Source of the DNA: Pseudactinotalea sp. HY158
Lineage (GTDB): Bacteria; Actinomycetota; Actinomycetes; Actinomycetales; Beutenbergiaceae
Reading direction: 5' to 3'
Assembly (NCBI RefSeq): GCF_009660225.1
Contig: NZ_CP045920.1
Coordinates: forward strand, 1,612,001-1,676,000
Length of the DNA stretch: 64,000 nt
The position numbers and the translations under genes were made by a program. A model generated the notes under the pieces. It searched no databases, was not told where the DNA came from, and saw nothing but the letters and a program-made list of their open reading frames with translations. Below, piece by piece: positions 1-64,000 of this stretch (its first letter is position 1; every line of letters starts with the position of its first letter).

Positions 1-35
1 GGTGCCCGCTCCGTCCGCCCGAACCCCGCGCTCGC

Positions 36-41
36 TACCGT
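36..41 (+). promoter_or_regulatory. Leaderless-type -10 element before pabB
   Basis: TACCGT lies 6 nt before the GTG at 48, with no purine-rich ribosome site between them. This is the geometry of actinobacterial leaderless promoters and supports GTG 48 as both transcript and translation start. The -35 region is cut off by the window edge. Confidence 0.5.
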
Positions 42-47
42 GAAGCC

Positions 48-1229
48 GTGACCTCCCGACTGAACGATCCGCCGCCGCGCCCGGCCGTCCACTTCGACGG
101 CGTCACCGCCTCGAACCCGCGGGAATACGCCGATCTGCGCGAATCGCCCGAGGCGCTCGGCACCGGCCTGTGGGCGGTTCTGGCCGAGTTCGACGGCCGG
201 TGGCACGCCTGGCGCTTCGATGCTGTCAACCGCGCCACCCCGGGCCCGGCTGTGAGCACGATCACCTCGGATCGGCGCGCGGCGGCGGCCGGGCGGGACG
301 ACGCGGCCGCGCGTTGGACCTCCTCGCTCGACCGGGCGGGATACGAGGCGGCGGTGACGGCGACCGTCGAGGCGATCCGCCGCGGTCGACTCGAGCAGGT
401 GAACCTGGGTCGGATCCTCCACCGCCGCCTGCCCGTTCCCGTCCCGGCCCGGGCTCTGCACGCCCGTCTCGCCGCGGCGCATCCGTCTCCCTACGGGGGG
501 TACTGGGACATTCCGGCGGGCGCGGCGGGACCGTCGGATCCGGGGGCGTGGCTGGTCAGTGCCTCGCCCGAGCTGGCGATCGAGGTCGACTCCGGCCGGA
601 TCGCGGCCCGGCCGATCAAGGGCACGGCCCGCACGGCCGCGGAGCTGCTCCCCAAGGACGGGCGCGAGAACGAACTCGTGGCGGGTGCCCTCGCCGCCGA
701 ACTCGCACCGCTCTGCCGGCCCGGCAGCGTCCGCACCGAACCCGCCGTGCTCGAACACCATCCGGGCCTCGTCCATCTGGTCGCGCGCGTGAGCGGCGCA
801 CTGACGGCGGCCCGGCCCGGACCGCGGGACTGGATGGACATCCTCACGGCCACGCAGCCGCCGTGCTCGGTCGCGGGGGTGCCGCGCGCGGCGGCACTCG
901 ACTGGATCGGGTCCGTGGAGCCGGTGCCGCGCGGTCCCTACTGCGGCCAGTTCGGCTGGATCGACGCCGACGCCGGCCGGGCGACCCTCGCCGCCGGCAT
1001 CAGGATCTTCTGGCACCGCGACGGGCTCCTGCACTTCGGCACCGGGGCCGGGATCACCGCGGGATCCACGCCCGCGGGGGAGTGGGCGGAGACCGAGCTC
1101 AAGGCCCGCCGCCTCGTGGAGCTGGCCGAGGACCTCCTCGCCGCCCCAGCCGACCCAGCCGACCTGCCCGCCCTGACTGCCCCGACCGGCCCGCCCGGCC
1201 CGACCGGGCCGGATCGACCCACCGCCTAG
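48..1229 (+). CDS. pabB: Aminodeoxychorismate synthase component I (PabB-like chorismate-binding enzyme)
   Basis: A 393-residue chorismate-binding-domain protein that would convert chorismate plus amide-derived ammonia to 4-amino-4-deoxychorismate, the first step of p-aminobenzoate and folate synthesis. Visible motifs are ASPEL (about 175-180), PIKGT at 189-193, whose lysine separates PabB from anthranilate synthase (PIAGT), and GENELV-like and EAE/ETELKA segments toward the C-terminus. The usual FPxGSxTGAPK loop is replaced by PPCSVAGVPR, with arginine for lysine. The tail after about residue 365 is a Pro/Ala-rich repeat, probably disordered. pabC starts 9 nt downstream, which supports the assignment. 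The glutaminase PabA is not in the window. Isochorismate or anthranilate synthase is less likely given PIKGT. Confidence 0.85.
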   Translation: MTSRLNDPPPRPAVHFDGVTASNPREYADLRESPEALGTGLWAVLAEFDGRWHAWRFDAVNRATPGPAVSTITSDRRAAAAGRDDAAARWTSSLDRAGYEAAVTATVEAIRRGRLEQVNLGRILHRRLPVPVPARALHARLAAAHPSPYGGYWDIPAGAAGPSDPGAWLVSASPELAIEVDSGRIAARPIKGTARTAAELLPKDGRENELVAGALAAELAPLCRPGSVRTEPAVLEHHPGLVHLVARVSGALTAARPGPRDWMDILTATQPPCSVAGVPRAAALDWIGSVEPVPRGPYCGQFGWIDADAGRATLAAGIRIFWHRDGLLHFGTGAGITAGSTPAGEWAETELKARRLVELAEDLLAAPADPADLPALTAPTGPPGPTGPDRPTA

Positions 1230-1232
1230 GGT
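1227..1232 (+). promoter_or_regulatory. Leaderless-type -10 element before pabC
   Basis: TAGGGT overlaps the pabB stop codon and ends exactly 6 nt before the pabC ATG. There is no Shine-Dalgarno sequence. pabC may therefore have its own leaderless transcript as well as read-through from pabB. Confidence 0.5.
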
Positions 1233-1238
1233 GGGGCG

Positions 1239-2078
1239 ATGTTCCTCTATGCGGGCGGACGCCTCATCGACCCGGACACCCCCGTCATCACGGCGAGCGA
1301 CCACGGGGTGCTCGTGGGCGACGGCGCGTTCGAGACGTGTGAACTCATCGACGGTCGCACCTTCGCCCTCACCCGACATCTGGACCGGCTCGAGTCCTCC
1401 GTGCGTGCACTCGGCCTGGCCGCCCCGGACCGCGATGAGATCCTCGCCGCGGTCGCGGCCATCGAGGGCGCGTGGGCCCGGGCGGAGGCCGGTTCGAGCG
1501 GCCGGCTGCGGATCACGTGGACCTCCGGTCCCGGGCCCATGGGGTCGGATCGGGGAGACGGCCCGGCCACCCTCCTGGTCTCCGCCGGCCCGGCCGCCGA
1601 GCCGCGGCCCGTGCGCGTGCGGCTCTCGCGCTGGGTGCGCAACGAGCGCTCCCCGCTCACGGGAGTCAAGTCGATCTCCTACGCCGAGAACGTGCTCGCG
1701 CTGGCCGATGCCAAGGCCCGCGGCGCCGGCGAGGCGATCCTCGCGAACACCCGCGGGGAGCTGTGCGAGGGCACCGGCACGAACGTGTTCGTCGAGCACG
1801 ACGGCCGGCTGCTCACCCCGGCGCTCGACTCCGGGGCACTCGCCGGGGTCACGCGCGCCCTCGTGCTCGAGTGGGCGCGGGAGGAGGGCGTGCCGGTGGC
1901 GGAGGCGACACTGCCCCTCGATGTGATCCGCACCACGAACCACGCCGCGCTGTCCTCCTCCACCCGGGGCCTCGTGCCGATCGTCGCGGTGGACGACCGC
2001 GAGCTCGCGCCCGGCGACCTCACGCGCGCCATGGCCGAGATCTTCCGCCGCCGCCGCCTCGACCACCTCGACCCGTGA
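1239..2078 (+). CDS. pabC: Aminodeoxychorismate lyase (class IV PLP aminotransferase fold)
   Basis: A 279-residue fold-type IV PLP enzyme. It is predicted to release pyruvate from 4-amino-4-deoxychorismate to give p-aminobenzoate. The Schiff-base lysine is K144 in GVKSISYAENVLA. Downstream lie the cofactor-phosphate segment LCEGTGTNVFV and a C-terminal T/S-rich loop (SSSTRGLVPI). The fold is shared with branched-chain and D-amino-acid aminotransferases, so the lyase call rests mainly on adjacency to pabB. The ATG at 1239 is supported by the -10 element 6 nt upstream. A strong hairpin follows the gene. Confidence 0.82.
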   Translation: MFLYAGGRLIDPDTPVITASDHGVLVGDGAFETCELIDGRTFALTRHLDRLESSVRALGLAAPDRDEILAAVAAIEGAWARAEAGSSGRLRITWTSGPGPMGSDRGDGPATLLVSAGPAAEPRPVRVRLSRWVRNERSPLTGVKSISYAENVLALADAKARGAGEAILANTRGELCEGTGTNVFVEHDGRLLTPALDSGALAGVTRALVLEWAREEGVPVAEATLPLDVIRTTNHAALSSSTRGLVPIVAVDDRELAPGDLTRAMAEIFRRRRLDHLDP

Positions 2079-2080
2079 GC

Positions 2081-2109
2081 GCTCGGGCGCGGCTCGCGAG
2101 CGCCCGGGC
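2081..2109 (+). terminator. Hairpin terminator after pabC
   Basis: A 10-bp GC-rich stem (GCTCGGGCGC paired with GCGCCCGGGC, one wobble pair) with a 9-nt loop begins 2 nt after the pabC stop. There is no U-tract, as is common in actinobacteria. Confidence 0.5.
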
Positions 2110-2190
2110 TGCGGCCGCGTGGTCCGAGCCCGCGCCGGCGTGCTGCTAGCATTGCCGAAGCAGCAGGCGGCCGGTTCGATCGGCCGGCTC

Positions 2191-2262
2191 GGGCGATTGG
2201 CTCAGTGGTAGAGCGCCTCGTTCACACCGAGGAGGTCACTGGTTCGAACCCAGTATCGCCCA
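2191..2262 (+). tRNA. tRNA-Val (anticodon CAC)
   Basis: A complete cloverleaf. The acceptor stem GGGCGAT pairs with ATCGCCC. The D-arm holds GCTCAGTGGTAGAGC. The anticodon stem CCTCG/CGAGG encloses loop TTCACAC (anticodon CAC, reading GUG). The T-arm contains GGTTCGAACCC, and the discriminator is A2262. CCA is not encoded (CCG follows). A -10-like TAGCAT sits at 2147-2152. The gene sits at the left edge of the defence island, a position often used by integrating elements, but no second copy of its 3' end was seen at the right edge. Confidence 0.95.
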
Positions 2263-2283
2263 CCGACATGCGCGTATGGACGG

Positions 2284-2308
2284 CGCCCCGCACCTTTGGT
2301 GTGGGGCG
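2284..2308 (+). terminator. Terminator after tRNA-Val
   Basis: An 11-bp stem (CGCCCCGCACC with GGTGTGGGGCG, one G-U pair) with a TTT loop is followed by TTCGTCGTTCC. The position 22 nt after the tRNA and the T-rich tail fit an intrinsic terminator. Confidence 0.65.
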
Positions 2309-2386
2309 TTCGTCGTTCCTGGGCTCGCCCGGGAGAAGCCGCCTCGTGCCGCCGGCGAGCACGGTGGGAGCAGGCGCCGTCCTCGC

Positions 2387-2392
2387 TACAGT
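2387..2392 (+). promoter_or_regulatory. Leaderless-type -10 element before hsdM
   Basis: TACAGT ends 7 nt before GTG 2400. It marks the probable promoter of the hsdM-hsdS-mrr transcript and selects the start that yields the family-typical MITGELKSRIDRVWD N-terminus. An upstream in-frame opening runs back into the tRNA and is rejected. Confidence 0.55.
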
Positions 2393-2399
2393 GGCCACC

Positions 2400-3869
2400 G
2401 TGATCACCGGTGAGTTGAAGAGCAGGATCGACCGCGTCTGGGACGCCTTCTGGTCGGGCGGCATCAGCAATCCGATCGAGGTGATCGAGCAGATCACCTA
2501 CCTCCTCTTCATCCGCCGACTCGACGACCTCCAGGTGCTCGCCGAGAAGAAGGCGCGGACCACCCGCGGCCCGATCGAGGATCCGGTGTTCCTACCGGGT
2601 CAGGAGCACCTGCGCTGGGGAAGGCTCAAGAACACGGCGCCCGGGGAGATGTTCGAGACGATCGACCGGCACGTGTTCCCGTTCCTGCGCTCCCTCGGGG
2701 GCCGGATCGGTGGCGACGGGTCGACCTACTCCGAGCACATGAAGGGTGCCCGGTTCACGATCCCGACCGCGGCGCTGCTCAGCCGCGTGGTCGACATGCT
2801 CGACGCCATCCCGATGGCCGATCGCGACACGAACGGCGACCTGTACGAGTACATGCTCGCCAAGATCGCGACGGCGGGCACGAACGGGCAGTTCCGCACG
2901 CCCCGCCACATCATCGACCTCATGGTGCGGATGACCGCGCCGGAGCCGGGGGACGAGATCTGTGATCCGGCCTGCGGCACGGCCGGGTTCCTCGTGGCGG
3001 CGAGCGAGTACGTGCGCGAGACCCACGCCGACGCGCTGCTCGATGCGACCCAGCGCGAGCACTTCCACCGGTCGATGTTCCACGGCTACGACTTCGACTC
3101 GACCATGCTGCGCATCGGCAGCATGAACATGCTCCTGCACGGCATCGAGTCGCCCGATATCCGCTATCGCGACTCCCTCTCGGAGGGGGCGAGTGAGGAC
3201 GCCGCCCGGTACAGTCTCATCCTCGCCAATCCGCCGTTCGCCGGCTCACTCGACTACGAGTCCACCGCGAAGGACCTGCAGCGGGTGGTGCGGACGAAGA
3301 AGACCGAGCTGCTCTTCCTCGCCCTGTTCCTCAAGCTGCTCGCGCCCGGCGGCCGGGCGGCCGTGATCGTGCCCGACGGCGTGCTCTTCGGCTCGAGCAA
3401 GGCGCACCGGGAGCTGCGCCGGATCCTCGTGGAGGAGCAGAAGCTCGACGCCGTGGTCAAGCTGCCCTCGGGCGTCTTCCGGCCCTATGCCGGGGTGTCG
3501 ACCGCGATCCTGTTCTTCACCCGGACCGACTCCGGCGGCACCGAGGACGTCTGGTTCTACGACGTGCGCGCCGACGGCTTCTCCCTCGACGACAAGCGCA
3601 ACCCGATCGAGGCGAACGACCTGCCCGACGTGCTCGCCCGCTGGCAGGACCGCACCGCCGAGCAGGGGCGGGGCCGCACCGATCAGTCGTTCCTCGTGCC
3701 CAAGGCCGAGATCGTCGAGCAGGGTTACGACCTCTCGATCAACCGCTACCAGGAGATCGAGTTCGAGCAGGTCGCCCACCGAGACCCGCTCGCGATCATC
3801 GCCGACATCGAGGAGCTCGAGACCGAGATCGCCCGGGGCCTCGACGACCTCAAGGCAATGCTCTCGTGA
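2400..3869 (+). CDS. hsdM: Type I restriction-modification DNA methyltransferase subunit
   Basis: A 489-residue HsdM, the adenine-N6 methyltransferase subunit of a type I restriction-modification complex (HsdR2M2S). The N-terminal all-helical HsdM_N domain (about 1-140) is followed by the N6 methyltransferase core. The core shows the SAM-binding motif DPACGTAGFL and the catalytic motif NPPF, the signature of N6-adenine MTases. The C-terminus (YDLSINRYQEIE) is also family-typical. The GTG start at 2400 is preferred because it gives the conserved N-terminus and lies 7 nt after a -10 hexamer. The stop overlaps the hsdS GTG by 4 nt (GTGA), so the two are translationally coupled. Confidence 0.95.
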   Translation: MITGELKSRIDRVWDAFWSGGISNPIEVIEQITYLLFIRRLDDLQVLAEKKARTTRGPIEDPVFLPGQEHLRWGRLKNTAPGEMFETIDRHVFPFLRSLGGRIGGDGSTYSEHMKGARFTIPTAALLSRVVDMLDAIPMADRDTNGDLYEYMLAKIATAGTNGQFRTPRHIIDLMVRMTAPEPGDEICDPACGTAGFLVAASEYVRETHADALLDATQREHFHRSMFHGYDFDSTMLRIGSMNMLLHGIESPDIRYRDSLSEGASEDAARYSLILANPPFAGSLDYESTAKDLQRVVRTKKTELLFLALFLKLLAPGGRAAVIVPDGVLFGSSKAHRELRRILVEEQKLDAVVKLPSGVFRPYAGVSTAILFFTRTDSGGTEDVWFYDVRADGFSLDDKRNPIEANDLPDVLARWQDRTAEQGRGRTDQSFLVPKAEIVEQGYDLSINRYQEIEFEQVAHRDPLAIIADIEELETEIARGLDDLKAMLS

Positions 3870-5005
3870 GAACAGCGATCCTGGGCGACGTTGCGACGAT
3901 CAATCCGCGGGGTGAGAAGGTTGAGGACGACGCGCCGGTCTCATTTGTTGGCATGGCGGAACTCGACCCGATCACAGCTCGTGCGCGCCCACTCGAGAGC
4001 CGACGGTTCCGCGATGTCTCCAGCGGGTACACGACTTTCCGTGACGGTGACATCCTTGCGGCGAAGATCACGCCGTGTTGGGAGAACGTCAAGATCGGCC
4101 AGGCGCAGCTTGATCATGCTGTCGGTGTCGGGTCGACCGAGTTCCATGTAGTGCGACCGTTGGAACGATTGCACGATCGTTACCTACTTCATTTTCTTCG
4201 GCAATCTCACGTGCGCGCCACCGGTGCGCTGAGGATGATTGGGAGCGGAGGGCAGCGGCGTGTTCCCGCCATCTTCTTGCGAGAGCTTCGCATCCCGCTG
4301 CCACCGCTGCCCGAGCAGCGCCGCATCGCCGCGATCCTCGATCACGCCGACGCCCTGCGAGCGAAACGACGACAAGTCCTCGCCCACCTCGACTCCCTCA
4401 CCCAGGCGATCTTCCACGACATGTTTTCATCGGTGAGAGACAGAATCGCCCTCGGTGAGCTCGCAGTATGGCGTAGTGGGGGGACTCCGACTCGAACAAG
4501 GCCAGAATTCTTCGAGGGGGACATTCCGTGGTACTCCTCGGGCGAATTGGGGTCTATGTACGTGGATGATTCGAAGGAGCACATCTCGGCCGAGGCGCTA
4601 TTAATGAGTTCGGCTAAGGCCATTCCTGCAGGCGCGATTCTTCTGGGAATGTATGACACGGCTGCCTTGAATTCCAGTATTGCAACAAGTCCGGGTGCAT
4701 GCAACCAGGCTGTAGCGTTTGCGATTGTTGATGACGGCGCAGCGCTGGCTGAATTTGTGTACTTTGCTGTGCAGGCTATCCGCCCACAGGTCAATAAGCG
4801 ACGACGCGGTGTTCGTCAAAAGAATTTGAATCTTTCAATGATTCGCCAGATTGAAATCCCGCGCGCGTCAATTGATGATCAACGAGAGTTTGCGGCGAGA
4901 GTAGAACAGTTGACCGAGCAACGTAAAGTCGTCGAGGTCGCTGAAGAGTGTTCAGACGAACTCTTCGCCTCCCTCCAGTCCCGAGCGTTCCGAGGAGAGC
5001 TGTGA
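3866..5005 (+). CDS. hsdS: Type I restriction-modification specificity subunit
   Basis: A 379-residue HsdS, which sets the bipartite DNA target of the methylase and nuclease complex. Two target-recognition domains are visible (about 1-145 and 190-345). Each is followed by a conserved coiled-coil spacer: LPPLPEQRRIAAILDHADAL then LDSLTQAIFHDMF, and DQREFAARVEQL then LFASLQSRAFRGEL. Base composition falls clearly inside the recognition domains, especially 4430-4950, where AT-rich third positions and a TTA leucine codon (in EALLMSS) appear. The spacers remain GC-rich. That mosaic suggests recognition domains acquired by exchange. The stop overlaps the next ATG by one base (TGATG). Confidence 0.93.
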   Translation: MRTAILGDVATINPRGEKVEDDAPVSFVGMAELDPITARARPLESRRFRDVSSGYTTFRDGDILAAKITPCWENVKIGQAQLDHAVGVGSTEFHVVRPLERLHDRYLLHFLRQSHVRATGALRMIGSGGQRRVPAIFLRELRIPLPPLPEQRRIAAILDHADALRAKRRQVLAHLDSLTQAIFHDMFSSVRDRIALGELAVWRSGGTPTRTRPEFFEGDIPWYSSGELGSMYVDDSKEHISAEALLMSSAKAIPAGAILLGMYDTAALNSSIATSPGACNQAVAFAIVDDGAALAEFVYFAVQAIRPQVNKRRRGVRQKNLNLSMIRQIEIPRASIDDQREFAARVEQLTEQRKVVEVAEECSDELFASLQSRAFRGEL

Positions 5006-5970
5006 TGCGCGCGCCCACCTGGGACCAGTACATGGCCCCGTCGCTGCGGGTGCTCGCCGGCGGTGAGGTGCACCGCGGGCGCGACATCGTGGCGGCCGCC
5101 GCCGATCTGCTCGACCTCTCGGGCGAGCACCGGGCCGTCGTCATCCCCTCCGGGCAGGAGCAGTACCGCAACCGCGGGAACTGGGCGCTCTCCTACCTCG
5201 CCCGCGCGGGCGCCGTCGAGCGCCCCGCCCGGGGCCACTACCGGATCACGGAGGTTGGGCGCAGGCTCCTCGCTGATCACCCCGGCGGGATCACCGAGCG
5301 GCACCTGCGGGCACTGTCGGGCGATCCGAACGCGCCGCACACGATCAAGGCGTTCCCGGCGGCCACGTCGGACGCGCTCCCGAGCAGCGCCCCGGGTCCG
5401 GGCGCGAGCGGGGCCCCGCGACCGCGCGCGGTGGCCGCGGTGGAGGAGTCGGCCCTCGACCCGGAGGAGCAGATCTCCTTCGGCGTCGCCCGGATCGACG
5501 AGGACGTCGCCGATCAGCTCCTCACCCGCATCTGGGCGCAGGAGCCGGTGTTCTTCGAGCAGGCGGTGCTCGACCTGCTCATGGCGATGGGCTACGGCGG
5601 TGCCGAGGGGGAGGCCACCCGCACACAGCTTTCGAATGACGTCGGTATCGACGGCATCATCGACCAGGATGCCCTCGGTCTCTCCCGGATCTATGTGCAG
5701 GCGAAGCGCTACGGCGCCGAGAACACGGTCGGCCGGGAGGCGATCCAGGCCTTCGTCGGCGCCCTGGCCGGGAACCAGGCCAACCAGGGTGTCTTCATCA
5801 CCACGAGTCGCTTCTCCCGCACGGCGATCGACTACGCCGGGTCGATCGCGACCCGCGTGATCCTCATCGACGGCGACCGGCTCGCCCGCCTCATGATCCG
5901 TTACGGCGTGGGGGTGCAGGTGAAACGGCGCATCGAGATCGTCGAGATCGACGAGGACTTCTTCGAATAG
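5005..5970 (+). CDS. mrr: Mrr-type (type IV) restriction endonuclease
   Basis: A 321-residue Mrr homologue, expected to cut DNA carrying foreign methylation. The N-terminal winged-helix Mrr_N region (about 1-105, with YRNRGNWALSYLARAGAVERP) is joined by a Pro/Ala-rich linker (about 115-150) to the Mrr_cat PD-(D/E)xK domain. Catalytic D216 lies in GIDGII and Q232-A-K234 in VQAKRY. QxK in place of ExK is normal for Mrr. The ATG at 5005 overlaps the hsdS stop, so it is translated with the type I system. An Mrr next to an adenine methylase must tolerate the resident HsdM mark. Family assignment is firm, but the target modification is unknown. Confidence 0.9.
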   Translation: MRAPTWDQYMAPSLRVLAGGEVHRGRDIVAAAADLLDLSGEHRAVVIPSGQEQYRNRGNWALSYLARAGAVERPARGHYRITEVGRRLLADHPGGITERHLRALSGDPNAPHTIKAFPAATSDALPSSAPGPGASGAPRPRAVAAVEESALDPEEQISFGVARIDEDVADQLLTRIWAQEPVFFEQAVLDLLMAMGYGGAEGEATRTQLSNDVGIDGIIDQDALGLSRIYVQAKRYGAENTVGREAIQAFVGALAGNQANQGVFITTSRFSRTAIDYAGSIATRVILIDGDRLARLMIRYGVGVQVKRRIEIVEIDEDFFE

Positions 5971-5985
5971 CCCCATCAGCTGCCA

Positions 5986-5999
5986 TATCGCCCCCGATA
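5986..5999. promoter_or_regulatory. Palindromic operator candidate at the mntA -35
   Basis: TATCG-CCCC-CGATA is a perfect 5-bp inverted repeat. Its left arm falls where the -35 would be, 17 nt before the -10 TACTGT (6009-6014). The next gene encodes an HTH domain, so autorepression at this site is a reasonable inference. Binding itself is not shown. Confidence 0.45.
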
Positions 6000-6008
6000 A
6001 CTCTCCGC

Positions 6009-6014
6009 TACTGT
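6009..6014 (+). promoter_or_regulatory. Leaderless-type -10 element before mntA
   Basis: TACTGT ends 7 nt before ATG 6022. It places a separate promoter for mntA-hepT-hsdR inside the 51-nt gap after mrr, and selects ATG 6022 over GTG 6013 or ATG 6016. Confidence 0.55.
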
Positions 6015-6021
6015 GATGGCC

Positions 6022-6465
6022 ATGAACATCCGGGCGGAGCGACTGGGGGCGGGGATGAGCCAATCCGAATTGGCGCGGGCCGCGCATGTGCCGCAGCCCA
6101 ATCTCTCCGCCTATGAGAACAATCGACGTTCCCCGAGCCCCGAAGTGCTCGACCGGATCCGGAGCGCGCTGCGCGCACGTCCGTCCGCCCGGATCGCCCA
6201 GCATCGGGAGGCGATCCTCGCCGCGGTCACCGCACATCACGGCACGGACCCCAGGATCTTCGGTTCGGTGAGCCGAGGGGAGGACATCGGTGGCTCCGAC
6301 CTGGACCTGCTCGTCACCTTCACGGACGAGGCCAGCCTCTTCGACGAGATCGGGCTCCGGCTCGCGCTGACCGACCTGCTCGGTGTCGAGGTCGATATCG
6401 TCGCCTCCGACACCCTCCGCGGCAGCTTCCGCGACCGGGTTCTGCGTGAATCGGTGCCCGTGTGA
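6022..6465 (+). CDS. mntA: HTH-nucleotidyltransferase antitoxin (XRE-MNT fusion, MntA-like)
   Basis: A 147-residue protein with two domains. An XRE-type helix-turn-helix (about 1-55: MSQSELARAAHVPQPNLSAY) is followed by a minimal nucleotidyltransferase carrying G81-S82 and D93-x-D95 in FGSVSRGEDIGGSDLDLLV. In characterised HEPN/MNT (type VII) pairs, MntA inactivates its HepT partner by adding AMP to a tyrosine. The extra HTH suggests it also controls its own promoter. A palindrome sits at the -35. The stop overlaps hepT by 4 nt. The XRE-MNT fusion is known in actinobacteria, but here it lies in front of hsdR, so it could act like a restriction-modification controller protein (inference). Confidence 0.82.
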   Translation: MNIRAERLGAGMSQSELARAAHVPQPNLSAYENNRRSPSPEVLDRIRSALRARPSARIAQHREAILAAVTAHHGTDPRIFGSVSRGEDIGGSDLDLLVTFTDEASLFDEIGLRLALTDLLGVEVDIVASDTLRGSFRDRVLRESVPV

Positions 6466-6812
6466 GGAGCGATGCGACGTTGGCGCGCGATGCCATCGAA
6501 GGAGTCCTCGCCGTCTGCGACACACTGGCCGAGCTGACCGAGATCGGCTACGAGGAGTTCGCCGCCGACGTCCGAAGTCAGTGGGCAGTGGAGATGGGCC
6601 TGATCCGGATCGGGGAGGGCGTCAACCGCGTCCCGCGGGCAGTGCTGGAGACGTTCGACGGCCAGCCGTGGCGCCTCATCGTCGCCATGCGCAACTTTGC
6701 GGCTCACCAATACGACGACCTCGATCCTCTGCGGGTCTGGCGCACGGTGACGAGCGACGTCCCGGTGCTGCGGACGTATCTGGCGGACGTGGTCCTGGTG
6801 GCGCTGGCATGA
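6462..6812 (+). CDS. hepT: HEPN-domain toxin (HepT-like ribonuclease)
   Basis: A 116-residue HEPN protein. The catalytic and modification motif R77-N78-FAA-H82-Q-Y84 (RX4HXY) is complete. R and H form the RNase site, and the tyrosine is the residue that MntA-type antitoxins AMPylate. The GTG at 6462 overlaps the mntA stop (GTGA). The stop overlaps the hsdR ATG (ATGA), so antitoxin, toxin and restriction subunit form one coupled translation unit. The likely role is growth arrest by RNA cleavage when MntA fails. Activity is inferred from the motif only. Confidence 0.85.
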   Translation: MRSDATLARDAIEGVLAVCDTLAELTEIGYEEFAADVRSQWAVEMGLIRIGEGVNRVPRAVLETFDGQPWRLIVAMRNFAAHQYDDLDPLRVWRTVTSDVPVLRTYLADVVLVALA

Positions 6813-9800
6813 GCAACTTCGAATTCGTCCGGATCACGATGCCCTCGATCCACGAGGACTGTGCCCGGGCCGAGTCCTACGTCGCCACCGACCCGCGCTC
6901 GGCGTGCTTCTATGCGCGCCGCGTGGTCGAGGAGGTCGCCGGCTACCTGTACGAGGTGCTCGAGCTGCCCGCCCCCTATCGCAACGACCTGGCGGCCCGG
7001 CTCGACGCCGCCGCGTTCAAGGCGTGCGTGCCACCGGCGATCACCCAAAAGCTCACCGCGATCCGCCGCATCGCCAACACGGCCGTGCACGACCAGCGAC
7101 GCATCGGCAAGGACGCCTCGCTCGCGGTGCTGCGCGAACTCTTCCACGTCGTCGTCTGGGCCTCCTACCACCACTCGCCGCGGCCCGACGCGGCGCCCCT
7201 GCGCGCCGCGTTCGACCCGGCACTCGCGCGACGCGCCGCCCCGCTCACGCGCGAGGAGGTGCTCGCCCTCGCCGCGAAGTTCACCGAGCAGGACGAGAAC
7301 CACGCCCGGGCGCTCGCCGAGAAGGACGACCTGCTCGCCGAGCGCGAGGCCCAGATCGCCGAGCTCCGCGCCCGGATCGCGGCCGCGCAGGCGGGCGCCG
7401 CCCCCGACGAACGCGACTACTCCGAGGCCGAGGCCCGCGTCGCGTTCATCGACGTGCTCCTACGCGAGTCCGGGTGGCCGCTCGAGAACGAACGCGACCG
7501 GGAGTACGAGGTCTCGGGCATGCCGAACGCCCAGGGGCGCGGCTACGTCGACTACGTGCTGTGGGGAGCGGACGGCCTGCCGCTCGCCCTCGTCGAGGCC
7601 AAGCGGACGTCGTCCTCACCCGAGATCGGCCAGCACCAGGCGAAGCTGTACGCCGACTGCCTCGAGCACCAGTTCGGACGGCGCCCGGTCATCTTCTGCT
7701 CCAACGGGTACGAGCACCGCATCTGGGACGATGCGGGCGGCTACCCGCCGCGCGAGGTCCAGGGCTTCTACACCGCAGGCGAACTGGAGCTGCTCATCCA
7801 GCGCCGACGCAGCCGACTCCCGCTCGCCACCGCCGCGATCGACACCGGCATCGTCGACCGCCCCTACCAGCAGCGGGCGATCAAGGCGGTCGCCGACGCG
7901 TTCGAGGGCAGGCAGCGTGAGGCGCTGCTCGTCATGGCCACCGGCTCGGGCAAGACCCGCACCACCATCGCGCTCGTCGATCTGCTCCAGCGGGCGAACT
8001 GGGCCAAACGGGTGCTCTTCCTCGCCGACCGCACCGCGCTCGTGAACCAGGCCGCGAACGCGTTCACGGCGCACCTGCCCGGATCGACCACCGTCAACCT
8101 CATGAACGAGAAGACGGCGGACGGGCGGGTGTACGTCTCCACCTACCCGACGATGATGAACCTCATCGACCGCATCGACGACGGCGAGCGGCGCTTCGGC
8201 CCCGGCTACTTCGACCTCATCGTGATCGACGAGGCACACCGTTCCGTCTACGCGAAGTACGGCGCGATCTTCGCCTATTTCGACTCCCTCCTCGTGGGCC
8301 TGACGGCCACGCCCAAGGACGAGGTGGACCACAACACCTACCGCCTGTTCCGGCTCGAGGACGGCGTGCCGACCGACGACTACCCTCTCCACGAGGCCGT
8401 CGCGGAGGGCTGGCTCGTTCCTCCCAAGGGGGTGAGCACCGGCACCCGGTTCCTGCGTTCGGGCATCGCCTACGACCAGCTCTCCGAGGAGGAGAAGGAC
8501 GAGTGGGACGCGCTCGACTGGGGCGAGGACGGACCGCCCGACGAGGTCGGAGCCGAGGAGCTCAACCGATTCCTCTTCAACGAGGACACGGTGGACAAGG
8601 TGCTCGGCGCGCTCATGGTCCATGGCTATAAGGTGGCCGGCGGCGACCGCCTCGGCAAGACGATCGTGTTCGCCAAGAACCAGCGACATGCGGAGTTCAT
8701 CGAGCAGCGCTTCAACGCCGCCTACCCCGAATTCGCGGGCCGGTTCGCGAGGGTGATCACCCATGCCGCGCCGTATGCCCAATCCCTCATCGACGCCTTC
8801 TCCGTCAAGGAGCAGGCGCCGCACCTCGCGATCAGCGTCGACATGCTCGACACCGGTATCGACGTGCCCGAGGTGGTCAACCTCGTGTTCTTCAAGGCCG
8901 TGCGCTCGAAGACCAAGTTCTGGCAGATGATCGGGCGCGGCACCCGCACCTGCCGCGACCTGTTCGGCCCCGGCGAGCACAAGCGGGACTTCCTCGTGTT
9001 CGACTTCTGCGGCAACCTCGAATTCTTCGGTCAGGACCTGCCCGGCTCCCAGGGGCAGGTGCGCACGTCCCTGACGCAGCGCCTGTTCGAGGCCCGCCTG
9101 GCGCTCGTGCGGGCGCTGGGGGAGGAGGACGGCGAGCTGCGCGCCGCGACGACCCACACGCTCCGGCAGATCGTGGCGGGCATGAACCCCGACAACTTCG
9201 TGGTCCGGCCGCACCGGCGGGCGGTCGAGCGCTTCGCCGCCGCGGACGCCTGGCGCGAGCTCACCGCCACGGACGGGCCCGACCTGCTCGCCCTGGCGGC
9301 GCTGCCCTCCTCGGTCCGGGACGACGACGAGGACGCCAAGCGGTTCGACCTGCTCATCCTGCGTCGTCAATCGGCGCAACTCGAGGGCGATGCCGTGACG
9401 GCCGAACGCGTGCGCGAGGCGGTCCAGGACATCGCGGCGGCGCTCCTGGCCAAGACCGCGATCCCGTCGGTCGCCGACCAGGCGGTGCTGCTCGAGGCCG
9501 TCGTCGGCGACGAGTGGTGGACGGGCGTGACGCTGCCGATGCTCGAGCTCGCGCGCGTGCGCATCCGCGGTCTCGCGGGCTTCATCGAGCGCGCCTCCCG
9601 GAGCCCCGTCTACACCGACGTCGAGGACGCGCTGGGTGAGTCGGTGGAGATCGACCTGCCGGGCACGACCCCGGGCACCGACTTCGAACGCTTCCGCGCC
9701 AAGGCCGAGGCCTACCTCCGGGGCCACCTCGACAACCTCACCCTGCAGCGGCTGCGCCGCAACAGGCAGCTCACACCGGGCGACCTGAGCGAGCTGGAGC

Positions 9801-10159
9801 GGCTGCTCGTGGCCGCGGGCGGGCGCACCGTCGACATCGCGTGGGCCAGGGATCAGGCCGACGGGCTCGGGCTGTTCGTGCGCTCCCTCGTGGGCCTGGA
9901 CCGGGCCGCGGTGGCGGAGGCGTTCGCGAGCTACCTCGACGGCGCCCGGTTCTCGATCGACCAGCTCCGCTTCGTCAACCTCATCGTCGACGAGCTCACC
10001 CGCAACGGGGTCATGGAGCCCGCCCGACTCTTCGAATCGCCGTATACCGATCACGCGCCGACCGGCCCGGACTACTTCTTCCCCGATGCGGACATCGACG
10101 TCATCGTCGCCACCCTGGACGAGGTTCGCAGGACCGCCGATCCACGGGAAGTGGCCTGA
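6809..10159 (+). CDS. hsdR: Type I restriction endonuclease and translocase subunit
   Basis: A 1116-residue HsdR. Domain order is as follows. An N-terminal DUF4145 (HEPN-superfamily) domain (about 1-135) has an R87-x6-H94 motif. A charged coiled coil (about 155-200) comes next. The PD-(D/E)xK nuclease has D248, E263 and K265 (VEAKR). A superfamily 2 motor follows, with Walker A ATGSGKT at 377-383, DEAH at 474-477, LTATPKD, and motif VI QMIGRGTRTC. The C-terminal EcoEI-type HsdM/S-docking domain includes the DLPGTTPGTDF segment. It cleaves unmethylated DNA after ATP-driven translocation. The ATG at 6809 overlaps the hepT stop, and upstream in-frame codons lie within hepT and are rejected. The length is normal for the EcoEI-like class with a DUF4145 head. 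Confidence 0.93.
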   Translation: MSNFEFVRITMPSIHEDCARAESYVATDPRSACFYARRVVEEVAGYLYEVLELPAPYRNDLAARLDAAAFKACVPPAITQKLTAIRRIANTAVHDQRRIGKDASLAVLRELFHVVVWASYHHSPRPDAAPLRAAFDPALARRAAPLTREEVLALAAKFTEQDENHARALAEKDDLLAEREAQIAELRARIAAAQAGAAPDERDYSEAEARVAFIDVLLRESGWPLENERDREYEVSGMPNAQGRGYVDYVLWGADGLPLALVEAKRTSSSPEIGQHQAKLYADCLEHQFGRRPVIFCSNGYEHRIWDDAGGYPPREVQGFYTAGELELLIQRRRSRLPLATAAIDTGIVDRPYQQRAIKAVADAFEGRQREALLVMATGSGKTRTTIALVDLLQRANWAKRVLFLADRTALVNQAANAFTAHLPGSTTVNLMNEKTADGRVYVSTYPTMMNLIDRIDDGERRFGPGYFDLIVIDEAHRSVYAKYGAIFAYFDSLLVGLTATPKDEVDHNTYRLFRLEDGVPTDDYPLHEAVAEGWLVPPKGVSTGTRFLRSGIAYDQLSEEEKDEWDALDWGEDGPPDEVGAEELNRFLFNEDTVDKVLGALMVHGYKVAGGDRLGKTIVFAKNQRHAEFIEQRFNAAYPEFAGRFARVITHAAPYAQSLIDAFSVKEQAPHLAISVDMLDTGIDVPEVVNLVFFKAVRSKTKFWQMIGRGTRTCRDLFGPGEHKRDFLVFDFCGNLEFFGQDLPGSQGQVRTSLTQRLFEARLALVRALGEEDGELRAATTHTLRQIVAGMNPDNFVVRPHRRAVERFAAADAWRELTATDGPDLLALAALPSSVRDDDEDAKRFDLLILRRQSAQLEGDAVTAERVREAVQDIAAALLAKTAIPSVADQAVLLEAVVGDEWWTGVTLPMLELARVRIRGLAGFIERASRSPVYTDVEDALGESVEIDLPGTTPGTDFERFRAKAEAYLRGHLDNLTLQRLRRNRQLTPGDLSELERLLVAAGGRTVDIAWARDQADGLGLFVRSLVGLDRAAVAEAFASYLDGARFSIDQLRFVNLIVDELTRNGVMEPARLFESPYTDHAPTGPDYFFPDADIDVIVATLDEVRRTADPREVA

Positions 10160-10565
10160 CGGGCGGCCGGTGAGGTGGCCGGAGGGGACCCGCGCGCAGG
10201 GGAGCGCTACGTGCGGGGGGTCAGTCCACGCATGAGTTCGACGAGCACGGGCATTCCCGAGGAAGGGTCAGGGCCACACCGACAGGATCCGAGGCTGAGG
10301 TCCGCCGCACGAGCTGTGCGAATGGCGTCGTCGACACTCGCGAACGGAAAGTGTGTCGCGAGATGCTTGCCGTCCCGGAGGAGCTTGTGTTTGGACATCA
10401 GCTCGTCCAGCTGTCGAGTCGAGTGTGCGGCGCGCGACTCGGAAACGTGCCAGTAGAGCCAGGTCTCGAACTTCAACCGCGTGACCAGCAGGTCGATGCC
10501 TTCGCGCTGGGCGGTCTCGATCGCCGACTTGAGCGTCGTATGGGTGTCGACGTCGACCAGGCACA

Positions 10566-10570
10566 CTGAA
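10566..10570. repeat. Target-site duplication, left copy
   Basis: CTGAA directly abuts the left inverted repeat of the IS and is repeated exactly at 12206-12210. It lies inside rloB. Confidence 0.8.
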
Positions 10571-10619
10571 CCTGGATCCACCGTGCTGGTTTGAGTCTGG
10601 GTGGCGTGGGCGCATGAGA

Positions 10620-10682
10620 ATGCCCTTCTGACCTGGGATAATGCGTGTTGTCAACGCACGCAGTCCCAAAAAAGAAGGGCAT
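10620..10682 (+). promoter_or_regulatory. Nested hairpin in the transposase leader
   Basis: ATGCCCTTCT (10620-10629) is perfectly complementary to AGAAGGGCAT (10673-10682). Inside lies a smaller TGCGT/ACGCA stem and a -10-like GATAAT (10637-10642). Read-through transcripts entering from outside would fold the whole structure just before the ATG at 10690, while transcripts from the internal -10 would not. This is a plausible guard against impinging transcription. The role is inferred. Confidence 0.4.
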
Positions 10683-10689
10683 CTCGTAG

Positions 10690-12069
10690 ATGCAACTATC
10701 TCATGTCTCCTCGGTACGGTTCGACGATCCGAATCTGGTCGGCGTGGCGGGTCTTGTCCCGGTGATGGCGCTGGCCGAGCGTGCCGGGCTGTCGGCGCTG
10801 GTCGGTGAGCATCTGAGTCTGTCGGGTGCGGGCAGCGCGAATCCCGGGGCGAAGGTGTTGGCGCTGGTCGCGGGCATGACGGCCGGGGCCGACTCCATCG
10901 ATGACATGGACCTGTTGCGCCACGGCGGGATGGGCAAATTGTTCCAGGATGCGCGTGCGCCCTCGACGCTGGGCACGTTCCTACGCGCGTTCACCTTCGG
11001 GCATGTCCGCCAGCTCGACGCGATCGCCTCCCGCTTCCTGACCCGCCTGGCCGGGCAGGCCCCGGTGCTGGCCGGTGCCGATCAGATCGCCTACGTCGAT
11101 ATCGACGACACGATCAAGGAGACCTACGGGTACGCCAAGCAGGGCGCCGGGTACGGCTACAACAAGGTCAAGGGCCTCAACGCGCTGATCGCGACCGTGG
11201 CCACCCCGGTGGCCGCCCCGGTGATCGTCGGCACGCGGCTACGCCGGGGCCCGGCCAACTCCGCGCGCGGGGCGGGCAAGTTCGTCGCCGACGCCCTCGC
11301 CACCGCCCGGACGGCCGGCGCCGGCGGGGTGGTGATCCTGCGCGCCGATTCGGCCTACTACAGCCGTGAGGTGGCCGCCGCGGCGGGCCGGGCCGGTGCC
11401 CACTTCTCGTTGACCGCGCGGATGAACCCGGCGATCACGGCCGCCATCACCAGCATCGACGAGCAAGCCTGGACCCCGATCCGGTACCCGAACGCGATCT
11501 GGGACGAAGACGAGGCCCGGCTGATCTCCGATGCCCAGGTCGCCGAGATCCCCTTCACCGCGTTCACCTCCCGTCCCAAGGCCGAGCACATCACGGCACG
11601 GCTGATCGTGCGCCGCGTCAAACGCCTCAACCCCGCAGCCACCAGGGCCGGGCAGGACGAACTGTTCGCCACCTACCGGTACCACGCCGTCTTCACCGAC
11701 TCGCCCCGGAGCATGCTCGAGGCCGAGAAGGCCCACCGCGCCCACGCGATCATCGAGGGCGTCCACGCCGATCTACGCGCCTCGGCCCTGGCCCACGCAC
11801 CCTCGGGCAAGTTCACCGCGAACGCGGCCTGGCTCGTTCTGGCCGCGATCGCGTTCAACCTCACCCGCGCCGCCGGGGCCCTGGCCTCCCTCTTCCACGC
11901 CCGGGCCACCACCGCGACCATCCGAGAACACCTCATCCGCATCCCCGCCCGGCTCGCCCGCTCGGCACGACGGCTGACCATGCACCTACCCCGGAACTGG
12001 GCCCACCAAGACCCCTGGGAAGCGCTCTATGTCGCTGCCTGCGGGCCACCCCCAGCCCCGAGGACCTGA
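10690..12069 (+). CDS. IS1380-family DDE transposase
   Basis: A 459-residue cut-and-paste transposase with an RNase H-like core. Acidic residues are placed as D137 (YVDIDDTIKE), D220 (ILRADSAYY) and E356 (HAIIEGVHADLR), and the YxxK-like GYGYNKVKG segment follows the first aspartate. It catalyses excision and integration of the flanking IS. It reads intact and is oriented opposite to the rloB gene it disrupts. The C-terminal 90 residues are Arg/Ala-rich, as usual for the family. Confidence 0.92.
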   Translation: MQLSHVSSVRFDDPNLVGVAGLVPVMALAERAGLSALVGEHLSLSGAGSANPGAKVLALVAGMTAGADSIDDMDLLRHGGMGKLFQDARAPSTLGTFLRAFTFGHVRQLDAIASRFLTRLAGQAPVLAGADQIAYVDIDDTIKETYGYAKQGAGYGYNKVKGLNALIATVATPVAAPVIVGTRLRRGPANSARGAGKFVADALATARTAGAGGVVILRADSAYYSREVAAAAGRAGAHFSLTARMNPAITAAITSIDEQAWTPIRYPNAIWDEDEARLISDAQVAEIPFTAFTSRPKAEHITARLIVRRVKRLNPAATRAGQDELFATYRYHAVFTDSPRSMLEAEKAHRAHAIIEGVHADLRASALAHAPSGKFTANAAWLVLAAIAFNLTRAAGALASLFHARATTATIREHLIRIPARLARSARRLTMHLPRNWAHQDPWEALYVAACGPPPAPRT

Positions 12070-12205
12070 CCACCGGCCCCCACGGGCACGACCGGAACAC
12101 AAGTGGAAACGCCGGGCAGACCGGCGGCCCCGCCATGCCCACACGACCCGACCCGCCAGAACCCGGACCTCACACCGTCACCACGACCCGGACGGTGGAT
12201 CCAGG

Positions 12206-12210
12206 CTGAA
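12206..12210. repeat. Target-site duplication, right copy
   Basis: CTGAA immediately follows the right inverted repeat and is identical to 10566-10570. Confidence 0.8.
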
Positions 12211-12446
12211 CAGTCGAACGGCTTCTGCCTCTTTCGCGCCTCGTCGCGGATTCGGATGCATTCCCGAACGACCTTGAGTGGATCCCTACCGATCCCGACC
12301 GCGGTGACCGACACCGAGATCGGTCCTCGGAGGAACTGCTGCAGCCGTTCGACGTACTCCTTCTCAGTCACCCGACCCTCGGTCACGACGAGGATCCGGC
12401 TACGTTCGGTCCGGAACGGCCGGCGCGGCCTGCGTCCACGTGCCAT

Positions 12447-13763
12447 TCAGGCGTCCTTGAACCGGATAAGCGCCGTGAGGACGCTCGGAGCGAGGCGGGG
12501 CGTGCCACCGTAGCGGCCGAGAAGATACCGCCGGGCGACGTTCGCACCCTTGTTCCGAGGGAAGTCTGCCAGGCAAGAGAGTTCGGTGGCACCGTCGCGT
12601 GTTTTCTCGGTGAACCACACCTGCTCCGGCTCGAGGTCGACCTGGCTGAGCGGGGAGAGAATATAGGTGTCATGGCTCGTGAACAGAAGCTGTGCCCCCT
12701 TCGTGTTGATCTCCGGGTCCGAGAACGCGCCCAGTAAGACGTCGACGAGGTGGGGATGCAGGCTCGAGTCGATCTCGTCCACGCAGAAGACGCCGCCGCG
12801 TCGCAGGATCTCGAGCGCCGGCACGATGATCGCGAGCCACGCGATCGTGCCGTCGCTCTCGTCGCCGATCGAGAACCGTCGCTGCTCGGAGGCAGTCCCC
12901 TGGTGCGTGAAGACGAGGCTCCGGACGACGGCGTCCGACTCGTCGTCCTCGAGTGCGTTGAGCGGCGCCGGCTCGTCGCCCTCGTCTTCACGAAGTCGCT
13001 GCGTTACCTCACGCAGGATCTCGCGCAAGGTCGCGGGCACCTCGTCCTCCTGTACATCCACGTCGACGACGCCGATGTCTGCGACCTGCAGCAACGAGAC
13101 GATCGTGTCGAACGTGACGTCTCGCTCCAGGAGGGACCGAGGGAGGGCTGCGAGGCGCCGCTCACGGTCCTCGTCCCTCACCGATAGCGAGTCGAAGGAC
13201 CGTACGAGATTACGGGCGATCGGGCCGAGCTGCGGGTGCTCGAGCAGAAGTGCACGGCTCAGCGCCAGTTCGCGTCGGGTGATCGCCCCGAGCGGGCGGA
13301 CTGAGCCATGAGTCCTGAGAGTTCCGTCGCCGGATACACGCTCGAGGAGGGTCCGCCACCGGGTCCCGGGGATGTCCCGGAGCCACTCGCGTACCACTCC
13401 GGTGTCGTCTACCTCGAAGCCGTATTCATGGCGTCGATCCGCATGCACGAAGTCGAGTCGGTATGTGCTCACCTTCTCGGGAGACTCGTCGTCGAGAGCG
13501 AACGGCACTCTCGGCATCGTGCGTGAAGCCTGCCAGATGGTTGCGGAGGAGTGGATCGCGGTGAATGTATACGTCAGGGCATCGAGGATCGCGGACTTGC
13601 CGGTGGCGTTCGCACCGAAGACCCCGGCGAGCGGATAGACATGGCTACGCCAGTCCTCACCCGCTCGCGGACGCAGCGTGCGCAGTGTCGGGCGTGTCAA
13701 GTCGATCGTCAGTTCGTCGCGGAGGCTACGGTGGTTCTGCACGGTGAAGCTGAGCAGCATCAT
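12447..13763 (-). CDS. rloA: RloA-type AAA/ABC-like ATPase
   Basis: A 438-residue AAA_15/AAA_21 (OLD- and SMC-like) ATPase. Walker A is GANATGKS near residue 55. A long insertion (about 90-280) contains helical and acidic stretches. Walker B is VDEIDSSLHPH, followed by the LLFTSHDTYIL switch. Proteins of this kind pair with RloB beside type I restriction genes and with AbiLii in lactococcal AbiL, and are presumed antiphage sensors. ATG 13763 lies 6 nt after a -10 TAGGAT and is chosen over ATG 13760. The gene is intact, but its partner rloB is broken by the IS, so the module is probably inactive or partial. The molecular trigger is unknown. Confidence 0.85.
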   Translation of the reverse strand: MMLLSFTVQNHRSLRDELTIDLTRPTLRTLRPRAGEDWRSHVYPLAGVFGANATGKSAILDALTYTFTAIHSSATIWQASRTMPRVPFALDDESPEKVSTYRLDFVHADRRHEYGFEVDDTGVVREWLRDIPGTRWRTLLERVSGDGTLRTHGSVRPLGAITRRELALSRALLLEHPQLGPIARNLVRSFDSLSVRDEDRERRLAALPRSLLERDVTFDTIVSLLQVADIGVVDVDVQEDEVPATLREILREVTQRLREDEGDEPAPLNALEDDESDAVVRSLVFTHQGTASEQRRFSIGDESDGTIAWLAIIVPALEILRRGGVFCVDEIDSSLHPHLVDVLLGAFSDPEINTKGAQLLFTSHDTYILSPLSQVDLEPEQVWFTEKTRDGATELSCLADFPRNKGANVARRYLLGRYGGTPRLAPSVLTALIRFKDA

Positions 13764-13769
13764 GACGGC

Positions 13770-13775
13770 ATCCTA
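13770..13775 (-). promoter_or_regulatory. Leaderless-type -10 element before rloA
   Basis: On the reverse strand TAGGAT ends 6 nt before ATG 13763. It is the likely promoter of rloA-rloB. Confidence 0.5.
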
Positions 13776-13793
13776 CCTGCTGAGCTGTTGAGT

Positions 13794-13812
13794 CTGAACA
13801 ATTTTTGTTCAG
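13794..13812. promoter_or_regulatory. AT-rich palindrome upstream of rloA
   Basis: CTGAACAATTTTTGTTCAG is an 8-bp perfect inverted repeat around TTT, AT-rich in a GC-rich setting, near the -35 position of the rloA promoter. It could be a regulator-binding site or a small terminator. The GAAC-N7-GTTC spacing does not match a LexA box. The rest of the interval to thrS holds a -10-like TACGAT at 13988-13993 and no gene. Confidence 0.4.
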
Positions 13813-14037
13813 GAGGGTTAGCTTAGTCGATCGCTGCGCTAGGAAGCTTCGCGCTTGCTCGACATCGAGCTTCGAGCAGCGGATTCGACCGCCGTGTGAC
13901 CGGTGGGTCCAATCCACCGTCCGTGCAGGTGTGGGATCTGTAGGTGGCGTGGGTGGGCATGTAGCGGGCCGCCGCCGCACGCATCGGTACGATCTATGCA
14001 AACGACCCGGCCCTCATTCGATCCAAGGAGCAGCACA

Positions 14038-16056
14038 GTGCCCGATTCCCTGACCGTCGACGGCAACCCGACCCCACCGGTCGACGGCACGACCGGAACG
14101 GCGCTGACCGGAACGGCCCTGTACGAGTCCGACCGCGAGGTCGTCGCGATGCGGGTCAACGGCGAGCTGCGCGACCTGTTCGTACCGCTCGAGCCGGGCG
14201 ACGTCGTCGAGAAGATCGTGATCGACTCGCCCGACGGCCTGGCGATCCTGCGCCACTCGGCCGCACACGTGCTCGCCCAGGCGGTGCAGCAGGTCAACCC
14301 CGACGCCAAGCTCGGCATCGGCCCGCCGATCACCGACGGCTTCTACTACGACTTCGACGTCGACGAGCCGTTCACCCCCGACGATCTCAAGGCGCTCGAG
14401 AAGGCGATGATGCGCATCGTCAAGGAGGGGCAGACCTTCGCGCGCCGCGTGGTCACCGACGAGGAGGCGCGCGCCGAGCTCGCCGGCGAGCCGTACAAGC
14501 TCGAGCTCATCGGGCTCAAGGGCGGCGGCGACGCCGAGCAGGCGGCCGAGGGCGCCTCGGTCGAGGTCGGCGGCGCCGAGCTGACGATCTACGACAACCT
14601 GCGCCGCGGCGGCGACCTCGCCTGGAAGGACCTGTGCCGCGGCCCGCACCTGCCCTCCACCCGCCTCCTCGGCAACGGCTTCTCGCTCATGCGCAGCGCC
14701 GCGGCGTACTGGCGGGGCAGTGAGAAGAACCCGCAGCTCCAGCGGGTCTACGGCACGGCCTGGCCGACCAAGGACGAGCTGACCGCCTATAAGGAACGCC
14801 TCGCCGAGGCCGAGCGCCGCGACCACCGCAAGCTCGGCGCCGAACTCGACCTGTTCTCCTTCCCCGACGAGGTCGGCTCCGGCCTGCCGATCTTCCACCC
14901 CAAGGGCGCGATGATCCGGATGGAGATGGAGGACTACTCCCGCCGCCGCCACGTCGAGTCCGGCTACTCCTTCGTCAACACCCCGCACATCACCAAGGCG
15001 AAGCTGTTCGAGACCTCCCGCCACCTCGACTGGTACTCCGAGGGCATGTACCCCCCGATGCACGTCGACGAGGTGACCGACGCGGACGGCGCGGTGACCA
15101 AGGCCGGCCAGGACTACTACCTCAAGCCGATGAACTGCCCGATGCACAACCTCGTGTACAGCTCCCGGGGCCGCTCCTACCGCGAACTGCCGCTGCGGCT
15201 GTTCGAGTTCGGGCACGTGTACCGGTACGAGAAGTCCGGGGTCGTGCACGGGCTCACCCGGGCGCGCGGATTCACCCAGGACGACGCCCACATCTACTGC
15301 ACCCGCGAGCAACTGCACGAGGAGCTCGCCTCGCTGCTCACCTTCGTGCTCGACCTCCTCAAGGACTACGGCCTCGAGGACTTCTACCTCGAGCTCTCCA
15401 CCCGCGACCCCGAGAAGTCCGTCGGCGACGAGGCCACCTGGGAGGAGGCGACCCAGACCCTCGCGGACGTGGCCCGGGCCTCGGGCCTCGAGCTCGTTCC
15501 CGACCCGGGCGGCGCCGCGTTCTACGGGCCGAAGATCTCGGTGCAGGCCAAGGACGCGATCGGGCGCACCTGGCAGCTGTCGACGATCCAGCTCGACTTC
15601 TTCGAGCCGGAGCTCTTCGACCTCGAGTACCAGGCCTCCGACGGCTCCCGGCAGCGGCCCGTCATGATCCACCGTGCCCTGTTCGGCTCGATCGAACGCT
15701 TCTTCGGCGTGCTGCTCGAGCACTACGCCGGCGTGTTCCCGCCGTGGCTGGCGCCCGTGCAGGTCGTGTGCGTGCCCGTGGCCGACGTGTTCACCGACTA
15801 CCTCGACGAGGTCGCGGCGAAGCTGCGGGCGGCGGGCGTGCGGGTCGAGGTGGACACGAGCGACGACCGCTTCAACAAGAAGATCCGTACCGCCACGAAG
15901 GCGAAGGTCCCCTTCACCCTGATCGCCGGGGGAGAGGACGCCGAGGCCGGCGCCGTCTCCTTCCGCTACCGCGACGGCAGCCAGCGCAACGGCGTGCCCG
16001 TCGACGAGGCGATCGCGCTCGTCACCGAGGCGATCCGCACGAAGGCGCAGGTGTGA
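14038..16056 (+). CDS. thrS: Threonine-tRNA ligase
   Basis: A 672-residue class II synthetase that charges tRNA-Thr. It has an N-terminal TGS domain (about 1-75), an editing-domain segment with [11 protein letters not shown], and a catalytic core with zinc-ligand motif MNCPMHN and [18 protein letters not shown]. The C-terminal anticodon-binding domain starts at about 570 ([17 protein letters not shown]). GTG 14038 is preferred over an earlier in-frame start because AAGGAG lies 7 nt upstream and the product then begins at the family-typical place. The stop overlaps the following GTG. In mycobacteria too, thrS is followed by a HIT gene and the PIM genes. Confidence 0.96.
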
Positions 16057-16700
16057 GCAGCCCCGACGCCGCCGGCGACCCGAGCCCCGAGGGCCCGCGC
16101 GCGAGCGGCCCACTCGAGGCGGCCGCCGACTTCCCCCGCATCGAGGACGGGGTGGACCGGCTGTGGACCCCACACCGGCTCGTCTACATCGACGGCGAGG
16201 CGAAGGTCACCTCGACGGCGCCCGCCGACTGCCCCTTCTGCCTCGCGCCCCGGCGGGAGGACGCCGACGCGCTCATCGTCGCCCGCGGCAGCACGTGCTA
16301 CGTCATCCTCAACCTGTTCCCGTACAACCCCGGACACCTGCTCGTGTGCCCGTATCGGCACGTGGGCGACTACACGGACCTGACCCGCGAGGAGCGGTAC
16401 GAGTCGGCCGACCTCGTGGCCCGGTCCATGACCGTGCTGCGCACGGCCAAGGCGCCGTCCGGCTTCAACCTCGGCATGAATCAGGGCGCCGGGGCCGGGG
16501 CGGGCGTGGCGGCGCACGCTCATCAGCACGTCGTTCCGCGATGGGACGGCGACGCGAACTTCCTGCCGGTCATCGGCCGCACGAAGGCCCTGCCGGAACT
16601 GCTCGCCGACACCCGCGACCAACTGGCGAGGGCCTGGGACCTCGTGTCGGAGCGGGAGGCCGGGGCCGAGACCGGGGGCGAGGGGCATGGTCCTCGGTAA
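16053..16700 (+). CDS. HIT-family hydrolase/phosphorylase (Ap4A-type)
   Basis: A 215-residue HIT protein with the histidine triad [10 protein letters not shown] near residue 165, the middle histidine being the nucleotidyl-accepting residue. Conserved [14 protein letters not shown] precedes the triad, and CPFC at about 57-60 may bind metal. It matches in position and motif the mycobacterial Ap4A phosphorylase encoded between thrS and pgsA1. The likely substrate is a dinucleoside polyphosphate produced by aminoacyl-tRNA synthetases (inference). It overlaps thrS by 4 nt and the next gene by 14 nt. Confidence 0.85.
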
Positions 16701-17313
16701 TCACGGACGCGGCGTGCAGGCCGCGCTGTTCACGCCGTTCGCCCGCCTCCTGCTGTCGCTGCGAGTGAGCCCCAACGCGGTGACGATTGCCGGCACCGTG
16801 TTCACCTCCGGGCTGGCCCTGTGGCTCCTGCCCACGGGCCACCTCGTGCTCGGCGCCCTGCTGCTCGGGTTCCTGGCGCTGGCCGACTCGGTCGACGGGG
16901 TCATGGCACGCCTGACGGGTCGGGACGGCCCGTACGGGGCGTTCCTCGACTCCACCCTCGACCGCGTGACCGACGCGGCCATCTTCGCCGGTGTGCTCTT
17001 CTGGTTCGTCGCGCACACGGATGGGGCCTGGCAGGTCGCGGGCATGGTGTCCGCGACGGCGTGCCTCGCCCTCGGATCGCTCGTCTCCTATGCCCGGGCG
17101 AAGGCGGAGGCGCTCGGGGTCCGTGCCTCCGTGGGCATCGCCGAGCGGGCCGATCGAATCATCGTCGTGCTCGCCGCCGTGTTCCTGACCGGGCTCGGGG
17201 TGCCGTCCGCCGTGCTCGCCCTCGCCCTCGCGCTGCTCGCCGTGGCCTCGCTCGTCACCGTACTGCAGCGGATGGCGGCCGTCTCCCGCCAGTTGCGGAC
17301 CATCCATGGCTGA
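16687..17313 (+). CDS. pgsA: CDP-alcohol phosphotransferase, phosphatidylinositol phosphate synthase
   Basis: A 208-residue polytopic membrane enzyme. The full CDP-alcohol phosphotransferase signature is present: D67, D70, G71, A74, R75, G84, D88 and D92. About six hydrophobic helices surround it. In this operon position (thrS-HIT-this-acyltransferase-PimA) the actinobacterial enzyme joins CDP-diacylglycerol with inositol 1-phosphate to make PI-phosphate, the PIM precursor. Substrate identity is by context, and the fold alone would also fit phosphatidylglycerophosphate synthase. Confidence 0.88.
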   Translation: MVLGNHGRGVQAALFTPFARLLLSLRVSPNAVTIAGTVFTSGLALWLLPTGHLVLGALLLGFLALADSVDGVMARLTGRDGPYGAFLDSTLDRVTDAAIFAGVLFWFVAHTDGAWQVAGMVSATACLALGSLVSYARAKAEALGVRASVGIAERADRIIVVLAAVFLTGLGVPSAVLALALALLAVASLVTVLQRMAAVSRQLRTIHG

Positions 17314-18283
17314 CGCCGGCGCCCTGTTCGCCCTCGCCTGGCGAGTCGTCCCCCGCCTGCCCGCCGGCCTCACCCGGCGCGCCTTCGAGCTCGGCGGCGT
17401 GCTCGCGCACGCGGCCCGGATCGCAGGGGTGCGCCGGCTCGAGGCGAACTTGGCCCGCGTGGCCGACGTGCCGGACGCCGCGGCGCTGCGGCGGCTCTCC
17501 CGCCGCGCGATGCGCTCCTATATGCGCTACTACAGCGAACTGTTCCAGCTGCGTACGGTCACCCGGGACCAGCTCCGGGCGCGGGTGCGGACCATCGGGC
17601 TGCGGGACTACCGCGAGCAGGTGACCGAGCACATGGTGATCGGAGCCCTCCCGCACATGGGGAACTGGGATCTCGCGGGGGCGTGGTCCGGGCAGCACTT
17701 CGCTCACGTGACCACCGTCGCCGAGACCCTCGAACCCGAGTCGCTCTTCCGAGAGTTCCTCGACCTGCGCGAGGGACTGGGCATGACGATCTTCCCCTAC
17801 CGCAAGGGGACCGGGGTGTTCCGGCAGCTGCTCGGCGAGGCCCGCACCCGCCCCGGATTCATGCCCATGCTCGCGGACCGGGACCTGGGCCGGGACGGCG
17901 TCGTCGTCCGGGTGAACGGGCACCCCATGCGGGTGGCGCCGGGGGCGGCCGCCGTGGCGCTCGCCACCAAACAGCCGTTCATCGGGGTGTTCATCCACTA
18001 CGAGCGGCTGCGGGGCGCCCGCCGGCGCGCCGCCGGGAGCCCTTGGGGGATCGCGATCGAGTTCACCGCGCCGATCGAGCCGCCGGCGGGAGCCGGATCC
18101 CGCGAGGCCGTGGCCGCCATGATGCAGACCTGGGCGGATCACCTGACCCGCGCCCTCGCGGATCACCCGCAGGACTGGCACATGCTCCAGAAGTGCTTCC
18201 TCGCGGACCTGGACCTCGACCGACTCCAGGGCGCCGGTGGCCGGGCGACGCCCGACGGCTCGATCGCCGGGGGTGCGGACTGA
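17306..18283 (+). CDS. patA: Phosphatidylinositol mannoside acyltransferase (PatA-like)
   Basis: A 325-residue member of the LpxL/HtrB lysophospholipid acyltransferase family. The catalytic H-x4-D box is in PHMGNWDLAG (about 114-123), followed by the family's P/E-rich segment and the MLADRDLGRDG motif near 195. In mycobacteria the corresponding gene product acylates the mannose of PIM1/PIM2 on the inner leaflet. It overlaps pgsA by 8 nt and pimA by 1 nt, so it belongs to the PIM operon. Confidence 0.87.
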   Translation: MADAGALFALAWRVVPRLPAGLTRRAFELGGVLAHAARIAGVRRLEANLARVADVPDAAALRRLSRRAMRSYMRYYSELFQLRTVTRDQLRARVRTIGLRDYREQVTEHMVIGALPHMGNWDLAGAWSGQHFAHVTTVAETLEPESLFREFLDLREGLGMTIFPYRKGTGVFRQLLGEARTRPGFMPMLADRDLGRDGVVVRVNGHPMRVAPGAAAVALATKQPFIGVFIHYERLRGARRRAAGSPWGIAIEFTAPIEPPAGAGSREAVAAMMQTWADHLTRALADHPQDWHMLQKCFLADLDLDRLQGAGGRATPDGSIAGGAD

Positions 18284-19428
18284 TGCGCATCGGGATCGTG
18301 TGTCCGTATTCCTTCGACGTGCCCGGCGGGGTGCAGTTCCACATCCGTGATCTCGCGGAACGGCTGCGCCTCGAGGGCCACGACGTGAGCGTGCTCGCCC
18401 CGGCGGAGGAGGGGACGGAGGTGCCGGACTACCTCACCTCCGTCGGCTCCGCGGTTCCGGTCAAGTACAACGGCTCCGTGGCCCGTCTCGCGTACGGTCC
18501 GATGGTCTCGCGCCGCACCCAGCGCTGGCTGAGCGCGGGCGACTTCGACGTCGTGCACATCCATGAGCCGTTCGCCCCGAGCTGCTCCCTCATCGCGCTG
18601 CGCCACTCGAGCGCCCCGGTGGTCGCCACGTTCCACTCCGCCCAGGAGCAGTCCCGGGCCCTCCTCCTCGCCGCCCCGTTCATGCGGCCCGGGCTCGAAC
18701 GGATCGCCGCCCGCATCGCGGTCTCCGAGGAGGCCCGCCGGACCGTCGTCGAGCACCTGGGCGGGGACGCCGTCGTCATCCCGAACGGGGTCTACGTGGA
18801 CCGGATGAGGGCCGCGCCCGACCCCCGCTGGCAGGGCACCCCCGATGCGCCGACCATCGCGTTCCTCGGCCGGCTCGACGAGCCCCGCAAGGGACTGCAG
18901 GTCCTCCTCGACGCCGTCGGCGGCATCCGCGCCCATTATCCCGGCGCCCGCCTCCTCATCGCCGGCCCGGGGGACCTGCCGGCCGCATGGGCCGGGGACC
19001 CGGGCGTCACCCGGCTCGGGCCCATCTCCGACGCCGACAAGGCCGCCCTGCTCTCCTCCGTGGACGTCTACGTCGCCCCCCAGACCGGCGGCGAGTCCTT
19101 CGGGATCGTGCTGGTCGAGGCGATGAGCGCCGGCAGCCACGTCGTGGCCTCCGGCCTCGCGGCGTTCCGGGCCGTGCTCGACGACGGCGCCGCCGGGGAC
19201 CTCTTCCGGGTCGGCGACCCCGCCGACCTGGCCCGCGCCGTCGTCGAGAGCCTCGACGAGCCGGACCGCACGGCGGCGAAGCGGGCATACGCGCGCTCCG
19301 CCGCCGACCGCTTCGATTGGAGCACCGTGGCCGCCCGGATCCTCGACGTGTACGAGATCGTGCAGGGCGGGGCCGGCGCGCAGCGGCGCCGGGGCCTGTT
19401 CGGCCGGCTGATCGGGGGGACGGGGTGA
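18283..19428 (+). CDS. pimA: Phosphatidylinositol alpha-mannosyltransferase (GT4, PimA-like)
   Basis: A 381-residue GT-B fold glycosyltransferase. The N-terminal acceptor domain has a GGVQFH loop, and VVHIHEPFAPS and TFHSAQE follow. The C-terminal GDP-mannose domain carries FLGRLDEPRKGL and the E-x7-E motif GESFGIVLVEAMSAG. It transfers the first mannose from GDP-Man to phosphatidylinositol at the cytosolic membrane face. ATG 18283 overlaps the upstream stop (TGATG). The tail after about 365 is short, basic and variable. Confidence 0.92.
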   Translation: MRIGIVCPYSFDVPGGVQFHIRDLAERLRLEGHDVSVLAPAEEGTEVPDYLTSVGSAVPVKYNGSVARLAYGPMVSRRTQRWLSAGDFDVVHIHEPFAPSCSLIALRHSSAPVVATFHSAQEQSRALLLAAPFMRPGLERIAARIAVSEEARRTVVEHLGGDAVVIPNGVYVDRMRAAPDPRWQGTPDAPTIAFLGRLDEPRKGLQVLLDAVGGIRAHYPGARLLIAGPGDLPAAWAGDPGVTRLGPISDADKAALLSSVDVYVAPQTGGESFGIVLVEAMSAGSHVVASGLAAFRAVLDDGAAGDLFRVGDPADLARAVVESLDEPDRTAAKRAYARSAADRFDWSTVAARILDVYEIVQGGAGAQRRRGLFGRLIGGTG

Positions 19429-20036
19429 GTGCGGCCGAGATCGTCCTCCTGGTCATCGCGGGCGCCGCGATCGTCGCCGGGCTGCTCCTGTGGCACGCCC
19501 GCCGGCTCGACCGCCTCCACCGCCGGGTGCTCGACACCCGCGCGATCCTCGAGACCCAGCTGGGCCAGCGCTCGGAGGTCGCCGCGCAACTGGCGCACTC
19601 CGGACTGCTCGACGCCGCGAGCTCCGTCGTCGTGGCCGAGGCCGCGTGGCAGGCGGGCATCCACGCCGACCGGCTCATCCCGATCGACCCGGCCCACGGC
19701 TCGATCGGCATCCGGGCCGCCGCGCCGCTGACCGGCGGGCTCGACCGCGGGCAGGCCGAGTCGGACCTGACCGTCGCGCTGCGCGCGGCCCTCGGTGAGC
19801 CGGCGGACCGGGAGCTCATGGCCGCGACCAGCGGGGCGAGGGAACTGCTCGAGCAGGTGGAGCGGTGCTGCTACCGAGCCCAGCTCGCGCGCCGGTTCCA
19901 CAACGAGGTGGTCGTGGCCGTGCTCTCGCTGCGCGGATCGTGGTTCGTCCGGTTCTTCCACCTCGCGGGCCGGGCACCGTTGCCCCGTCCCGTCGACATG
20001 GACGACGCCGTCTTCGACCAGGCCCCCCGCACATGA
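19425..20036 (+). CDS. LemA-like single-pass membrane protein
   Basis: A 203-residue protein with one N-terminal membrane helix (about 5-22). The helix is followed by [13 protein letters not shown] and [15 protein letters not shown], which resemble the LemA family pattern of a coiled coil after an N-terminal anchor. A C-terminal [11 protein letters not shown] block matches the family's RFYN motif. The function of LemA proteins is unresolved. It is coupled to pimA (GTGA overlap) and to the next gene (ATGA overlap), suggesting an envelope role beside PIM synthesis. The LemA assignment is by motif reading only. Confidence 0.6.
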
Positions 20037-21292
20037 CCGGCCCGCCCGGTCAGCCGTGGACCTACCCGCCCGCGCACCGGCCCTCCGAACGCAGCCGCGC
20101 AAGCGGTGGCTACCCCGGAGCGCCGGCGGCACCGGCCGTGCCAGGGGCCCCGCACGCCGCGGGCCCCGCGGTGCCCATGTCCGCCGCCGCGGCGCAGCCC
20201 CGGCGGTCCCCGGTGCCGGTCGTCGGCACGATCGCCATCGTCGCCGGCCTCATCGGGGTCGTCGTCGTGCTCGGCATCGTCTGGAGCGAGACGTCGGCGG
20301 CCTCCACGTTCGTCGCCTTCCTCGCGGCCCTCGTGCCGCTGAGCGTCGTCATGGCCGCGGTGCTCTGGCTCGACCGGTGGGAGCCCGAACCGCGCCGGCT
20401 GCTCCTGCTCACGTTCCTGTGGGGCGCGGGCGTCTCCACCGCCTCGGCCCTCGGGATCAACACGTTCCTCGCGCGGGCGATCCACTCCGCCTCGGGGGAC
20501 CCCGGCGTGACCCAGCTGCTCGCGGCGGTGGCGGTCGCCCCGGTCGTCGAGGAGACCCTCAAGGGTGCAGGCCTGCTCGGACTGTTCCTGCTGAGCCGGC
20601 GGCTCTTCGACGGCGCGGTCGACGGGGTCGTGTACGCGGCCACGATCGCCGCCGGGTTCGCGTTCACCGAGAACGTCCTCTACTTCGCCCGCGGGGAGAT
20701 GGCGGCCGCGCTCGGGCAGGTGTTCTTCGCCCGGGCGGTCGTCTCCCCGTTCGCGCACATCATCTTCACGACCTGTATGGGGCTCGCGATCGGGCTCGCG
20801 AGCGTCCGTGCCCGCCGGGTGACCGTCGCCCTGCTCGTCTTCCCGCTCGGGTGGCTCGCGGCCGTCGGATTGCACGCGCTGTGGAACGTCACCTCGTTCC
20901 TCGGCGAGGCGTTCCTGCTCGGCTATCTCGTGCTCCAGGTGCCGATCTTCCTCGCCTTCCTCGCCCTCGGCCTGTGGCTGCGCCGCCAGGAACGCAGGAT
21001 GCTCGCGGCCCGCCTCGGGGACTATCTGCAGCAGGGCTGGTTCGCGCCGCACGAGGTCGCCATGCTCACCTCCCTGCGACGCCGGGCGGACGCGCTGCGG
21101 TGGGCGGGCCGCTACGGCGTCCGCGCGAAGGACGCGATGGCCCAGTTCCAGCGCAACGCCACCCGGATCGCGCTGTTGCGCAACCGGGCGGTGCACGGGC
21201 GCGCACCCGCCGACATGGAGGCGAGGGAGCGTCGTCTCCTCGCGTCGCTGAGCGAGAACCGCAGGGCGTTCGCCGCCGCATCCGCTCGATGA
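20033..21292 (+). CDS. prsW: PrsW-family intramembrane metalloprotease
   Basis: A 419-residue protein with a Pro/Ala-rich cytosolic N-terminus (about 1-60) and some eight to nine hydrophobic helices. PrsW motifs are present: EExxK in [18 protein letters not shown], a membrane histidine in SPFAHIIFT and HALWN. In Bacillus PrsW cleaves the anti-sigma factor RsiW. The substrate here is unknown and no anti-sigma factor is nearby. The soluble 110-residue C-terminal extension (after LWLRRQERR) is not part of the minimal family domain. It overlaps the LemA-like gene by 4 nt. Confidence 0.82.
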
Positions 21293-21344
21293 CCGACAGC
21301 CGAGACGGCGCCGCCCGGGGCATGGGATGGCGCGGCGACGGCGG

Positions 21345-21350
21345 TAGGCT
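21345..21350 (+). promoter_or_regulatory. Candidate -10 for pdxS
   Basis: TAGGCT lies 49 nt before the GTG of pdxS in the short gap after prsW. No convincing -35 or riboswitch is visible. Confidence 0.35.
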
Positions 21351-21399
21351 CGGACACATCCTGAGCATCACGCCCGTCCAGATCCCTCCGAGGAGCATC

Positions 21400-22290
21400 G
21401 TGAGCACCCAGCCCGCCGCAACCCCGCGCGTCAAGAGCGGCCTCGCCGACCACCTCAAGGGCGGCGTCATCATGGACGTCGTCACCGCCGAACAGGCGCG
21501 GATCGCCGCCGACGCGGGCGCCATCGCCGTCATGGCGCTCGAGCGCGTGCCCGCGGACATCCGCGCCCAGGGCGGCGTCTCCCGCATGAGCGACCCGGAC
21601 ATGATCGGCTCGATCGTCGAGGCCGTCTCGATCCCCGTCATGGCGAAGGTCCGCATCGGGCACTTCGTCGAAGCCCAGGTGCTCGAGAGCCTCGGCGTCG
21701 ACTTCATCGACGAGTCCGAGGTGCTCACGCCCGCCGACTACGCCCACCACATCGACAAGTGGGCGTATCGGACGGGCTTCGTGTGCGGCGCGACGAACCT
21801 GGGTGAGGCGCTGCGGCGGATCAACGAGGGGGCCGCGATGATCCGCTCGAAGGGCGAGGCGGGCACCGGGGACGTCTCCAACGCCACGACCCACATGCGC
21901 CAGATCCGCCAGGAGCTGCGGCGCCTGGCGAACCTTCCGGAGGACGAGCTGTACGTCGCCGCCAAGGACCTCGCCGCGCCGTACGACCTGGTGCAGTCGG
22001 TCGCCGCCACCGGCGAGCTCCCGGTACCGCTGCTCACCGCCGGCGGGATCGCCACGCCGGCCGACGCCGCCATGATGATGCAGCTCGGCGCGCAGGGCGT
22101 GTTCGTGGGATCTGGGATCTTCAAGTCCGGCAACCCGGCCCAGCGGGCCGCGGCCGTGGTCGAGGCCACCGCACACTTCGACGACCCGGACGTCATCGCG
22201 CGGGTCTCCCGCGGCCTCGGCGAGGCCATGGTCGGCATCAACGTCGACGACGTGCCGGTGCCGCATCGCATGGCCGAACGCGGCTGGTAG
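21400..22290 (+). CDS. pdxS: Pyridoxal 5'-phosphate synthase, synthase subunit
   Basis: A 296-residue (beta/alpha)8 PdxS that builds PLP from ribose 5-phosphate, glyceraldehyde 3-phosphate and ammonia. Family blocks are present: GGVIMDVV, the imine-forming lysine in VMAKVRIGH, the second lysine region [11 protein letters not shown], and the phosphate loop [12 protein letters not shown] 21400 has AGGAG 4 nt upstream. The glutaminase partner pdxT, which normally follows in actinobacteria, is absent here. An unstable region carrying toxin-antitoxin fragments follows instead. Confidence 0.95.
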
Positions 22291-22305
22291 GGGGCGAATC
22301 GGCGC

Positions 22306-22376
22306 GTTGATCCGGGAGGCGCGCACCGATCGACGACGTCGTCGCCCGGCGCGGCCGGGCGCGTTTGACTGCATGA
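22306..22376 (+). pseudogene. Fragment of a FitA-like antitoxin gene
   Basis: Positions 22328-22358 match 22560-22590 of the intact antitoxin with a single mismatch over 31 bases. The frame reads PIDDVVARRGR, then stops at 22374-22376. Just before it, LIREA in another frame resembles the antitoxin's IVVREA, implying an internal deletion. It is a remnant of a second copy. Confidence 0.6.
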
Positions 22377-22396
22377 TCCCCTTCTCCTGTTGGTAG

Positions 22397-22411
22397 AACG
22401 CATGTAGCGTT
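22397..22411. promoter_or_regulatory. Promoter and inverted repeat of the antitoxin gene
   Basis: AACGC-ATGTA-GCGTT overlaps the -10 element TAGCGT (22405-22410), which ends 6 nt before ATG 22417. An inverted repeat on the promoter fits autoregulation by a ribbon-helix-helix antitoxin. Confidence 0.5.
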
Positions 22412-22416
22412 CATGC

Positions 22417-22650
22417 ATGACGCACCTGCAGATTCGTGACGTTCCGGACGAGATCCGCATCGTCCTCGCCGAGCGTGCGCGCGAGCGTGGGCAGTCGTTG
22501 ACCATGTACCTCCGAGAGATCGTTGTGCGGGAGGCGTCGTTCGCGGGGAACCGTGCACTGATCGATGACGTCGTCGCCCGGCGCGGCCGGTCGAGCCTGA
22601 CGACCGAGGACGTGCTGGCTGCCCGGGACGCCGAACGCAACCGATCGTGA
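22417..22650 (+). CDS. FitA/VapB-like ribbon-helix-helix antitoxin
   Basis: A 77-residue protein. MTHLQIRDVPDEIRIVLAER is a typical FitA-type ribbon-helix-helix DNA-binding N-terminus, followed by a toxin-neutralising tail (SLTTEDVLAARDAERN). It would normally pair with a PIN-domain RNase encoded immediately downstream. Here the partner is a 37-codon stump, so the antitoxin is an orphan. The start is set by the -10 element 6 nt upstream. It overlaps the stump by 4 nt. Confidence 0.8.
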   Translation: MTHLQIRDVPDEIRIVLAERARERGQSLTMYLREIVVREASFAGNRALIDDVVARRGRSSLTTEDVLAARDAERNRS

Positions 22651-22760
22651 TCGTTCTCGACACGTCGGTCGCGGTCCTGTTGTTCGGTGATCCAGGACTG
22701 GACCCACGTGTCACAGACTCCACCGAGATGATGCGGGGCTATCCGGTAGCGGCAGGCTGA
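22647..22760 (+). pseudogene. Truncated PIN-domain toxin (VapC/FitB-like)
   Basis: GTG 22647 overlaps the antitoxin stop (GTGA). The frame begins IVLDTSVAVLLFGDP, the first strand of a PIN nuclease with its first catalytic aspartate. It then loses similarity and ends at TGA 22758-22760 after 37 codons, against the usual 130 or so. The rest of the PIN domain is missing from the next 150 bases on either strand, so it is inactive. Confidence 0.7.
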
Positions 22761-22839
22761 GAGGACAGCGCGGGCACGTGGTCACCCGCGGCGTGGCCGA
22801 CCTCGAGCGCGATCCGCCCGGCGATGACGGCGCGCCCGC

Positions 22840-22845
22840 TATCCT
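22840..22845 (+). promoter_or_regulatory. Leaderless-type -10 element before a small upstream ORF
   Basis: TATCCT ends 7 nt before ATG 22853, the same geometry as at the other leaderless genes in this window. Confidence 0.4.
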
Positions 22846-22852
22846 GGCCGCT

Positions 22853-22921
22853 ATGCACGCAGGTTCCAGGCTCGCCGCCGCGCGCGGCCGGCGTGGCCAC
22901 ACGGGCGAGCGCGTCCGGTGA
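22853..22921 (+). CDS. 22-codon upstream ORF coupled to the NUDIX gene
   Basis: ATG 22853 opens a 22-residue Arg/Gly-rich peptide whose TGA (22919-22921) overlaps the GTG of the NUDIX gene (GTGA). With a -10 element 7 nt upstream and no ribosome site for the NUDIX start, translation of the NUDIX gene probably depends on termination of this small ORF. The peptide itself resembles nothing known. It may only be a coupling device. Confidence 0.4.
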   Translation: MHAGSRLAAARGRRGHTGERVR

Positions 22922-23502
22922 GCTCGCTCGGTCCGGACTGGGTCCGGTGCGCGGACGGGGTGCTGTACCGCAGCGCCGCCCGCGTGCTGCTCTTCGACGA
23001 CGAGGACCGGCTGCTGCTGGCTCGCGGTCACGACGCGGACGACCCCGGGCGCAGCTGGTGGTTCACGATCGGCGGCGGGATCGACCCCGGCGAGTCCCCG
23101 CGGGAGGCGGCCGTGCGCGAGGTCGACGAGGAGACCGGGATGCGGTTGGACCCGGCCGGACTGGTCGGACCGGTGCTGCGCCGCCGGGCGCGATTCGACT
23201 TCTTCGCCGAGACCGTGCGGCAGGACGAGGACTTCTTCCTCGCCCGCGCCGACGGCGAGACGACGCTGAGCCGGGCGGGCTGGACCGCGATCGAGCGCGA
23301 CTTCATGGACGAACTGCGGTGGTGGCCGCTCGGGGAGCTCTCCGCCACCGCCGCCGAGGTGTTCCCGCACGGCCTGCCCACGCTCGCGGCCCGGTTGGCG
23401 CGCGGCTGGGACGGCACGCTCATCCACCTGGCCGACGACAACGACGACCAGCGCCCGGCCCCTCCGGGCGGCGAGCGGCGTCACGGGCCGTCGAACGGGT
23501 AG
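22918..23502 (+). CDS. NUDIX hydrolase
   Basis: A 194-residue protein with a complete Nudix box, G53-x5-E59-x7-REVDEETG (67-74), and flanking beta strands (RVLLFDDEDRLLLARG). It hydrolyses a nucleoside diphosphate linked to another moiety. The specific substrate cannot be read from sequence. A WWFTIGGG segment precedes the box. It stands alone downstream of the degraded toxin-antitoxin patch. Mycobacteria also carry a NUDIX-domain gene near pimA, but here the position differs. Confidence 0.85.
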   Translation: MSSLGPDWVRCADGVLYRSAARVLLFDDEDRLLLARGHDADDPGRSWWFTIGGGIDPGESPREAAVREVDEETGMRLDPAGLVGPVLRRRARFDFFAETVRQDEDFFLARADGETTLSRAGWTAIERDFMDELRWWPLGELSATAAEVFPHGLPTLAARLARGWDGTLIHLADDNDDQRPAPPGGERRHGPSNG

Positions 23503-23646
23503 GATCGACGGCGGACGTCAGCCCGGCCCCCGCGCCCCTCGAGGCGGGTACCCGACCGGATCTGTGGGGCTCCGCGGGTCACCGCGAGTCGGCCCATCGA
23601 TCGGTTCGGGCGCGCGGCCGGACCACGACAGCGAAGGAGATACGGC

Positions 23647-24402
23647 ATGGCAGGTCACTCCAAGTGGGCCACGACCAAGCACAAGAAGGCGGCCATCGAC
23701 GCGAAGCGCGGCAAGCTGTTCGCGAAGATGATCAAGAACATCGAGGTGGCGGCGCGCACGGGCGGCGGTGACCCGGCCGGGAACCCCACCTTGTATGACG
23801 CCATCCAGAAGGCGAAGAAGTCCTCGGTCCCGAACGACAACATCGACCGGGCCGTCAAGCGCGGCTCGGGTGCGGAGGCCGGGGGGTCCGACTACGACAC
23901 GATCATGTACGAGGGCTATGCGCCCGGCGGCGTGGCGGTGCTCGTCGAATGCCTGACCGACAACCGCAACCGGGCGGCGTCCGACGTGCGCGTGGCGTTC
24001 ACCCGCAACGGCGGAAACCTCGCCGACCCCGGCTCCGTCTCCTACCTCTTCCACCGCAAGGGCCTCATCGTCGTTCCGAGCGACGGCACGTCCGAGGAGG
24101 CGGTGCTCGAGGCGGTGCTCGAGGCGGGTGGCGAGGAGGTGACCGATCACGGCGAGTTCATCGAGGTCCTCACCGAGGCGACCGACGTCGTCCAGGCCCG
24201 GGTCGCGCTCCAGGACGCGGGGATCGAATACGACTCCGCCGACGTCGTCTTCCACCCCTCGATGGAGGTCGAGGTCGATGCCGACGGCGCCCGGAAGGTG
24301 CTCCGCCTCATCGACACCCTCGAGGAATCGGACGACGTGCAGAACGTGTATGCCAACTTCGACGCCTCCGACGAGGTCATGGCCGAACTCGAGGCGGAGT
24401 GA
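23647..24402 (+). CDS. yebC: YebC/PmpR-family protein (translation factor or regulator)
   Basis: A 251-residue YebC with the canonical start [21 protein letters not shown] and internal [13 protein letters not shown] and GYAPGGVA motifs. The family was long annotated as a transcriptional regulator. Recent work on bacterial members assigns a role in relieving ribosome stalling at polyproline. A strong AAGGAG lies 8 nt before the ATG. ruvC follows after 88 nt, the usual actinobacterial order. Confidence 0.93.
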
Positions 24403-24490
24403 TCGCGCCCGGAGCGAGCACGCCCGGAGCGAGCGCGACTCGGCGGCCTCGCTCCGGCCCCCGGGCGGGCGGCCGTGGCAGGCTGGTCGA

Positions 24491-25093
24491 ATGCGGATCC
24501 TCGGCGTCGACCCGGGCCTGACGCGATGCGGCCTCGGCGCCGTCGAGGTGCGCGAGCGGCGGGTGCGGCTCGTCGACGTCGGGGTCGCCCGGACCACCCC
24601 CGAGATGCCGCTCGAGGAACGCCTCCTCGCCATCGCCGATGAACTGACGGCCTGGATCGCCCGACTGGAACCCGAAGCCGTCGCGATCGAGCGGGTCTAT
24701 GTGGGCAACAACGTCAGTACCGTCTCGGCGACGACCCAGGTCGCCGGCCTGGCGATGGTCGCCGCCGCCCGCGCGGGCTGCGCCGTCGCCCTGCATACGC
24801 CCACCGAGGTCAAGGCGACGGTGAGCGGCTACGGCGGCGCGGGCAAGGCGCAGGTGCAGGAGATGGTCCGGCGGATCCTCGAGCTCGAGGAGCCGCCGCG
24901 GCCCGCCGACGCGGCCGACGCGCTCGCCCTCGCGATCACCCACGCGTGGCGAGGCCGGGCCGCGGCCCTCGACCGGGGCGGACACACCGCACCCGCCGTG
25001 GCCGCCGCCTCGACGATGACCCCCGCCCAACACCGGTGGGCCCGGGCGCGGGCGGCCGCCGAGCGGGCCTCCCGGCGCGCGCCGAACACATGA
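24491..25093 (+). CDS. ruvC: Crossover junction endodeoxyribonuclease RuvC
   Basis: A 200-residue Holliday-junction resolvase with an RNase H fold. The acidic residues are D7 (GVDPGL), the glutamate of AIERVYVG, and the DAADALALAITH pair near the C-terminal end of the core. It cuts junctions processed by RuvAB. CAGGCT sits 6 nt before the ATG in the leaderless position, though its first base departs from TANNNT. The C-terminal 40 residues are an Ala/Arg-rich extension. Confidence 0.94.
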   Translation: MRILGVDPGLTRCGLGAVEVRERRVRLVDVGVARTTPEMPLEERLLAIADELTAWIARLEPEAVAIERVYVGNNVSTVSATTQVAGLAMVAAARAGCAVALHTPTEVKATVSGYGGAGKAQVQEMVRRILELEEPPRPADAADALALAITHAWRGRAAALDRGGHTAPAVAAASTMTPAQHRWARARAAAERASRRAPNT

Positions 25094-25140
25094 GCGAGCG
25101 CGATCGCCGTCCGTCCGGGACCGGTGGCCGGGCGCGTCGC

Positions 25141-25188
25141 TTGACGCGGGCGCCCGCGACCGCGGTACGGTGTCGTACAAACGTTCGG
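25141..25188 (+). promoter_or_regulatory. ruvA promoter with LexA (SOS) box
   Basis: TTGACG (25141-25146) and TACGGT (25166-25171) could be -35 and -10 with a long 19-nt spacer. TCGTAC-AAAC-GTTCGG at 25173-25188 matches the actinobacterial LexA consensus TCGAAC-N4-GTTCGA at all but two positions. It lies between the -10 and the ruvA start, where repressor would block transcription. This predicts DNA-damage induction of ruvAB. Confidence 0.65.
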
Positions 25189-25205
25189 ATGAATGAGGTG
25201 CCTCG

Positions 25206-25814
25206 ATGATCGCGTCCGTGCGCGGCGATGTCCTGCGGATCGGCCTCGACTCGGTCGATGTCGACGTCTCCGGTCTCGGCTACCGGGTCTACACCACGCC
25301 CCACACCCTCGCGCAGCTGCGCCACGGTCGGGAGGCGGTGCTCGCGACCTCCCTCGTGGTGCGCGAGGAGGCGCTCACCCTCTACGGCTTCGCGGCCGTC
25401 GAGGAGCGGGACATGTTCGAGACCCTCCAGACCGTCTCCGGGGTCGGCCCCCGGCTCGCCCTGGCGATGCTCGCCGTCCACACCCCGGACGAGGTCCGCG
25501 GCGCGATCGACCGCGAGGACACCGCCGCGCTGCGGCGGGTCCCGGGCGTGGGGGAGAAGTCCGCCAAGCGGCTCGTGCTCGAGCTGCAGGGCAAGCTCGG
25601 AGCGCCCGCCGGTGACACGGGCGGGCCCGGTCCCGCCGCCGGCGCCGCGGCCGCGGTGAGCGCGGACGTGCTCGCCGCGCTCGAGGGCCTCGGCTGGAAC
25701 CCGAAGGCCGCCGAGAAGGCCATCGCCGCGGTCACCGCGGACGGCCTCGACCCGGCCGACACCGCAGGCGTGCTCCGGGCGGCGCTCCAGGCCCTGGGAG
25801 GCACCCGTGGATGA
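25206..25814 (+). CDS. ruvA: Holliday junction branch migration protein RuvA
   Basis: A 202-residue RuvA. It has an N-terminal OB fold ([12 protein letters not shown] to about 63) and two helix-hairpin-helix motifs ([29 protein letters not shown]). An Ala/Gly-rich linker (about 138-152) leads to domain III, which binds RuvB. It holds the four-way junction for the RuvB motors. It overlaps ruvB by 8 nt and is preceded by a LexA-like box. Confidence 0.95.
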
Positions 25815-26829
25815 GGCCCACCTGCTCGCGGCCGAGGCCGACGAGGTCGAGCGTGCGGCGGAGTCGGCACTGCGCCCCAAGCGGCTCTCCGAGTTCGTCG
25901 GACAGCCGGTCGTGGGCGACCAGCTGAGCCTCGTGCTTGAGGCCGCGCGGGCGCGCGGGCGCACTCCCGATCACGTCCTCCTCGCCGGTCCGCCCGGGCT
26001 CGGGAAGACGACGCTGGCCATGATCATCGCCGGCGAGGTCGGGGGCTCCCTGCGACTCACGTCCGGCCCGGCGATCACCCACGCCGGTGACCTGGCCGCG
26101 ATCCTCTCCGGGGTCCAGGAGGGAGACATCCTCTTCATCGACGAGATCCATCGCCTGGCCCGACCGGCGGAGGAGATGCTCTACCTCGCGATGGAGGACT
26201 TCCGGGTCGACGTGGTCGTCGGAAAGGGCCCTGGGGCGACCTCCATCCCGCTCACGCTGCCCCCGTTCACGGTCGTCGGAGCCACGACCCGCTCCGGCCT
26301 GCTGCCCGCGCCGCTGCGCGACAGGTTCGGCTTCACCGGCCACCTGGACTTCTACTCCGCCGACGACCTGCGCACCGTGCTCACCCGATCCGCGCGGCTG
26401 CTCGGCGCCGAGCTCGACGAGCGCGCGGCCGCGGAGATCGCCACGAGGTCGCGGGGAACGCCGCGGATCGCGAACCGGCTGCTGCGGCGCGTGCAGGACT
26501 GGGCCCAGGTGCGCGGCACGGGCGTGCTCGACCTCGCCGCCGCCCAGGCGGCGCTCACCGTGTTCGAGGTGGACGCCCGCGGGCTCGACCGGCTCGACCG
26601 GTCCGTGCTGCACTCCCTGTGTCGACGCTTCGGCGGCGGGCCGGTCGGCTTGAGCACGCTGGCGGTCGCCGTGGGCGAGGAGCCCGAGACGGTCGAGACC
26701 GTCGCGGAGCCGTTCCTCGTTCGTGAGGGGCTGATCGCGCGCACCGCCCGTGGCCGCGTGGCCACCGACGCCGGCTTCGTGCACATCGGCCTCGTGCCGC
26801 CGGCCCGGGAGGGCACGCTCTTCGGTTGA
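25807..26829 (+). CDS. ruvB: Holliday junction ATP-dependent helicase RuvB
   Basis: A 340-residue AAA+ motor for branch migration. [12 protein letters not shown] precedes Walker [12 protein letters not shown]. Walker B is FIDEIHR. Sensor 1 is GATTRSGLL with arginine finger segment APLRDRFG. The C-terminal winged helix begins near 260. The GTG at 25807 overlaps ruvA. Length is normal. Confidence 0.96.
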
Positions 26830-26895
26830 CGCGCCCCCGGTCGCGGCCGGGTTCCGTCCCCGAACCGCTGGCGATCCTCCTCAGCAAAGTGACGT

Positions 26896-26901
26896 AGACT
26901 C
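26896..26901 (+). promoter_or_regulatory. Candidate -10 for the yajC-secD-secF operon
   Basis: TAGACT stands 41 nt before the yajC ATG in the gap after ruvB, making a short untranslated leader. Confidence 0.4.
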
Positions 26902-26942
26902 AGCCAGTCCGTGTTCACATCATGATGGAGTGACCAAGCCCC

Positions 26943-27389
26943 ATGGGTCTTCATATTCTTGCCACCGCCCTTCCCAGCGCCCAGAACGGCGCGGCGACCG
27001 GAGCGGGTGCCGGCATGTTGCCGCTGCTGCTCATCGCGGTGGCCTTCATCGGCTTCATGATGTTCTCCAATCGTCGTCGGCAGAAGAAGAACGCCGACCA
27101 GCTCGCCTCACTGCGTCCGGGGGACAAGGTGCAGCTGAGCGGCGGCATGCAGGGAACCATCGTGAGTATCGGAACGCGTGAGGCCTTCGTCGAGGTCGCG
27201 CCGGGCGTCGTCGTGACGTTCGTGCCGCAGGCGATCATGGGCAAGCTGCCTGAGCCGTCGGTGGCCGACCTGGGGGAGATCGCCGACGAGACCGACGAGC
27301 CCGAGGCCGCCGAGCGGGACGCCGCCGGCCCGGACTCACCCACGAGCCCGGACTCGGCCCCGGGCGGCGCTGACAACGAATCCCGCTGA
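26943..27389 (+). CDS. yajC: Preprotein translocase subunit YajC
   Basis: A 148-residue single-pass protein. After a short N-terminus, a membrane helix (about 25-42, LLLIAVAFIGFMMF) is followed by the basic NRRRQKKN and the YajC core LRPGDKVQLSGGMQGTIVSI. The C-terminal 45 residues are acidic and low-complexity. YajC associates with SecDF in the accessory translocation complex. It heads the yajC-secD-secF set. Confidence 0.93.
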   Translation: MGLHILATALPSAQNGAATGAGAGMLPLLLIAVAFIGFMMFSNRRRQKKNADQLASLRPGDKVQLSGGMQGTIVSIGTREAFVEVAPGVVVTFVPQAIMGKLPEPSVADLGEIADETDEPEAAERDAAGPDSPTSPDSAPGGADNESR

Positions 27390-27427
27390 CCCGCGGACCC
27401 GATCCGCTCGGTCCTGAAAGGCATACC

Positions 27428-29365
27428 GTGGCTACACGCCCTCCTGCGCAGTCCCGCCCGTCCTCACGCCTCATCCTGCTCGGCGTGCTCGTCGTGCTCA
27501 TCTTCGGCTCCATCTTCGGAGGAACGAAGCTGTCCGACGCGTCGTGGTCGCCCAATCTCGCGCTCGACCTCGAGGGCGGCACGCAGCTGATCCTCACCCC
27601 GCAGACCGACGACGGCTCGCAGATCACCGACAGTGACGTGCAGCAGGCGATCGAGATCATCCGGCAGCGCGTCAACTCCTCCGGCGTCTCGGAGGCGGAG
27701 ATCACGAGCCAGGGCGGCACCAACATCGTCGTCGCGCTGCCCGGCGAGCCGGACGAGGACACGCTCAACCTCGTGCGTCAGAGCGCCCAGCTGCGGTTCC
27801 GTGCCTTCCTCTACCAGGCGCCGCCCGGACCCATCGACCCGCAGGCGCTCGACCAGGCCCTCGCCGAGCAGGAGGAGGCGACCCAGGAGGCGAACCCCAC
27901 CGACGGTACCGAGGGGACCGACGGTTCCGCCGATACGGAGAGCGCGGCCCCCGAGGAGGGGGCGGCACCGGCCGACGAGCCCGCGACGGAGGACGACGCG
28001 CCCTCGACCGAGTCGGGAGCCGCGCCCACGACGGCTCAGATCGACGAGGCGGCCCGCAAGGCGGCCGACCTCGACGGCGACGGCGAGATCTCGGACACCC
28101 CCACGACCGAGCCGACCTCCCCGAGCGACCAGGCCTGGATCACCGAGCAGGACTGGTACGACTTCTACACCCTCAACTGCACCGATCCCGAGAACCTCAT
28201 CGGCGGCGGCGGGGACGATCCCGCCAAGCCGCTCGTCACGTGCGCCACGGACGGCAGTTCGAAGTACATCGTCGGCCCGATGGAGATCCCCGGGACCGAC
28301 ATCGCCAGCGCCTCCTCCGGGATGGCCTACAGCCAGGCGGGCGCGCCGACCGGCGAGTACGCGGTCAACCTCAAGTTCAACGCCGAGGGCACCGCGACGT
28401 TCAAGGAGATCACCGAGCGGCTGCGTCAGCCGGAGATGGTCTCCTCCCAGCGCAACCGGTTCGCCATCGTGCTCGACTCGCTCGTCGTGAGCGCGCCGAG
28501 CGTGAACGACGTCATCCCCAACGGGGAGGCGCAGATCACCGGCGGGTTCACCCGTGAGGCGGCGGCCACGATGGCCCGCCAGCTCAGCTTCGGTGCCCTG
28601 CCCATCCACTTCGAGGTGCAGTCCGAGGCGCAGATCTCGGCGACCCTCGGCTCCGAGCAGCTCCAGACCGGCCTCATCGCCGGCCTCATCGGGCTCGGCC
28701 TCGTGGTGCTCTACTCGCTGCTGCAGTACCGCGGCCTGGCGCTCGTCACGGTCACCTCCCTCACCGTGGCCGCCGGCCTGGTGTTCGGAACCATCGCCCT
28801 GCTGTCGTGGCTCATGGGGTATCGACTCTCCCTGCCCGGGGTCGCGGGGCTGATCATCGCGATCGGCATCACCGCCGACTCGTTCATCATCTACTTCGAA
28901 CGCATCCGGGACGAGGTGCGCGAGGGCAGGGAGCTGTCCGCGGCCGTGGACCAGGGCTGGCTGCGTGCCCGCCGCACGGTCATCGCCTCGGACATGGTCA
29001 ACCTGCTCGCGGCGGCGGTCCTCTACTTCCTCGCGGTCGGCAGCGTGCGCGGGTTCGCGTTCACGCTCGGGCTGACCACGGTCATCGACCTCGTCGTCGT
29101 GTTCCTGTTCACCCACCCGATCATGCGGGTGCTCATCCGCACCAAGTTCTTCGGAGGCGGTCACCGGTTCTCCGGACTCGACCCGGTGCACCTCGGTTCG
29201 AGCGTCACCGCCTACCGCGGGGCGGGCCGGGTGCTCAGCAGGGGTGAGCGCGAGCAGGCGTTGAGCATCGCAGAACGCAAACGTGCGGCACGCCAGCAGG
29301 AGGAGGCGATGGCGGGCGCCGTCGCCGGCTCCGACTCCGACTCCGACACGAAGGACGGTCAGTGA
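27428..29365 (+). CDS. secD: Protein translocase subunit SecD
   Basis: A 645-residue RND-type SecD with a first membrane helix (about 15-31), LALDLEGGTQL marking the P1 domain, and a C-terminal five-helix bundle containing ADSFIIYFERIRDEV. It uses the proton gradient to pull exported proteins from SecYEG. Residues about 145-230 form an acidic, Ala/Glu/Thr-rich insertion that includes DLDGDGEI, an EF-hand-like calcium loop pattern. Two cysteines (NCTDP and VTCATD) lie just after it. The C-terminal tail is charged and serine-aspartate rich. GTG 27428 is chosen for the RBS-like GAAAGG upstream. Confidence 0.94.
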   Translation: MATRPPAQSRPSSRLILLGVLVVLIFGSIFGGTKLSDASWSPNLALDLEGGTQLILTPQTDDGSQITDSDVQQAIEIIRQRVNSSGVSEAEITSQGGTNIVVALPGEPDEDTLNLVRQSAQLRFRAFLYQAPPGPIDPQALDQALAEQEEATQEANPTDGTEGTDGSADTESAAPEEGAAPADEPATEDDAPSTESGAAPTTAQIDEAARKAADLDGDGEISDTPTTEPTSPSDQAWITEQDWYDFYTLNCTDPENLIGGGGDDPAKPLVTCATDGSSKYIVGPMEIPGTDIASASSGMAYSQAGAPTGEYAVNLKFNAEGTATFKEITERLRQPEMVSSQRNRFAIVLDSLVVSAPSVNDVIPNGEAQITGGFTREAAATMARQLSFGALPIHFEVQSEAQISATLGSEQLQTGLIAGLIGLGLVVLYSLLQYRGLALVTVTSLTVAAGLVFGTIALLSWLMGYRLSLPGVAGLIIAIGITADSFIIYFERIRDEVREGRELSAAVDQGWLRARRTVIASDMVNLLAAAVLYFLAVGSVRGFAFTLGLTTVIDLVVVFLFTHPIMRVLIRTKFFGGGHRFSGLDPVHLGSSVTAYRGAGRVLSRGEREQALSIAERKRAARQQEEAMAGAVAGSDSDSDTKDGQ

Positions 29366-30462
29366 TGGCTAGTTTCGCCCAGCTGGGGAACGACCTCTAC
29401 ACGGGGAAGCGCTCCTTCGACATCGTCGGCCGGCGCAAGACCTGGATGGTGGCCGCCGCCGGCCTCGTGCTGCTCTCGATCATCCTGCTCGTGACCGTCA
29501 AGCTCAATCCCGGGATCGAGTTCCGCGGCGGCTCCGAGTTCACGGTCTCGGGCGTGGCCACGACCGAGCAACAGCCGGCCTACGACGCGGTCGACTCGGT
29601 CGCCGAGGGGCAGCAGCCGCGCGTCTCCCAGGTCGGCGGCGACTCGATCCGGGTGCAGACCGAGGAGCTGACCGACGCCCAGACGACCGACCTGAAGGAG
29701 GCCCTCGCCGAGGCCTACGGGGTCGACGTCAACAGCGTGACGTCCTCGTTCGTCGGACCCGCGTGGGGCGCGGACGTGACCACCAAGGCGATTCAGGGTC
29801 TGGTCATCTTCCTCGTGCTCGTCACGCTCGTCATGGCGCTGTACTTCCGGCACTGGAAGATGGCCGTCGCGGCGCTCATCGCGCTGCTGCACGACCTCGT
29901 CGTCACGGTCGGCCTGTACGCGGGCGTGGGCTTCGAGGTGACGCCGGCGAGTGTCATCGGCTTCCTCACCATCCTCGGCTATTCCCTCTACGACACGGTC
30001 GTGGTCTTCGACAAGGTGCGCGAGAACACCGAGGGAGTGCTCGAACAGACGCGGTACACGTATGCCGAGTCGGCGAACCTCGCGGTGAACCAGACGATGG
30101 TGCGCTCCCTCAACACCTCGGTCGTGGGGCTCCTGCCGGTCGCCTCGATCCTGTTCGTCGGATCGTTCCTGCTCGGCGCGAGCACGCTGCGCGACATCGC
30201 CCTGGCGCTGTTCATCGGCCTCATCTTCTCCACCCTCTCCTCGATCTTCATCGCGACGCCGATCGAGGTCGCGCTGCGTCAGCGCGACCCGGCGATCGCG
30301 GAGCACACCGCGACCGTGCTCGCGAAGCGGGCAGCGGCCGAGAATGCCGCGGGGGAGGACGACGACGCCCCCGTGACGGTCGGCTCCTATGCCGGCGGCC
30401 TCCGCGCCGGAGCCCACCGGGGTCAGGCCGCCCAGCCGGTTCGTCGCAAGAGCCGCAGATGA
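29365..30462 (+). CDS. secF: Protein translocase subunit SecF
   Basis: A 365-residue SecF with six membrane segments and an early LNPGIEFRGGSEF block. It also has the family's HDLVVTVGLYAGVGFEV and LGYSLYDTVVVFDKVREN motifs, the latter holding residues tied to proton flow. ATG 29365 overlaps the secD stop (TGATG), and GTG 29362 is an alternative. The C-terminal 40 residues are basic and cytosolic. It overlaps apt by 4 nt. Confidence 0.94.
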   Translation: MASFAQLGNDLYTGKRSFDIVGRRKTWMVAAAGLVLLSIILLVTVKLNPGIEFRGGSEFTVSGVATTEQQPAYDAVDSVAEGQQPRVSQVGGDSIRVQTEELTDAQTTDLKEALAEAYGVDVNSVTSSFVGPAWGADVTTKAIQGLVIFLVLVTLVMALYFRHWKMAVAALIALLHDLVVTVGLYAGVGFEVTPASVIGFLTILGYSLYDTVVVFDKVRENTEGVLEQTRYTYAESANLAVNQTMVRSLNTSVVGLLPVASILFVGSFLLGASTLRDIALALFIGLIFSTLSSIFIATPIEVALRQRDPAIAEHTATVLAKRAAAENAAGEDDDAPVTVGSYAGGLRAGAHRGQAAQPVRRKSRR

Positions 30463-31001
30463 CCTCGAGCAGCTCCGACGCCGAGCTCGCCCAGCGGGTG
30501 CGCGGCCTCATCCGCAACGTAGCCGACTTCCCCGAGCCGGGGATCGTCTTTCGCGACATCACGCCGCTGCTGGCGGACGGGCCGACGTTCGGTGAGGTGA
30601 TCGAGCACCTCGCCGACCGGTACCGGGGCCGGATCGACATGGTCGCCGGCGTCGAGGCGCGGGGCTTCCTGCTCTCCGCGCCGCTGTCGGCCGTGCTCGG
30701 GGTGGGAACGATGGTCGTGCGGAAGGCGGGCAAGCTGCCGCCGCCGACCATCTCCTCCGCCTACACCCTCGAGTACGGCACCGCCGAGGTCGAGGTGGCC
30801 GCCACCGTCGTGGTCCCGGGCCAGCGCGTGCTGCTCCTGGACGACGTGCTCGCCACCGGCGGCACCGCGGGGGCCGCCGCCTCGCTGCTCGAGCAGGCCG
30901 GCCTCGAGGTCTCCGGCATCGCCATGCTCATGGAACTGAGCGAGCTCGGGGGACGGGCCGCCCTCGGCGAGCACGAGGTCTATTCCGTCGTCACCTACTG
31001 A
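30459..31001 (+). CDS. apt: Adenine phosphoribosyltransferase
   Basis: A 180-residue salvage enzyme converting adenine and PRPP to AMP. FPEPGIVFRDITPLL, GVEARGFLLSAPLS and the PRPP loop VLLLDDVLATGGTA are all present. The ATG overlaps the secF stop (ATGA). The secDF-apt-relA order is conserved in actinobacteria. Confidence 0.95.
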   Translation: MTSSSSDAELAQRVRGLIRNVADFPEPGIVFRDITPLLADGPTFGEVIEHLADRYRGRIDMVAGVEARGFLLSAPLSAVLGVGTMVVRKAGKLPPPTISSAYTLEYGTAEVEVAATVVVPGQRVLLLDDVLATGGTAGAAASLLEQAGLEVSGIAMLMELSELGGRAALGEHEVYSVVTY

Positions 31002-31062
31002 CCGGGCGCGGCGACCGACCCCGCACCCGCTCGAATGGGCCGGGCCCGGGTGGGCGCGGGCC

Positions 31063-31068
31063 TATCAT
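31063..31068 (+). promoter_or_regulatory. Leaderless-type -10 element before relA
   Basis: TATCAT ends 6 nt before GTG 31075 and 3 nt before GTG 31072. The recurring 6-7 nt spacing favours 31075 as the start. Confidence 0.5.
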
Positions 31069-31074
31069 TGAGTG

Positions 31075-33390
31075 GTGAGCGAGGAACACGGCAGCACTGA
31101 GACCGACCCGGTCGTGCCCGGGTCGCGGGTGCGCTCCGCCCTCGTCTGGTTCGGGTCGCGCGGCGCCCATCCGACGCCGCCGGCGATCGAGCCGCTCATG
31201 CGCGCCCTGCGCGCGAATCACCCGAAGGCCGACGTCGCGCTGCTCGAGCGCGCCTACTCGGTGGCCGAACGCGCCCATCGCGGCCAGATGCGCAAGAGCG
31301 GCGATCCGTACATCACGCACCCCGTGGCCGTGGCGACCATCCTGGCCGAGCTCGGCCTCACCCCGCCCACGCTCGCCGCCGCCCTCCTGCACGACACGGT
31401 CGAGGACACGTCCTATTCTCTCGAGAGCCTGCGACAGGACTTCGGTGAGGAGGTCACGCTGCTGGTCGACGGCGTCACCAAGCTCGACAAGGTGACCTAC
31501 GGGGAGGCTGCGCAGGCCGAGACCGTGCGTAAGATGGTCATCGCCATGGCCCGCGACATCCGGGTGCTCGTGATCAAGCTCGCCGACCGGCTCCACAATG
31601 CCCGCACGTGGAAGTACGTCTCCTCGGACTCCGCCTCCCGCAAGGCCCGCGAGACCATCGAGATCTATGCCCCGCTGGCCCACCGGCTCGGAATGAACAC
31701 GCTCAAGTGGGAGCTCGAGGACCTCTCCTTCGCCACCCTGTACCCGAAGGTGTACGAGGAGATCGTCCACCTCGTGGCCGAGCGGGCCCCCGCCCGGGAG
31801 GAATACCTCGCGGTCGTGCGGGACCGGATCAGCGAGGATCTGCGCGTGGCCAAGATCAAGGCCACGGTGACCGGGCGGCCCAAGCACTACTACTCCATCT
31901 ATCAGAAGATGATCGTGCGGGGCCGCGACTTCGCCGATATCTACGACCTCGTGGGCGTGCGCGTGCTCGTCGACTCGGTCCGGGACTGCTATGCCGCGCT
32001 CGGGGAGATCCACAGCCAGTGGAACCCCGTGCCGGGCCGGTTCAAGGACTACATCGCGATGCCGAAGTTCAACATGTACCAGTCGTTGCACACGACCGTC
32101 ATCGGCCCGAACGGCAAGCCGGTCGAGATCCAGATCCGCAGCTTCGACATGCACCGGCGCGCCGAGTACGGGGTCGCCGCGCACTGGAAGTACAAGGAAG
32201 CGGGCCGGGCCGCGGGCGGCAAGGGCGAGGCCGAGGCGGATTCGATGCCGTGGCTGCGCCAACTCGTGGACTGGCAGCGCGAGACCGCGGACCCCGGGGA
32301 GTTCCTCGAATCGCTCCGCTTCGAGATGTCCGGCGCGCAGGTCTTCGTCTTCACCCCCAAGGGCGACGTCATGTCACTGCCCGCGGCGGCCACCCCGATC
32401 GACTTCGCATACGCGGTGCACACCGAGGTCGGCCACCACACGGTCGGGGCCCGCGTGAACGGCCGGCTCGTGCCCCTCGACTCGACCCTCGAGAACGGCG
32501 ACACGATCGAGGTCTTCACCTCCCGGTCGGAGTCGGCGGGGCCGAGCCGGGACTGGCTCGCGTTCGTCAAGAGTCCGCGCGCCCGGAACAAGATCCGGCA
32601 ATGGTTCACGAAGGAGCGCCGCGACGAGGCGGTCGAGACCGGCAAGTCCCTCATCGCCAAGGCGCTGCGCAAGCAGAACCTGCCGATCCAGCGGCTCCTC
32701 AAGCCCGAGAACCTCGTCGGAATCATCCAGGAACTGCCCTACCGCGACGTCACCGGCCTCTACGCGGCCGTGGGCGAGGGGCACATCTCGGCCGCGAACG
32801 TCGTCACCCGACTCGTGGGCAGCCTCGGCGGCGAGGAGGGGGCGGAGGAGGACCTGGCCGAGGCCACGCTCCCCGGCCGCCCGAGCCCCCGCTCGAGCTC
32901 GGCGGGCCCGGCGGTGCTCGTCTCCGGCATGGACGACACGGACATGTGGGTCAAGCTCGCCCGCTGCTGCACGCCCGTGCCCGGCGACGACATCGTCGGC
33001 TTCATCACCCGCGGCTCGGGCATCTCCGTGCACCGCTCGGACTGCTCGAACGTGACGGCCCTGCGGCGGGAACCGGAGCGGTTCATCGGGGTGGAGTGGA
33101 CCTCCTCGACCACGAGCGTGTTCCTCGTGAACATCCAGGTCGAGGCGCTCGACCGGAGCGGACTCCTGTCCGATGTGACGAAGGTACTCACGGAGAATCA
33201 CGTGAACATCCTCTCGGCGAACGTGGCCACGAGCCGCGACCGGGTGGCGGTCTCACGGTTCCTGTTCGAGATGGCCGAACCCTCGCACCTGGGTCACGTG
33301 CTGCGCGCCGTGCGCCAGATCGACGGCGTCTTCGACGTCTTCCGGCTCACCGGCGCGAAGCCGAAGGCGCTCGTTCCCCCCGAGGACTGA
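31075..33390 (+). CDS. relA: Bifunctional (p)ppGpp synthetase/hydrolase (Rel/SpoT homologue)
   Basis: A 771-residue Rel. The N-terminal HD hydrolase is intact ([18 protein letters not shown] and LLHDTVEDT). The synthetase domain has [11 protein letters not shown] and [14 protein letters not shown]. It is followed by TGS ([14 protein letters not shown]), a zinc-finger region ([14 protein letters not shown]) and a C-terminal ACT domain. It makes alarmone during amino-acid starvation and degrades it otherwise. Both active sites look complete. A bidirectional hairpin follows. Confidence 0.95.
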
Positions 33391-33396
33391 CCACGT

Positions 33397-33431
33397 CCGG
33401 GGACGCCCGCTCGCGGAGCGGGCGCCCCCGG
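33397..33431. terminator. Bidirectional terminator between relA and the DUF349 gene
   Basis: CGCCCGCTC-GCG-GAGCGGGCG gives a 9-bp perfect stem, extended after one mismatch by CCGGGG/CCCCGG. It separates two convergent genes, 75 bp apart. Confidence 0.65.
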
Positions 33432-33465
33432 AATGTGGGCCGGTGTCGGCAGGTGCCGGCTGGAT

Positions 33466-35031
33466 TCAGCCGGCGTCCTCGGCGGCGCGGAGCACCTGTT
33501 CGAGCCACGCCTCGCGAGCGACGAGCGCGTCCTGGGCCTGGGTGATCCGGCGTTCGTCGCCGCCGGCGCGGGCCTTGTCGAGGTCGCTGCGCAGGTCGGC
33601 GATCGCGGCCTCGAGCTGGGCCGCGGCCCCCTCCGCGCGGGCCCGCATCCGCGGATCCGTGCGCTTCCACTGCGATTCGTCGGCGTCGCGGACCGCCTGT
33701 TCGACCGCGCGCATCCGCGCCTCGGTGCTCTTGAGGTCGTCGCGTGGGACCCGGCCGGCCTCCTCCCAGCGATCCTGCAGGCCGCGCAGCGCGCTCTTGG
33801 CGGCGGCGATGTCCGTGACGGGCACGAGCTTCTCCGCCTCGACGAGGATCTCCAGCTTGACCTGGAGGTTCGCCCCGTATTCGGCGTCCGTGGCCGCGTT
33901 CTGCTCCTGGCGTGCCTGGTAGAACGTGTCCTGCGCACCCCGGAACCGTGCCCAGAGGGCGTCGTCGTCCTTGCGGGAGGCGCGGCCGGCCGCCTTCCAC
34001 TCGTCCATGAGGGAGCGCATCGCCGCGGACGTCGCGCCCCAGTCGGTCGAGGTCGCGAGCTCCTGTGCGCGGGCGATGAGTCGCTCCTTGGCCTCCTTGA
34101 CCTGTCCGTGACGGCGGTCGAGCTCGGCGAAGTGCTGGCGGCGATTGCGGTCGAAGGTCGAGCGTGCGGCCGAGAACCGCTTCCACAGCTCGTCCTCGGC
34201 GGCCCGGTCGAGACGGACCTCACCGCGCTGGGCGGCCTTCCACTCGTCGAGCAGGGCGCGCAGCTGTTCACCCTGGGCGCGCCACTGCACCTTCTCGGGT
34301 GCGAGCGCGGCGAGGGCCTCGGCGCGCTCGACGATCTGGGTGCGCAGCGCGTGGGCCTGGGCGCGCGCTGCCTCCCGCTCGGCGGCGAGGGCGGCCTTGC
34401 GCTCCGTCACGCGGGCGCGCAACTCCTCCACCCGGCCGCGCAGCCCCTCGAGGTCACCGACGACGGCGGGCTCGACGAGCGCCTCGACCAGGGTCTGCAG
34501 GCCCTGGTCGAGGTCGCGCGCGGAGAGCTGGTCGAGGCGGGTGGCGAACAGCGTGACCTGCGCCTCGAGATCGAGGAAGCGGCGGATGTAGAGCGCGAGG
34601 GCCTCCTCCGCCGTCACGTCCGGGTACTGCCCGATGACGCGTTCGCCCCCGGCCTCGAGCAGGCTCACGGTGCCGTCGGGTGCCACCCTGCCGAACGCGG
34701 CCGCGGCCGCGAAATCGGCGGGATCGATCCGGGTCTCGGCCTCCGACGCGGCCGACGCGGCGGCACCGGCCGGGGCGGAGGCGACGGGGGTGCCCGGGGT
34801 GGCGGTGACCGCCGGGGCGGCCGGCTTGACGGCCTTGGCCACCATCGCGGGGGTCGGCACGGCCCGCGGCGGGGCGGGGCGGGCAGCGGGAGCGACCGGC
34901 ACAGCGGGCACGGCCGGTTCGGCGGCGTCGGCGAGTGGAGCGTCGGTGACCGCGGGCTGCTCGACGGCTGCGTCGGGCTCCTGCGCGGGCACGTCGGCCT
35001 CGGGCTGGGTGGCAGGGGTCTGTTCGGTCAC
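33466..35031 (-). CDS. DUF349-repeat protein
   Basis: A 521-residue protein. The first 100 residues are Pro/Ala/Glu-rich and look disordered. From about 150 it is almost all alpha-helical, with repeated DUF349 units recognisable by LLDEWKAAQRG, LMDEWKAAGRASRKDDDALWARF and LQDRWEEAGRVPRDD. DUF349 proteins are common in actinobacteria and their biochemical role is not established. GTG 35031 overlaps the upstream cyclophilin stop (GTGA), with GGAG 5 nt before it. Confidence 0.75.
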   Translation of the reverse strand: MTEQTPATQPEADVPAQEPDAAVEQPAVTDAPLADAAEPAVPAVPVAPAARPAPPRAVPTPAMVAKAVKPAAPAVTATPGTPVASAPAGAAASAASEAETRIDPADFAAAAAFGRVAPDGTVSLLEAGGERVIGQYPDVTAEEALALYIRRFLDLEAQVTLFATRLDQLSARDLDQGLQTLVEALVEPAVVGDLEGLRGRVEELRARVTERKAALAAEREAARAQAHALRTQIVERAEALAALAPEKVQWRAQGEQLRALLDEWKAAQRGEVRLDRAAEDELWKRFSAARSTFDRNRRQHFAELDRRHGQVKEAKERLIARAQELATSTDWGATSAAMRSLMDEWKAAGRASRKDDDALWARFRGAQDTFYQARQEQNAATDAEYGANLQVKLEILVEAEKLVPVTDIAAAKSALRGLQDRWEEAGRVPRDDLKSTEARMRAVEQAVRDADESQWKRTDPRMRARAEGAAAQLEAAIADLRSDLDKARAGGDERRITQAQDALVAREAWLEQVLRAAEDAG

Positions 35032-35828
35032 GTGATCTCCATACTTTCAATGATGACGTCGTTCTTCGGACGCCCGTCCGAAGAACCGTCGACGGTCCCG
35101 GCCGCTCCGATCTGCCGCAACACGTCCAATCCCGAGGTGATCGTACCCATAACGGTATAACCACCGGCGGCATCGTCCGGCAACGGCGTATCCTCGAAGA
35201 CCAGGAAGAACTGCGAGCCCATCGAATCCCCCTGGCCGCCGACCCGGGCCATCGCGACCGTTCCGGCCGGATAGATCTGGTCGGTGGGGGCATTCTCGAT
35301 CGGACCGAAGGAATACCCGGGCCCCCCGGTGCCCGTGCCGGTGGGATCGCCGCACTGCAAGAGCGCCGAGGGCAGGAGGCGATGGCAGGAGGTGCCGTCG
35401 AAGAACCCCTCCTCGGTGAGGAACTCGAAGCTCGCGACCGCCTGCGGGGCGGCGTCCGCGTCGAGGTCGAGGGTGAGGTCGCCCTGGCTGGTCTGAACGA
35501 TCACCTCGGCGTTGCGGGCCTCGGACGGCGGCGGCGGCGCGTCGTATCCCGGCGCCTCGGTCGTGGGGGCGGTGTCGGCAGTGCCGGTCGTGTCTGCAGT
35601 GTCATCAGGGTCGGAGTAGCCGACCGCGGTCGGCGTCGGGGAGGCGCCCTCCCCGGGGCCGTCGCCGTCGAGCTGGTTCACCACGATCACGAGCGCGAGG
35701 ACGACGCAGATCACCACCGCGGTCACGATCACCGTGCGTCGGCGTCGGGCACGGACGGCCCGCTCCCGACGTTCCTCGGCCTTCTTGGCGCGCGCGCGCT
35801 GCTGAGCGCGCTCCCGTTCCTTGGACAC
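35028..35828 (-). CDS. Membrane-anchored cyclophilin-type peptidyl-prolyl isomerase
   Basis: A 266-residue protein. It has a very basic N-terminus (1-31), one membrane helix (about 33-50), a Pro/Thr/Asp-rich stalk (about 55-105) and a cyclophilin domain (about 107-264). Core residues are FFDGTSCHR and GSQFFLVF. The two cysteines (SCHR, LQCGD) are those typical of extracytoplasmic actinobacterial members. It likely assists folding of exported proteins. GAGGAGG lies 4 nt before GTG 35828. It is co-transcribed with the DUF349 gene. Confidence 0.88.
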   Translation of the reverse strand: MSKERERAQQRARAKKAEERRERAVRARRRRTVIVTAVVICVVLALVIVVNQLDGDGPGEGASPTPTAVGYSDPDDTADTTGTADTAPTTEAPGYDAPPPPSEARNAEVIVQTSQGDLTLDLDADAAPQAVASFEFLTEEGFFDGTSCHRLLPSALLQCGDPTGTGTGGPGYSFGPIENAPTDQIYPAGTVAMARVGGQGDSMGSQFFLVFEDTPLPDDAAGGYTVMGTITSGLDVLRQIGAAGTVDGSSDGRPKNDVIIESMEIT

Positions 35829-35974
35829 CCGACCTCCTCGTAGCCACCTCAGCGCATCAGTCTAGGCAGTCCGCGGGTGGGTCCGAGACCGCTGCGGGTC
35901 ACGGTGTGGTCACGGCGGGCCCCCGGGGCCGGGCGTGTTCCGACGGTTTCGTCGTGGTGTGGAAAGCTTGTCGC

Positions 35975-37354
35975 ATGAGCAGAATCGCGCCCTTGTCCGG
36001 ATTCCCCGAATGGTCCCCAGCCGAACGCGTCGTGGAATCCCATATCCTCGACACGCTGCGGCGGACCTTCGAGTTGCACGGATACGCCGGGATCGAGACC
36101 CGCGCGGTCGAACCGCTGGACCGGCTCCTCGCCAAGGGGGAGACCTCGAAGGAGGTCTACCTGCTGCGCCGGCTCCAGGGCGCCGACGAACCCGATGAGC
36201 CCGACGCCACGTCGGACCGGGGCACCGCCGGGGACACGCTCGGGCTCCACTTCGACCTGACGGTGCCGCTCGCACGATACGTGCTGGAGAACGCCGGCCG
36301 GCTGGCCTTTCCGTTCCGCCGACACCAGATCCAGAAGGTGTGGCGCGGCGAGCGCCCACAGGACGGGCGCTACCGGGAGTTCTGCCAGGCGGACATCGAC
36401 GTCATCGGCGACGGCACCCTGCCGTTCCATTACGAGGTCGAGATGCCGCTCGTCATCGCCGACGCGTTCGCTCGACTGCGCTCGATCGGCGTGCCGGCGA
36501 TCCGGATCAGCGTGAACAACCGCAAGATCTGCCAGGGCTTCTACCAGGGCATCGGGCTCACCGACGTCGACGGCACCCTGCGCACGGTCGACAAGCTCGA
36601 CAAGATCGGCCCGGACGCGGTCGGTGAGCTCCTGCGGGCGGAGCAGGGGGCGACGGCCGAGCAGGCCGAGGCCGCCCTCGCGCTGGCCGCGATCTCGGGC
36701 GCGGACACCTCGGTGGTCGATCGGGTCCGCGCGCTCGGCGTGACGAACGACCTGCTCGAGGAGGGGCTGGGAGAGCTCGCCCGGCTCATCGACGCCGCCA
36801 TGGTGCGTGCCCCCGGTGTCATCGTTGCGGATCTGAAGATCGCCCGGGGCCTCGACTACTACACCGGCTCCGTCTACGAGACGACGCTCGTGGGCCACGA
36901 GGGCCTCGGGTCCATCTGTTCCGGTGGCCGATACGATTCGCTGGCCACGGACGGCAAGCGCACCTATCCCGGCGTCGGGATCTCGGTGGGCGTCACCCGG
37001 CTCGTCTCGCGCCTGCTGGGCGCGGGCCTCGTGACGGCGACCCGGTCCGTGCCGAGTGCCGTGCTCGTGTCGGTCTGGCACGAGGACTCCCGGCCCCGCA
37101 GCGAGGAGATCGCCGCGGCCCTGCGGGCGCGGGGCATCCCGTGCGAGGTCGCGCCGACCGCCGCCAAGCTCGGCAAGCAGATCCGCTTCGCCGACCGGCG
37201 GGGCATTCCGTACGTCTGGTTCCCCGCGCAGGACGCGGCCGGGACCGGCGAGGTCAAGGACATCCGCTCGGGCGACCAGCAGCCGGCCGACCCGAGCGTG
37301 TGGGAGCCGGCCGCGGCCGATCTGTGGCCCGGGGTGCGCGCCGGCGACGCCTGA
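35975..37354 (+). CDS. hisS: Histidine-tRNA ligase
   Basis: A 459-residue class II synthetase. Motif 2 (WRGERPQDGRYREFCQADID), the histidine-specific GLDYYTGSVYE and motif 3 region SGGRYDSL followed by GVGISVGVTRL are clear. A C-terminal anticodon-binding domain follows (about 350-440). ATG 35975 is selected because the earlier in-frame opening is non-conserved, and AAAGCT stands 6 nt upstream in the leaderless -10 position. The motif VNNRKICQGFYQGIG suggests the longer HisRS class seen in actinobacteria and eukaryotes. Confidence 0.94.
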   Translation: MSRIAPLSGFPEWSPAERVVESHILDTLRRTFELHGYAGIETRAVEPLDRLLAKGETSKEVYLLRRLQGADEPDEPDATSDRGTAGDTLGLHFDLTVPLARYVLENAGRLAFPFRRHQIQKVWRGERPQDGRYREFCQADIDVIGDGTLPFHYEVEMPLVIADAFARLRSIGVPAIRISVNNRKICQGFYQGIGLTDVDGTLRTVDKLDKIGPDAVGELLRAEQGATAEQAEAALALAAISGADTSVVDRVRALGVTNDLLEEGLGELARLIDAAMVRAPGVIVADLKIARGLDYYTGSVYETTLVGHEGLGSICSGGRYDSLATDGKRTYPGVGISVGVTRLVSRLLGAGLVTATRSVPSAVLVSVWHEDSRPRSEEIAAALRARGIPCEVAPTAAKLGKQIRFADRRGIPYVWFPAQDAAGTGEVKDIRSGDQQPADPSVWEPAAADLWPGVRAGDA

Positions 37355-37397
37355 TCAGTCGCGAATCAGTCGCGAATCAGTCGCGGGTCAGTCGCGA
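37354..37397. repeat. Four tandem 11-bp repeats after hisS
   Basis: The unit ATCAGTCGCGA is repeated four times, the last two copies slightly changed. It begins at the last base of the hisS stop codon. The repeat supplies extra in-frame stops but has no evident function. Confidence 0.75.
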
Positions 37398-37424
37398 ACC
37401 CACCGAATCGGTGCGGGAAGGGCC

Positions 37425-37465
37425 GCGGCCGGCCGCGGCGCTCGAGGAGCGCCGCGACCGGCCGC
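37425..37465. terminator. Strong hairpin between hisS and the DEAD-box gene
   Basis: A 19-bp stem with a single mismatch (GCGGCCGG... with ...CCGGCCGC) and a GAG loop lies between convergent genes and can serve both strands. Confidence 0.7.
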
Positions 37466-37470
37466 AGTGT

Positions 37471-37540
37471 CAGTGTCGGTCAGTGTCGGTCAGTGTGGGT
37501 CAGTGTGGGTGAGTGTCGGTGAGTGGGGGTGAGAGTGGGA
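37471..37540. repeat. Seven degenerate 10-bp tandem repeats
   Basis: Units CAGTGTCGGT, CAGTGTGGGT and GAGTGTCGGT follow one another with a strict 10-bp period, G/T-rich on the forward strand, ending 14 bp before the end of the helicase gene. They are one helical turn each and non-coding. Confidence 0.75.
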
Positions 37541-37554
37541 ACGAGCCCGACTGC

Positions 37555-39414
37555 TCAGCGATCCGCCCAGCTCTGGCGTCGTTCGCCGGCGCGACGCTCG
37601 CCCCCGTGAGTGTTCGGGCGACGGTTCGCCGACCAGGACTCCCGGCTCCGCTCCCGGCTTCGGGAGGAACGATCGAAGTCGCGGGGGGCGCGGCCCGTGT
37701 CCGCCCGCAGACGCAGCGGCTTGCCCGCGACCATGGCCCGGTCGAGCCGGTGGAGCTGATCGGAGTCGAGGTCGGCCGAGATCTCCACGAGCGAGAAGGT
37801 CGAGTTGATCGTGATCTTGCCCAGATCGGAGCCGCGCAGCCCGGCCTCACCGGTGACGGCCCCGACGATCCCCTCCGGCCGCACGCCGTGATTGCGTCCG
37901 ACGCTCACCCGGTACACGGTGCTGCCCGCGAACCGGGTGCCGCGGTCCCGTCGATCCGGACGATCCGAGCGATCCGGGCGACTCTGCCGGTCGAAGCGCC
38001 CGCGGTCCTCGCGTCCCGAGGACGCCGATGACGCAGGGGACCGGTCGAACCGGTCCGTGCGGTCGAAGCGCTCGGTCTCGCCCGCGCGGGACTCGCGGCG
38101 GTCGTGCTCGATTCGGCGGGGACCGGAGTCGCCGACGCCGGCGGCCACGAGGGCGGCGGCGACGTCGAGCAGGTCGAGGGACGACTCGGCCACGAGGGTG
38201 GTGAGCTGCTCCCGGTAGGACTCGAGTCGGCCGGAGCCGATCCGCTCGGGCACCGCCGCGAGCACGGCGCGCGCCTTGTGGGCGCTCACCTGGGCCGGGG
38301 AGGGCACGGCGGTCTCCACCAGCTTGGAACCGGTGACCTTCTCGATCTGACGCAGCCGGTGGGCCTCCTTCGGCGTGAAGAAGGTGAAGGCGGTGCCGGC
38401 GCGGCCGGCGCGGCCGGTCCGGCCGATCCGGTGGACGTAGGCCTCGACCTCGCGCGGGACGTCGTAGTTGACCACGAGGCCGATCCGCTCGACGTCGAGT
38501 CCGCGGGCGGCGACGTCGGTCGCGACGAGCACGTCGAGGCGGCCCGACCGGAGCCGCTCGACGATGCGCTCCCGGTCGCGCTGGGCCACGTCACCGCTGA
38601 TGGAGGCGGCGTTGATCCCCTGGGCGCTCAGCTGCGCGCCGACCTCGTCGGCGTCCTTGCGGGTGCGCACGAAGATGATCGCCGCCTCCGCCTCGGTCGT
38701 CTCGAGGATCCGGCCCAGGGCGCCGACCTTGTGCCGGAAGGGCACGACCGCGTACTGCTGGGTGATGGTGCGGGTCGCGGAGGTGACCGGCGAGGTGGTC
38801 ACCTCGACCGGGTCGTGCATGTGGGTGCGGGCCACGCGGCGGATGGTCGCGGGCATGGTGGCGGAGAAGAGCGCCGTCTGCCGGTCGCGGGCGGCGCCGG
38901 CGAGGATCTGGTCGACGTCCTCGGCGAAGCCCATGCGCAGCATCTCGTCCGCCTCGTCGAGCACGACGTAGCGCACCGTCGACAGGTCGAGGGCGCCGCG
39001 CTCGATCATGTCGATCACGCGTCCCGGCGTGCCGACCACGACCTGCGCGCCCCCGGCGAGTCCGCGCAACTGCGGGCCGAAGGGGGAGCCGCCGTAGACG
39101 GGCAGCACCTCGATCGCGCGATCGCCGAGCTCGGCCACGGCATCGGCGACCTGCATGGCGAGCTCGCGGGTCGGCGTGAGCACGAGGGCCTGGACCTGCC
39201 GGAGGTCGGCGTCGACGCGGGCGAGGAGCGGCAGGCCGAAGGCGGCGGTCTTGCCCGTGCCCGTCTGGGCCACGCCCACGACGTCGGAGCCGGCGAGCAG
39301 CACCGGGATCGCCTGGATCTGGATATCGGTCGGAGTGGTGAAGCCGAGGGAGGCCACGCGATCGAGCGCAGCAGTGGACAAGCCGAGATCGGCGAATGTG
39401 GTCACAGGTGACAC
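37555..39414 (-). CDS. deaD: DEAD-box ATP-dependent RNA helicase (DeaD/CsdA-like)
   Basis: A 619-residue helicase. The Q motif region FTTPTDIQIQAIP, motif I AQTGTGKT, PTRELA, GTPGR, DEAD, SAT and motif VI HRIGRTGRAGR are complete. A linker very rich in Arg/Asp/Ser (about 450-500) precedes a DbpA-type RNA-binding domain (VSVGRNHGVRPEGIVGAVTGEAG). A basic tail ends the protein. It probably remodels rRNA or mRNA, as cold-shock DeaD does. GTG 39414 is the first start, and GTG 39405 (giving VTTFADLGL) fits homologues equally well. The 252-bp gap before it holds only promoter-like sequence. Confidence 0.9.
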   Translation of the reverse strand: MSPVTTFADLGLSTAALDRVASLGFTTPTDIQIQAIPVLLAGSDVVGVAQTGTGKTAAFGLPLLARVDADLRQVQALVLTPTRELAMQVADAVAELGDRAIEVLPVYGGSPFGPQLRGLAGGAQVVVGTPGRVIDMIERGALDLSTVRYVVLDEADEMLRMGFAEDVDQILAGAARDRQTALFSATMPATIRRVARTHMHDPVEVTTSPVTSATRTITQQYAVVPFRHKVGALGRILETTEAEAAIIFVRTRKDADEVGAQLSAQGINAASISGDVAQRDRERIVERLRSGRLDVLVATDVAARGLDVERIGLVVNYDVPREVEAYVHRIGRTGRAGRAGTAFTFFTPKEAHRLRQIEKVTGSKLVETAVPSPAQVSAHKARAVLAAVPERIGSGRLESYREQLTTLVAESSLDLLDVAAALVAAGVGDSGPRRIEHDRRESRAGETERFDRTDRFDRSPASSASSGREDRGRFDRQSRPDRSDRPDRRDRGTRFAGSTVYRVSVGRNHGVRPEGIVGAVTGEAGLRGSDLGKITINSTFSLVEISADLDSDQLHRLDRAMVAGKPLRLRADTGRAPRDFDRSSRSRERSRESWSANRRPNTHGGERRAGERRQSWADR

Positions 39415-39621
39415 CGTTCTTATGGAGGGGGAGCGAGGACCGGAACAGGTCCAGATCCGCTAAGGCCCACACAGTTGACTGGTGACACAAGGACGGGCGA
39501 GCGGCCGGCTCCGAAGCTGTCCAAGTCTATGGGGCCGGCGGTCCGATTCCCAGGGAGGGGCGCTGTGCTGCTCGTCACCACCGGCCCGTTCGCGGCGTGA
39601 ATCGGGGTCGGTGGCACACCG

Positions 39622-39627
39622 TAGGAT
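39622..39627 (+). promoter_or_regulatory. Candidate -10 for aspS
   Basis: TAGGAT lies 39 nt before the aspS GTG, and GAGAGGA stands 6 nt before that start, giving a normal short leader. Confidence 0.4.
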
Positions 39628-39666
39628 GAGGCCCGGCAGATTCAGGGCACTTCGAGAGGACTCCCC

Positions 39667-41490
39667 GTGTACCGCACCCACGAGGCCGGCACGCTCAGTG
39701 CCGGGGACATCGGCACGACCATCACCCTCGCCGGGTGGGTGGATCGCAGGCGTGACCACGGCGGTGTGGCGTTCATCGATCTTCGGGACGCGAGCGGGAT
39801 CGCCCAGGTCGTCATCCGCGACGACGAGGTGGCCCACCCGCTGCGCTCGGAGTTCGTGCTCTCCGTCACGGGCGAGGTCGCCCGCCGGCCCGAGGGGAAC
39901 GAGAACCCGAACCTGCCCTCCGGGCAGATCGAGGTGATCGCGGCCGAGGTCACCGTGCTCAACACCTCCGCCGCGCTGCCCTTCCAGGTCTCCACGGCCC
40001 TGGAGGAGAACGTCACCGTCGGCGAGGAGGCCCGGCTCGCCCACCGCTACCTCGACCTGCGCCGGCCCGCTCCGGCGCGCGCCCTGCGCCTGCGTGCCCG
40101 CGCGAACCGGGCGGCCCGGGCGGTGCTCGACGACGCCGGCTTCGTCGAGGTCGAGACCCCGACCCTGACCCGGTCGACGCCCGAGGGCGCCCGGGACTTC
40201 CTCGTGCCCGCCCGGCTCGCGCCCGGATCGTGGTACGCGCTGCCACAGTCCCCGCAGCTGTTCAAGCAGCTCCTCATGGTCGCCGGCATGGAGCGCTACT
40301 ACCAGATCGCCCGCTGCTACCGCGACGAGGACTTCCGCGCCGACCGCCAGCCCGAGTTCACCCAGCTCGATGTGGAGCTGAGCTTCGTGGAACAGGACGA
40401 CGTGATCGAGCTGGCCGAGCAGGTGCTCGGGGCCCTGTGGGAGCTCATCGGGTACACGATCCCGACCCCGATCCCGCGGATCACGTTCGCCGACGCGATG
40501 CGCCGCTTCGGCACGGACAAGCCGGACCTGCGCTTCGACCTCGAGCTGGTCGAGCTGACCGACTACTTCGCCGACACCCCGTTCCGGGTGTTCCAGGCCC
40601 CGTACGTGGGCGCCGTCGTCATGCCCGGCGGCGCGGGCCAGCCCCGGCGCGCCTTCGACGGCTGGCAGGAGTGGGCGAAGCAGCGCGGCGCGAAGGGCCT
40701 CGCCTACGTCACCGTGGCCGAGGACGGAACCCTCGGCGGGCCCGTGGCCAAGAACCTGTCCGAGGAGGAACGGGCCGGGCTCGTGGCGGCCACCGGTGCC
40801 TCCCCGGGCGACGCGGTCTTCTTCGCCGCCGGCGGCGAGACGGCCTCCCGGGCGCTGCTCGGCGCCGCGCGGGTCGAGATCGCCGAGCGCACCGGCCTCA
40901 TCGACCCCGACGCCTGGGCCTTCACCTGGGTCGTCGACGCCCCGCTGTTCAAGCCGACCGGCGAGGACGACGACGTGGCCGTGGGGGAGGGTGCGTGGAC
41001 CGCTGTCCACCACGCCTTCACCTCCCCGACGCCCGAATGGATCGACACCTTCGAGCAGGACCCGGGCGCCGCCCTGGCCTACGCCTACGACATCGTGTGC
41101 AACGGCAACGAGATCGGCGGCGGCTCCATCCGTATCCACCGCCGGGACGTGCAGGAGCGCGTGTTCGCGGTCATGGGCATCGACGCCGCGGAGGCGCAGG
41201 AGAAGTTCGGGTTCCTGCTCGAGGCCTTCGCCTTCGGCGCGCCGCCCCACGGCGGCATCGCCTTCGGCTGGGACCGCATCGTCGCCCTGCTCACCCACTC
41301 GGAGTCCATCCGCGACGTCATCGCCTTCCCCAAGTCCGGCGGCGGTTTCGATCCGCTGACCCAGGCGCCCGCGCCCATCACGGCGCAGCAGCGCCGCGAG
41401 GCCGGCGTCGACGCCCGGCCCAAGGGGGAACAGGCCGCCGCCGCCGGCGGCGGAACCGGATCAGCCCGGGCGGGAGCGGCGAGCGCGTAG
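39667..41490 (+). CDS. aspS: Aspartate-tRNA ligase (probably non-discriminating Asp/Asn type)
   Basis: A 607-residue bacterial-type AspRS. It has an N-terminal OB anticodon domain, class II motif 2 ([20 protein letters not shown]), a GAD insertion (about 300-410) and motif 3 region [14 protein letters not shown]. Residue 31 is histidine (RRRDHGG) and the downstream EGNENPN has glycine where discriminating enzymes carry a larger residue. In Pseudomonas and mycobacteria that combination goes with Asp-tRNA(Asn) formation and GatCAB amidation. GatCAB genes are not in the window. The C-terminus after about 585 is an Ala/Gly-rich tail. Confidence 0.94.
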
Positions 41491-41497
41491 CCCGCTC

Positions 41498-43723
41498 GTG
41501 TTCACCCGCCTGGGCGAGGCGATCGCCCGCCGACCGAAGATCACCGCCGTCAGCTGGCTCGTGGCCACCGCGGCGCTGCTGTTGCTGGCGCTCACCGGGG
41601 TCGCCGGGCAGGGCCTGTTCGACCGACTCCACTCCGGCGAGCCGAAGGTGCCCGGGTCGGAGAGCGACATCGGTCAGGAGCTGCTCGCCGAGCACGCGAC
41701 CTCCTCGGAGACCCTGACGCTGCTCACGTGGGACGTCGACCTGAGCGATCCGGCCGAGCTCGCCGGCCCGATCGGGGTCTTCCACACGAAGGTGTTCTCG
41801 CTCGAGGACGTCGTCGGCGTCGTCGACCCGTTCGTCTTCCCCGACGGCCTCGAGGATCCCCGGGCGGCCGCACTCGTCTCCGCCGACGGCTTCCTCGCGA
41901 GCGTCTCCCTCGCACCGGACCTGAGCTCGGCCGAGCAGGCCGCGGCGCACGACGAGGTCGTCGCCGAGATGGACGGACTGCTCGAGGACCTCGGCGCGCA
42001 GGGCATCGTCTCCTCGGAGTCGATCATGGTCGAGGACATCATCGGCCAGCTCCAGCAGGACCTCCAGACCGGGGAGGCCGTCGCACTGCCGATCTCCCTC
42101 GTCATCATGGTCATCGTCTTCGGCGGCTTCCTCGCGGCGGGTATGCCCCTGCTCGGGGCGCTCGCCTCGATCGCCGGCGGGCTCGGGGCGTTGTGGGGCT
42201 TCTCCTACGTGCTCGAACTCGACAGCGTCGTGGTCAACGTCGTGACCGTGCTCGGGCTCGGGCTCTCGATCGATTACGGCCTGCTCTTCGTCAGTCGATA
42301 CCGTCAGGAACTCCGGGCGGCGATCGCCGGCGAGGACGGCCGGCGCCGGCGGCGGCAGGACCCGGCGGTCTCGGCCGCGATCGCCGCAACGATGGCGACG
42401 GCCGGGCGGACCGTCACGTTCTCGGCCATCACCGTGGCGATCTCGATCGCGGGGCTCATGCTGCTGAGCCCGGAGATCCTGCGCTCGCTCGGTGCGGCCG
42501 GCGTCTCGGTGGTGCTCATCGCCGTGCTCTCCTCCCTCACCCTCGTCCCGGCCGTGCTCACGCTCCTGGGCCGGCGCATGGCCAGGCCCTCGGCGCTCAC
42601 CCGGGTGCCCGGGCTCGGGGCCGCGCTCGGGCGCTTCGGCGACGTGCCCCCACCCACCGGCGTCTTCTCCCGGCTCGCCGGCCTCGTGCAGCGGCGGCCC
42701 TGGTGGACCCTCGGGATCGTGACCGTCGTGCTCGCCGTGCTCGCGGCCCCGACCCTCTCGATGGAGATGCGCAACTCCACCACCGAGCTCCTCCCCTCGG
42801 ATTCGAGCCAACGGGAGTTCATCGACCGGATCGAGGCCGACTTCCCGGCCGCAGCGAGCCCGCAGCTCACCGTCGTCGCGGAGGCCCCGATCGCGGCCGA
42901 CCTCGCCCGGGAGATCGGCGGGATCGCTCACGTCACGCGGGTCGGCGAGCCCGCGGACCTGGGGGAGGGGTACGCGACCATCGGGGTGCACCTCGACGTG
43001 ACCGACGCCGGCGGCGACGAGGCGAGCGACGTCGTCCGCACGATCCGCGACCTGCGCGAGGGCCCGGTTCCCGCGTCGGCCGGTGAGTTCTGGGTCGTGG
43101 GTCAGGCGGCCAACCAGATCGACTTCAACGCCGCGCTGGCCGACGGCCTGCCCTGGGCGGTGGGCATCGTCGTGCTCGCGACGTTCCTGCTGCTGTTCCT
43201 CATGACCGGATCGCTGCTCGTGCCGGTCAAGGCGCTGGCGATCAACGTGCTCTCGCTCGGGGCGAGCCTGGGCATCACCTCGTGGATCTTCGCCGAGGGG
43301 CACCTCGAGTCCCTCCTCGGCTTCACCTCCGCCGGGGGCCTGGAATCCTATGTCGTGGCCGTCGTCGTGGCCTTCGGGTTCGGGCTTGCGATGGACTACG
43401 AGGTCTTCCTCCTCGCCGGGATCAAGGAGCTCCACGACGCCGGGGCCGACAACGACACCGCGGTCCGGGACGGGCTGCAGCGCACCGGCCGGATCATCAC
43501 CTCCGCCGCCCTGGTGATCATGGTCGTCTTCGCGGGCTTCGCCTTCGGGGACCTGCTCGCGATCAAGGAGGTCGGGATCGCCCTGGCCGTCACGGTGCTC
43601 GTGGACGCGACCCTCGTGCGGATGCTGCTCGTTCCCGCCACGATGACCCTGCTGGGCGAGTGGAACTGGTGGGCCCCCGCCCCGCTGCGCCGGCTGCACG
43701 CCCGGATCGGGCTGCACCACTGA
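41498..43723 (+). CDS. MMPL/RND-superfamily membrane transporter
   Basis: A 741-residue protein with twelve predicted helices in two halves, each starting with one helix, then an extracytoplasmic domain (about 40-195 and 415-535), then five helices. MMPL signatures are GLSIDYGLLFVSRYR in the first half and FGLAMDYEVFLLAGI in the second. In mycobacteria such proteins move lipids or siderophores. The cargo here is unknown. It follows aspS by 7 nt, without functional relation to it. Confidence 0.85.
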   Translation: MFTRLGEAIARRPKITAVSWLVATAALLLLALTGVAGQGLFDRLHSGEPKVPGSESDIGQELLAEHATSSETLTLLTWDVDLSDPAELAGPIGVFHTKVFSLEDVVGVVDPFVFPDGLEDPRAAALVSADGFLASVSLAPDLSSAEQAAAHDEVVAEMDGLLEDLGAQGIVSSESIMVEDIIGQLQQDLQTGEAVALPISLVIMVIVFGGFLAAGMPLLGALASIAGGLGALWGFSYVLELDSVVVNVVTVLGLGLSIDYGLLFVSRYRQELRAAIAGEDGRRRRRQDPAVSAAIAATMATAGRTVTFSAITVAISIAGLMLLSPEILRSLGAAGVSVVLIAVLSSLTLVPAVLTLLGRRMARPSALTRVPGLGAALGRFGDVPPPTGVFSRLAGLVQRRPWWTLGIVTVVLAVLAAPTLSMEMRNSTTELLPSDSSQREFIDRIEADFPAAASPQLTVVAEAPIAADLAREIGGIAHVTRVGEPADLGEGYATIGVHLDVTDAGGDEASDVVRTIRDLREGPVPASAGEFWVVGQAANQIDFNAALADGLPWAVGIVVLATFLLLFLMTGSLLVPVKALAINVLSLGASLGITSWIFAEGHLESLLGFTSAGGLESYVVAVVVAFGFGLAMDYEVFLLAGIKELHDAGADNDTAVRDGLQRTGRIITSAALVIMVVFAGFAFGDLLAIKEVGIALAVTVLVDATLVRMLLVPATMTLLGEWNWWAPAPLRRLHARIGLHH

Positions 43724-43731
43724 GACTCGCA

Positions 43732-43737
43732 TAGGCT
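43732..43737 (+). promoter_or_regulatory. Leaderless-type -10 element before rarA
   Basis: TAGGCT ends 7 nt before GTG 43745 with no ribosome-binding purines between. Confidence 0.5.
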
Positions 43738-43744
43738 GTGCGGC

Positions 43745-45247
43745 GTGGATCTGTTCGAGGCCGTCGCGACCGACGACGCCGGCGTGCCCCTGGCCGACGC
43801 GCGGGCGCCGCTCGCCGTGCGGATGCGGCCCGCCGACGTGACCGAGGTCGTCGGTCAGGGGCACCTGCTCGGACCAGGATCCCCGCTGCAGCGGCTCATC
43901 GCCCGGCCGACGCCCGGGGCGCTTCCGCCCGCCTCCGTCATCCTGTGGGGCCCGCCCGGGACCGGGAAGACGACGCTGGCCTACCTCGTCGCCCGCACCT
44001 CGGGGCGCGAGTTCACGGAACTGTCCGCGGTGACCGCCGGCGTCAAGGACGTGCGCGCCGTCGTCGACGCCGCCCGACGCCGCCTCGCCACGAGCCGGGG
44101 CGGCGCCACGGAGACGGTCCTGTTCATCGACGAGGTGCACCGCTTCTCCAAGACGCAACAGGACGCCCTCCTGCCCGCGGTCGAGAACCGCTGGGTCACG
44201 CTCGTGGCCGCCACGACCGAGAACCCGAGCTTCTCCGTCATCTCACCGCTGCTGTCCCGCTCGATCATGCTCACCCTCCAGCCCCTCACCCCGGAGGACC
44301 TCGACTCGCTCCTCACCCGGGCCGTCGCCGATGCCCGCGGGCTCGGCGGCCGGGTCGAGCTCACCGACGAGGCGCGGGCGACGCTCCTGCGACTCGCCGG
44401 CGGGGACGCGCGCAAGTCGCTCACCATCCTCGAGGCGGCCGCGGGCACGGCCCTGTCCGGGGTGCCGGCGACGGCCGTATCGACCACGGCGACACCCGTG
44501 AGCACGGCGGGCGACGGCGGCACCGGTCCCGCCCCGGCCCGGATCGGCGTCGAGGACGTGGAGAAGGCCATCGACGTCGCCGCCGTGCGCTACGACCGGG
44601 CCGGGGACCAGCACTACGACGTCATCAGCGCCTTCATCAAGTCGCTGCGCGGCTCGGACGTCGACGCCTCCCTGCACTATCTCGCCCGCATGGTCGCGGC
44701 GGGGGAGGACCCCCGATTCATCGCCCGTCGGCTCGTAATCGCCGCCTCCGAGGAGGTCGGCATGGCCGACCCGACGGCCCTGCAGACCGCCGTCGCCGCC
44801 GCCCAGGCCGTCGCCCTCATCGGCATGCCCGAGGCGCGGATCGTGCTCTCGCAGGCGGTCGTGCACATCGCGACCGCGCCCAAGTCGAACGCCGCCTATC
44901 GCGCGGTCGACGCCGCCCTCGCCGACGTCCGGGCCGGCCGGAGCGAACCGGTGCCGCTCCATCTGCGCGACACCCACTATGCGGGAGCGGACGGCCTCGG
45001 CCACGGGGAGGGCTACCGGTACGCCCACGACGCCCCCCACGCCGTCGCCGAGCAGACCTACCTGCCGCCGGGCCTGGCGGACCGGCGCTACTACGAGCCG
45101 AGCGAGCGCGGCTACGAGCGCACGATCGGGGAGCGGCTCGGGCGGATCCGTTCCCTCCTGCGACCCGCCCGCGGCGGCGACGAGGTGACCAAGAACACCC
45201 CGGGTGACGGGCCTGCTCGCGGCGGGGGCGCCGTCCCCACGCGGTGA
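43745..45247 (+). CDS. rarA: Replication-associated recombination protein A (MgsA/RarA AAA+ ATPase)
   Basis: A 500-residue AAA+ clamp-loader-like ATPase acting at stalled forks. [20 protein letters not shown], Walker [13 protein letters not shown], Walker [15 protein letters not shown] and sensor 1 ATTENPSF are diagnostic. The C-terminal tetramerisation domain carries [20 protein letters not shown] and [20 protein letters not shown] short Thr/Ala/Gly-rich insertion (about 240-260) is lineage-specific. Confidence 0.94.
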
Positions 45248-45252
45248 TGCGG

Positions 45253-45448
45253 TAATCTATCGGGGTCGCCCACCTGGGCGCAGGGCCATGCGCTGTCGAA
45301 CAGCTGTCGAGCAGCCGTCGAACAGCCGTCGAACACCGCCATGGACCCCTGGGGTCTTAGCCGCTACGAGTGGACCCCACCCCGGCCCCCGGAACCACCG
45401 GGACCCGTCGCCGGGGTGACGTAGAAACGACAGAAAGCTGGAATACGT
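45253..45448 (+). promoter_or_regulatory. rpsD promoter and long leader with 11-bp repeats
   Basis: TAATCT (45253-45258) is a good -10, giving a leader of about 185 nt. It contains four 11-bp direct repeats (CTGTCGAACAG type) at 45293-45336, then GGACCCC/GGGGTC inverted segments before the start. S4 represses its own message in other bacteria, so a regulatory leader is plausible. No known S4 leader consensus was recognised. Confidence 0.4.
45293..45336. repeat. Four tandem 11-bp repeats in the rpsD leader
   Basis: CTGTCGAACAG, CTGTCGAGCAG, CCGTCGAACAG and CCGTCGAACAC follow without gaps. The unit length equals that of the repeat after hisS but the sequence differs. Confidence 0.75.
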
Positions 45449-46078
45449 ATGAGCAATCACGCTCAGAAGGCGCGCCGCCAGGTCCGCCAGTCCCGTGCCC
45501 TCGGCCTCGCCCTGACGCCGAAGGCCGCCAAGTACTTCGAGAAGCGCCCCTACCCGCCGGGCGAGCACGGCCGCGCCCGTCGCCGCACCGAGTCCGACTA
45601 CGCGGTCCGACTCAAGGAGAAGCAGCGGCTGCGCGCCCAGTACGGGCTGCGCGAGGTGCAGCTGCGCCGCGTCTTCGACGAGGCCCGCCGCGAGCCGTAC
45701 CTGACCGGTGAGTCCCTGGTCGAGCTGCTCGAGATGCGCCTCGACGCGCTCGTGCTGCGCGCCGGCTTCGGCCGCACCATCGCCCAGGCCCGCCAGGCCG
45801 TGACCCACCGTCACATCCTCGTCGACGGCAAGATCGTGGACCGCCCCTCCTACCGGGTCAAGGTCGGCCAGGTCGTGCAGGTCAAGCCGCGCAGCCAGAC
45901 GACGGTGCCGTTCCAGGTCGCCGCCGCCGGCGCGCACGCGGGCGTCCTGCCCGAGGTGCCCGGGTACCTGCAGGTCGACCTCGAGAAGCTGCGCTTCGAG
46001 CTCGCCCGTCGCCCCAAGCGCGCCGAGGTGCCCATCACGTGCGAGGTCCAGCTCGTGGTCGAGTACTACTCGCGCTGA
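45449..46078 (+). CDS. rpsD: 30S ribosomal protein S4 (zinc-free form)
   Basis: A 209-residue S4. The S4 RNA-binding motif is clear (RLDALVLRAGFGRTIAQARQ and HILVDGKIVDRPSYRVK), and PPGEHGR marks the N-terminal domain. The CxxC zinc site of the other S4 type is missing. The N-terminus is QVRQSRALGLALTPKAAKY, so this is the cysteine-free version. It stands alone with its own promoter and terminator, unlike the alpha-operon location of many bacteria. Confidence 0.95.
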   Translation: MSNHAQKARRQVRQSRALGLALTPKAAKYFEKRPYPPGEHGRARRRTESDYAVRLKEKQRLRAQYGLREVQLRRVFDEARREPYLTGESLVELLEMRLDALVLRAGFGRTIAQARQAVTHRHILVDGKIVDRPSYRVKVGQVVQVKPRSQTTVPFQVAAAGAHAGVLPEVPGYLQVDLEKLRFELARRPKRAEVPITCEVQLVVEYYSR

Positions 46079-46092
46079 TCCCCCTCGCGCCC

Positions 46093-46122
46093 GCGCCCCG
46101 GTTGCCTCGGCTGCCGGGGCGC
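46093..46122 (+). terminator. Terminator after rpsD
   Basis: A 9-bp perfect stem GCGCCCCGG/CCGGGGCGC with a 12-nt loop, 15 nt after the rpsD stop. Confidence 0.6.
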
Positions 46123-46142
46123 AGGCATTCCCTCCCGGCCCG

Positions 46143-46148
46143 ATAGGC
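46143..46148 (+). promoter_or_regulatory. Candidate -10 for the DUF948-alaS operon
   Basis: TAGGCT lies 32 nt before ATG 46181, and AAAGG stands 7 nt before the start. Confidence 0.4.
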
Positions 46149-46180
46149 TCGCGGTCGTACCCCGCGACGAAAGGCAGCTC

Positions 46181-46534
46181 ATGTCCGTTGGAGATATCGC
46201 CGGCCTCCTGGCGGCGGCGGCGTTCCTCATCCTCGTCGGCGTGCTCGCCGTGCCGCTCGTCAAGCTCGGCCGCGTGCTCGACACCGCCTCCGACTCGCTC
46301 CGGGACGTGACCGAGCACACCCTGCCGGTGATCGACGAGGCCGCCCAGACCGTCACCACCGCGAACGGACAGCTCGCCAAGATCGACACGATGACCACGG
46401 CCGCGGCCGAGACGACGCAGAACATCTCGGCGATGACCTCCCTCGTCGCGGCCACGGTCGGCGCCCCGCTCGTCAAGGCGGCCGCGTTCTCCCTCGCCGT
46501 CCGCGGGTTCTTCCGCAAGGACCGGGGCCGCTGA
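46181..46534 (+). CDS. DUF948-family membrane protein
   Basis: A 117-residue protein with one N-terminal membrane helix (about 7-27). A helical segment of methyl-accepting-chemotaxis-like heptads (LDTASDSLRDVTEHTLPVIDEAAQTV) typical of DUF948 follows. Function is unknown. The family is regularly found just upstream of alaS in actinobacteria. It shares TGATG with the next gene. Confidence 0.82.
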   Translation: MSVGDIAGLLAAAAFLILVGVLAVPLVKLGRVLDTASDSLRDVTEHTLPVIDEAAQTVTTANGQLAKIDTMTTAAAETTQNISAMTSLVAATVGAPLVKAAAFSLAVRGFFRKDRGR

Positions 46535-46881
46535 TGCGACGCCTGTTCTGGGTCGCGGTCGGGGTCGGGGTGACCGTCGTGGCACTGCGACGGCTCGAGC
46601 GTGCCTCCGGGTTCGTGCGCACCCTCGCGCCCGGCAACCTGGCCGACTCGATCGGCCGGCTCGCCGGGTCCCTCACCGAGGCGACCGCGGAGTTCAGGAC
46701 CGCCATGGCCGAGGAGGAGCGCCGGCTCACCGATACGCTGCTCGCGCGCTCCGAGTCGGCCGGTGAGTCGCCCGGACAGTCGCCCGGTGCCGGGTCGCGG
46801 TCGCGGCACCGCCGCCCGGACGCACGCACCGATCGCGACACCTGGGGGTTGGACTCCGACGACCCCGACCTGTATCTCTGA
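46534..46881 (+). CDS. Small membrane protein between DUF948 and alaS (DUF6167-like)
   Basis: A 115-residue protein with an N-terminal membrane helix (FWVAVGVGVTVVALRRL), an amphipathic segment (EATAEFRTAMAEEERRL) and a Ser/Arg-rich tail ending DSDDPDLYL. Position and pattern match the conserved actinobacterial gene that accompanies the DUF948 gene. No enzymatic motif. The following 97-bp gap is CCACC-rich and holds a weak GAAGGAAG ribosome site for alaS. Confidence 0.6.
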   Translation: MRRLFWVAVGVGVTVVALRRLERASGFVRTLAPGNLADSIGRLAGSLTEATAEFRTAMAEEERRLTDTLLARSESAGESPGQSPGAGSRSRHRRPDARTDRDTWGLDSDDPDLYL

Positions 46882-46978
46882 ACGGGCCCCTGCAACCACC
46901 TGCCACCACCGGCCACCCGCCACCACCGGCCCCGTCCCACACGCATCCCGCATTCGTCTCGCACCGAAGGAAGTCCCC

Positions 46979-49747
46979 ATGCGCACCGCTGAGATCCGCC
47001 GCCGTTGGCTCACGTTCTTCGCCGACCGCGGCCACGCCGTGGTGCCCTCGAGCTCGGTCATCTCGCCGGATCCCTCGACGCTCTTCGTCATCGCCGGGAT
47101 GGTTCCCTTCATCCCCTACATGCTCGCCGAGCAGCAGCCGCCGTGGTCGCGGGCCACGAGCGTGCAGAAGTGCGTGCGCACCGCCGACATCGACGAGGTG
47201 GGCAAGACCACCCGGCACGGCACGTTCTTCCAGATGAACGGAAACTTCTCCTTCGGGGACTACTTCAAGGAGCAGGCGATCCGGTACGCCTGGGAGTTCG
47301 TCACCGGTGCGGAGGAGGAGGGCTGCCTCGGCTTCGACCCCGCGGACGTCTGGGTGACCGTCTATACCGACGACCACGAGGCAGCCGCCTTCTGGCAGGA
47401 GATCGCGGGACTCCCCGCCGAGCGGATCCAGCGCCGCGGCATGGCCGACAACTACTGGTCCACCGGCGCCCGCGGGCCGGCCGGGCCGTGCTCCGAGATC
47501 TACATCGACCGCGGCCCCGCCTACGGAGCCGAGGGCGGTCCCGTCGTCGACGAGGACCGATACCTCGAGATCTGGAACCTCGTGTTCATGCAGTACGAGC
47601 GCGGGGACGGCGGCACGAAGGACGACTTCCCGATCCTCGGGGACCTGACCCAGAAGAACATCGACACCGGCATGGGCCTCGAGCGGGTCGCGCTGCTCAA
47701 GCAGGGCGTGGACAACCTGTACGAGATCGACCAGGTCTACCCGGTGATCGCGGCCACCGAGCGGCTCTCCGGCAAGAAGTACGGCGAGAACCACGAGGAC
47801 GACGTCCGCATGCGCGTGGTCGCCGACCATGTGCGCTCGGCGCTCATGCTCATCGGCGACGGCATCCGCCCGGGCAACGAGGGGCGGGGCTACGTGCTGC
47901 GGCGGCTGCTGCGGCGCGCGATCCGCGCCGTCCGGCTCCTCGGCGTGGAGCAGGAGGCGCTGCCGGTGCTGCTGCCCACCTCCAAGGACGCCATGAAGGA
48001 GTCCTACCCCGAGCTCGACGCCGAGTTCGACCGGATCTCGCGGATCGCCTACACCGAGGAGGCCTCCTTCCGGCGCACCCTGGAGTCCGGGCTCAGCCTG
48101 CTCACCGGCGCCGTGGCCCGGCTCGAGGAGGCCGGCGTCGACGTGCTCCCCGGCGCCGACGCCTTCGCCCTGCACGACACGCACGGGTTCCCGATCGACC
48201 TCACCCTGGAGATGGCGGCCGAGCGGGGACTGAGCGTCGACGAGGCCACCTTCCGTCGTCTCATGACCGAGCAGAAGCAGCGCGCCCGCACGGACGCGCT
48301 CGCCAAACGGGCCGGCCACGCCGACACCCAGGCCTACCAGCAGCTGCGCGCCGAGCTCGATGCGCCGGTCACCTTCCTCGGCTACGACGAGTCCGAGGCC
48401 CGCTCCCGGGTCGTCGGCCTCCTCGCCGACGGGGTGCCCGTGCCCGCGGCGCACGCCCCGGCCGACGTCGAGGTCATCCTCGCCGCGACCCCGTTCTACG
48501 CCGAGGCCGGGGGGCAGCTCGCCGACCACGGCACCCTGCGCCTCGACGGCGGCGGGCTCGTCGAGGTCGACGACGTCCAGGCCCCGATCAAGGGGATGCC
48601 GCTCCACCGCGGCCGGCTCGTCGACGGCTCGATCACGCTCGACGAGGGGGCCCTCGCCGCGATCTCCACCACCCGGCGCCTCGCGATCAGCCGCGCCCAC
48701 ACCGCGACGCACATCGTGCACAAGGCGGTCCGGGAGGCGCTCGGGGACACCGCGACCCAGGCCGGCTCGGAGAACGCGCCCTCCCGGGTGAGGTTCGACT
48801 TCCGATCCGGCACCGGGTTGCCCGCCGGGGCGCTGAGCGAGGTCGAGGAGCGCGCCAACGCCCGGCTCATGGACGACCTCGAGGTGACCGATCAGGTCAT
48901 GGACCTGGACGACGCGCGCGCCGCCGGGGCGATGGCCCTCTTCGGCGAGAAGTACGGCAGCCGCGTCCGCGTGGTCTCCGTGGGCGGCGACTGGTCCAGG
49001 GAGCTGTGCGGAGGCACCCACGTGGCCAGCTCCGGGAGGATCGGACGGATCACCCTGCTGAGCGAGGCGAGCATCGGCTCGGGCGTGCGGCGGATCGACG
49101 CCCTCGTGGGAACCGGGGCGCACGAGTTCCACGCCCGCGAGCATGCGCTCGTCGGCCAGCTGTCCCAGCTCGTCGGCGCGCGCGGGGAGGAACTGCCCGA
49201 GCGGATCTCCGGCCTGCTCACCCGCCTCAAGGACGCCGAACGGGAGGTGGCCACGATGCGGGCCGAGCAGGTGCTCGCCCGCGCGGGCTCGCTGCTCGAC
49301 GGGGCGGCTCGCATCGGGGCCCTGCGCGTGATCGTCGCGGACCTGGGTCCGGTCGGATCGGCCGACGACGTGCGCACCCTCGCCCTCGACCTGCGGGAGC
49401 GCAGCGGCGCCGAGCCCGCCGTCGTCGCCCTCGTCGGAGTCGCGGGGGAGCGGCCCGTCGTGGTCGTCGCGGTGAACCCGGCCGCGCGGGCGGCCGGCGT
49501 CAAGGCCGGTGCCCTCGTGCGTGTCGCCGCGACCCGTCTCGGCGGCGGTGGCGGCGGGAAGGACGACCTCGCCCAGGGGCGGGACCGACCCGGCCGCGAC
49601 CGGCGCGGCCGTGGCGGCCCTGTCCGACGAGCTGGCGGCCGCCCATGGCTGACCCGCGCCCCGGCGTCCGCCTCGGCCTCGACATCGGCAGCGTGCGCAT
49701 CGGCGTCGCGCGGAGCGATCCGCGCGGCACCCTCGCCACGCCCGTGA
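46979..49747 (+). CDS. alaS: Alanine-tRNA ligase with a frameshifted C-terminus
   Basis: AlaRS with an N-terminal class II core (RHGTFFQMNGNFSFGDYFK; GPAGPCSEIY; GMGLERV), an editing domain with HTATHIVH and the downstream CGGTHV zinc motif, and a C-Ala domain ending GGGGGGKDDLAQG. The open frame runs 922 residues, but after codon 866 (CAG 49574-49576) it reads an Arg-rich, non-homologous tail. Skipping one G in the GGGG run (49577-49579 region) gives GGTDPAATGAAVAALSDELA and a stop at 49652, total about 890 residues, the usual length. That stop overlaps the ruvX start by 8 nt, as in related genomes. Either a real indel or a sequencing error. The catalytic and editing parts are intact. Confidence 0.9.
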   Translation: MRTAEIRRRWLTFFADRGHAVVPSSSVISPDPSTLFVIAGMVPFIPYMLAEQQPPWSRATSVQKCVRTADIDEVGKTTRHGTFFQMNGNFSFGDYFKEQAIRYAWEFVTGAEEEGCLGFDPADVWVTVYTDDHEAAAFWQEIAGLPAERIQRRGMADNYWSTGARGPAGPCSEIYIDRGPAYGAEGGPVVDEDRYLEIWNLVFMQYERGDGGTKDDFPILGDLTQKNIDTGMGLERVALLKQGVDNLYEIDQVYPVIAATERLSGKKYGENHEDDVRMRVVADHVRSALMLIGDGIRPGNEGRGYVLRRLLRRAIRAVRLLGVEQEALPVLLPTSKDAMKESYPELDAEFDRISRIAYTEEASFRRTLESGLSLLTGAVARLEEAGVDVLPGADAFALHDTHGFPIDLTLEMAAERGLSVDEATFRRLMTEQKQRARTDALAKRAGHADTQAYQQLRAELDAPVTFLGYDESEARSRVVGLLADGVPVPAAHAPADVEVILAATPFYAEAGGQLADHGTLRLDGGGLVEVDDVQAPIKGMPLHRGRLVDGSITLDEGALAAISTTRRLAISRAHTATHIVHKAVREALGDTATQAGSENAPSRVRFDFRSGTGLPAGALSEVEERANARLMDDLEVTDQVMDLDDARAAGAMALFGEKYGSRVRVVSVGGDWSRELCGGTHVASSGRIGRITLLSEASIGSGVRRIDALVGTGAHEFHAREHALVGQLSQLVGARGEELPERISGLLTRLKDAEREVATMRAEQVLARAGSLLDGAARIGALRVIVADLGPVGSADDVRTLALDLRERSGAEPAVVALVGVAGERPVVVVAVNPAARAAGVKAGALVRVAATRLGGGGGGKDDLAQGRDRPGRDRRGRGGPVRRAGGRPWLTRAPASASASTSAACASASRGAIRAAPSPRP

Positions 49748-50148
49748 GCACGATCACGAGGCCGCGCACGGGAGCGGACCGGACCGTGGCCGAGATCGCC
49801 GGAATCGTCGCCGAGCTCGAGGTGGTCGAGGTGATCGTCGGCCTCCCCCGGACCCTCCAGGGAAAGGAGGGGGCTGCAGCCGCCGCCGCACGGGCGTATG
49901 CTGGCGACCTGGCAGCGGCCGTGACGGTCCCTGTCCGGATGGTCGATGAACGGCTGACCACGGTCAGCGCGCATCAGGCGATGCACGCCTCCGGACGCTC
50001 CGGTCGCCGCCATCGCAGTGTCGTCGACCAGGTCGCGGCGGTGATGATCCTCCAATCCGCCCTCGACCTGGAGCGCAGCACGGGCCGCCCACCCGGCGAG
50101 CACCTGCCGCCCACCCCCGTTGATCGGACGAAAGAGACCCAGGCGTGA
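49645..50148 (+). CDS. ruvX: RuvX/YqgF-family nuclease (pre-16S rRNA or Holliday junction)
   Basis: A 167-residue RNase H-fold protein. Metal-binding acids appear in GLDIGSVRIGVARSD, VDERLTTVSA and VVDQVAAVMIL. In E. coli YqgF matures the 5' end of 16S rRNA. A mycobacterial homologue has been reported to resolve Holliday junctions. The order alaS-ruvX-mltG-aroE is standard. ATG 49645 overlaps the restored alaS reading frame. Confidence 0.9.
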   Translation: MADPRPGVRLGLDIGSVRIGVARSDPRGTLATPVSTITRPRTGADRTVAEIAGIVAELEVVEVIVGLPRTLQGKEGAAAAAARAYAGDLAAAVTVPVRMVDERLTTVSAHQAMHASGRSGRRHRSVVDQVAAVMILQSALDLERSTGRPPGEHLPPTPVDRTKETQA

Positions 50149-51302
50149 CGGATCTGTTCCACGAACCCGCCGGGGACGAGGCACCGGCCCCGCCCTCGCG
50201 CAGCCATCGCCGGGCGGCGGCGCGCCGCCGCAACCAGCGGCGCAAGAACGTCGTCTCGTTCCTGGTCATGGTGCTGGCGCTCGTGCTGCTCGTCGGCGGG
50301 GCCATCGTCTTCATCCGGCCCCTGCTCACCCACACCACACCCGAGAGCAACGACTTTCCCGGCCCCGGGCAGGGGAGCGTGGAGGTCGTCGTCGACGACG
50401 GCGACTCCGGCACGGCCATCGGGGAGACCCTGACCGATGCGGGCGTCGTCAAGACGGTCGAGGCGTTCACGAACGCCTACAGCGCCAACCCGAACGCCAC
50501 GTCCATCCAGGCCGGGACCTACGAGCTGCAGGAGGGGATGCGGTCCGTCGACGCCGTGGCCGCGCTGCTCGACCCGGCCAGCCGAATCGACCTGCGCCTC
50601 ACCGTGCCCGAGGGGTGGACCGTGACGCAGATCTACGGGAAGATGGCCGACCTGCTCATGGTCCCGGTCGAGGACGTCGAGGCCGCGGCCGAGAAGCTCG
50701 CGGCGAGCGCCCTGCCGGAGTCGGCCGGAGGGGAACTCGAGGGCTGGCTCTTCCCGAGCACCTACACCCTGAGCCCCGACGACACTCCCGCGAGCGTGCT
50801 GGAGCGCATGCTCGACAAGATGATCTCCGAACTGGACGCCCGCGAGGTCCCCGAGAAGGAGCGCGAGGCGCTCCTCATCAAGGCCTCGATCGTCGAGAAG
50901 GAGGGGACCGAGCAGTACTGGGGCAAGATCGCCCGCGTCGTCGAGAACAGGCTCGAGGGCTGCTCCGGCGACGGCCGGCTCGGGATGGACGCCACGTACG
51001 TCTACCGACTCGGCAAGAAGGCGAACGACATCACCTCCGAGGAGTGGCGCAAGGACGACCCGTACAACGGCCGGGAGGGTCCGCCCGGACTCCCGCCCAC
51101 GCCGATCGGCGCCCCCGGAACGGGCGCGATCGACGCGGTGCTCGATCCGCCGGAGGGGGACTGGTGCTACTTCGTGAGCGTCAACCTCGAGACCCAGGAG
51201 ACGAAGTTCACCGACGACCTCAAGCAGCATCTGAAGAACCAGGAGGAGTACCGGCAGTGGCTCCGGGAGCAGACCTCGGCTCCCACGGAGACCGGCGAGT
51301 GA
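50145..51302 (+). CDS. mltG: Endolytic transglycosylase MltG
   Basis: A 385-residue peptidoglycan-cleaving enzyme with a basic cytosolic head (1-35), one membrane helix (about 37-58), a LysM-like N-terminal part (SGTAIGETLTDAGVV) and the YceG catalytic core. Family markers are GWLFPSTYTL and the catalytic glutamate in ASIVEKEG. LPPTPIGAPG is near the end. It sets glycan strand length during elongation. GTG overlaps the ruvX stop. Confidence 0.93.
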   Translation: MTDLFHEPAGDEAPAPPSRSHRRAAARRRNQRRKNVVSFLVMVLALVLLVGGAIVFIRPLLTHTTPESNDFPGPGQGSVEVVVDDGDSGTAIGETLTDAGVVKTVEAFTNAYSANPNATSIQAGTYELQEGMRSVDAVAALLDPASRIDLRLTVPEGWTVTQIYGKMADLLMVPVEDVEAAAEKLAASALPESAGGELEGWLFPSTYTLSPDDTPASVLERMLDKMISELDAREVPEKEREALLIKASIVEKEGTEQYWGKIARVVENRLEGCSGDGRLGMDATYVYRLGKKANDITSEEWRKDDPYNGREGPPGLPPTPIGAPGTGAIDAVLDPPEGDWCYFVSVNLETQETKFTDDLKQHLKNQEEYRQWLREQTSAPTETGE

Positions 51303-52174
51303 GCGCCCCGGCCCCCCACGCCGGCGGACCCGCGCGGGCGGGGGTGCTCGGGCATCCGATCGCCCACTCGCTCTCGCCGGTGCTGCATCGGGCGGCCTAC
51401 GCATCCCTCGGGCTCACGGACTGGCGGTACACGAGCCACGACGTGACCGAGGACGGCCTCGCCGGCTTCGTCGCCGGCTGCGGGCCCGAATGGGCCGGCC
51501 TCTCGCTCACGATGCCGCTCAAGCGCACCGTGCTCGGCCTGCTCGACGCGGTCGAGCCCCTGGCCGAGGCGGTCGGCGCCGTCAACACGCTGCTCTTCTC
51601 CGCCGGTGGGCTCAAGGTCGGCGCGAACACCGACGTCTACGGAATCGCCACGGCGGTCCGCCTCGCCGGCGCGGACTCCGGTTCGTCCCGGCCCACCGGG
51701 GTGATCGTCGGCGGGGGGGCCACGGCCGCCTCGGCCGTCGCCGCCCTCGGCGAGCTGGGCATCACCCGGCCGGCCGTGCTCGTGCGATCGAAGGGCCGGG
51801 CCGGCGCCGTCATCCGCGCGGCGAACTCGATGGGGGTCGAGCCCGAGCTCGTCTCGCTCGACTCACCCCGGGCGGGCGCCCTCGTCCGCTCGGCCGACGT
51901 CGTCGTCTCGACCATCCCGGGCGGCGCCTCCGACCGGCTCGTGCCCCTCGTCGAGGGGGTGCGCCTCGGGCACGGACAGGTGCTCCTCGACGTGGTCTAC
52001 GAGGGCTGGCCGACCGCGTTCCCGCTCGCCTGGCGTGGCGCCGGCGGCACCGCGGTGCCCGGATCCGACATGCTCCTGCACCAGGCCGTCGAGCAGGTCC
52101 GGCTCATGACGGGCCGGAGCCCGGCCGTGGAGCCGATGCGCACCGCCCTCGACCTGGCCCTCGCGGGGGGCTGA
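51299..52174 (+). CDS. aroE: Shikimate dehydrogenase
   Basis: A 291-residue enzyme reducing 3-dehydroshikimate with NADPH. It shows GHPIAHSLSPVLHRAA, the catalytic lysine in LTMPLKRTV, NTDVYG for substrate aspartate, a Rossmann loop GGGATAASAV and a closing GSDMLLHQAVEQ. GTG 51299 overlaps the mltG stop (GTGA). It heads a run of aromatic-pathway genes. Confidence 0.93.
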   Translation: MSAPAPHAGGPARAGVLGHPIAHSLSPVLHRAAYASLGLTDWRYTSHDVTEDGLAGFVAGCGPEWAGLSLTMPLKRTVLGLLDAVEPLAEAVGAVNTLLFSAGGLKVGANTDVYGIATAVRLAGADSGSSRPTGVIVGGGATAASAVAALGELGITRPAVLVRSKGRAGAVIRAANSMGVEPELVSLDSPRAGALVRSADVVVSTIPGGASDRLVPLVEGVRLGHGQVLLDVVYEGWPTAFPLAWRGAGGTAVPGSDMLLHQAVEQVRLMTGRSPAVEPMRTALDLALAGG

Positions 52175-52177
52175 GCC

Positions 52178-52807
52178 CTGGTCGCGCTCGCGTGCGCGGC
52201 CGTCGCCGGCCTCGTCGCCCTGGGCCTGACGCCGTGGATGCGGCGCCTCGCGGACGCCGACTCGCCGTGGCTCGGATCTGGCCTGCACGCCCTCGTCGCC
52301 GCGCTCCTCGCCGCCGCGGGCACGCTCGCGGCCGGAACCTGGTCCGAGCGGGTCACCTTCACCGGGCTGGCGGTCGCCGCCGGCCTGCTCGTGACGATCG
52401 ACCTCGCCGTGCACCGGCTGCCCGACCGGATCGTGCTCGCGGCGGCCGCCGTGGCCGTGACCGGCACCGCCGCGGCCGCCTGGGAGAGCGGCTCCTGGCA
52501 GCCCTGGGGCCGGGCGCTCCTCGCCGGCATCGTCGTCGGCGCGGGGTTCCTCCTACTCGCGCTCGCCAGCCCGACCGGACTGGGCCTCGGGGACGTCAAA
52601 CTCGCGGCCGTCCTCGGCACCGTGCTCGGCTGGTTCGGATGGCAGGCGGCGCTCACCGGGATCCTCGCCGGCTTCGTGTGCGGGGGAGTGGTCGCGCTCA
52701 TCGGACTCGCGCTGCGGCGGACCGGGGTGCGCGATCACCTCGCGTTCGGCCCCTGGCTCATCCTCGGCTCGGTCGCCGGGATCGCGCTCACGGTCTCCGG
52801 CTCCTGA
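52178..52807 (+). CDS. A24-type prepilin peptidase (probable CTG start)
   Basis: A 209-residue aspartic membrane peptidase if read from CTG 52178. Catalytic aspartates lie in [13 protein letters not shown] and GLGDVKLA, the type IV prepilin peptidase pattern, within about six helices. The N-terminal methyltransferase domain of the large form is absent. The first ATG (52238) would cut off the first membrane helix ([16 protein letters not shown]). CTG 52178 lies 7 nt after a GGGGGG tract and directly after the aroE stop. Its pilin or Flp substrates are not in the window. Confidence 0.75.
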
Positions 52808-52910
52808 TCCCGGTCCCATCCCGGCCCATCCCGGGGCCGGCGCGGGCCCGGCGCGGCCCGATCACGGCCCGGGGATCGCGGCACCGGCCGGACGTGACAG
52901 ACTGAGGCCC

Positions 52911-54124
52911 ATGCTCAGATGGTTGACGGCCGGAGAATCTCACGGTCAAGCGCTCGTGGGGATCATCGAGGGGATGCCGGCGGGCGTCGAGGTGGCCTCG
53001 GCCGACGTCGCCGCGGCGCTGGCCCGCCGCCGACTCGGCTACGGCCGGGGCGCCCGGATGAAGTTCGAGGCCGACGCGGTGCGGATGCTCACGGGCGTCC
53101 GCCATGGACGGACCCAGGGGGGCCCGGTCGCGATCGAGATCGGCAACTCCGAATGGCCCAAGTGGGAGGCGGTCATGTCCGCCGAGCCGGTCGCCCCCGA
53201 GCTGCTCCAGGTGGACGCCGGGGTGGGTGACACCCGGGAGATCGCCCGGAATCGGCCCCTGACCCGCCCCCGCCCCGGGCACGCGGACCTCGTGGGCATG
53301 GCCAAATACGGATTCGACGAGGCCCGGCCCGTGCTCGAGCGCGCCTCGGCGCGCGAGACCGCGACCCGGGTGGCCCTGGCCACCGTCGCCGCCGCCCTGC
53401 TCGACCAGGCCGCGGGCATCCGCCTCGTGTCCCACGTCGTCTCCGTCGGCCCGGTCGCCGTGCCCGACGACGCGCCCCTGCCCGGACCGGACGACGTGGC
53501 CGCCCTCGACGCGAACCCGATCCGCTGTCACCACGAGGCGACCGCGGCGGAGATGATCGACGAGATCGACGACGCCAAGAAGGCCGGCGACACGCTCGGC
53601 GGCGTCGTCGAGGTGCTCGCCTACGGCATGCCCCCCGGCCTCGGGTCGTACGTGCACTCCGACCGCCGGCTCGATGCCCGGCTCGCGGGTGCGCTCATGG
53701 GCATCCAGGCGATCAAGGGCGTCGCGGTCGGCGACGGGTTCCTCACCGCCACCCGCCGCGGCAGCGTGGCCCACGACGAGATCGCCCGCGGCGAGGACGG
53801 GGCGATCCACCGGCTCACCAACCGCGCCGGCGGCGTCGAGGGCGGGATGAGCAACGGCGAGGTGCTCCGGGTGCGCGCGGCGCTCAAGCCGATCTCCACC
53901 GTGCCCCGGGCGCTCGCGACGATCGACGTCGCCACGGGCGAGGCCGCCACGGCCATCCATCAGCGTTCCGACGTCTGCGCGGCCGCCCCGGCCGCCGTCG
54001 TCGCCGAGGCCATGGTCGCCCTCGTGCTCGCGGAGGCGCTGCTCGAGAAGACCGGCGGCGACTCGCTCACCGAGGTCGCGCGCAACCTGGCCGCCTACAC
54101 CGACGCGATCCCGGCGGCCATGCG

Positions 54125-54128
<4 letters not shown>
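52911..54128 (+). CDS. aroC: Chorismate synthase
   Basis: A 405-residue FMN-dependent enzyme making chorismate from EPSP. The three family signatures are visible: [14 protein letters not shown], the [10 protein letters not shown] region following [10 protein letters not shown], and RxDxCAAP-type [19 protein letters not shown] 52911 lies 7 nt after CAGACT, a near -10. The 103-bp gap before it is a C/G-rich imperfect repeat without a gene. It overlaps aroK by 4 nt. Confidence 0.96.
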
Positions 54129-56327
<2,199 letters not shown>

Positions 56328-56337
56328 CCTTGACTTC

Positions 56338-56982
56338 ATGTTCGTGATCACGGCCGATCAGCACGCGTCGCAGCGGACGCCGGACCGCGTGCCGGCCATC
56401 CTCGAGGCGCTCGCCGCCGCCCCCGGCCTGCGCACGGTGCGCGCCTTCGAGCGCACGGTCGGCGACGAGATCCAGGGCGTGCTCGGCGACGCCGCCGACG
56501 TGATCCGCGCCGCGGCCCGGCTCAATCGGCACGGGCACTGGGCCGTCGGAATCGGGGCCGGCCCGGTGGAGGAGCTGGCCCGGACCTCGGCCGCCTCTCG
56601 CGGGCCGGTCTTCGTGGCGGCGCGCCGGGCGGTCGAGCGGGCGCGCAGCAAGGCCGTCCCCGTGCCGGTGGCGGTCGACTGGAGCCGGCCCTCCCGAGGC
56701 GCGGAGGTCGACCATGCCGAGGCGCTCATGCGACTCGTGGCCTCGATCGAGCGCCGCCGCAGCGACGCGGGCTGGGAGGTGATCGACCTGCTGCCCGGCA
56801 CGACCCAGGCCGCCGTGTCGGACCGCCTCGGTATCACCCCCGCGGCCGTGAGCCAGCGCCTGCGAGCGGCCCGATGGGCCGAGGTGCAGGCCGTCGAGCC
56901 ACTCCTGCGAGAGCTGCTCATCGCGCTGCACCGCGCAGCCGACCCGCGCTCGTCCGGGGACGAACCCCTCGAGGAGGACTGA
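56338..56982 (+). CDS. SatD-like protein with C-terminal HTH
   Basis: A 214-residue protein. The N-terminus FVITADQHASQRTPDRVP and middle FERTVGDEIQGVL and GIGAGPV match the SatD family. The C-terminal part contains the helix-turn-helix AVSDRLGITPAAVSQRL. SatD was named from the acid-tolerance sat operon of Streptococcus mutans, and its biochemical role is not known. ATG 56338 is 7 nt after the -10 TAGCCT and is chosen over ATG 56302. It is followed at once by a small membrane protein, as SatD genes often are. Confidence 0.7.
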   Translation: MFVITADQHASQRTPDRVPAILEALAAAPGLRTVRAFERTVGDEIQGVLGDAADVIRAAARLNRHGHWAVGIGAGPVEELARTSAASRGPVFVAARRAVERARSKAVPVPVAVDWSRPSRGAEVDHAEALMRLVASIERRRSDAGWEVIDLLPGTTQAAVSDRLGITPAAVSQRLRAARWAEVQAVEPLLRELLIALHRAADPRSSGDEPLEED

Positions 56983-57363
56983 ATGCCCACCCCGCTGCTC
57001 ATCGGGCTCATCGCGGTCGTCGCCCTCGTGGTATCGGGCCTGGCCGGGAGCCCGCTCGTGCGCCTCCTGCTCGCGCCGAATCGGCACCGGCGGCCGGGCG
57101 GCGGAGAGCTCGATCCCGCCGAGGTGTTGCGCGGCGGCCGGTGGATCGGCATCCTCGAGCGGGTCGCCACGACCGGCGCGATCCTCGTGGGGTATCCGGC
57201 CGCGATCGCCGTGATCGTGGCGATCAAGGGGCTCGGTCGCTTCCCCGAACTCCGCGCCGGAGCCGGCGTCTCGGAACGGTTCATCATCGGCACCCTCGCC
57301 TCGCTGCTCTGGGCCGCCGCGCTCGGGGTCGCGGGCTCGGCCGCCGTCTCGGCGGTGGTGTAG
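56983..57363 (+). CDS. Small membrane protein, DUF3307 C-terminal-like
   Basis: A 126-residue protein with helices near 5-25, 60-85 and 100-125. The segment GGRWIGILERVATTGAILVG, followed by AIKGLGRFPELR and RFIIGTLASLLW, resembles the C-terminal part of DUF3307 proteins, which are commonly encoded beside SatD. Its ATG follows the satD stop with no gap. Function unknown. Family placement is from memory of the motif. Confidence 0.55.
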   Translation: MPTPLLIGLIAVVALVVSGLAGSPLVRLLLAPNRHRRPGGGELDPAEVLRGGRWIGILERVATTGAILVGYPAAIAVIVAIKGLGRFPELRAGAGVSERFIIGTLASLLWAAALGVAGSAAVSAVV

Positions 57364-57448
57364 GCGTGTCGGCCGTGTGGGTCGTGTGGGCTGTGGTCGG
57401 CCGCGGCGGGCCACACCGGTCCGTGTCGGTCGCCCGTGGCGCAGGAGG

Positions 57449-57454
57449 GTAGCC
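57449..57454 (+). promoter_or_regulatory. Candidate -10 for efp-nusB
   Basis: TAGCCT lies 35 nt before GTG 57490, with GAAGGA 8 nt before the start. Confidence 0.4.
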
Positions 57455-57489
57455 TAGAGGGAGCAGACTCCCGCGACGAAGGACGGCCA

Positions 57490-58053
57490 GTGGCAACCAC
57501 GAATGATCTGAAGAACGGCATGGTACTCAACCTCGAAGGACAGTTGTGGTCCGTGGTCGAGTTCCTGCACGTGAAGCCGGGCAAGGGGCCGGCGTTCGTG
57601 CGCACGAAGCTCAAGGCGATCCCGAGCGGGAAGACCGTCTCGAAGACCTTCAACGCCGGCCTCAAGGTCGAGACCGCGAACGTCGACCGGCGCGACATGC
57701 AGTACCTGTACAAGGAGGGCGAGGACTTCGTCTTCATGGACACCTCCGACTACGAGCAGATCGTCGTGCCCGTCGACCTCGTCGGCGACACCGCCCACTA
57801 CCTCCTCGAGGGGGCCATCGCCACGCTCGCGATGCACGACGGGCAGGTGCTCTACATCGACCTGCCCACGGCCGTGAACCTCGAGATCACCTTCACCGAA
57901 CCGGGCCTGCAGGGCGACCGGTCGAACGCCGGCACCAAGCCGGCCACCGTGGAGACCGGGTACGAGCTCCAGGTGCCGCTCTTCCTCGACATCGGCACGA
58001 AGGTGCGGGTGGACACCCGCACGGGTGAGTATCTCGGACGCGCGAACGACTAG
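57490..58053 (+). CDS. efp: Elongation factor P
   Basis: A 187-residue EF-P with the three OB-like domains. The tip loop is [12 protein letters not shown] with K32, the position that is modified or left bare to relieve polyproline stalling. The P-x-K-x-P frame is typical of actinobacterial EF-P. GTG 57490 is chosen over an upstream in-frame start because GAAGGA precedes it and [10 protein letters not shown] is the family N-terminus. The stop overlaps nusB by one base. Confidence 0.95.
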
Positions 58054-58541
58054 TGGCCGCTCGCACCAAGGCCCGCAAGCGGGCGATCGACCTGATCTTC
58101 GAGGCCGATCAGCGCGTCGTCACGTCCCGGCAGCCGGAGAACCCGACGGGGCGCCGCGACGACGAACCGGAGCCCGAGCCGACTCCCGGGCGACACCTCG
58201 ACGAGGTCATCGTCGAGGTGCTGCGCGAGCGGATCGTGGAACCGGGACGCCAGACCGGGCTGCCGGAATACAGCGTCGAGATCGCCCAGGGCGTCAGCGC
58301 CCACCTCGCCCGCATCGACGAGGAGATCTCGACCTACTCCCACGGCTGGACCCTCGAACGCATGCCCGCGGTCGACCGCGCCATCCTGCGGGTCGGGGCG
58401 TGGGAACTGCTCTACAACGACGAGGTGCCGGACGCCGTCGCCATCGACGAGGCCGTCGCCCTGGCGGGAGACCTGTCCACGGACGAGTCGCCGGGCTTCG
58501 TCAACGGGCTGCTCGGACGGATCCTCCAACTCAAGGCCTGA
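58053..58541 (+). CDS. nusB: Transcription antitermination factor NusB
   Basis: A 162-residue helical NusB, which with NusE binds boxA in rRNA leaders. It begins RTKARKRAIDLIFEAD and has MPAVDRAILRVGAWELLY and VNGLLGRIL. A Glu/Pro-rich loop (about 30-45) is longer than in E. coli. The GTG shares a base with the efp stop TAG. Confidence 0.93.
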   Translation: MAARTKARKRAIDLIFEADQRVVTSRQPENPTGRRDDEPEPEPTPGRHLDEVIVEVLRERIVEPGRQTGLPEYSVEIAQGVSAHLARIDEEISTYSHGWTLERMPAVDRAILRVGAWELLYNDEVPDAVAIDEAVALAGDLSTDESPGFVNGLLGRILQLKA

Positions 58542-58580
58542 CGCCGGCCCCGACCCCACCGCCATGAATGAGGCTGCACG

Positions 58581-60560
58581 ATGACGTCCCTGACCCGCGC
58601 CACCCGCCGCCTGAGCGCCGCGCCGATCGACTCCCCCAATCCGCTGCCCCCGCTGTTCAGCGGCTGGGACATCCATCAGGTCGAGGGGGCCGGGGACGCC
58701 GACGAGGAGATGCTTGCGGGCGCCCGCTACGGCCGGATCTCGTCCGTGCTTCCCTATCTCGACCAGGACTCCTACGGCCGGGATCGCGCCCCGGCCGAGG
58801 TCGACGTCGTCGTGCTGGAGAACGAGCGCCTGCGGGCCGAGTTCCTCCTGGGCATGGGCGGGCGGCTGTGGTCGCTCGAGGCGACGGACCCGGCGACGGG
58901 CGTCACGACCGAGCTCCTCCACCGCAACGAGCTGCTCCAGCCCGCCCACTTCGCGTTGCGCAACGCCTGGGTCGCCGGCGGGGTCGAGTGGAACATCGGC
59001 ACGATCGGCCACACGGTCCTCACCGCGGAGCCGCTCCACACCGCCCGCGTGCGGGGCCCCGACGGCGAGCCCGCGATCCGGATGTACGAATACGAGCGGC
59101 TGCGCGGCGTCGTCTACCAGGTCGACGCCTGGCTGCCCGGGGGATCGGCCGTGCTCGCGGTGCATGTGCGCATCGTCAATCCCACCGACGCCGACGTGCC
59201 GATGTACTGGTGGTCGAATATCGCGGTGCCGGAGAACGACGACGTGCGCGTGCTCGCCCCGGCCGACGCCGCCTGGAAGTTCGACTACTCCGGGATCATC
59301 AACTCCGTGCCCGTACCCGTGCCCGAACCGGGGCGAGCCGACCTCACCTACTCCGCCCGGGCCCACGACGCCGCCGACTACTTCTTCGACGTCACCGCCA
59401 CCTCCCGCCCGTGGATCGCGGCGGTGGACGGCACGGGGTCGGGCCTCGGACAGGTCTCCACGAGCCGGCTGCAGGGCCGCAAGCTGTTCCTGTGGGGGAG
59501 TGGCCGCGGCGGGCAGCACTGGCAGGAATGGCTCTCGGGCCCCGGCGCCCCCTACCTGGAGATCCAGGCGGGGCTCGCGCGCACCCAGCTCGAGCACCTG
59601 CGCATGCCGCCGGGGGCGAGCTGGCAGTGGGTCGAGGCCTACGGCCCGCTGCACACCGATCCCGCCGTCTCCCACGGCCGGGACTGGGCGGCCGCGCGCG
59701 AGCAGGGGGAGTCGGCGATCCAGCTGATGCTCGGGGGGATCGACCTCGAGGAGGTGCTCGAGCGCACGGCCGAATGGGTCGACGCCGAGCCGATCGAGGT
59801 GATCGAGGCCGGATCCGGCTGGGGCGCGCTGCGGCAGCGGCTCATGGGCGGAAGGGAACGGGTGGACCGGCCCGGCACCCCCTTCACCGCCGGCACGCTC
59901 GGTGCCGATCAGCGCGACTGGGTCGCCGTGCTCGAGGGCGCCCGCGACTGGTCCGGCGACCCGTCCGTGCCGCCGCGGTCCTACCAGGTCGACCAGCAGT
60001 GGGACGCCCACCTGGCCGAGATGACCGGCTGGCAGGCGCTGCTGCACCGCGGGGTGCTCGCCGCCGCGCGGGACGAGCCCGCGGCCGCCGAGGACTTCTT
60101 CCGACGCTCGCTCGAGGCCGAGCCCACCGCCTGGGCCTGGCGCCACCTCGCCCGGGTGCTCGACCATCGCGGCCGGCCCGAGGAGGCCGCCGACTGCTAC
60201 CGCAGGGCGCTGGCCCTCGTGCCCGAGTTCCTCCCGCTGCTGCGGGAGGGCCTCGACGCCCTCCTCGCCGTCGGAGCCCACGACGACGCCCTCGACCGGA
60301 TCGACGCACTCCCCGCCGACCTGCGCCGGGCGGGCAGGATCCGCCTCGCCGAGGCGCGCGCCGCGGTCGGTGCCGGCCGGCTCGACCGGGCCGGCGCACT
60401 GCTCGCCGACCTCGAGGTGCCCGACCTGCAGGAGGGCGACACGGTGCTCACGGACCTGTGGATCGACTATCGACGGGCGGGCGGCGATCACGATCCCGGC
60501 GCGATCGACATCCCCCGGCACCTCGACTTCCGGATGAAGACCGACCCGGCCGGGGCCTAG
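58581..60560 (+). CDS. DUF5107 and tetratricopeptide protein
   Basis: A 659-residue cytosolic-looking protein. The first 400 residues form a galactose-mutarotase-like beta-sandwich of the DUF5107 type (GGRLWSLEATDPATG, NAWVAGGVEWNIGTIGHTV, MYWWSNIAVPE). The C-terminal 200 residues are TPR-like helices (AAAEDFFRRSLEAEPTAWAW, AADCYRRALALVPEF). DUF5107 proteins are thought to act on or bind carbohydrate. The reaction is not established. It sits between nusB and pyrR without functional link. ATG 58581 has GAGG 8 nt upstream. Confidence 0.72.
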   Translation: MTSLTRATRRLSAAPIDSPNPLPPLFSGWDIHQVEGAGDADEEMLAGARYGRISSVLPYLDQDSYGRDRAPAEVDVVVLENERLRAEFLLGMGGRLWSLEATDPATGVTTELLHRNELLQPAHFALRNAWVAGGVEWNIGTIGHTVLTAEPLHTARVRGPDGEPAIRMYEYERLRGVVYQVDAWLPGGSAVLAVHVRIVNPTDADVPMYWWSNIAVPENDDVRVLAPADAAWKFDYSGIINSVPVPVPEPGRADLTYSARAHDAADYFFDVTATSRPWIAAVDGTGSGLGQVSTSRLQGRKLFLWGSGRGGQHWQEWLSGPGAPYLEIQAGLARTQLEHLRMPPGASWQWVEAYGPLHTDPAVSHGRDWAAAREQGESAIQLMLGGIDLEEVLERTAEWVDAEPIEVIEAGSGWGALRQRLMGGRERVDRPGTPFTAGTLGADQRDWVAVLEGARDWSGDPSVPPRSYQVDQQWDAHLAEMTGWQALLHRGVLAAARDEPAAAEDFFRRSLEAEPTAWAWRHLARVLDHRGRPEEAADCYRRALALVPEFLPLLREGLDALLAVGAHDDALDRIDALPADLRRAGRIRLAEARAAVGAGRLDRAGALLADLEVPDLQEGDTVLTDLWIDYRRAGGDHDPGAIDIPRHLDFRMKTDPAGA

Positions 60561-60576
60561 CCGGGCGCCCGCCCGG
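60561..60576 (+). terminator. Short hairpin after the DUF5107 gene
   Basis: CCGGGCG-CC-CGCCCGG directly follows the stop codon. It is a 7-bp stem with a tight loop, weak as a terminator on its own. Confidence 0.35.
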
Positions 60577-60637
60577 GACGTGGCCCGTGTCACGTGCCCG
60601 CGCGCGGGCCGTGGCCGGATCGGCGCCCGACGAGGAG

Positions 60638-60690
60638 TATCGTGGTTGCTCGGCAAGCATCCCTTTAACATCGTCCAGTGAGGCGAAGAA
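60638..60690 (+). promoter_or_regulatory. pyr operon promoter and PyrR-binding leader
   Basis: TATCGT (60638-60643) is a -10 candidate. TCCAGTGAGGC within 60668-60690 matches the conserved PyrR RNA-binding loop. It is flanked by short complementary TCG/CGA arms and lies just before AAGGAGG (60689-60695), the pyrR ribosome site. UMP-bound PyrR would therefore hide the ribosome site, translational control as proposed in mycobacteria, rather than attenuate transcription. Confidence 0.65.
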
Positions 60691-60705
60691 GGAGGCAGGC
60701 CGGAC

Positions 60706-61257
60706 ATGACATCCGACCAAGGCACCCTCGTGCTCAGTGACGGCGACATCGCGCGCGCACTGACACGCATCTCCCACGAGATCATCGAACGCAACCGGGG
60801 CGCGGACGGCGTCGTCCTCCTCGGGATCCCCACCCGTGGCGTGCCCCTCGCGGCCCGCCTCGGCGAGCGCCTCCTCGCGGCCGACGGCCGCGGCGGGGAA
60901 CCGAACGGGATCGTCGGCACGATCGACATCACCCTCCACCGCGACGACCTGCGCAGCCAGCCCACGCGCGCGCTGACCGCGAGCCGCATCCCCGCCGGCG
61001 GGATCGACGAGAAGATCGTCGTGCTCGTGGACGACGTCCTCTACTCCGGGCGCACGGTCCGCGCCGCACTCGACGCCGTGAGCGATCTCGGCCGACCGCG
61101 CGCCGTCCAGCTCGCCGTCCTCGTCGACCGGGGCCACCGGGAGCTGCCGATCCGCGCCGACTTCATCGGCAAGAACCTGCCGACCGCCCGGACCGAGCGG
61201 GTGCAGGTGCGCCTGAGCGAACTCGACGGCGACGACCGGGTCGTGCTGCACCCATGA
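60706..61257 (+). CDS. pyrR: Bifunctional pyr operon regulator / uracil phosphoribosyltransferase
   Basis: A 183-residue PyrR. The PRPP loop [33 protein letters not shown] and the DITLHRDDL segment identify it. It binds pyr mRNA when UMP is high and also has uracil phosphoribosyltransferase activity. Its own leader carries a PyrR-type site. It overlaps pyrB by 4 nt. Confidence 0.95.
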
Positions 61258-62234
61258 GGCATCTGCTCTCCGCCAAGGACCTCGACCGCGCCGAGGCCAT
61301 CACGGTGCTCGACACCGCCGCCGCGATGGCCGCCACCCAGTCCCGGCAGGTGAAGAAGCTGCCCCCGCTGCTCGGCAAGACCGTGGTCAACCTCTTCTTC
61401 GAGGACTCGACCCGCACCCGCATCTCCTTCGAGGCCGCCGCCAAGCGGCTCTCGGCCGATGTCATCAACTTCGCCGCGAAGGGCTCGAGCCTGTCGAAGG
61501 GCGAGTCCCTCAAGGACACCGCCCAGACCCTGCAGGCGATGGGAGCCGACGCCGTCATCATCCGCCACTCCGCCTCCGGTGCGCCGCAGCGGCTGGCGAC
61601 CTCGGGCTGGATCGACGCGGGCGTCGTCAACGCCGGTGACGGCACCCACCAGCACCCCACCCAGGCGCTGCTCGACGCCTTCACCATCCGCCGCCACCTC
61701 GTCGGGTCCGGGCAGGACGCTCGCGCCACGGGGCAGGGGCTCGACGGGGTCAGGGTCGCGATCGTCGGCGACGTGCTCCACTCCCGGGTGGCCCGCTCGA
61801 ACGTCGACCTCCTGCACACCCTCGGGGCGGAGGTCGTGCTCGTCGCCCCGCCGACCCTCGTGCCGGTCGGGGTCGAGACCTGGCCGTGCACCGTCTCCTA
61901 CGACCTCGACGCCGCCCTGACGGACCTGCGCCCGGACGCCGTCATGATGCTGCGCATCCAGCACGAGCGGATGACCGCGGCCGGCGGCGGGTACTTCCCC
62001 TCCGCGATGGAGTACTCGCGCCGCTACGGACTCGACGCCCGGCGCCTCGGCGCGCTGACGGATCGGGCCATCGTGCTCCACCCCGGGCCCATGAACCGCG
62101 GCCTCGAGATCTCCGCGGCCGCCGCCGACTCCGAGCGCTCCGTCGTGCTCGAGCAGGTGACCAACGGCGTCGCCGTGCGCATGGCCGTCCTCTACCTCAT
62201 CCTGGCCGGTTCGGCCGAAGGGATCCCCGCGTGA
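61254..62234 (+). CDS. pyrB: Aspartate carbamoyltransferase catalytic subunit
   Basis: A 326-residue enzyme joining carbamoyl phosphate and aspartate. The carbamoyl-phosphate motif [21 protein letters not shown] loop, [14 protein letters not shown] and [11 protein letters not shown] are intact. No pyrI regulatory chain is present, as expected for this type. The stop overlaps pyrC by 4 nt. Confidence 0.96.
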
Positions 62235-63550
62235 CCACCTACCTCATCCGTCAGACCCGACCGCTCGGCGCCGACCCCGTCGACCTCCTCCTGGACGGGG
62301 GCACGATCGCCGACCTCGCCCCGCGGATCGACCCGCCCGAGGCTGCCGTCGTCGTCGACGCCGCCGGCACGATCGCCCTGCCCGGCCTCGTCGACCTGCA
62401 CACCCACCTGCGGGAGCCGGGCCGCGAGGACGCCGAGACGATCCGCTCGGGCACCCGCGCCGCCGCCATGGGCGGGTTCACCTGCGTGCACGCCATGGCC
62501 AACACCTCCCCGGTCGCCGACACCGCCGGCGTCGTCGAGCAGGTGTGGCGACGCGGCCTCGAGGCCGGCTGGTGCGAGGTCCGCCCCGTCGGCGCCGTCT
62601 CCGTGGGGCTCGCGGGCAAGGAGCTCGCCGAGCTCGGCGCGATGTCCGAGTCCGACGCCGCCGTACGCGTCTTCTCCGACGACGGCATCTGCGTGCACGA
62701 CCCGGTGCTCATGCGCCGGGCGCTCGAATACGTCAAGGCGTTCGACGGCGTCATCGCCCAGCACGCACAGGAGCCGCGCCTGACCGAGGGCGCGGTGATG
62801 AACGAGGGCGTCGTCTCGGCCGACCTCGGGCTGCCGGGCTGGCCGTCGGTGGCGGAGGAGGCGATCATCGCCCGCGACGTGCTCCTCGCCGAGCACGTCG
62901 GGTCCCGGGTGCACATCTGCCACCTGTCGACCGCCGGCTCCGTCGACATCGTCCGCTGGGCCAAGGCCCGTGGCATCGACGTGACCGCCGAGGTCACCCC
63001 GCACCACCTCGTGCTCACGGACGAGGCCGTGCGCGGCTACGACCCGCAGTTCAAGGTCAACCCGCCGCTGCGCACGGCCGCCGACGTCGAGGCCGTGCGT
63101 GCGGGCCTGGCCGACGGCACGATCGACATCGTGGCCACCGACCACGCCCCGCACCCCGCCGAGGCCAAGGACTGCGAGTTCGGGGCGGCCGCGTTCGGCA
63201 TGACCGGCCTCGAGACCGCCGTCTCCGTCGTCGCCGAGTCGATGATCGACAATCCCGCCCACGACTTCGACTGGGCCGACCTGGCCCGGGTCATGTCGGC
63301 CACCCCCGCCCGGATCGGCCGGGTCGCGGGCCAGGGCCGGCCGATCCGGGCCGGCGAGCCCGCCCACCTCACGCTCGTCGACCCCGGCGCGACCTGGCGC
63401 GTCGAGCCCGCGGCGCTGACGACCGCGAGCGAGAACACCCCGTTCGCCGGCCGCGACCTGCCCGCCCGCGTCCTCGCCACCTTCTACGGCGGCCGGGCCA
63501 CGGTGCTCGACGGCCGCCCGGTCGACGCACCGCGCGAGGCGGGACACTGA
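62231..63550 (+). CDS. pyrC: Dihydroorotase (type I)
   Basis: A 439-residue amidohydrolase-fold enzyme cyclising carbamoyl-aspartate. The metal-binding HTHLREPG, later histidines in AQHAQE and HICHLST, and catalytic aspartate of VATDHAPH are all present, so it is an active form rather than the inactive PyrC' seen beside some ATCases. GTG 62231 overlaps the pyrB stop (GTGA). Confidence 0.95.
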
Positions 63551-64000
63551 TGCCCTACGTCCTTCCCGTGCTGCTGCTCGCGGCGGCCACCGCCCTCATC
63601 CTCTCGGCCATGTACCGCAGCTGGCGCCGGCGCGCCCGCGGCGTCGTCGTGACCGACCTGCCCGCGCTGCCGGCCGGGAGCCCCGCCGCCCCCGCAGATC
63701 CGCCCGTCGAGGGCGTCTACGTCTCGACGACGATCGCCGGCCGGCCGTGGGAGCGGGTGCTCGCCCAGGGCCTGGGGGCCCGCTCGGCCGTGGACATCCA
63801 GGTCCTGCCCGCGCGCGCCGGCCTCCCCGGCGGCGTCCTGCTCACCCGTCGCGGCGCGCGCGACGTCTTCATCCCGGCCGGGACCATCCACGACGTCCAT
63901 CGCGCCAGCGGCATGATCGGCAAGGTCGTCGACACCGACGGTCTCGTCGTCATCACCTGGCAGGTGGGTGAGACGCTCCTCGACACCGGCCTGCGCACCC
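63550..64000 (+). CDS. Membrane-anchored PH-like protein of the pyr operon (partial)
   Basis: The ATG at 63550 overlaps the pyrC stop (TGATG), and the frame stays open to the window end, at least 150 residues. An N-terminal membrane helix (VLPVLLLAATALILSAM) is followed by a basic stop-transfer YRSWRRRAR. A beta-rich domain then has GRPWERVLAQGLGARS and DVFIPAGTIHDVHRASG. It matches the small membrane protein found between pyrC and carA in mycobacteria. Function unknown. carA would be expected next. Confidence 0.75.
   Translation, partial: MPYVLPVLLLAAATALILSAMYRSWRRRARGVVVTDLPALPAGSPAAPADPPVEGVYVSTTIAGRPWERVLAQGLGARSAVDIQVLPARAGLPGGVLLTRRGARDVFIPAGTIHDVHRASGMIGKVVDTDGLVVITWQVGETLLDTGLRT

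Follow-up and report, generated by a model that had tools for sequence, protein, structure and literature searches.

The window analysed here, a stretch of 64,000 nucleotides from Pseudactinotalea sp. HY158, carries a type I restriction-modification (R-M) operon with an accessory mrr gene, which has probably (we put the chance at about three in four) received a type VII MntA/HepT toxin-antitoxin (TA) module in a cargo slot between hsdS/mrr and hsdR. Coordinates and Pfam matches give the order hsdM-hsdS-mrr, then XRE-MntA, HepT and hsdR, all on the + strand. The methyltransferase subunit gene hsdM (2400..3869, GTG start; N6_Mtase 2.6e-65, HsdM_N 3.4e-15, PADLOC MTase_I 9.2e-195) overlaps by 4 nt the specificity subunit gene hsdS (3866..5005), which matches Methylase_S in two stretches (8.1e-19). 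A 1-nt overlap leads from hsdS into mrr (5005..5970; Mrr_cat 6.1e-35, Mrr_N 2.6e-24), encoding an Mrr-type (type IV-like) restriction endonuclease and present in only some of the relatives' loci. Beyond a gap of 51 nt (5971..6021) lie mntA, hepT and hsdR, with 4-nt overlaps at mntA/hepT and hepT/hsdR. A sequence-only reading of this DNA had proposed these two coupled sets and the gap, and both were borne out; the gap length assumes that MntA starts at ATG 6022, the alternative starts being GTG 6013 and ATG 6016. The restriction/translocase subunit is encoded by hsdR (6809..10159; ResIII 1.4e-37, EcoEI_R_C 4.6e-19, HSDR_N 8.4e-8, DUF4145 1.3e-8), with DEAH at residue 474 and EAK at 263. HsdM, HsdS and HsdR thus stand in one locus with motifs NPPF, DEAH and EAK intact, as in type I R-M systems. 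The region is flanked by tRNA-Val and thrS, direct neighbours in one relative (G608), and a search of the region ends for direct repeats found no convincing att-like pair.

The antitoxin gene comes first in the module. XRE-MntA (6022..6465) joins an XRE helix-turn-helix (HTH_3, 8.7e-13) to a minimal nucleotidyltransferase (MNT) domain (NTP_transf_2, 6e-8) with GSX10DXD at residue 81, and HepT (6462..6812; HepT-like, 2.8e-20), a predicted HEPN RNase toxin, has RX4HXY (RNFAAHQY) at residue 77. A PF01934 toxin therefore lies beside a PF01909 antitoxin, as in class I HEPN/MNT pairs, and an intact-motif pair inside the type I operon, coupled to hsdR, is what had been claimed. NCBIfam MntA_antitoxin matches XRE-MntA at 1.8e-8, under its curated cut-off, and the equivalogs NF047752 and NF047751 reach 34.2 and 33.5 bits where the cut-offs are 60; the pair, judged by its predicted proteins, fits the Pfam and motif definition of MntA/HepT and not the NCBIfam equivalog label. 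The best PADLOC match of MntA is the candidate family PDC-S09, followed by weaker matches to HTH proteins, and PADLOC gave no match for HepT. Among viral contigs, 38 stretches fit a pattern and none encodes a relative of XRE-MntA. In plasmids, 1468 records match the protein, two of them along 80% or more of its length, and among the 20 matches listed 18 cover the MNT half only.

The space upstream of hsdR is a cargo slot in this HsdR lineage. Across the 83 loci with an hsd or mrr gene upstream of hsdR, window included, the slot is 250 bp or less in 28 and larger in 55, and relatives carry Fic, PIN pairs, AbiEi, GmrSD and other genes there. Janibacter anophelis (L076) has hsdM-hsdS-mrr-Fic-hsdR with the identical 4-nt overlap before hsdR, whereas the distance from mrr to hsdR is 47 bp in L077 and 136 bp in L061. 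Unrelated defence or TA genes thus swap at one position of which empty versions exist, as with DarTG2 in the RRDM island. Since the slot holds varied defence and toxin genes in relatives, the arrangement in the window is a new example of a known thing and not a new design. The 80 slot ORFs include Fic (5), NTP_transf_2 (4), GmrSD_N (4) and PIN (3), none of which has two or more matches among the 118 ORFs outside the operons, where 25 of 189 families were listed; the same control ORFs contain HipA_C, AAA_21, Peptidase_M78 and N6_Mtase, defence- or TA-like, with two members each. By raw counts, defence and TA families look richer in the slot than in the flanking ORFs, and the status of the slot supports looking there for unknown defence genes.

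The TA pair could also be a selfish, mobile module that inserted into the operon, its co-location being functionally meaningless, a tentative reading to which we give a minority of the weight and which fits the anatomy of the cargo-slot reading, though not a role in defence. MNT-HEPN modules are described in unrelated operons, for instance that of lysine biosynthesis in one Thermus strain (excerpt of PMC2701414). Away from type I genes, the genome of the window itself has one more MNT-HepT pair and one more XRE-MNT, the latter next to a weak HepT, and the tRNA-Val and thrS genes that flank the region, neighbours of each other in G608, would also suit an insertion. The apparent enrichment of the slot argues the other way, as does the finding of MNT-type domains between hsdM and hsdR, inside the type I operon, in 7/99 loci scanned (window included).

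MntA-HepT recurs inside type I loci. L087 reads hsdS-mntA-hepT-hsdR, with MntA in the same slot and the end of hepT 57 nt upstream of hsdR, and L202 reads hsdM-mntA-hepT-hsdS-hsdR; MntA lacks the XRE domain in both. The order XRE-MntA-HepT-hsdR was seen in the window and in no other locus examined, so the predicted recurrence of the arrangement holds for MntA-HepT in type I loci, only in a form without XRE. At a threshold of 1e-3, tblastn detected neither MntA nor HepT in 18 hsdR loci of relatives, one of which (L060) proved by HMM to contain an MNT domain; a 146-aa ORF that follows its winged-HTH nucleotidyltransferase looks HEPN-like by eye and, having no Pfam match, was not counted as HEPN. 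Among 59 other MNT/HepT loci, viewed with up to 1.5 kb of flank, one (L028) has type I genes, indicating that the link to type I systems is occasional. In the fetched DNA of twelve other XRE-MNT loci, two of which stop at a contig edge beside the gene, type I genes are absent (12/12), and HepT is adjacent in 8. As XRE-MNT occurs away from type I genes, the XRE domain, judging from these gene neighbourhoods, most likely autoregulates the TA pair.

The sequence-only reading had suggested a narrower task for XRE-MntA, that of a controller which delays or tunes hsdR, with HepT punishing loss of the locus. On this model XRE-MntA would act like the C protein of a type II system, repressing or delaying a dedicated promoter of mntA-hepT-hsdR such that methylation precedes restriction. 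We consider this unlikely. Several features speak for it: the gap with its palindrome and possible promoter site, the 4-nt couplings that lead to hsdR, an Xre antitoxin of an MNT toxin whose loss alters expression of a co-operonic downstream gene (reported in part of PMC8406773), and RptR, the repressor of a type I plus DarTG2 island (as outlined in PMC12255303), as precedent. Against it stand the 12 XRE-MNT loci whose fetched DNA shows no type I genes, the same slot occupied by MntA without XRE in L087, and the possibility of read-through from hsdM to hsdR. The coupling to hsdR is shared as a 4-nt overlap by six unrelated cargos, and in L087 hepT stops short of hsdR. The narrow slots (28/83 loci) likewise count against a dedicated nuclease controller, as do the XRE-less L087 and L202; control of hsdR alone by XRE-MntA is possible but unsupported.

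The gap itself, the candidate promoter region of mntA-hepT-hsdR, makes a weak case for a promoter. A scan of 5850-6150 for sigma-70-type promoters, blind to other promoter types, and for terminators gave no match, leaving the promoter claimed for the gap unconfirmed; TACTGT (6009..6014), picked out by eye 7 nt ahead of ATG 6022, could serve as the -10 of a leaderless transcript beginning near that codon. The 5+5 bp palindrome TATCGCCCCCGATA (5986..5999), a candidate operator of XRE-MntA, does exist, with arms TATCG and CGATA around CCCC, and is the sole exact TATCGN4CGATA in the 3.65-Mb genome; no second exact copy lies anywhere, e.g. near hsdM. It escapes an inverted-repeat search seeded with 6 bases. 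As a palindrome it is not above chance: 5000 shuffles of the gap give arms of at least 5 bp in 21% of cases, and 3000 random 51-mers from the window, which is more GC-rich than the gap, in 61%. The lack of a second exact copy and the chance-level arms both count against the controller. With two mismatches allowed, the motif has 12 matches in the window vs 11.97 expected, so no operator family is readable.

The HsdR of the window bears an N-terminal, HEPN-like DUF4145 domain, whose N90, A92 and H94 are invariant in 15/15 aligned HsdR proteins. This conservation, together with the precedent of PrrC/EcoprrI and a proposal of the same mode of action for HEPN toxins linked to R-M (passages of PMC3710099 and PMC3874165), would suit a guard, in which the R-M complex, possibly HsdR through DUF4145, contributes to keeping HepT silent until phage anti-restriction frees the RNase. 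We hold such a guard, which is compatible with the cargo-slot reading, to be improbable. HepT here has its own MNT antitoxin, whereas PrrC is described as silenced by the R-M enzyme, and the DUF4145 residues are kept in HsdR of the empty-slot loci L058 and L061 in the 15-row alignment, indicating that the domain has no fixed link to HepT. Modification of DUF4145 by MntA was set aside as well: the tyrosine at H+2 is missing in 15/15, so the domain is not an obvious substrate.

For the module carried as cargo, we infer that XRE-MntA would use its MNT domain to adenylylate HepT at the RX4HXY tyrosine, holding the HEPN RNase off, and its XRE domain to autorepress a small promoter within the 51-nt gap, as expected of free-standing XRE-MntA copies. 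Translation of hsdR would be coupled to that of hepT, and because of this coupling HsdR would come from hsdM transcripts that read through and, in some measure, from those begun at the TA promoter; side control of hsdR via TA autoregulation is thus possible, and if that promoter drives part of hsdR, the locus would be a simple case of antitoxin autoregulation tuning a restriction nuclease. The pair would make the locus harder to lose and may form a second, RNA-directed defence line once the supply of MntA fails or R-M is disabled. In a bolder version that we regard as very doubtful, XRE-MntA is a two-headed sensor, the MNT domain silencing HepT by adenylylation and XRE repressing one mntA/hepT/hsdR promoter; phage shut-off would deplete MntA, unmasking the RNase and boosting the restriction subunit together with methylation unchanged, and one antitoxin would gear restriction strength and suicide together.

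In literature searches, the titles and abstract beginnings of the papers listed mention neither an XRE-fused MntA nor MntA/HepT upstream of hsdR. C-protein R-M systems share an HTH regulator close to the R gene (PMC12707154, in excerpt), but C proteins are dedicated to their R-M locus, whereas the HTH of the window is part of a TA antitoxin also found off R-M. Shewanella oneidensis HepT/MntA has the same RX4HXY toxin and GSX10DXD antitoxin, with mntA first and overlapping hepT; adenylylation of HepT by MntA (PMC7641770) and binding and repression by MntA of its own promoter (PMC4621449) are reported there. In the parts of these accounts that describe it, no DNA-binding domain is predicted for the Shewanella protein MntA, whereas that of the window is fused to XRE, and hsdR lies behind the pair. 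EcoprrI likewise embeds the gene of a HEPN-type RNase in a type I operon, and R-M-linked HEPN toxins are already published (PMC3710099), but PrrC, an anticodon nuclease of ABC-ATPase/HEPN type, is kept silent by the R-M complex itself (PMC3874165, PMC3710099, as summarised there), whereas the RNase of the window has an MNT antitoxin. Another close likeness is the RRDM island of E. coli E2348/69, in which the TA pair DarTG2 lies between hsdS and hsdR (PMC12255303, in the portions describing the island). Its toxin DarT is an ADP-ribosyltransferase acting on DNA, its repressor RptR, encoded by a gene of its own at the head of the island, acts on the whole of it, and mrr is absent among the seven ORFs listed for it. 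As a TA pair inside a type I operon is already published, the locus is not the distinct composite defence design once suggested; it extends the set of toxins borne inside type I restriction operons by MntA/HepT, in a version with a fused DNA-binding domain.

The operon lies in a 3.65-Mb single-contig genome (G000:C1:1612001-1676000) and comprises hsdM (2400-3869, with an NPPF motif), hsdS (3866-5005), mrr (5005-5970), a gap of 51 nt, mntA encoding an MNT antitoxin with a fused XRE domain (6022-6465, GSX10DXD motif), hepT encoding a HEPN RNase toxin (6462-6812, RX4HXY motif) and hsdR (6809-10159, DEAH and EAK motifs). All six genes received clear Pfam domain assignments, which together with the coordinates confirm the arrangement described in the sequence-only reading. 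The 4-nt overlaps described there hold for mntA/hepT and hepT/hsdR; between hsdS and mrr the overlap is 1 nt. The hsdR product starts with a DUF4145 domain (Pfam), a HEPN family found in fusions with restriction endonuclease and helicase modules, according to a passage of a HEPN survey (PMC3710099).

The region encoding the restriction-modification (R-M), toxin-antitoxin (TA) and Rlo genes is bordered by tRNA-Val(CAC) (2191-2264) and thrS (ORF from 13903). In another genome, G608 (L203), the thrS match starts 178 nt past the same tRNA-Val, and HMM searches of this tRNA-Val/thrS region found no R-M genes. This adjacency agrees with acquisition of the region as an island, without being proof of it. 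Across the pabC region with 1.5-kb flanks, tRNA-Val and thrS were adjacent in one of seven relatives, the other six being without the adjacency in that stretch. Downstream of hsdR (10207-13763) we noticed an AAA ATPase gene on the minus strand (12447-13763) and an rloB-like gene apparently split into two pieces (12027-12446, below the Pfam cut-off, and 10207-10581), which are separated by a DDE transposase ORF (10690-12069).

We surveyed the slot, the stretch between the upstream hsd or mrr gene and hsdR, in type I operons from two sources. HsdR matches at 1e-50 were found in 19 of 347 genomes of the order, own genome among them, and the 18 other loci were read; the second source was a genome collection, which supplied its 80 best named loci. 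Together with the window and minus one duplicate (L117 = L064) these gave 98 loci, of which 83 carry hsdM, hsdS or mrr upstream of hsdR on the DNA retrieved; the other 15 were left out. The upstream gene lies at most 250 bp from hsdR in 28 loci and more than 250 bp away in 55, the window included, some lengths being overestimated because they were set by tblastn ends of diverged hsdS genes. Short distances include 2 bp between hsdS and hsdR (L058), and 47 bp (Tsukamurella pseudospumae, L077) and 136 bp (L061) between mrr and hsdR. Five of the 55 long slots yielded no ORF.

Among the best 25 of 62 Pfam families, the 80 slot ORFs of at least 75 aa (window excluded) included DUF222 and HNH (six each), Fic (five), GmrSD_N and NTP_transf_2 (four each), PIN and NucS_C (three each). 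None of these reached two members among 118 of the 236 control ORFs outside the same operons, where HipA_C, AAA_21, Peptidase_M78 and N6_Mtase had two each (best 25 of 189 families). TA-type genes, counting solitary NTase or Fic genes, occupy at least 12 of the 55 filled slots (window, L087, L098, L060, L083, L122, L059, L066, L094, L076, L121 and L139). By eye, the DUF222/HNH ORFs include large opposite-strand ORFs of L063, L065 and L066, which look like mobile inserts. The slot of L122, a cyanobacterial MAG (7358-9876), holds a GmrSD_N fragment, an opposite-strand NTase/RHH-like pair and a Phd/YoeB pair, that is, more than one TA-like pair. In four loci with HsdR 75-77% identical to that of the window (L073, L096, L053 and L057), a single protein of 357-361 aa fills the slot, with hsdS and hsdR close on either side; this protein matches NucS_C below threshold in L073 and is possibly an uncharacterised defence nuclease.

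MNT genes recur within type I operons: of 99 loci scanned by HMM, seven have an MNT-type domain between hsdM and hsdR (window, L060, L083, L087, L098, L122 on the opposite strand, and L132, where it sits between hsdM and hsdS). A MAG named 'bacterium' (L087) has hsdM-hsdS, an 82-aa ORF, MntA-HepT with both signature motifs and no XRE, 57 nt, and hsdR. Candidatus Thiosymbion (L098) has MntA in the slot, with HepT not found by HMM. L202, whose HsdR is of another type, has the order hsdM-mntA-hepT-hsdS-hsdR, with both motifs and no XRE. Recurrence thus extends to MNT genes inside the operons, whereas XRE-MntA-HepT-hsdR was found, among the loci examined, in the window only.

Of the filled slots, 50 have an ORF called; their last ORF runs 4 nt into hsdR in seven (window, L060, L076, L113, L115, L121 and L131, the last solely for an hsdR start at TTG), ends at most 60 nt before it in 13 and shows neither pattern in 30. 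The six other overlapping cargos are Fic (three), PLD, UPF0175 and GmrSD; therefore, tight coupling to hsdR is no sign of TA control. Janibacter anophelis (L076) has hsdM-hsdS-mrr-Fic-hsdR, its HsdR being 66% identical and its Fic gene overlapping hsdR by 4 nt.

A controller of hsdR alone, as proposed for XRE-MntA, is not what its relatives suggest. A search of 396 genomes of the phylum at 1e-8 found such relatives in 53, many of them matching the MNT half only. We read 12 other XRE-MNT loci (L072, L191-L199, L201 and L204); HepT adjoins in eight, weakly matched in L198. HMM searches found no HsdM, HsdS, HsdR or Mrr in the surrounding 7-18 kb of any of the 12, with L201 starting and L204 ending at a contig edge beside the gene, and with HMMs built from operons of the window HsdR lineage that still recognise hsdM and hsdS in the distant L202. 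Five further XRE-MNT genes (L013, L018, L020, L160 and L169) lack type I genes within flanks of up to 1.5 kb, and among 59 MNT/HepT loci with flanks of this size only one has them (L028, the same place as L202). HepT-like genes occur in 119 of 347 genomes of the order, neighbourhoods being those of fetched loci alone. The own genome carries another MNT-HepT pair, lacking XRE (L071, about 878.3-879.1 kb), and another XRE-MNT gene beside a weak HepT match (L198, about 2.639 Mb); no type I genes appear in the DNA retrieved around either. Because the XRE-MNT loci read elsewhere show no type I genes in the stretches retrieved, the economical reading is that XRE would be the TA pair's own autoregulator; its effect on hsdR, if any, would stem from operon position.

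The gap before mntA had been credited with its own -10 element and a palindrome. A scan for sigma-70-type promoters gave no match in the 51 nt; by inspection, TACTGT (6009-6014), 7 nt 5' of the ATG at 6022, would suit a leaderless start of the kind found in actinobacteria. The palindrome TATCGCCCCCGATA (5986-5999) is the single exact TATCGN4CGATA in the whole 3.65-Mb genome, yet 21% of 5000 mononucleotide shuffles of the gap, and 61% of 3000 random 51-mers from the window, also contain arms of at least 5 bp with a spacer of at most 12. The palindrome may reasonably be considered as an operator, but does not prove that there is one.

Overall, the locus is best read as a type I operon with a TA cargo in its hsdS/mrr-hsdR slot, where XRE-MntA would autoregulate the cargo and hsdR might be tuned incidentally. 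The proposal is supported in part: the gene arrangement stands and the promoter is unproven.

The "distinct composite defence design" does not hold, since parts and arrangement were both already known. Our literature search did not meet an XRE-fused MntA before hsdR. MNT-HEPN modules were described in 2009 as inserting into unrelated operons (PMC2701414), and multi-pronged defence by R-M-linked HEPN toxins was proposed in 2013, by analogy with PrrC (PMC3710099); the passage with the HepT family (DUF86) table row there does not mention R-M operons. In Streptococcus suis, an Xre antitoxin that pairs with an MNT toxin is reported to influence a gene further downstream in the same operon (PMC8406773). 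Shewanella MntA autorepresses without XRE (PMC4621449), whereas in the window XRE would serve autoregulation instead. XRE-MntA before hsdR puts familiar components into an arrangement already on record.
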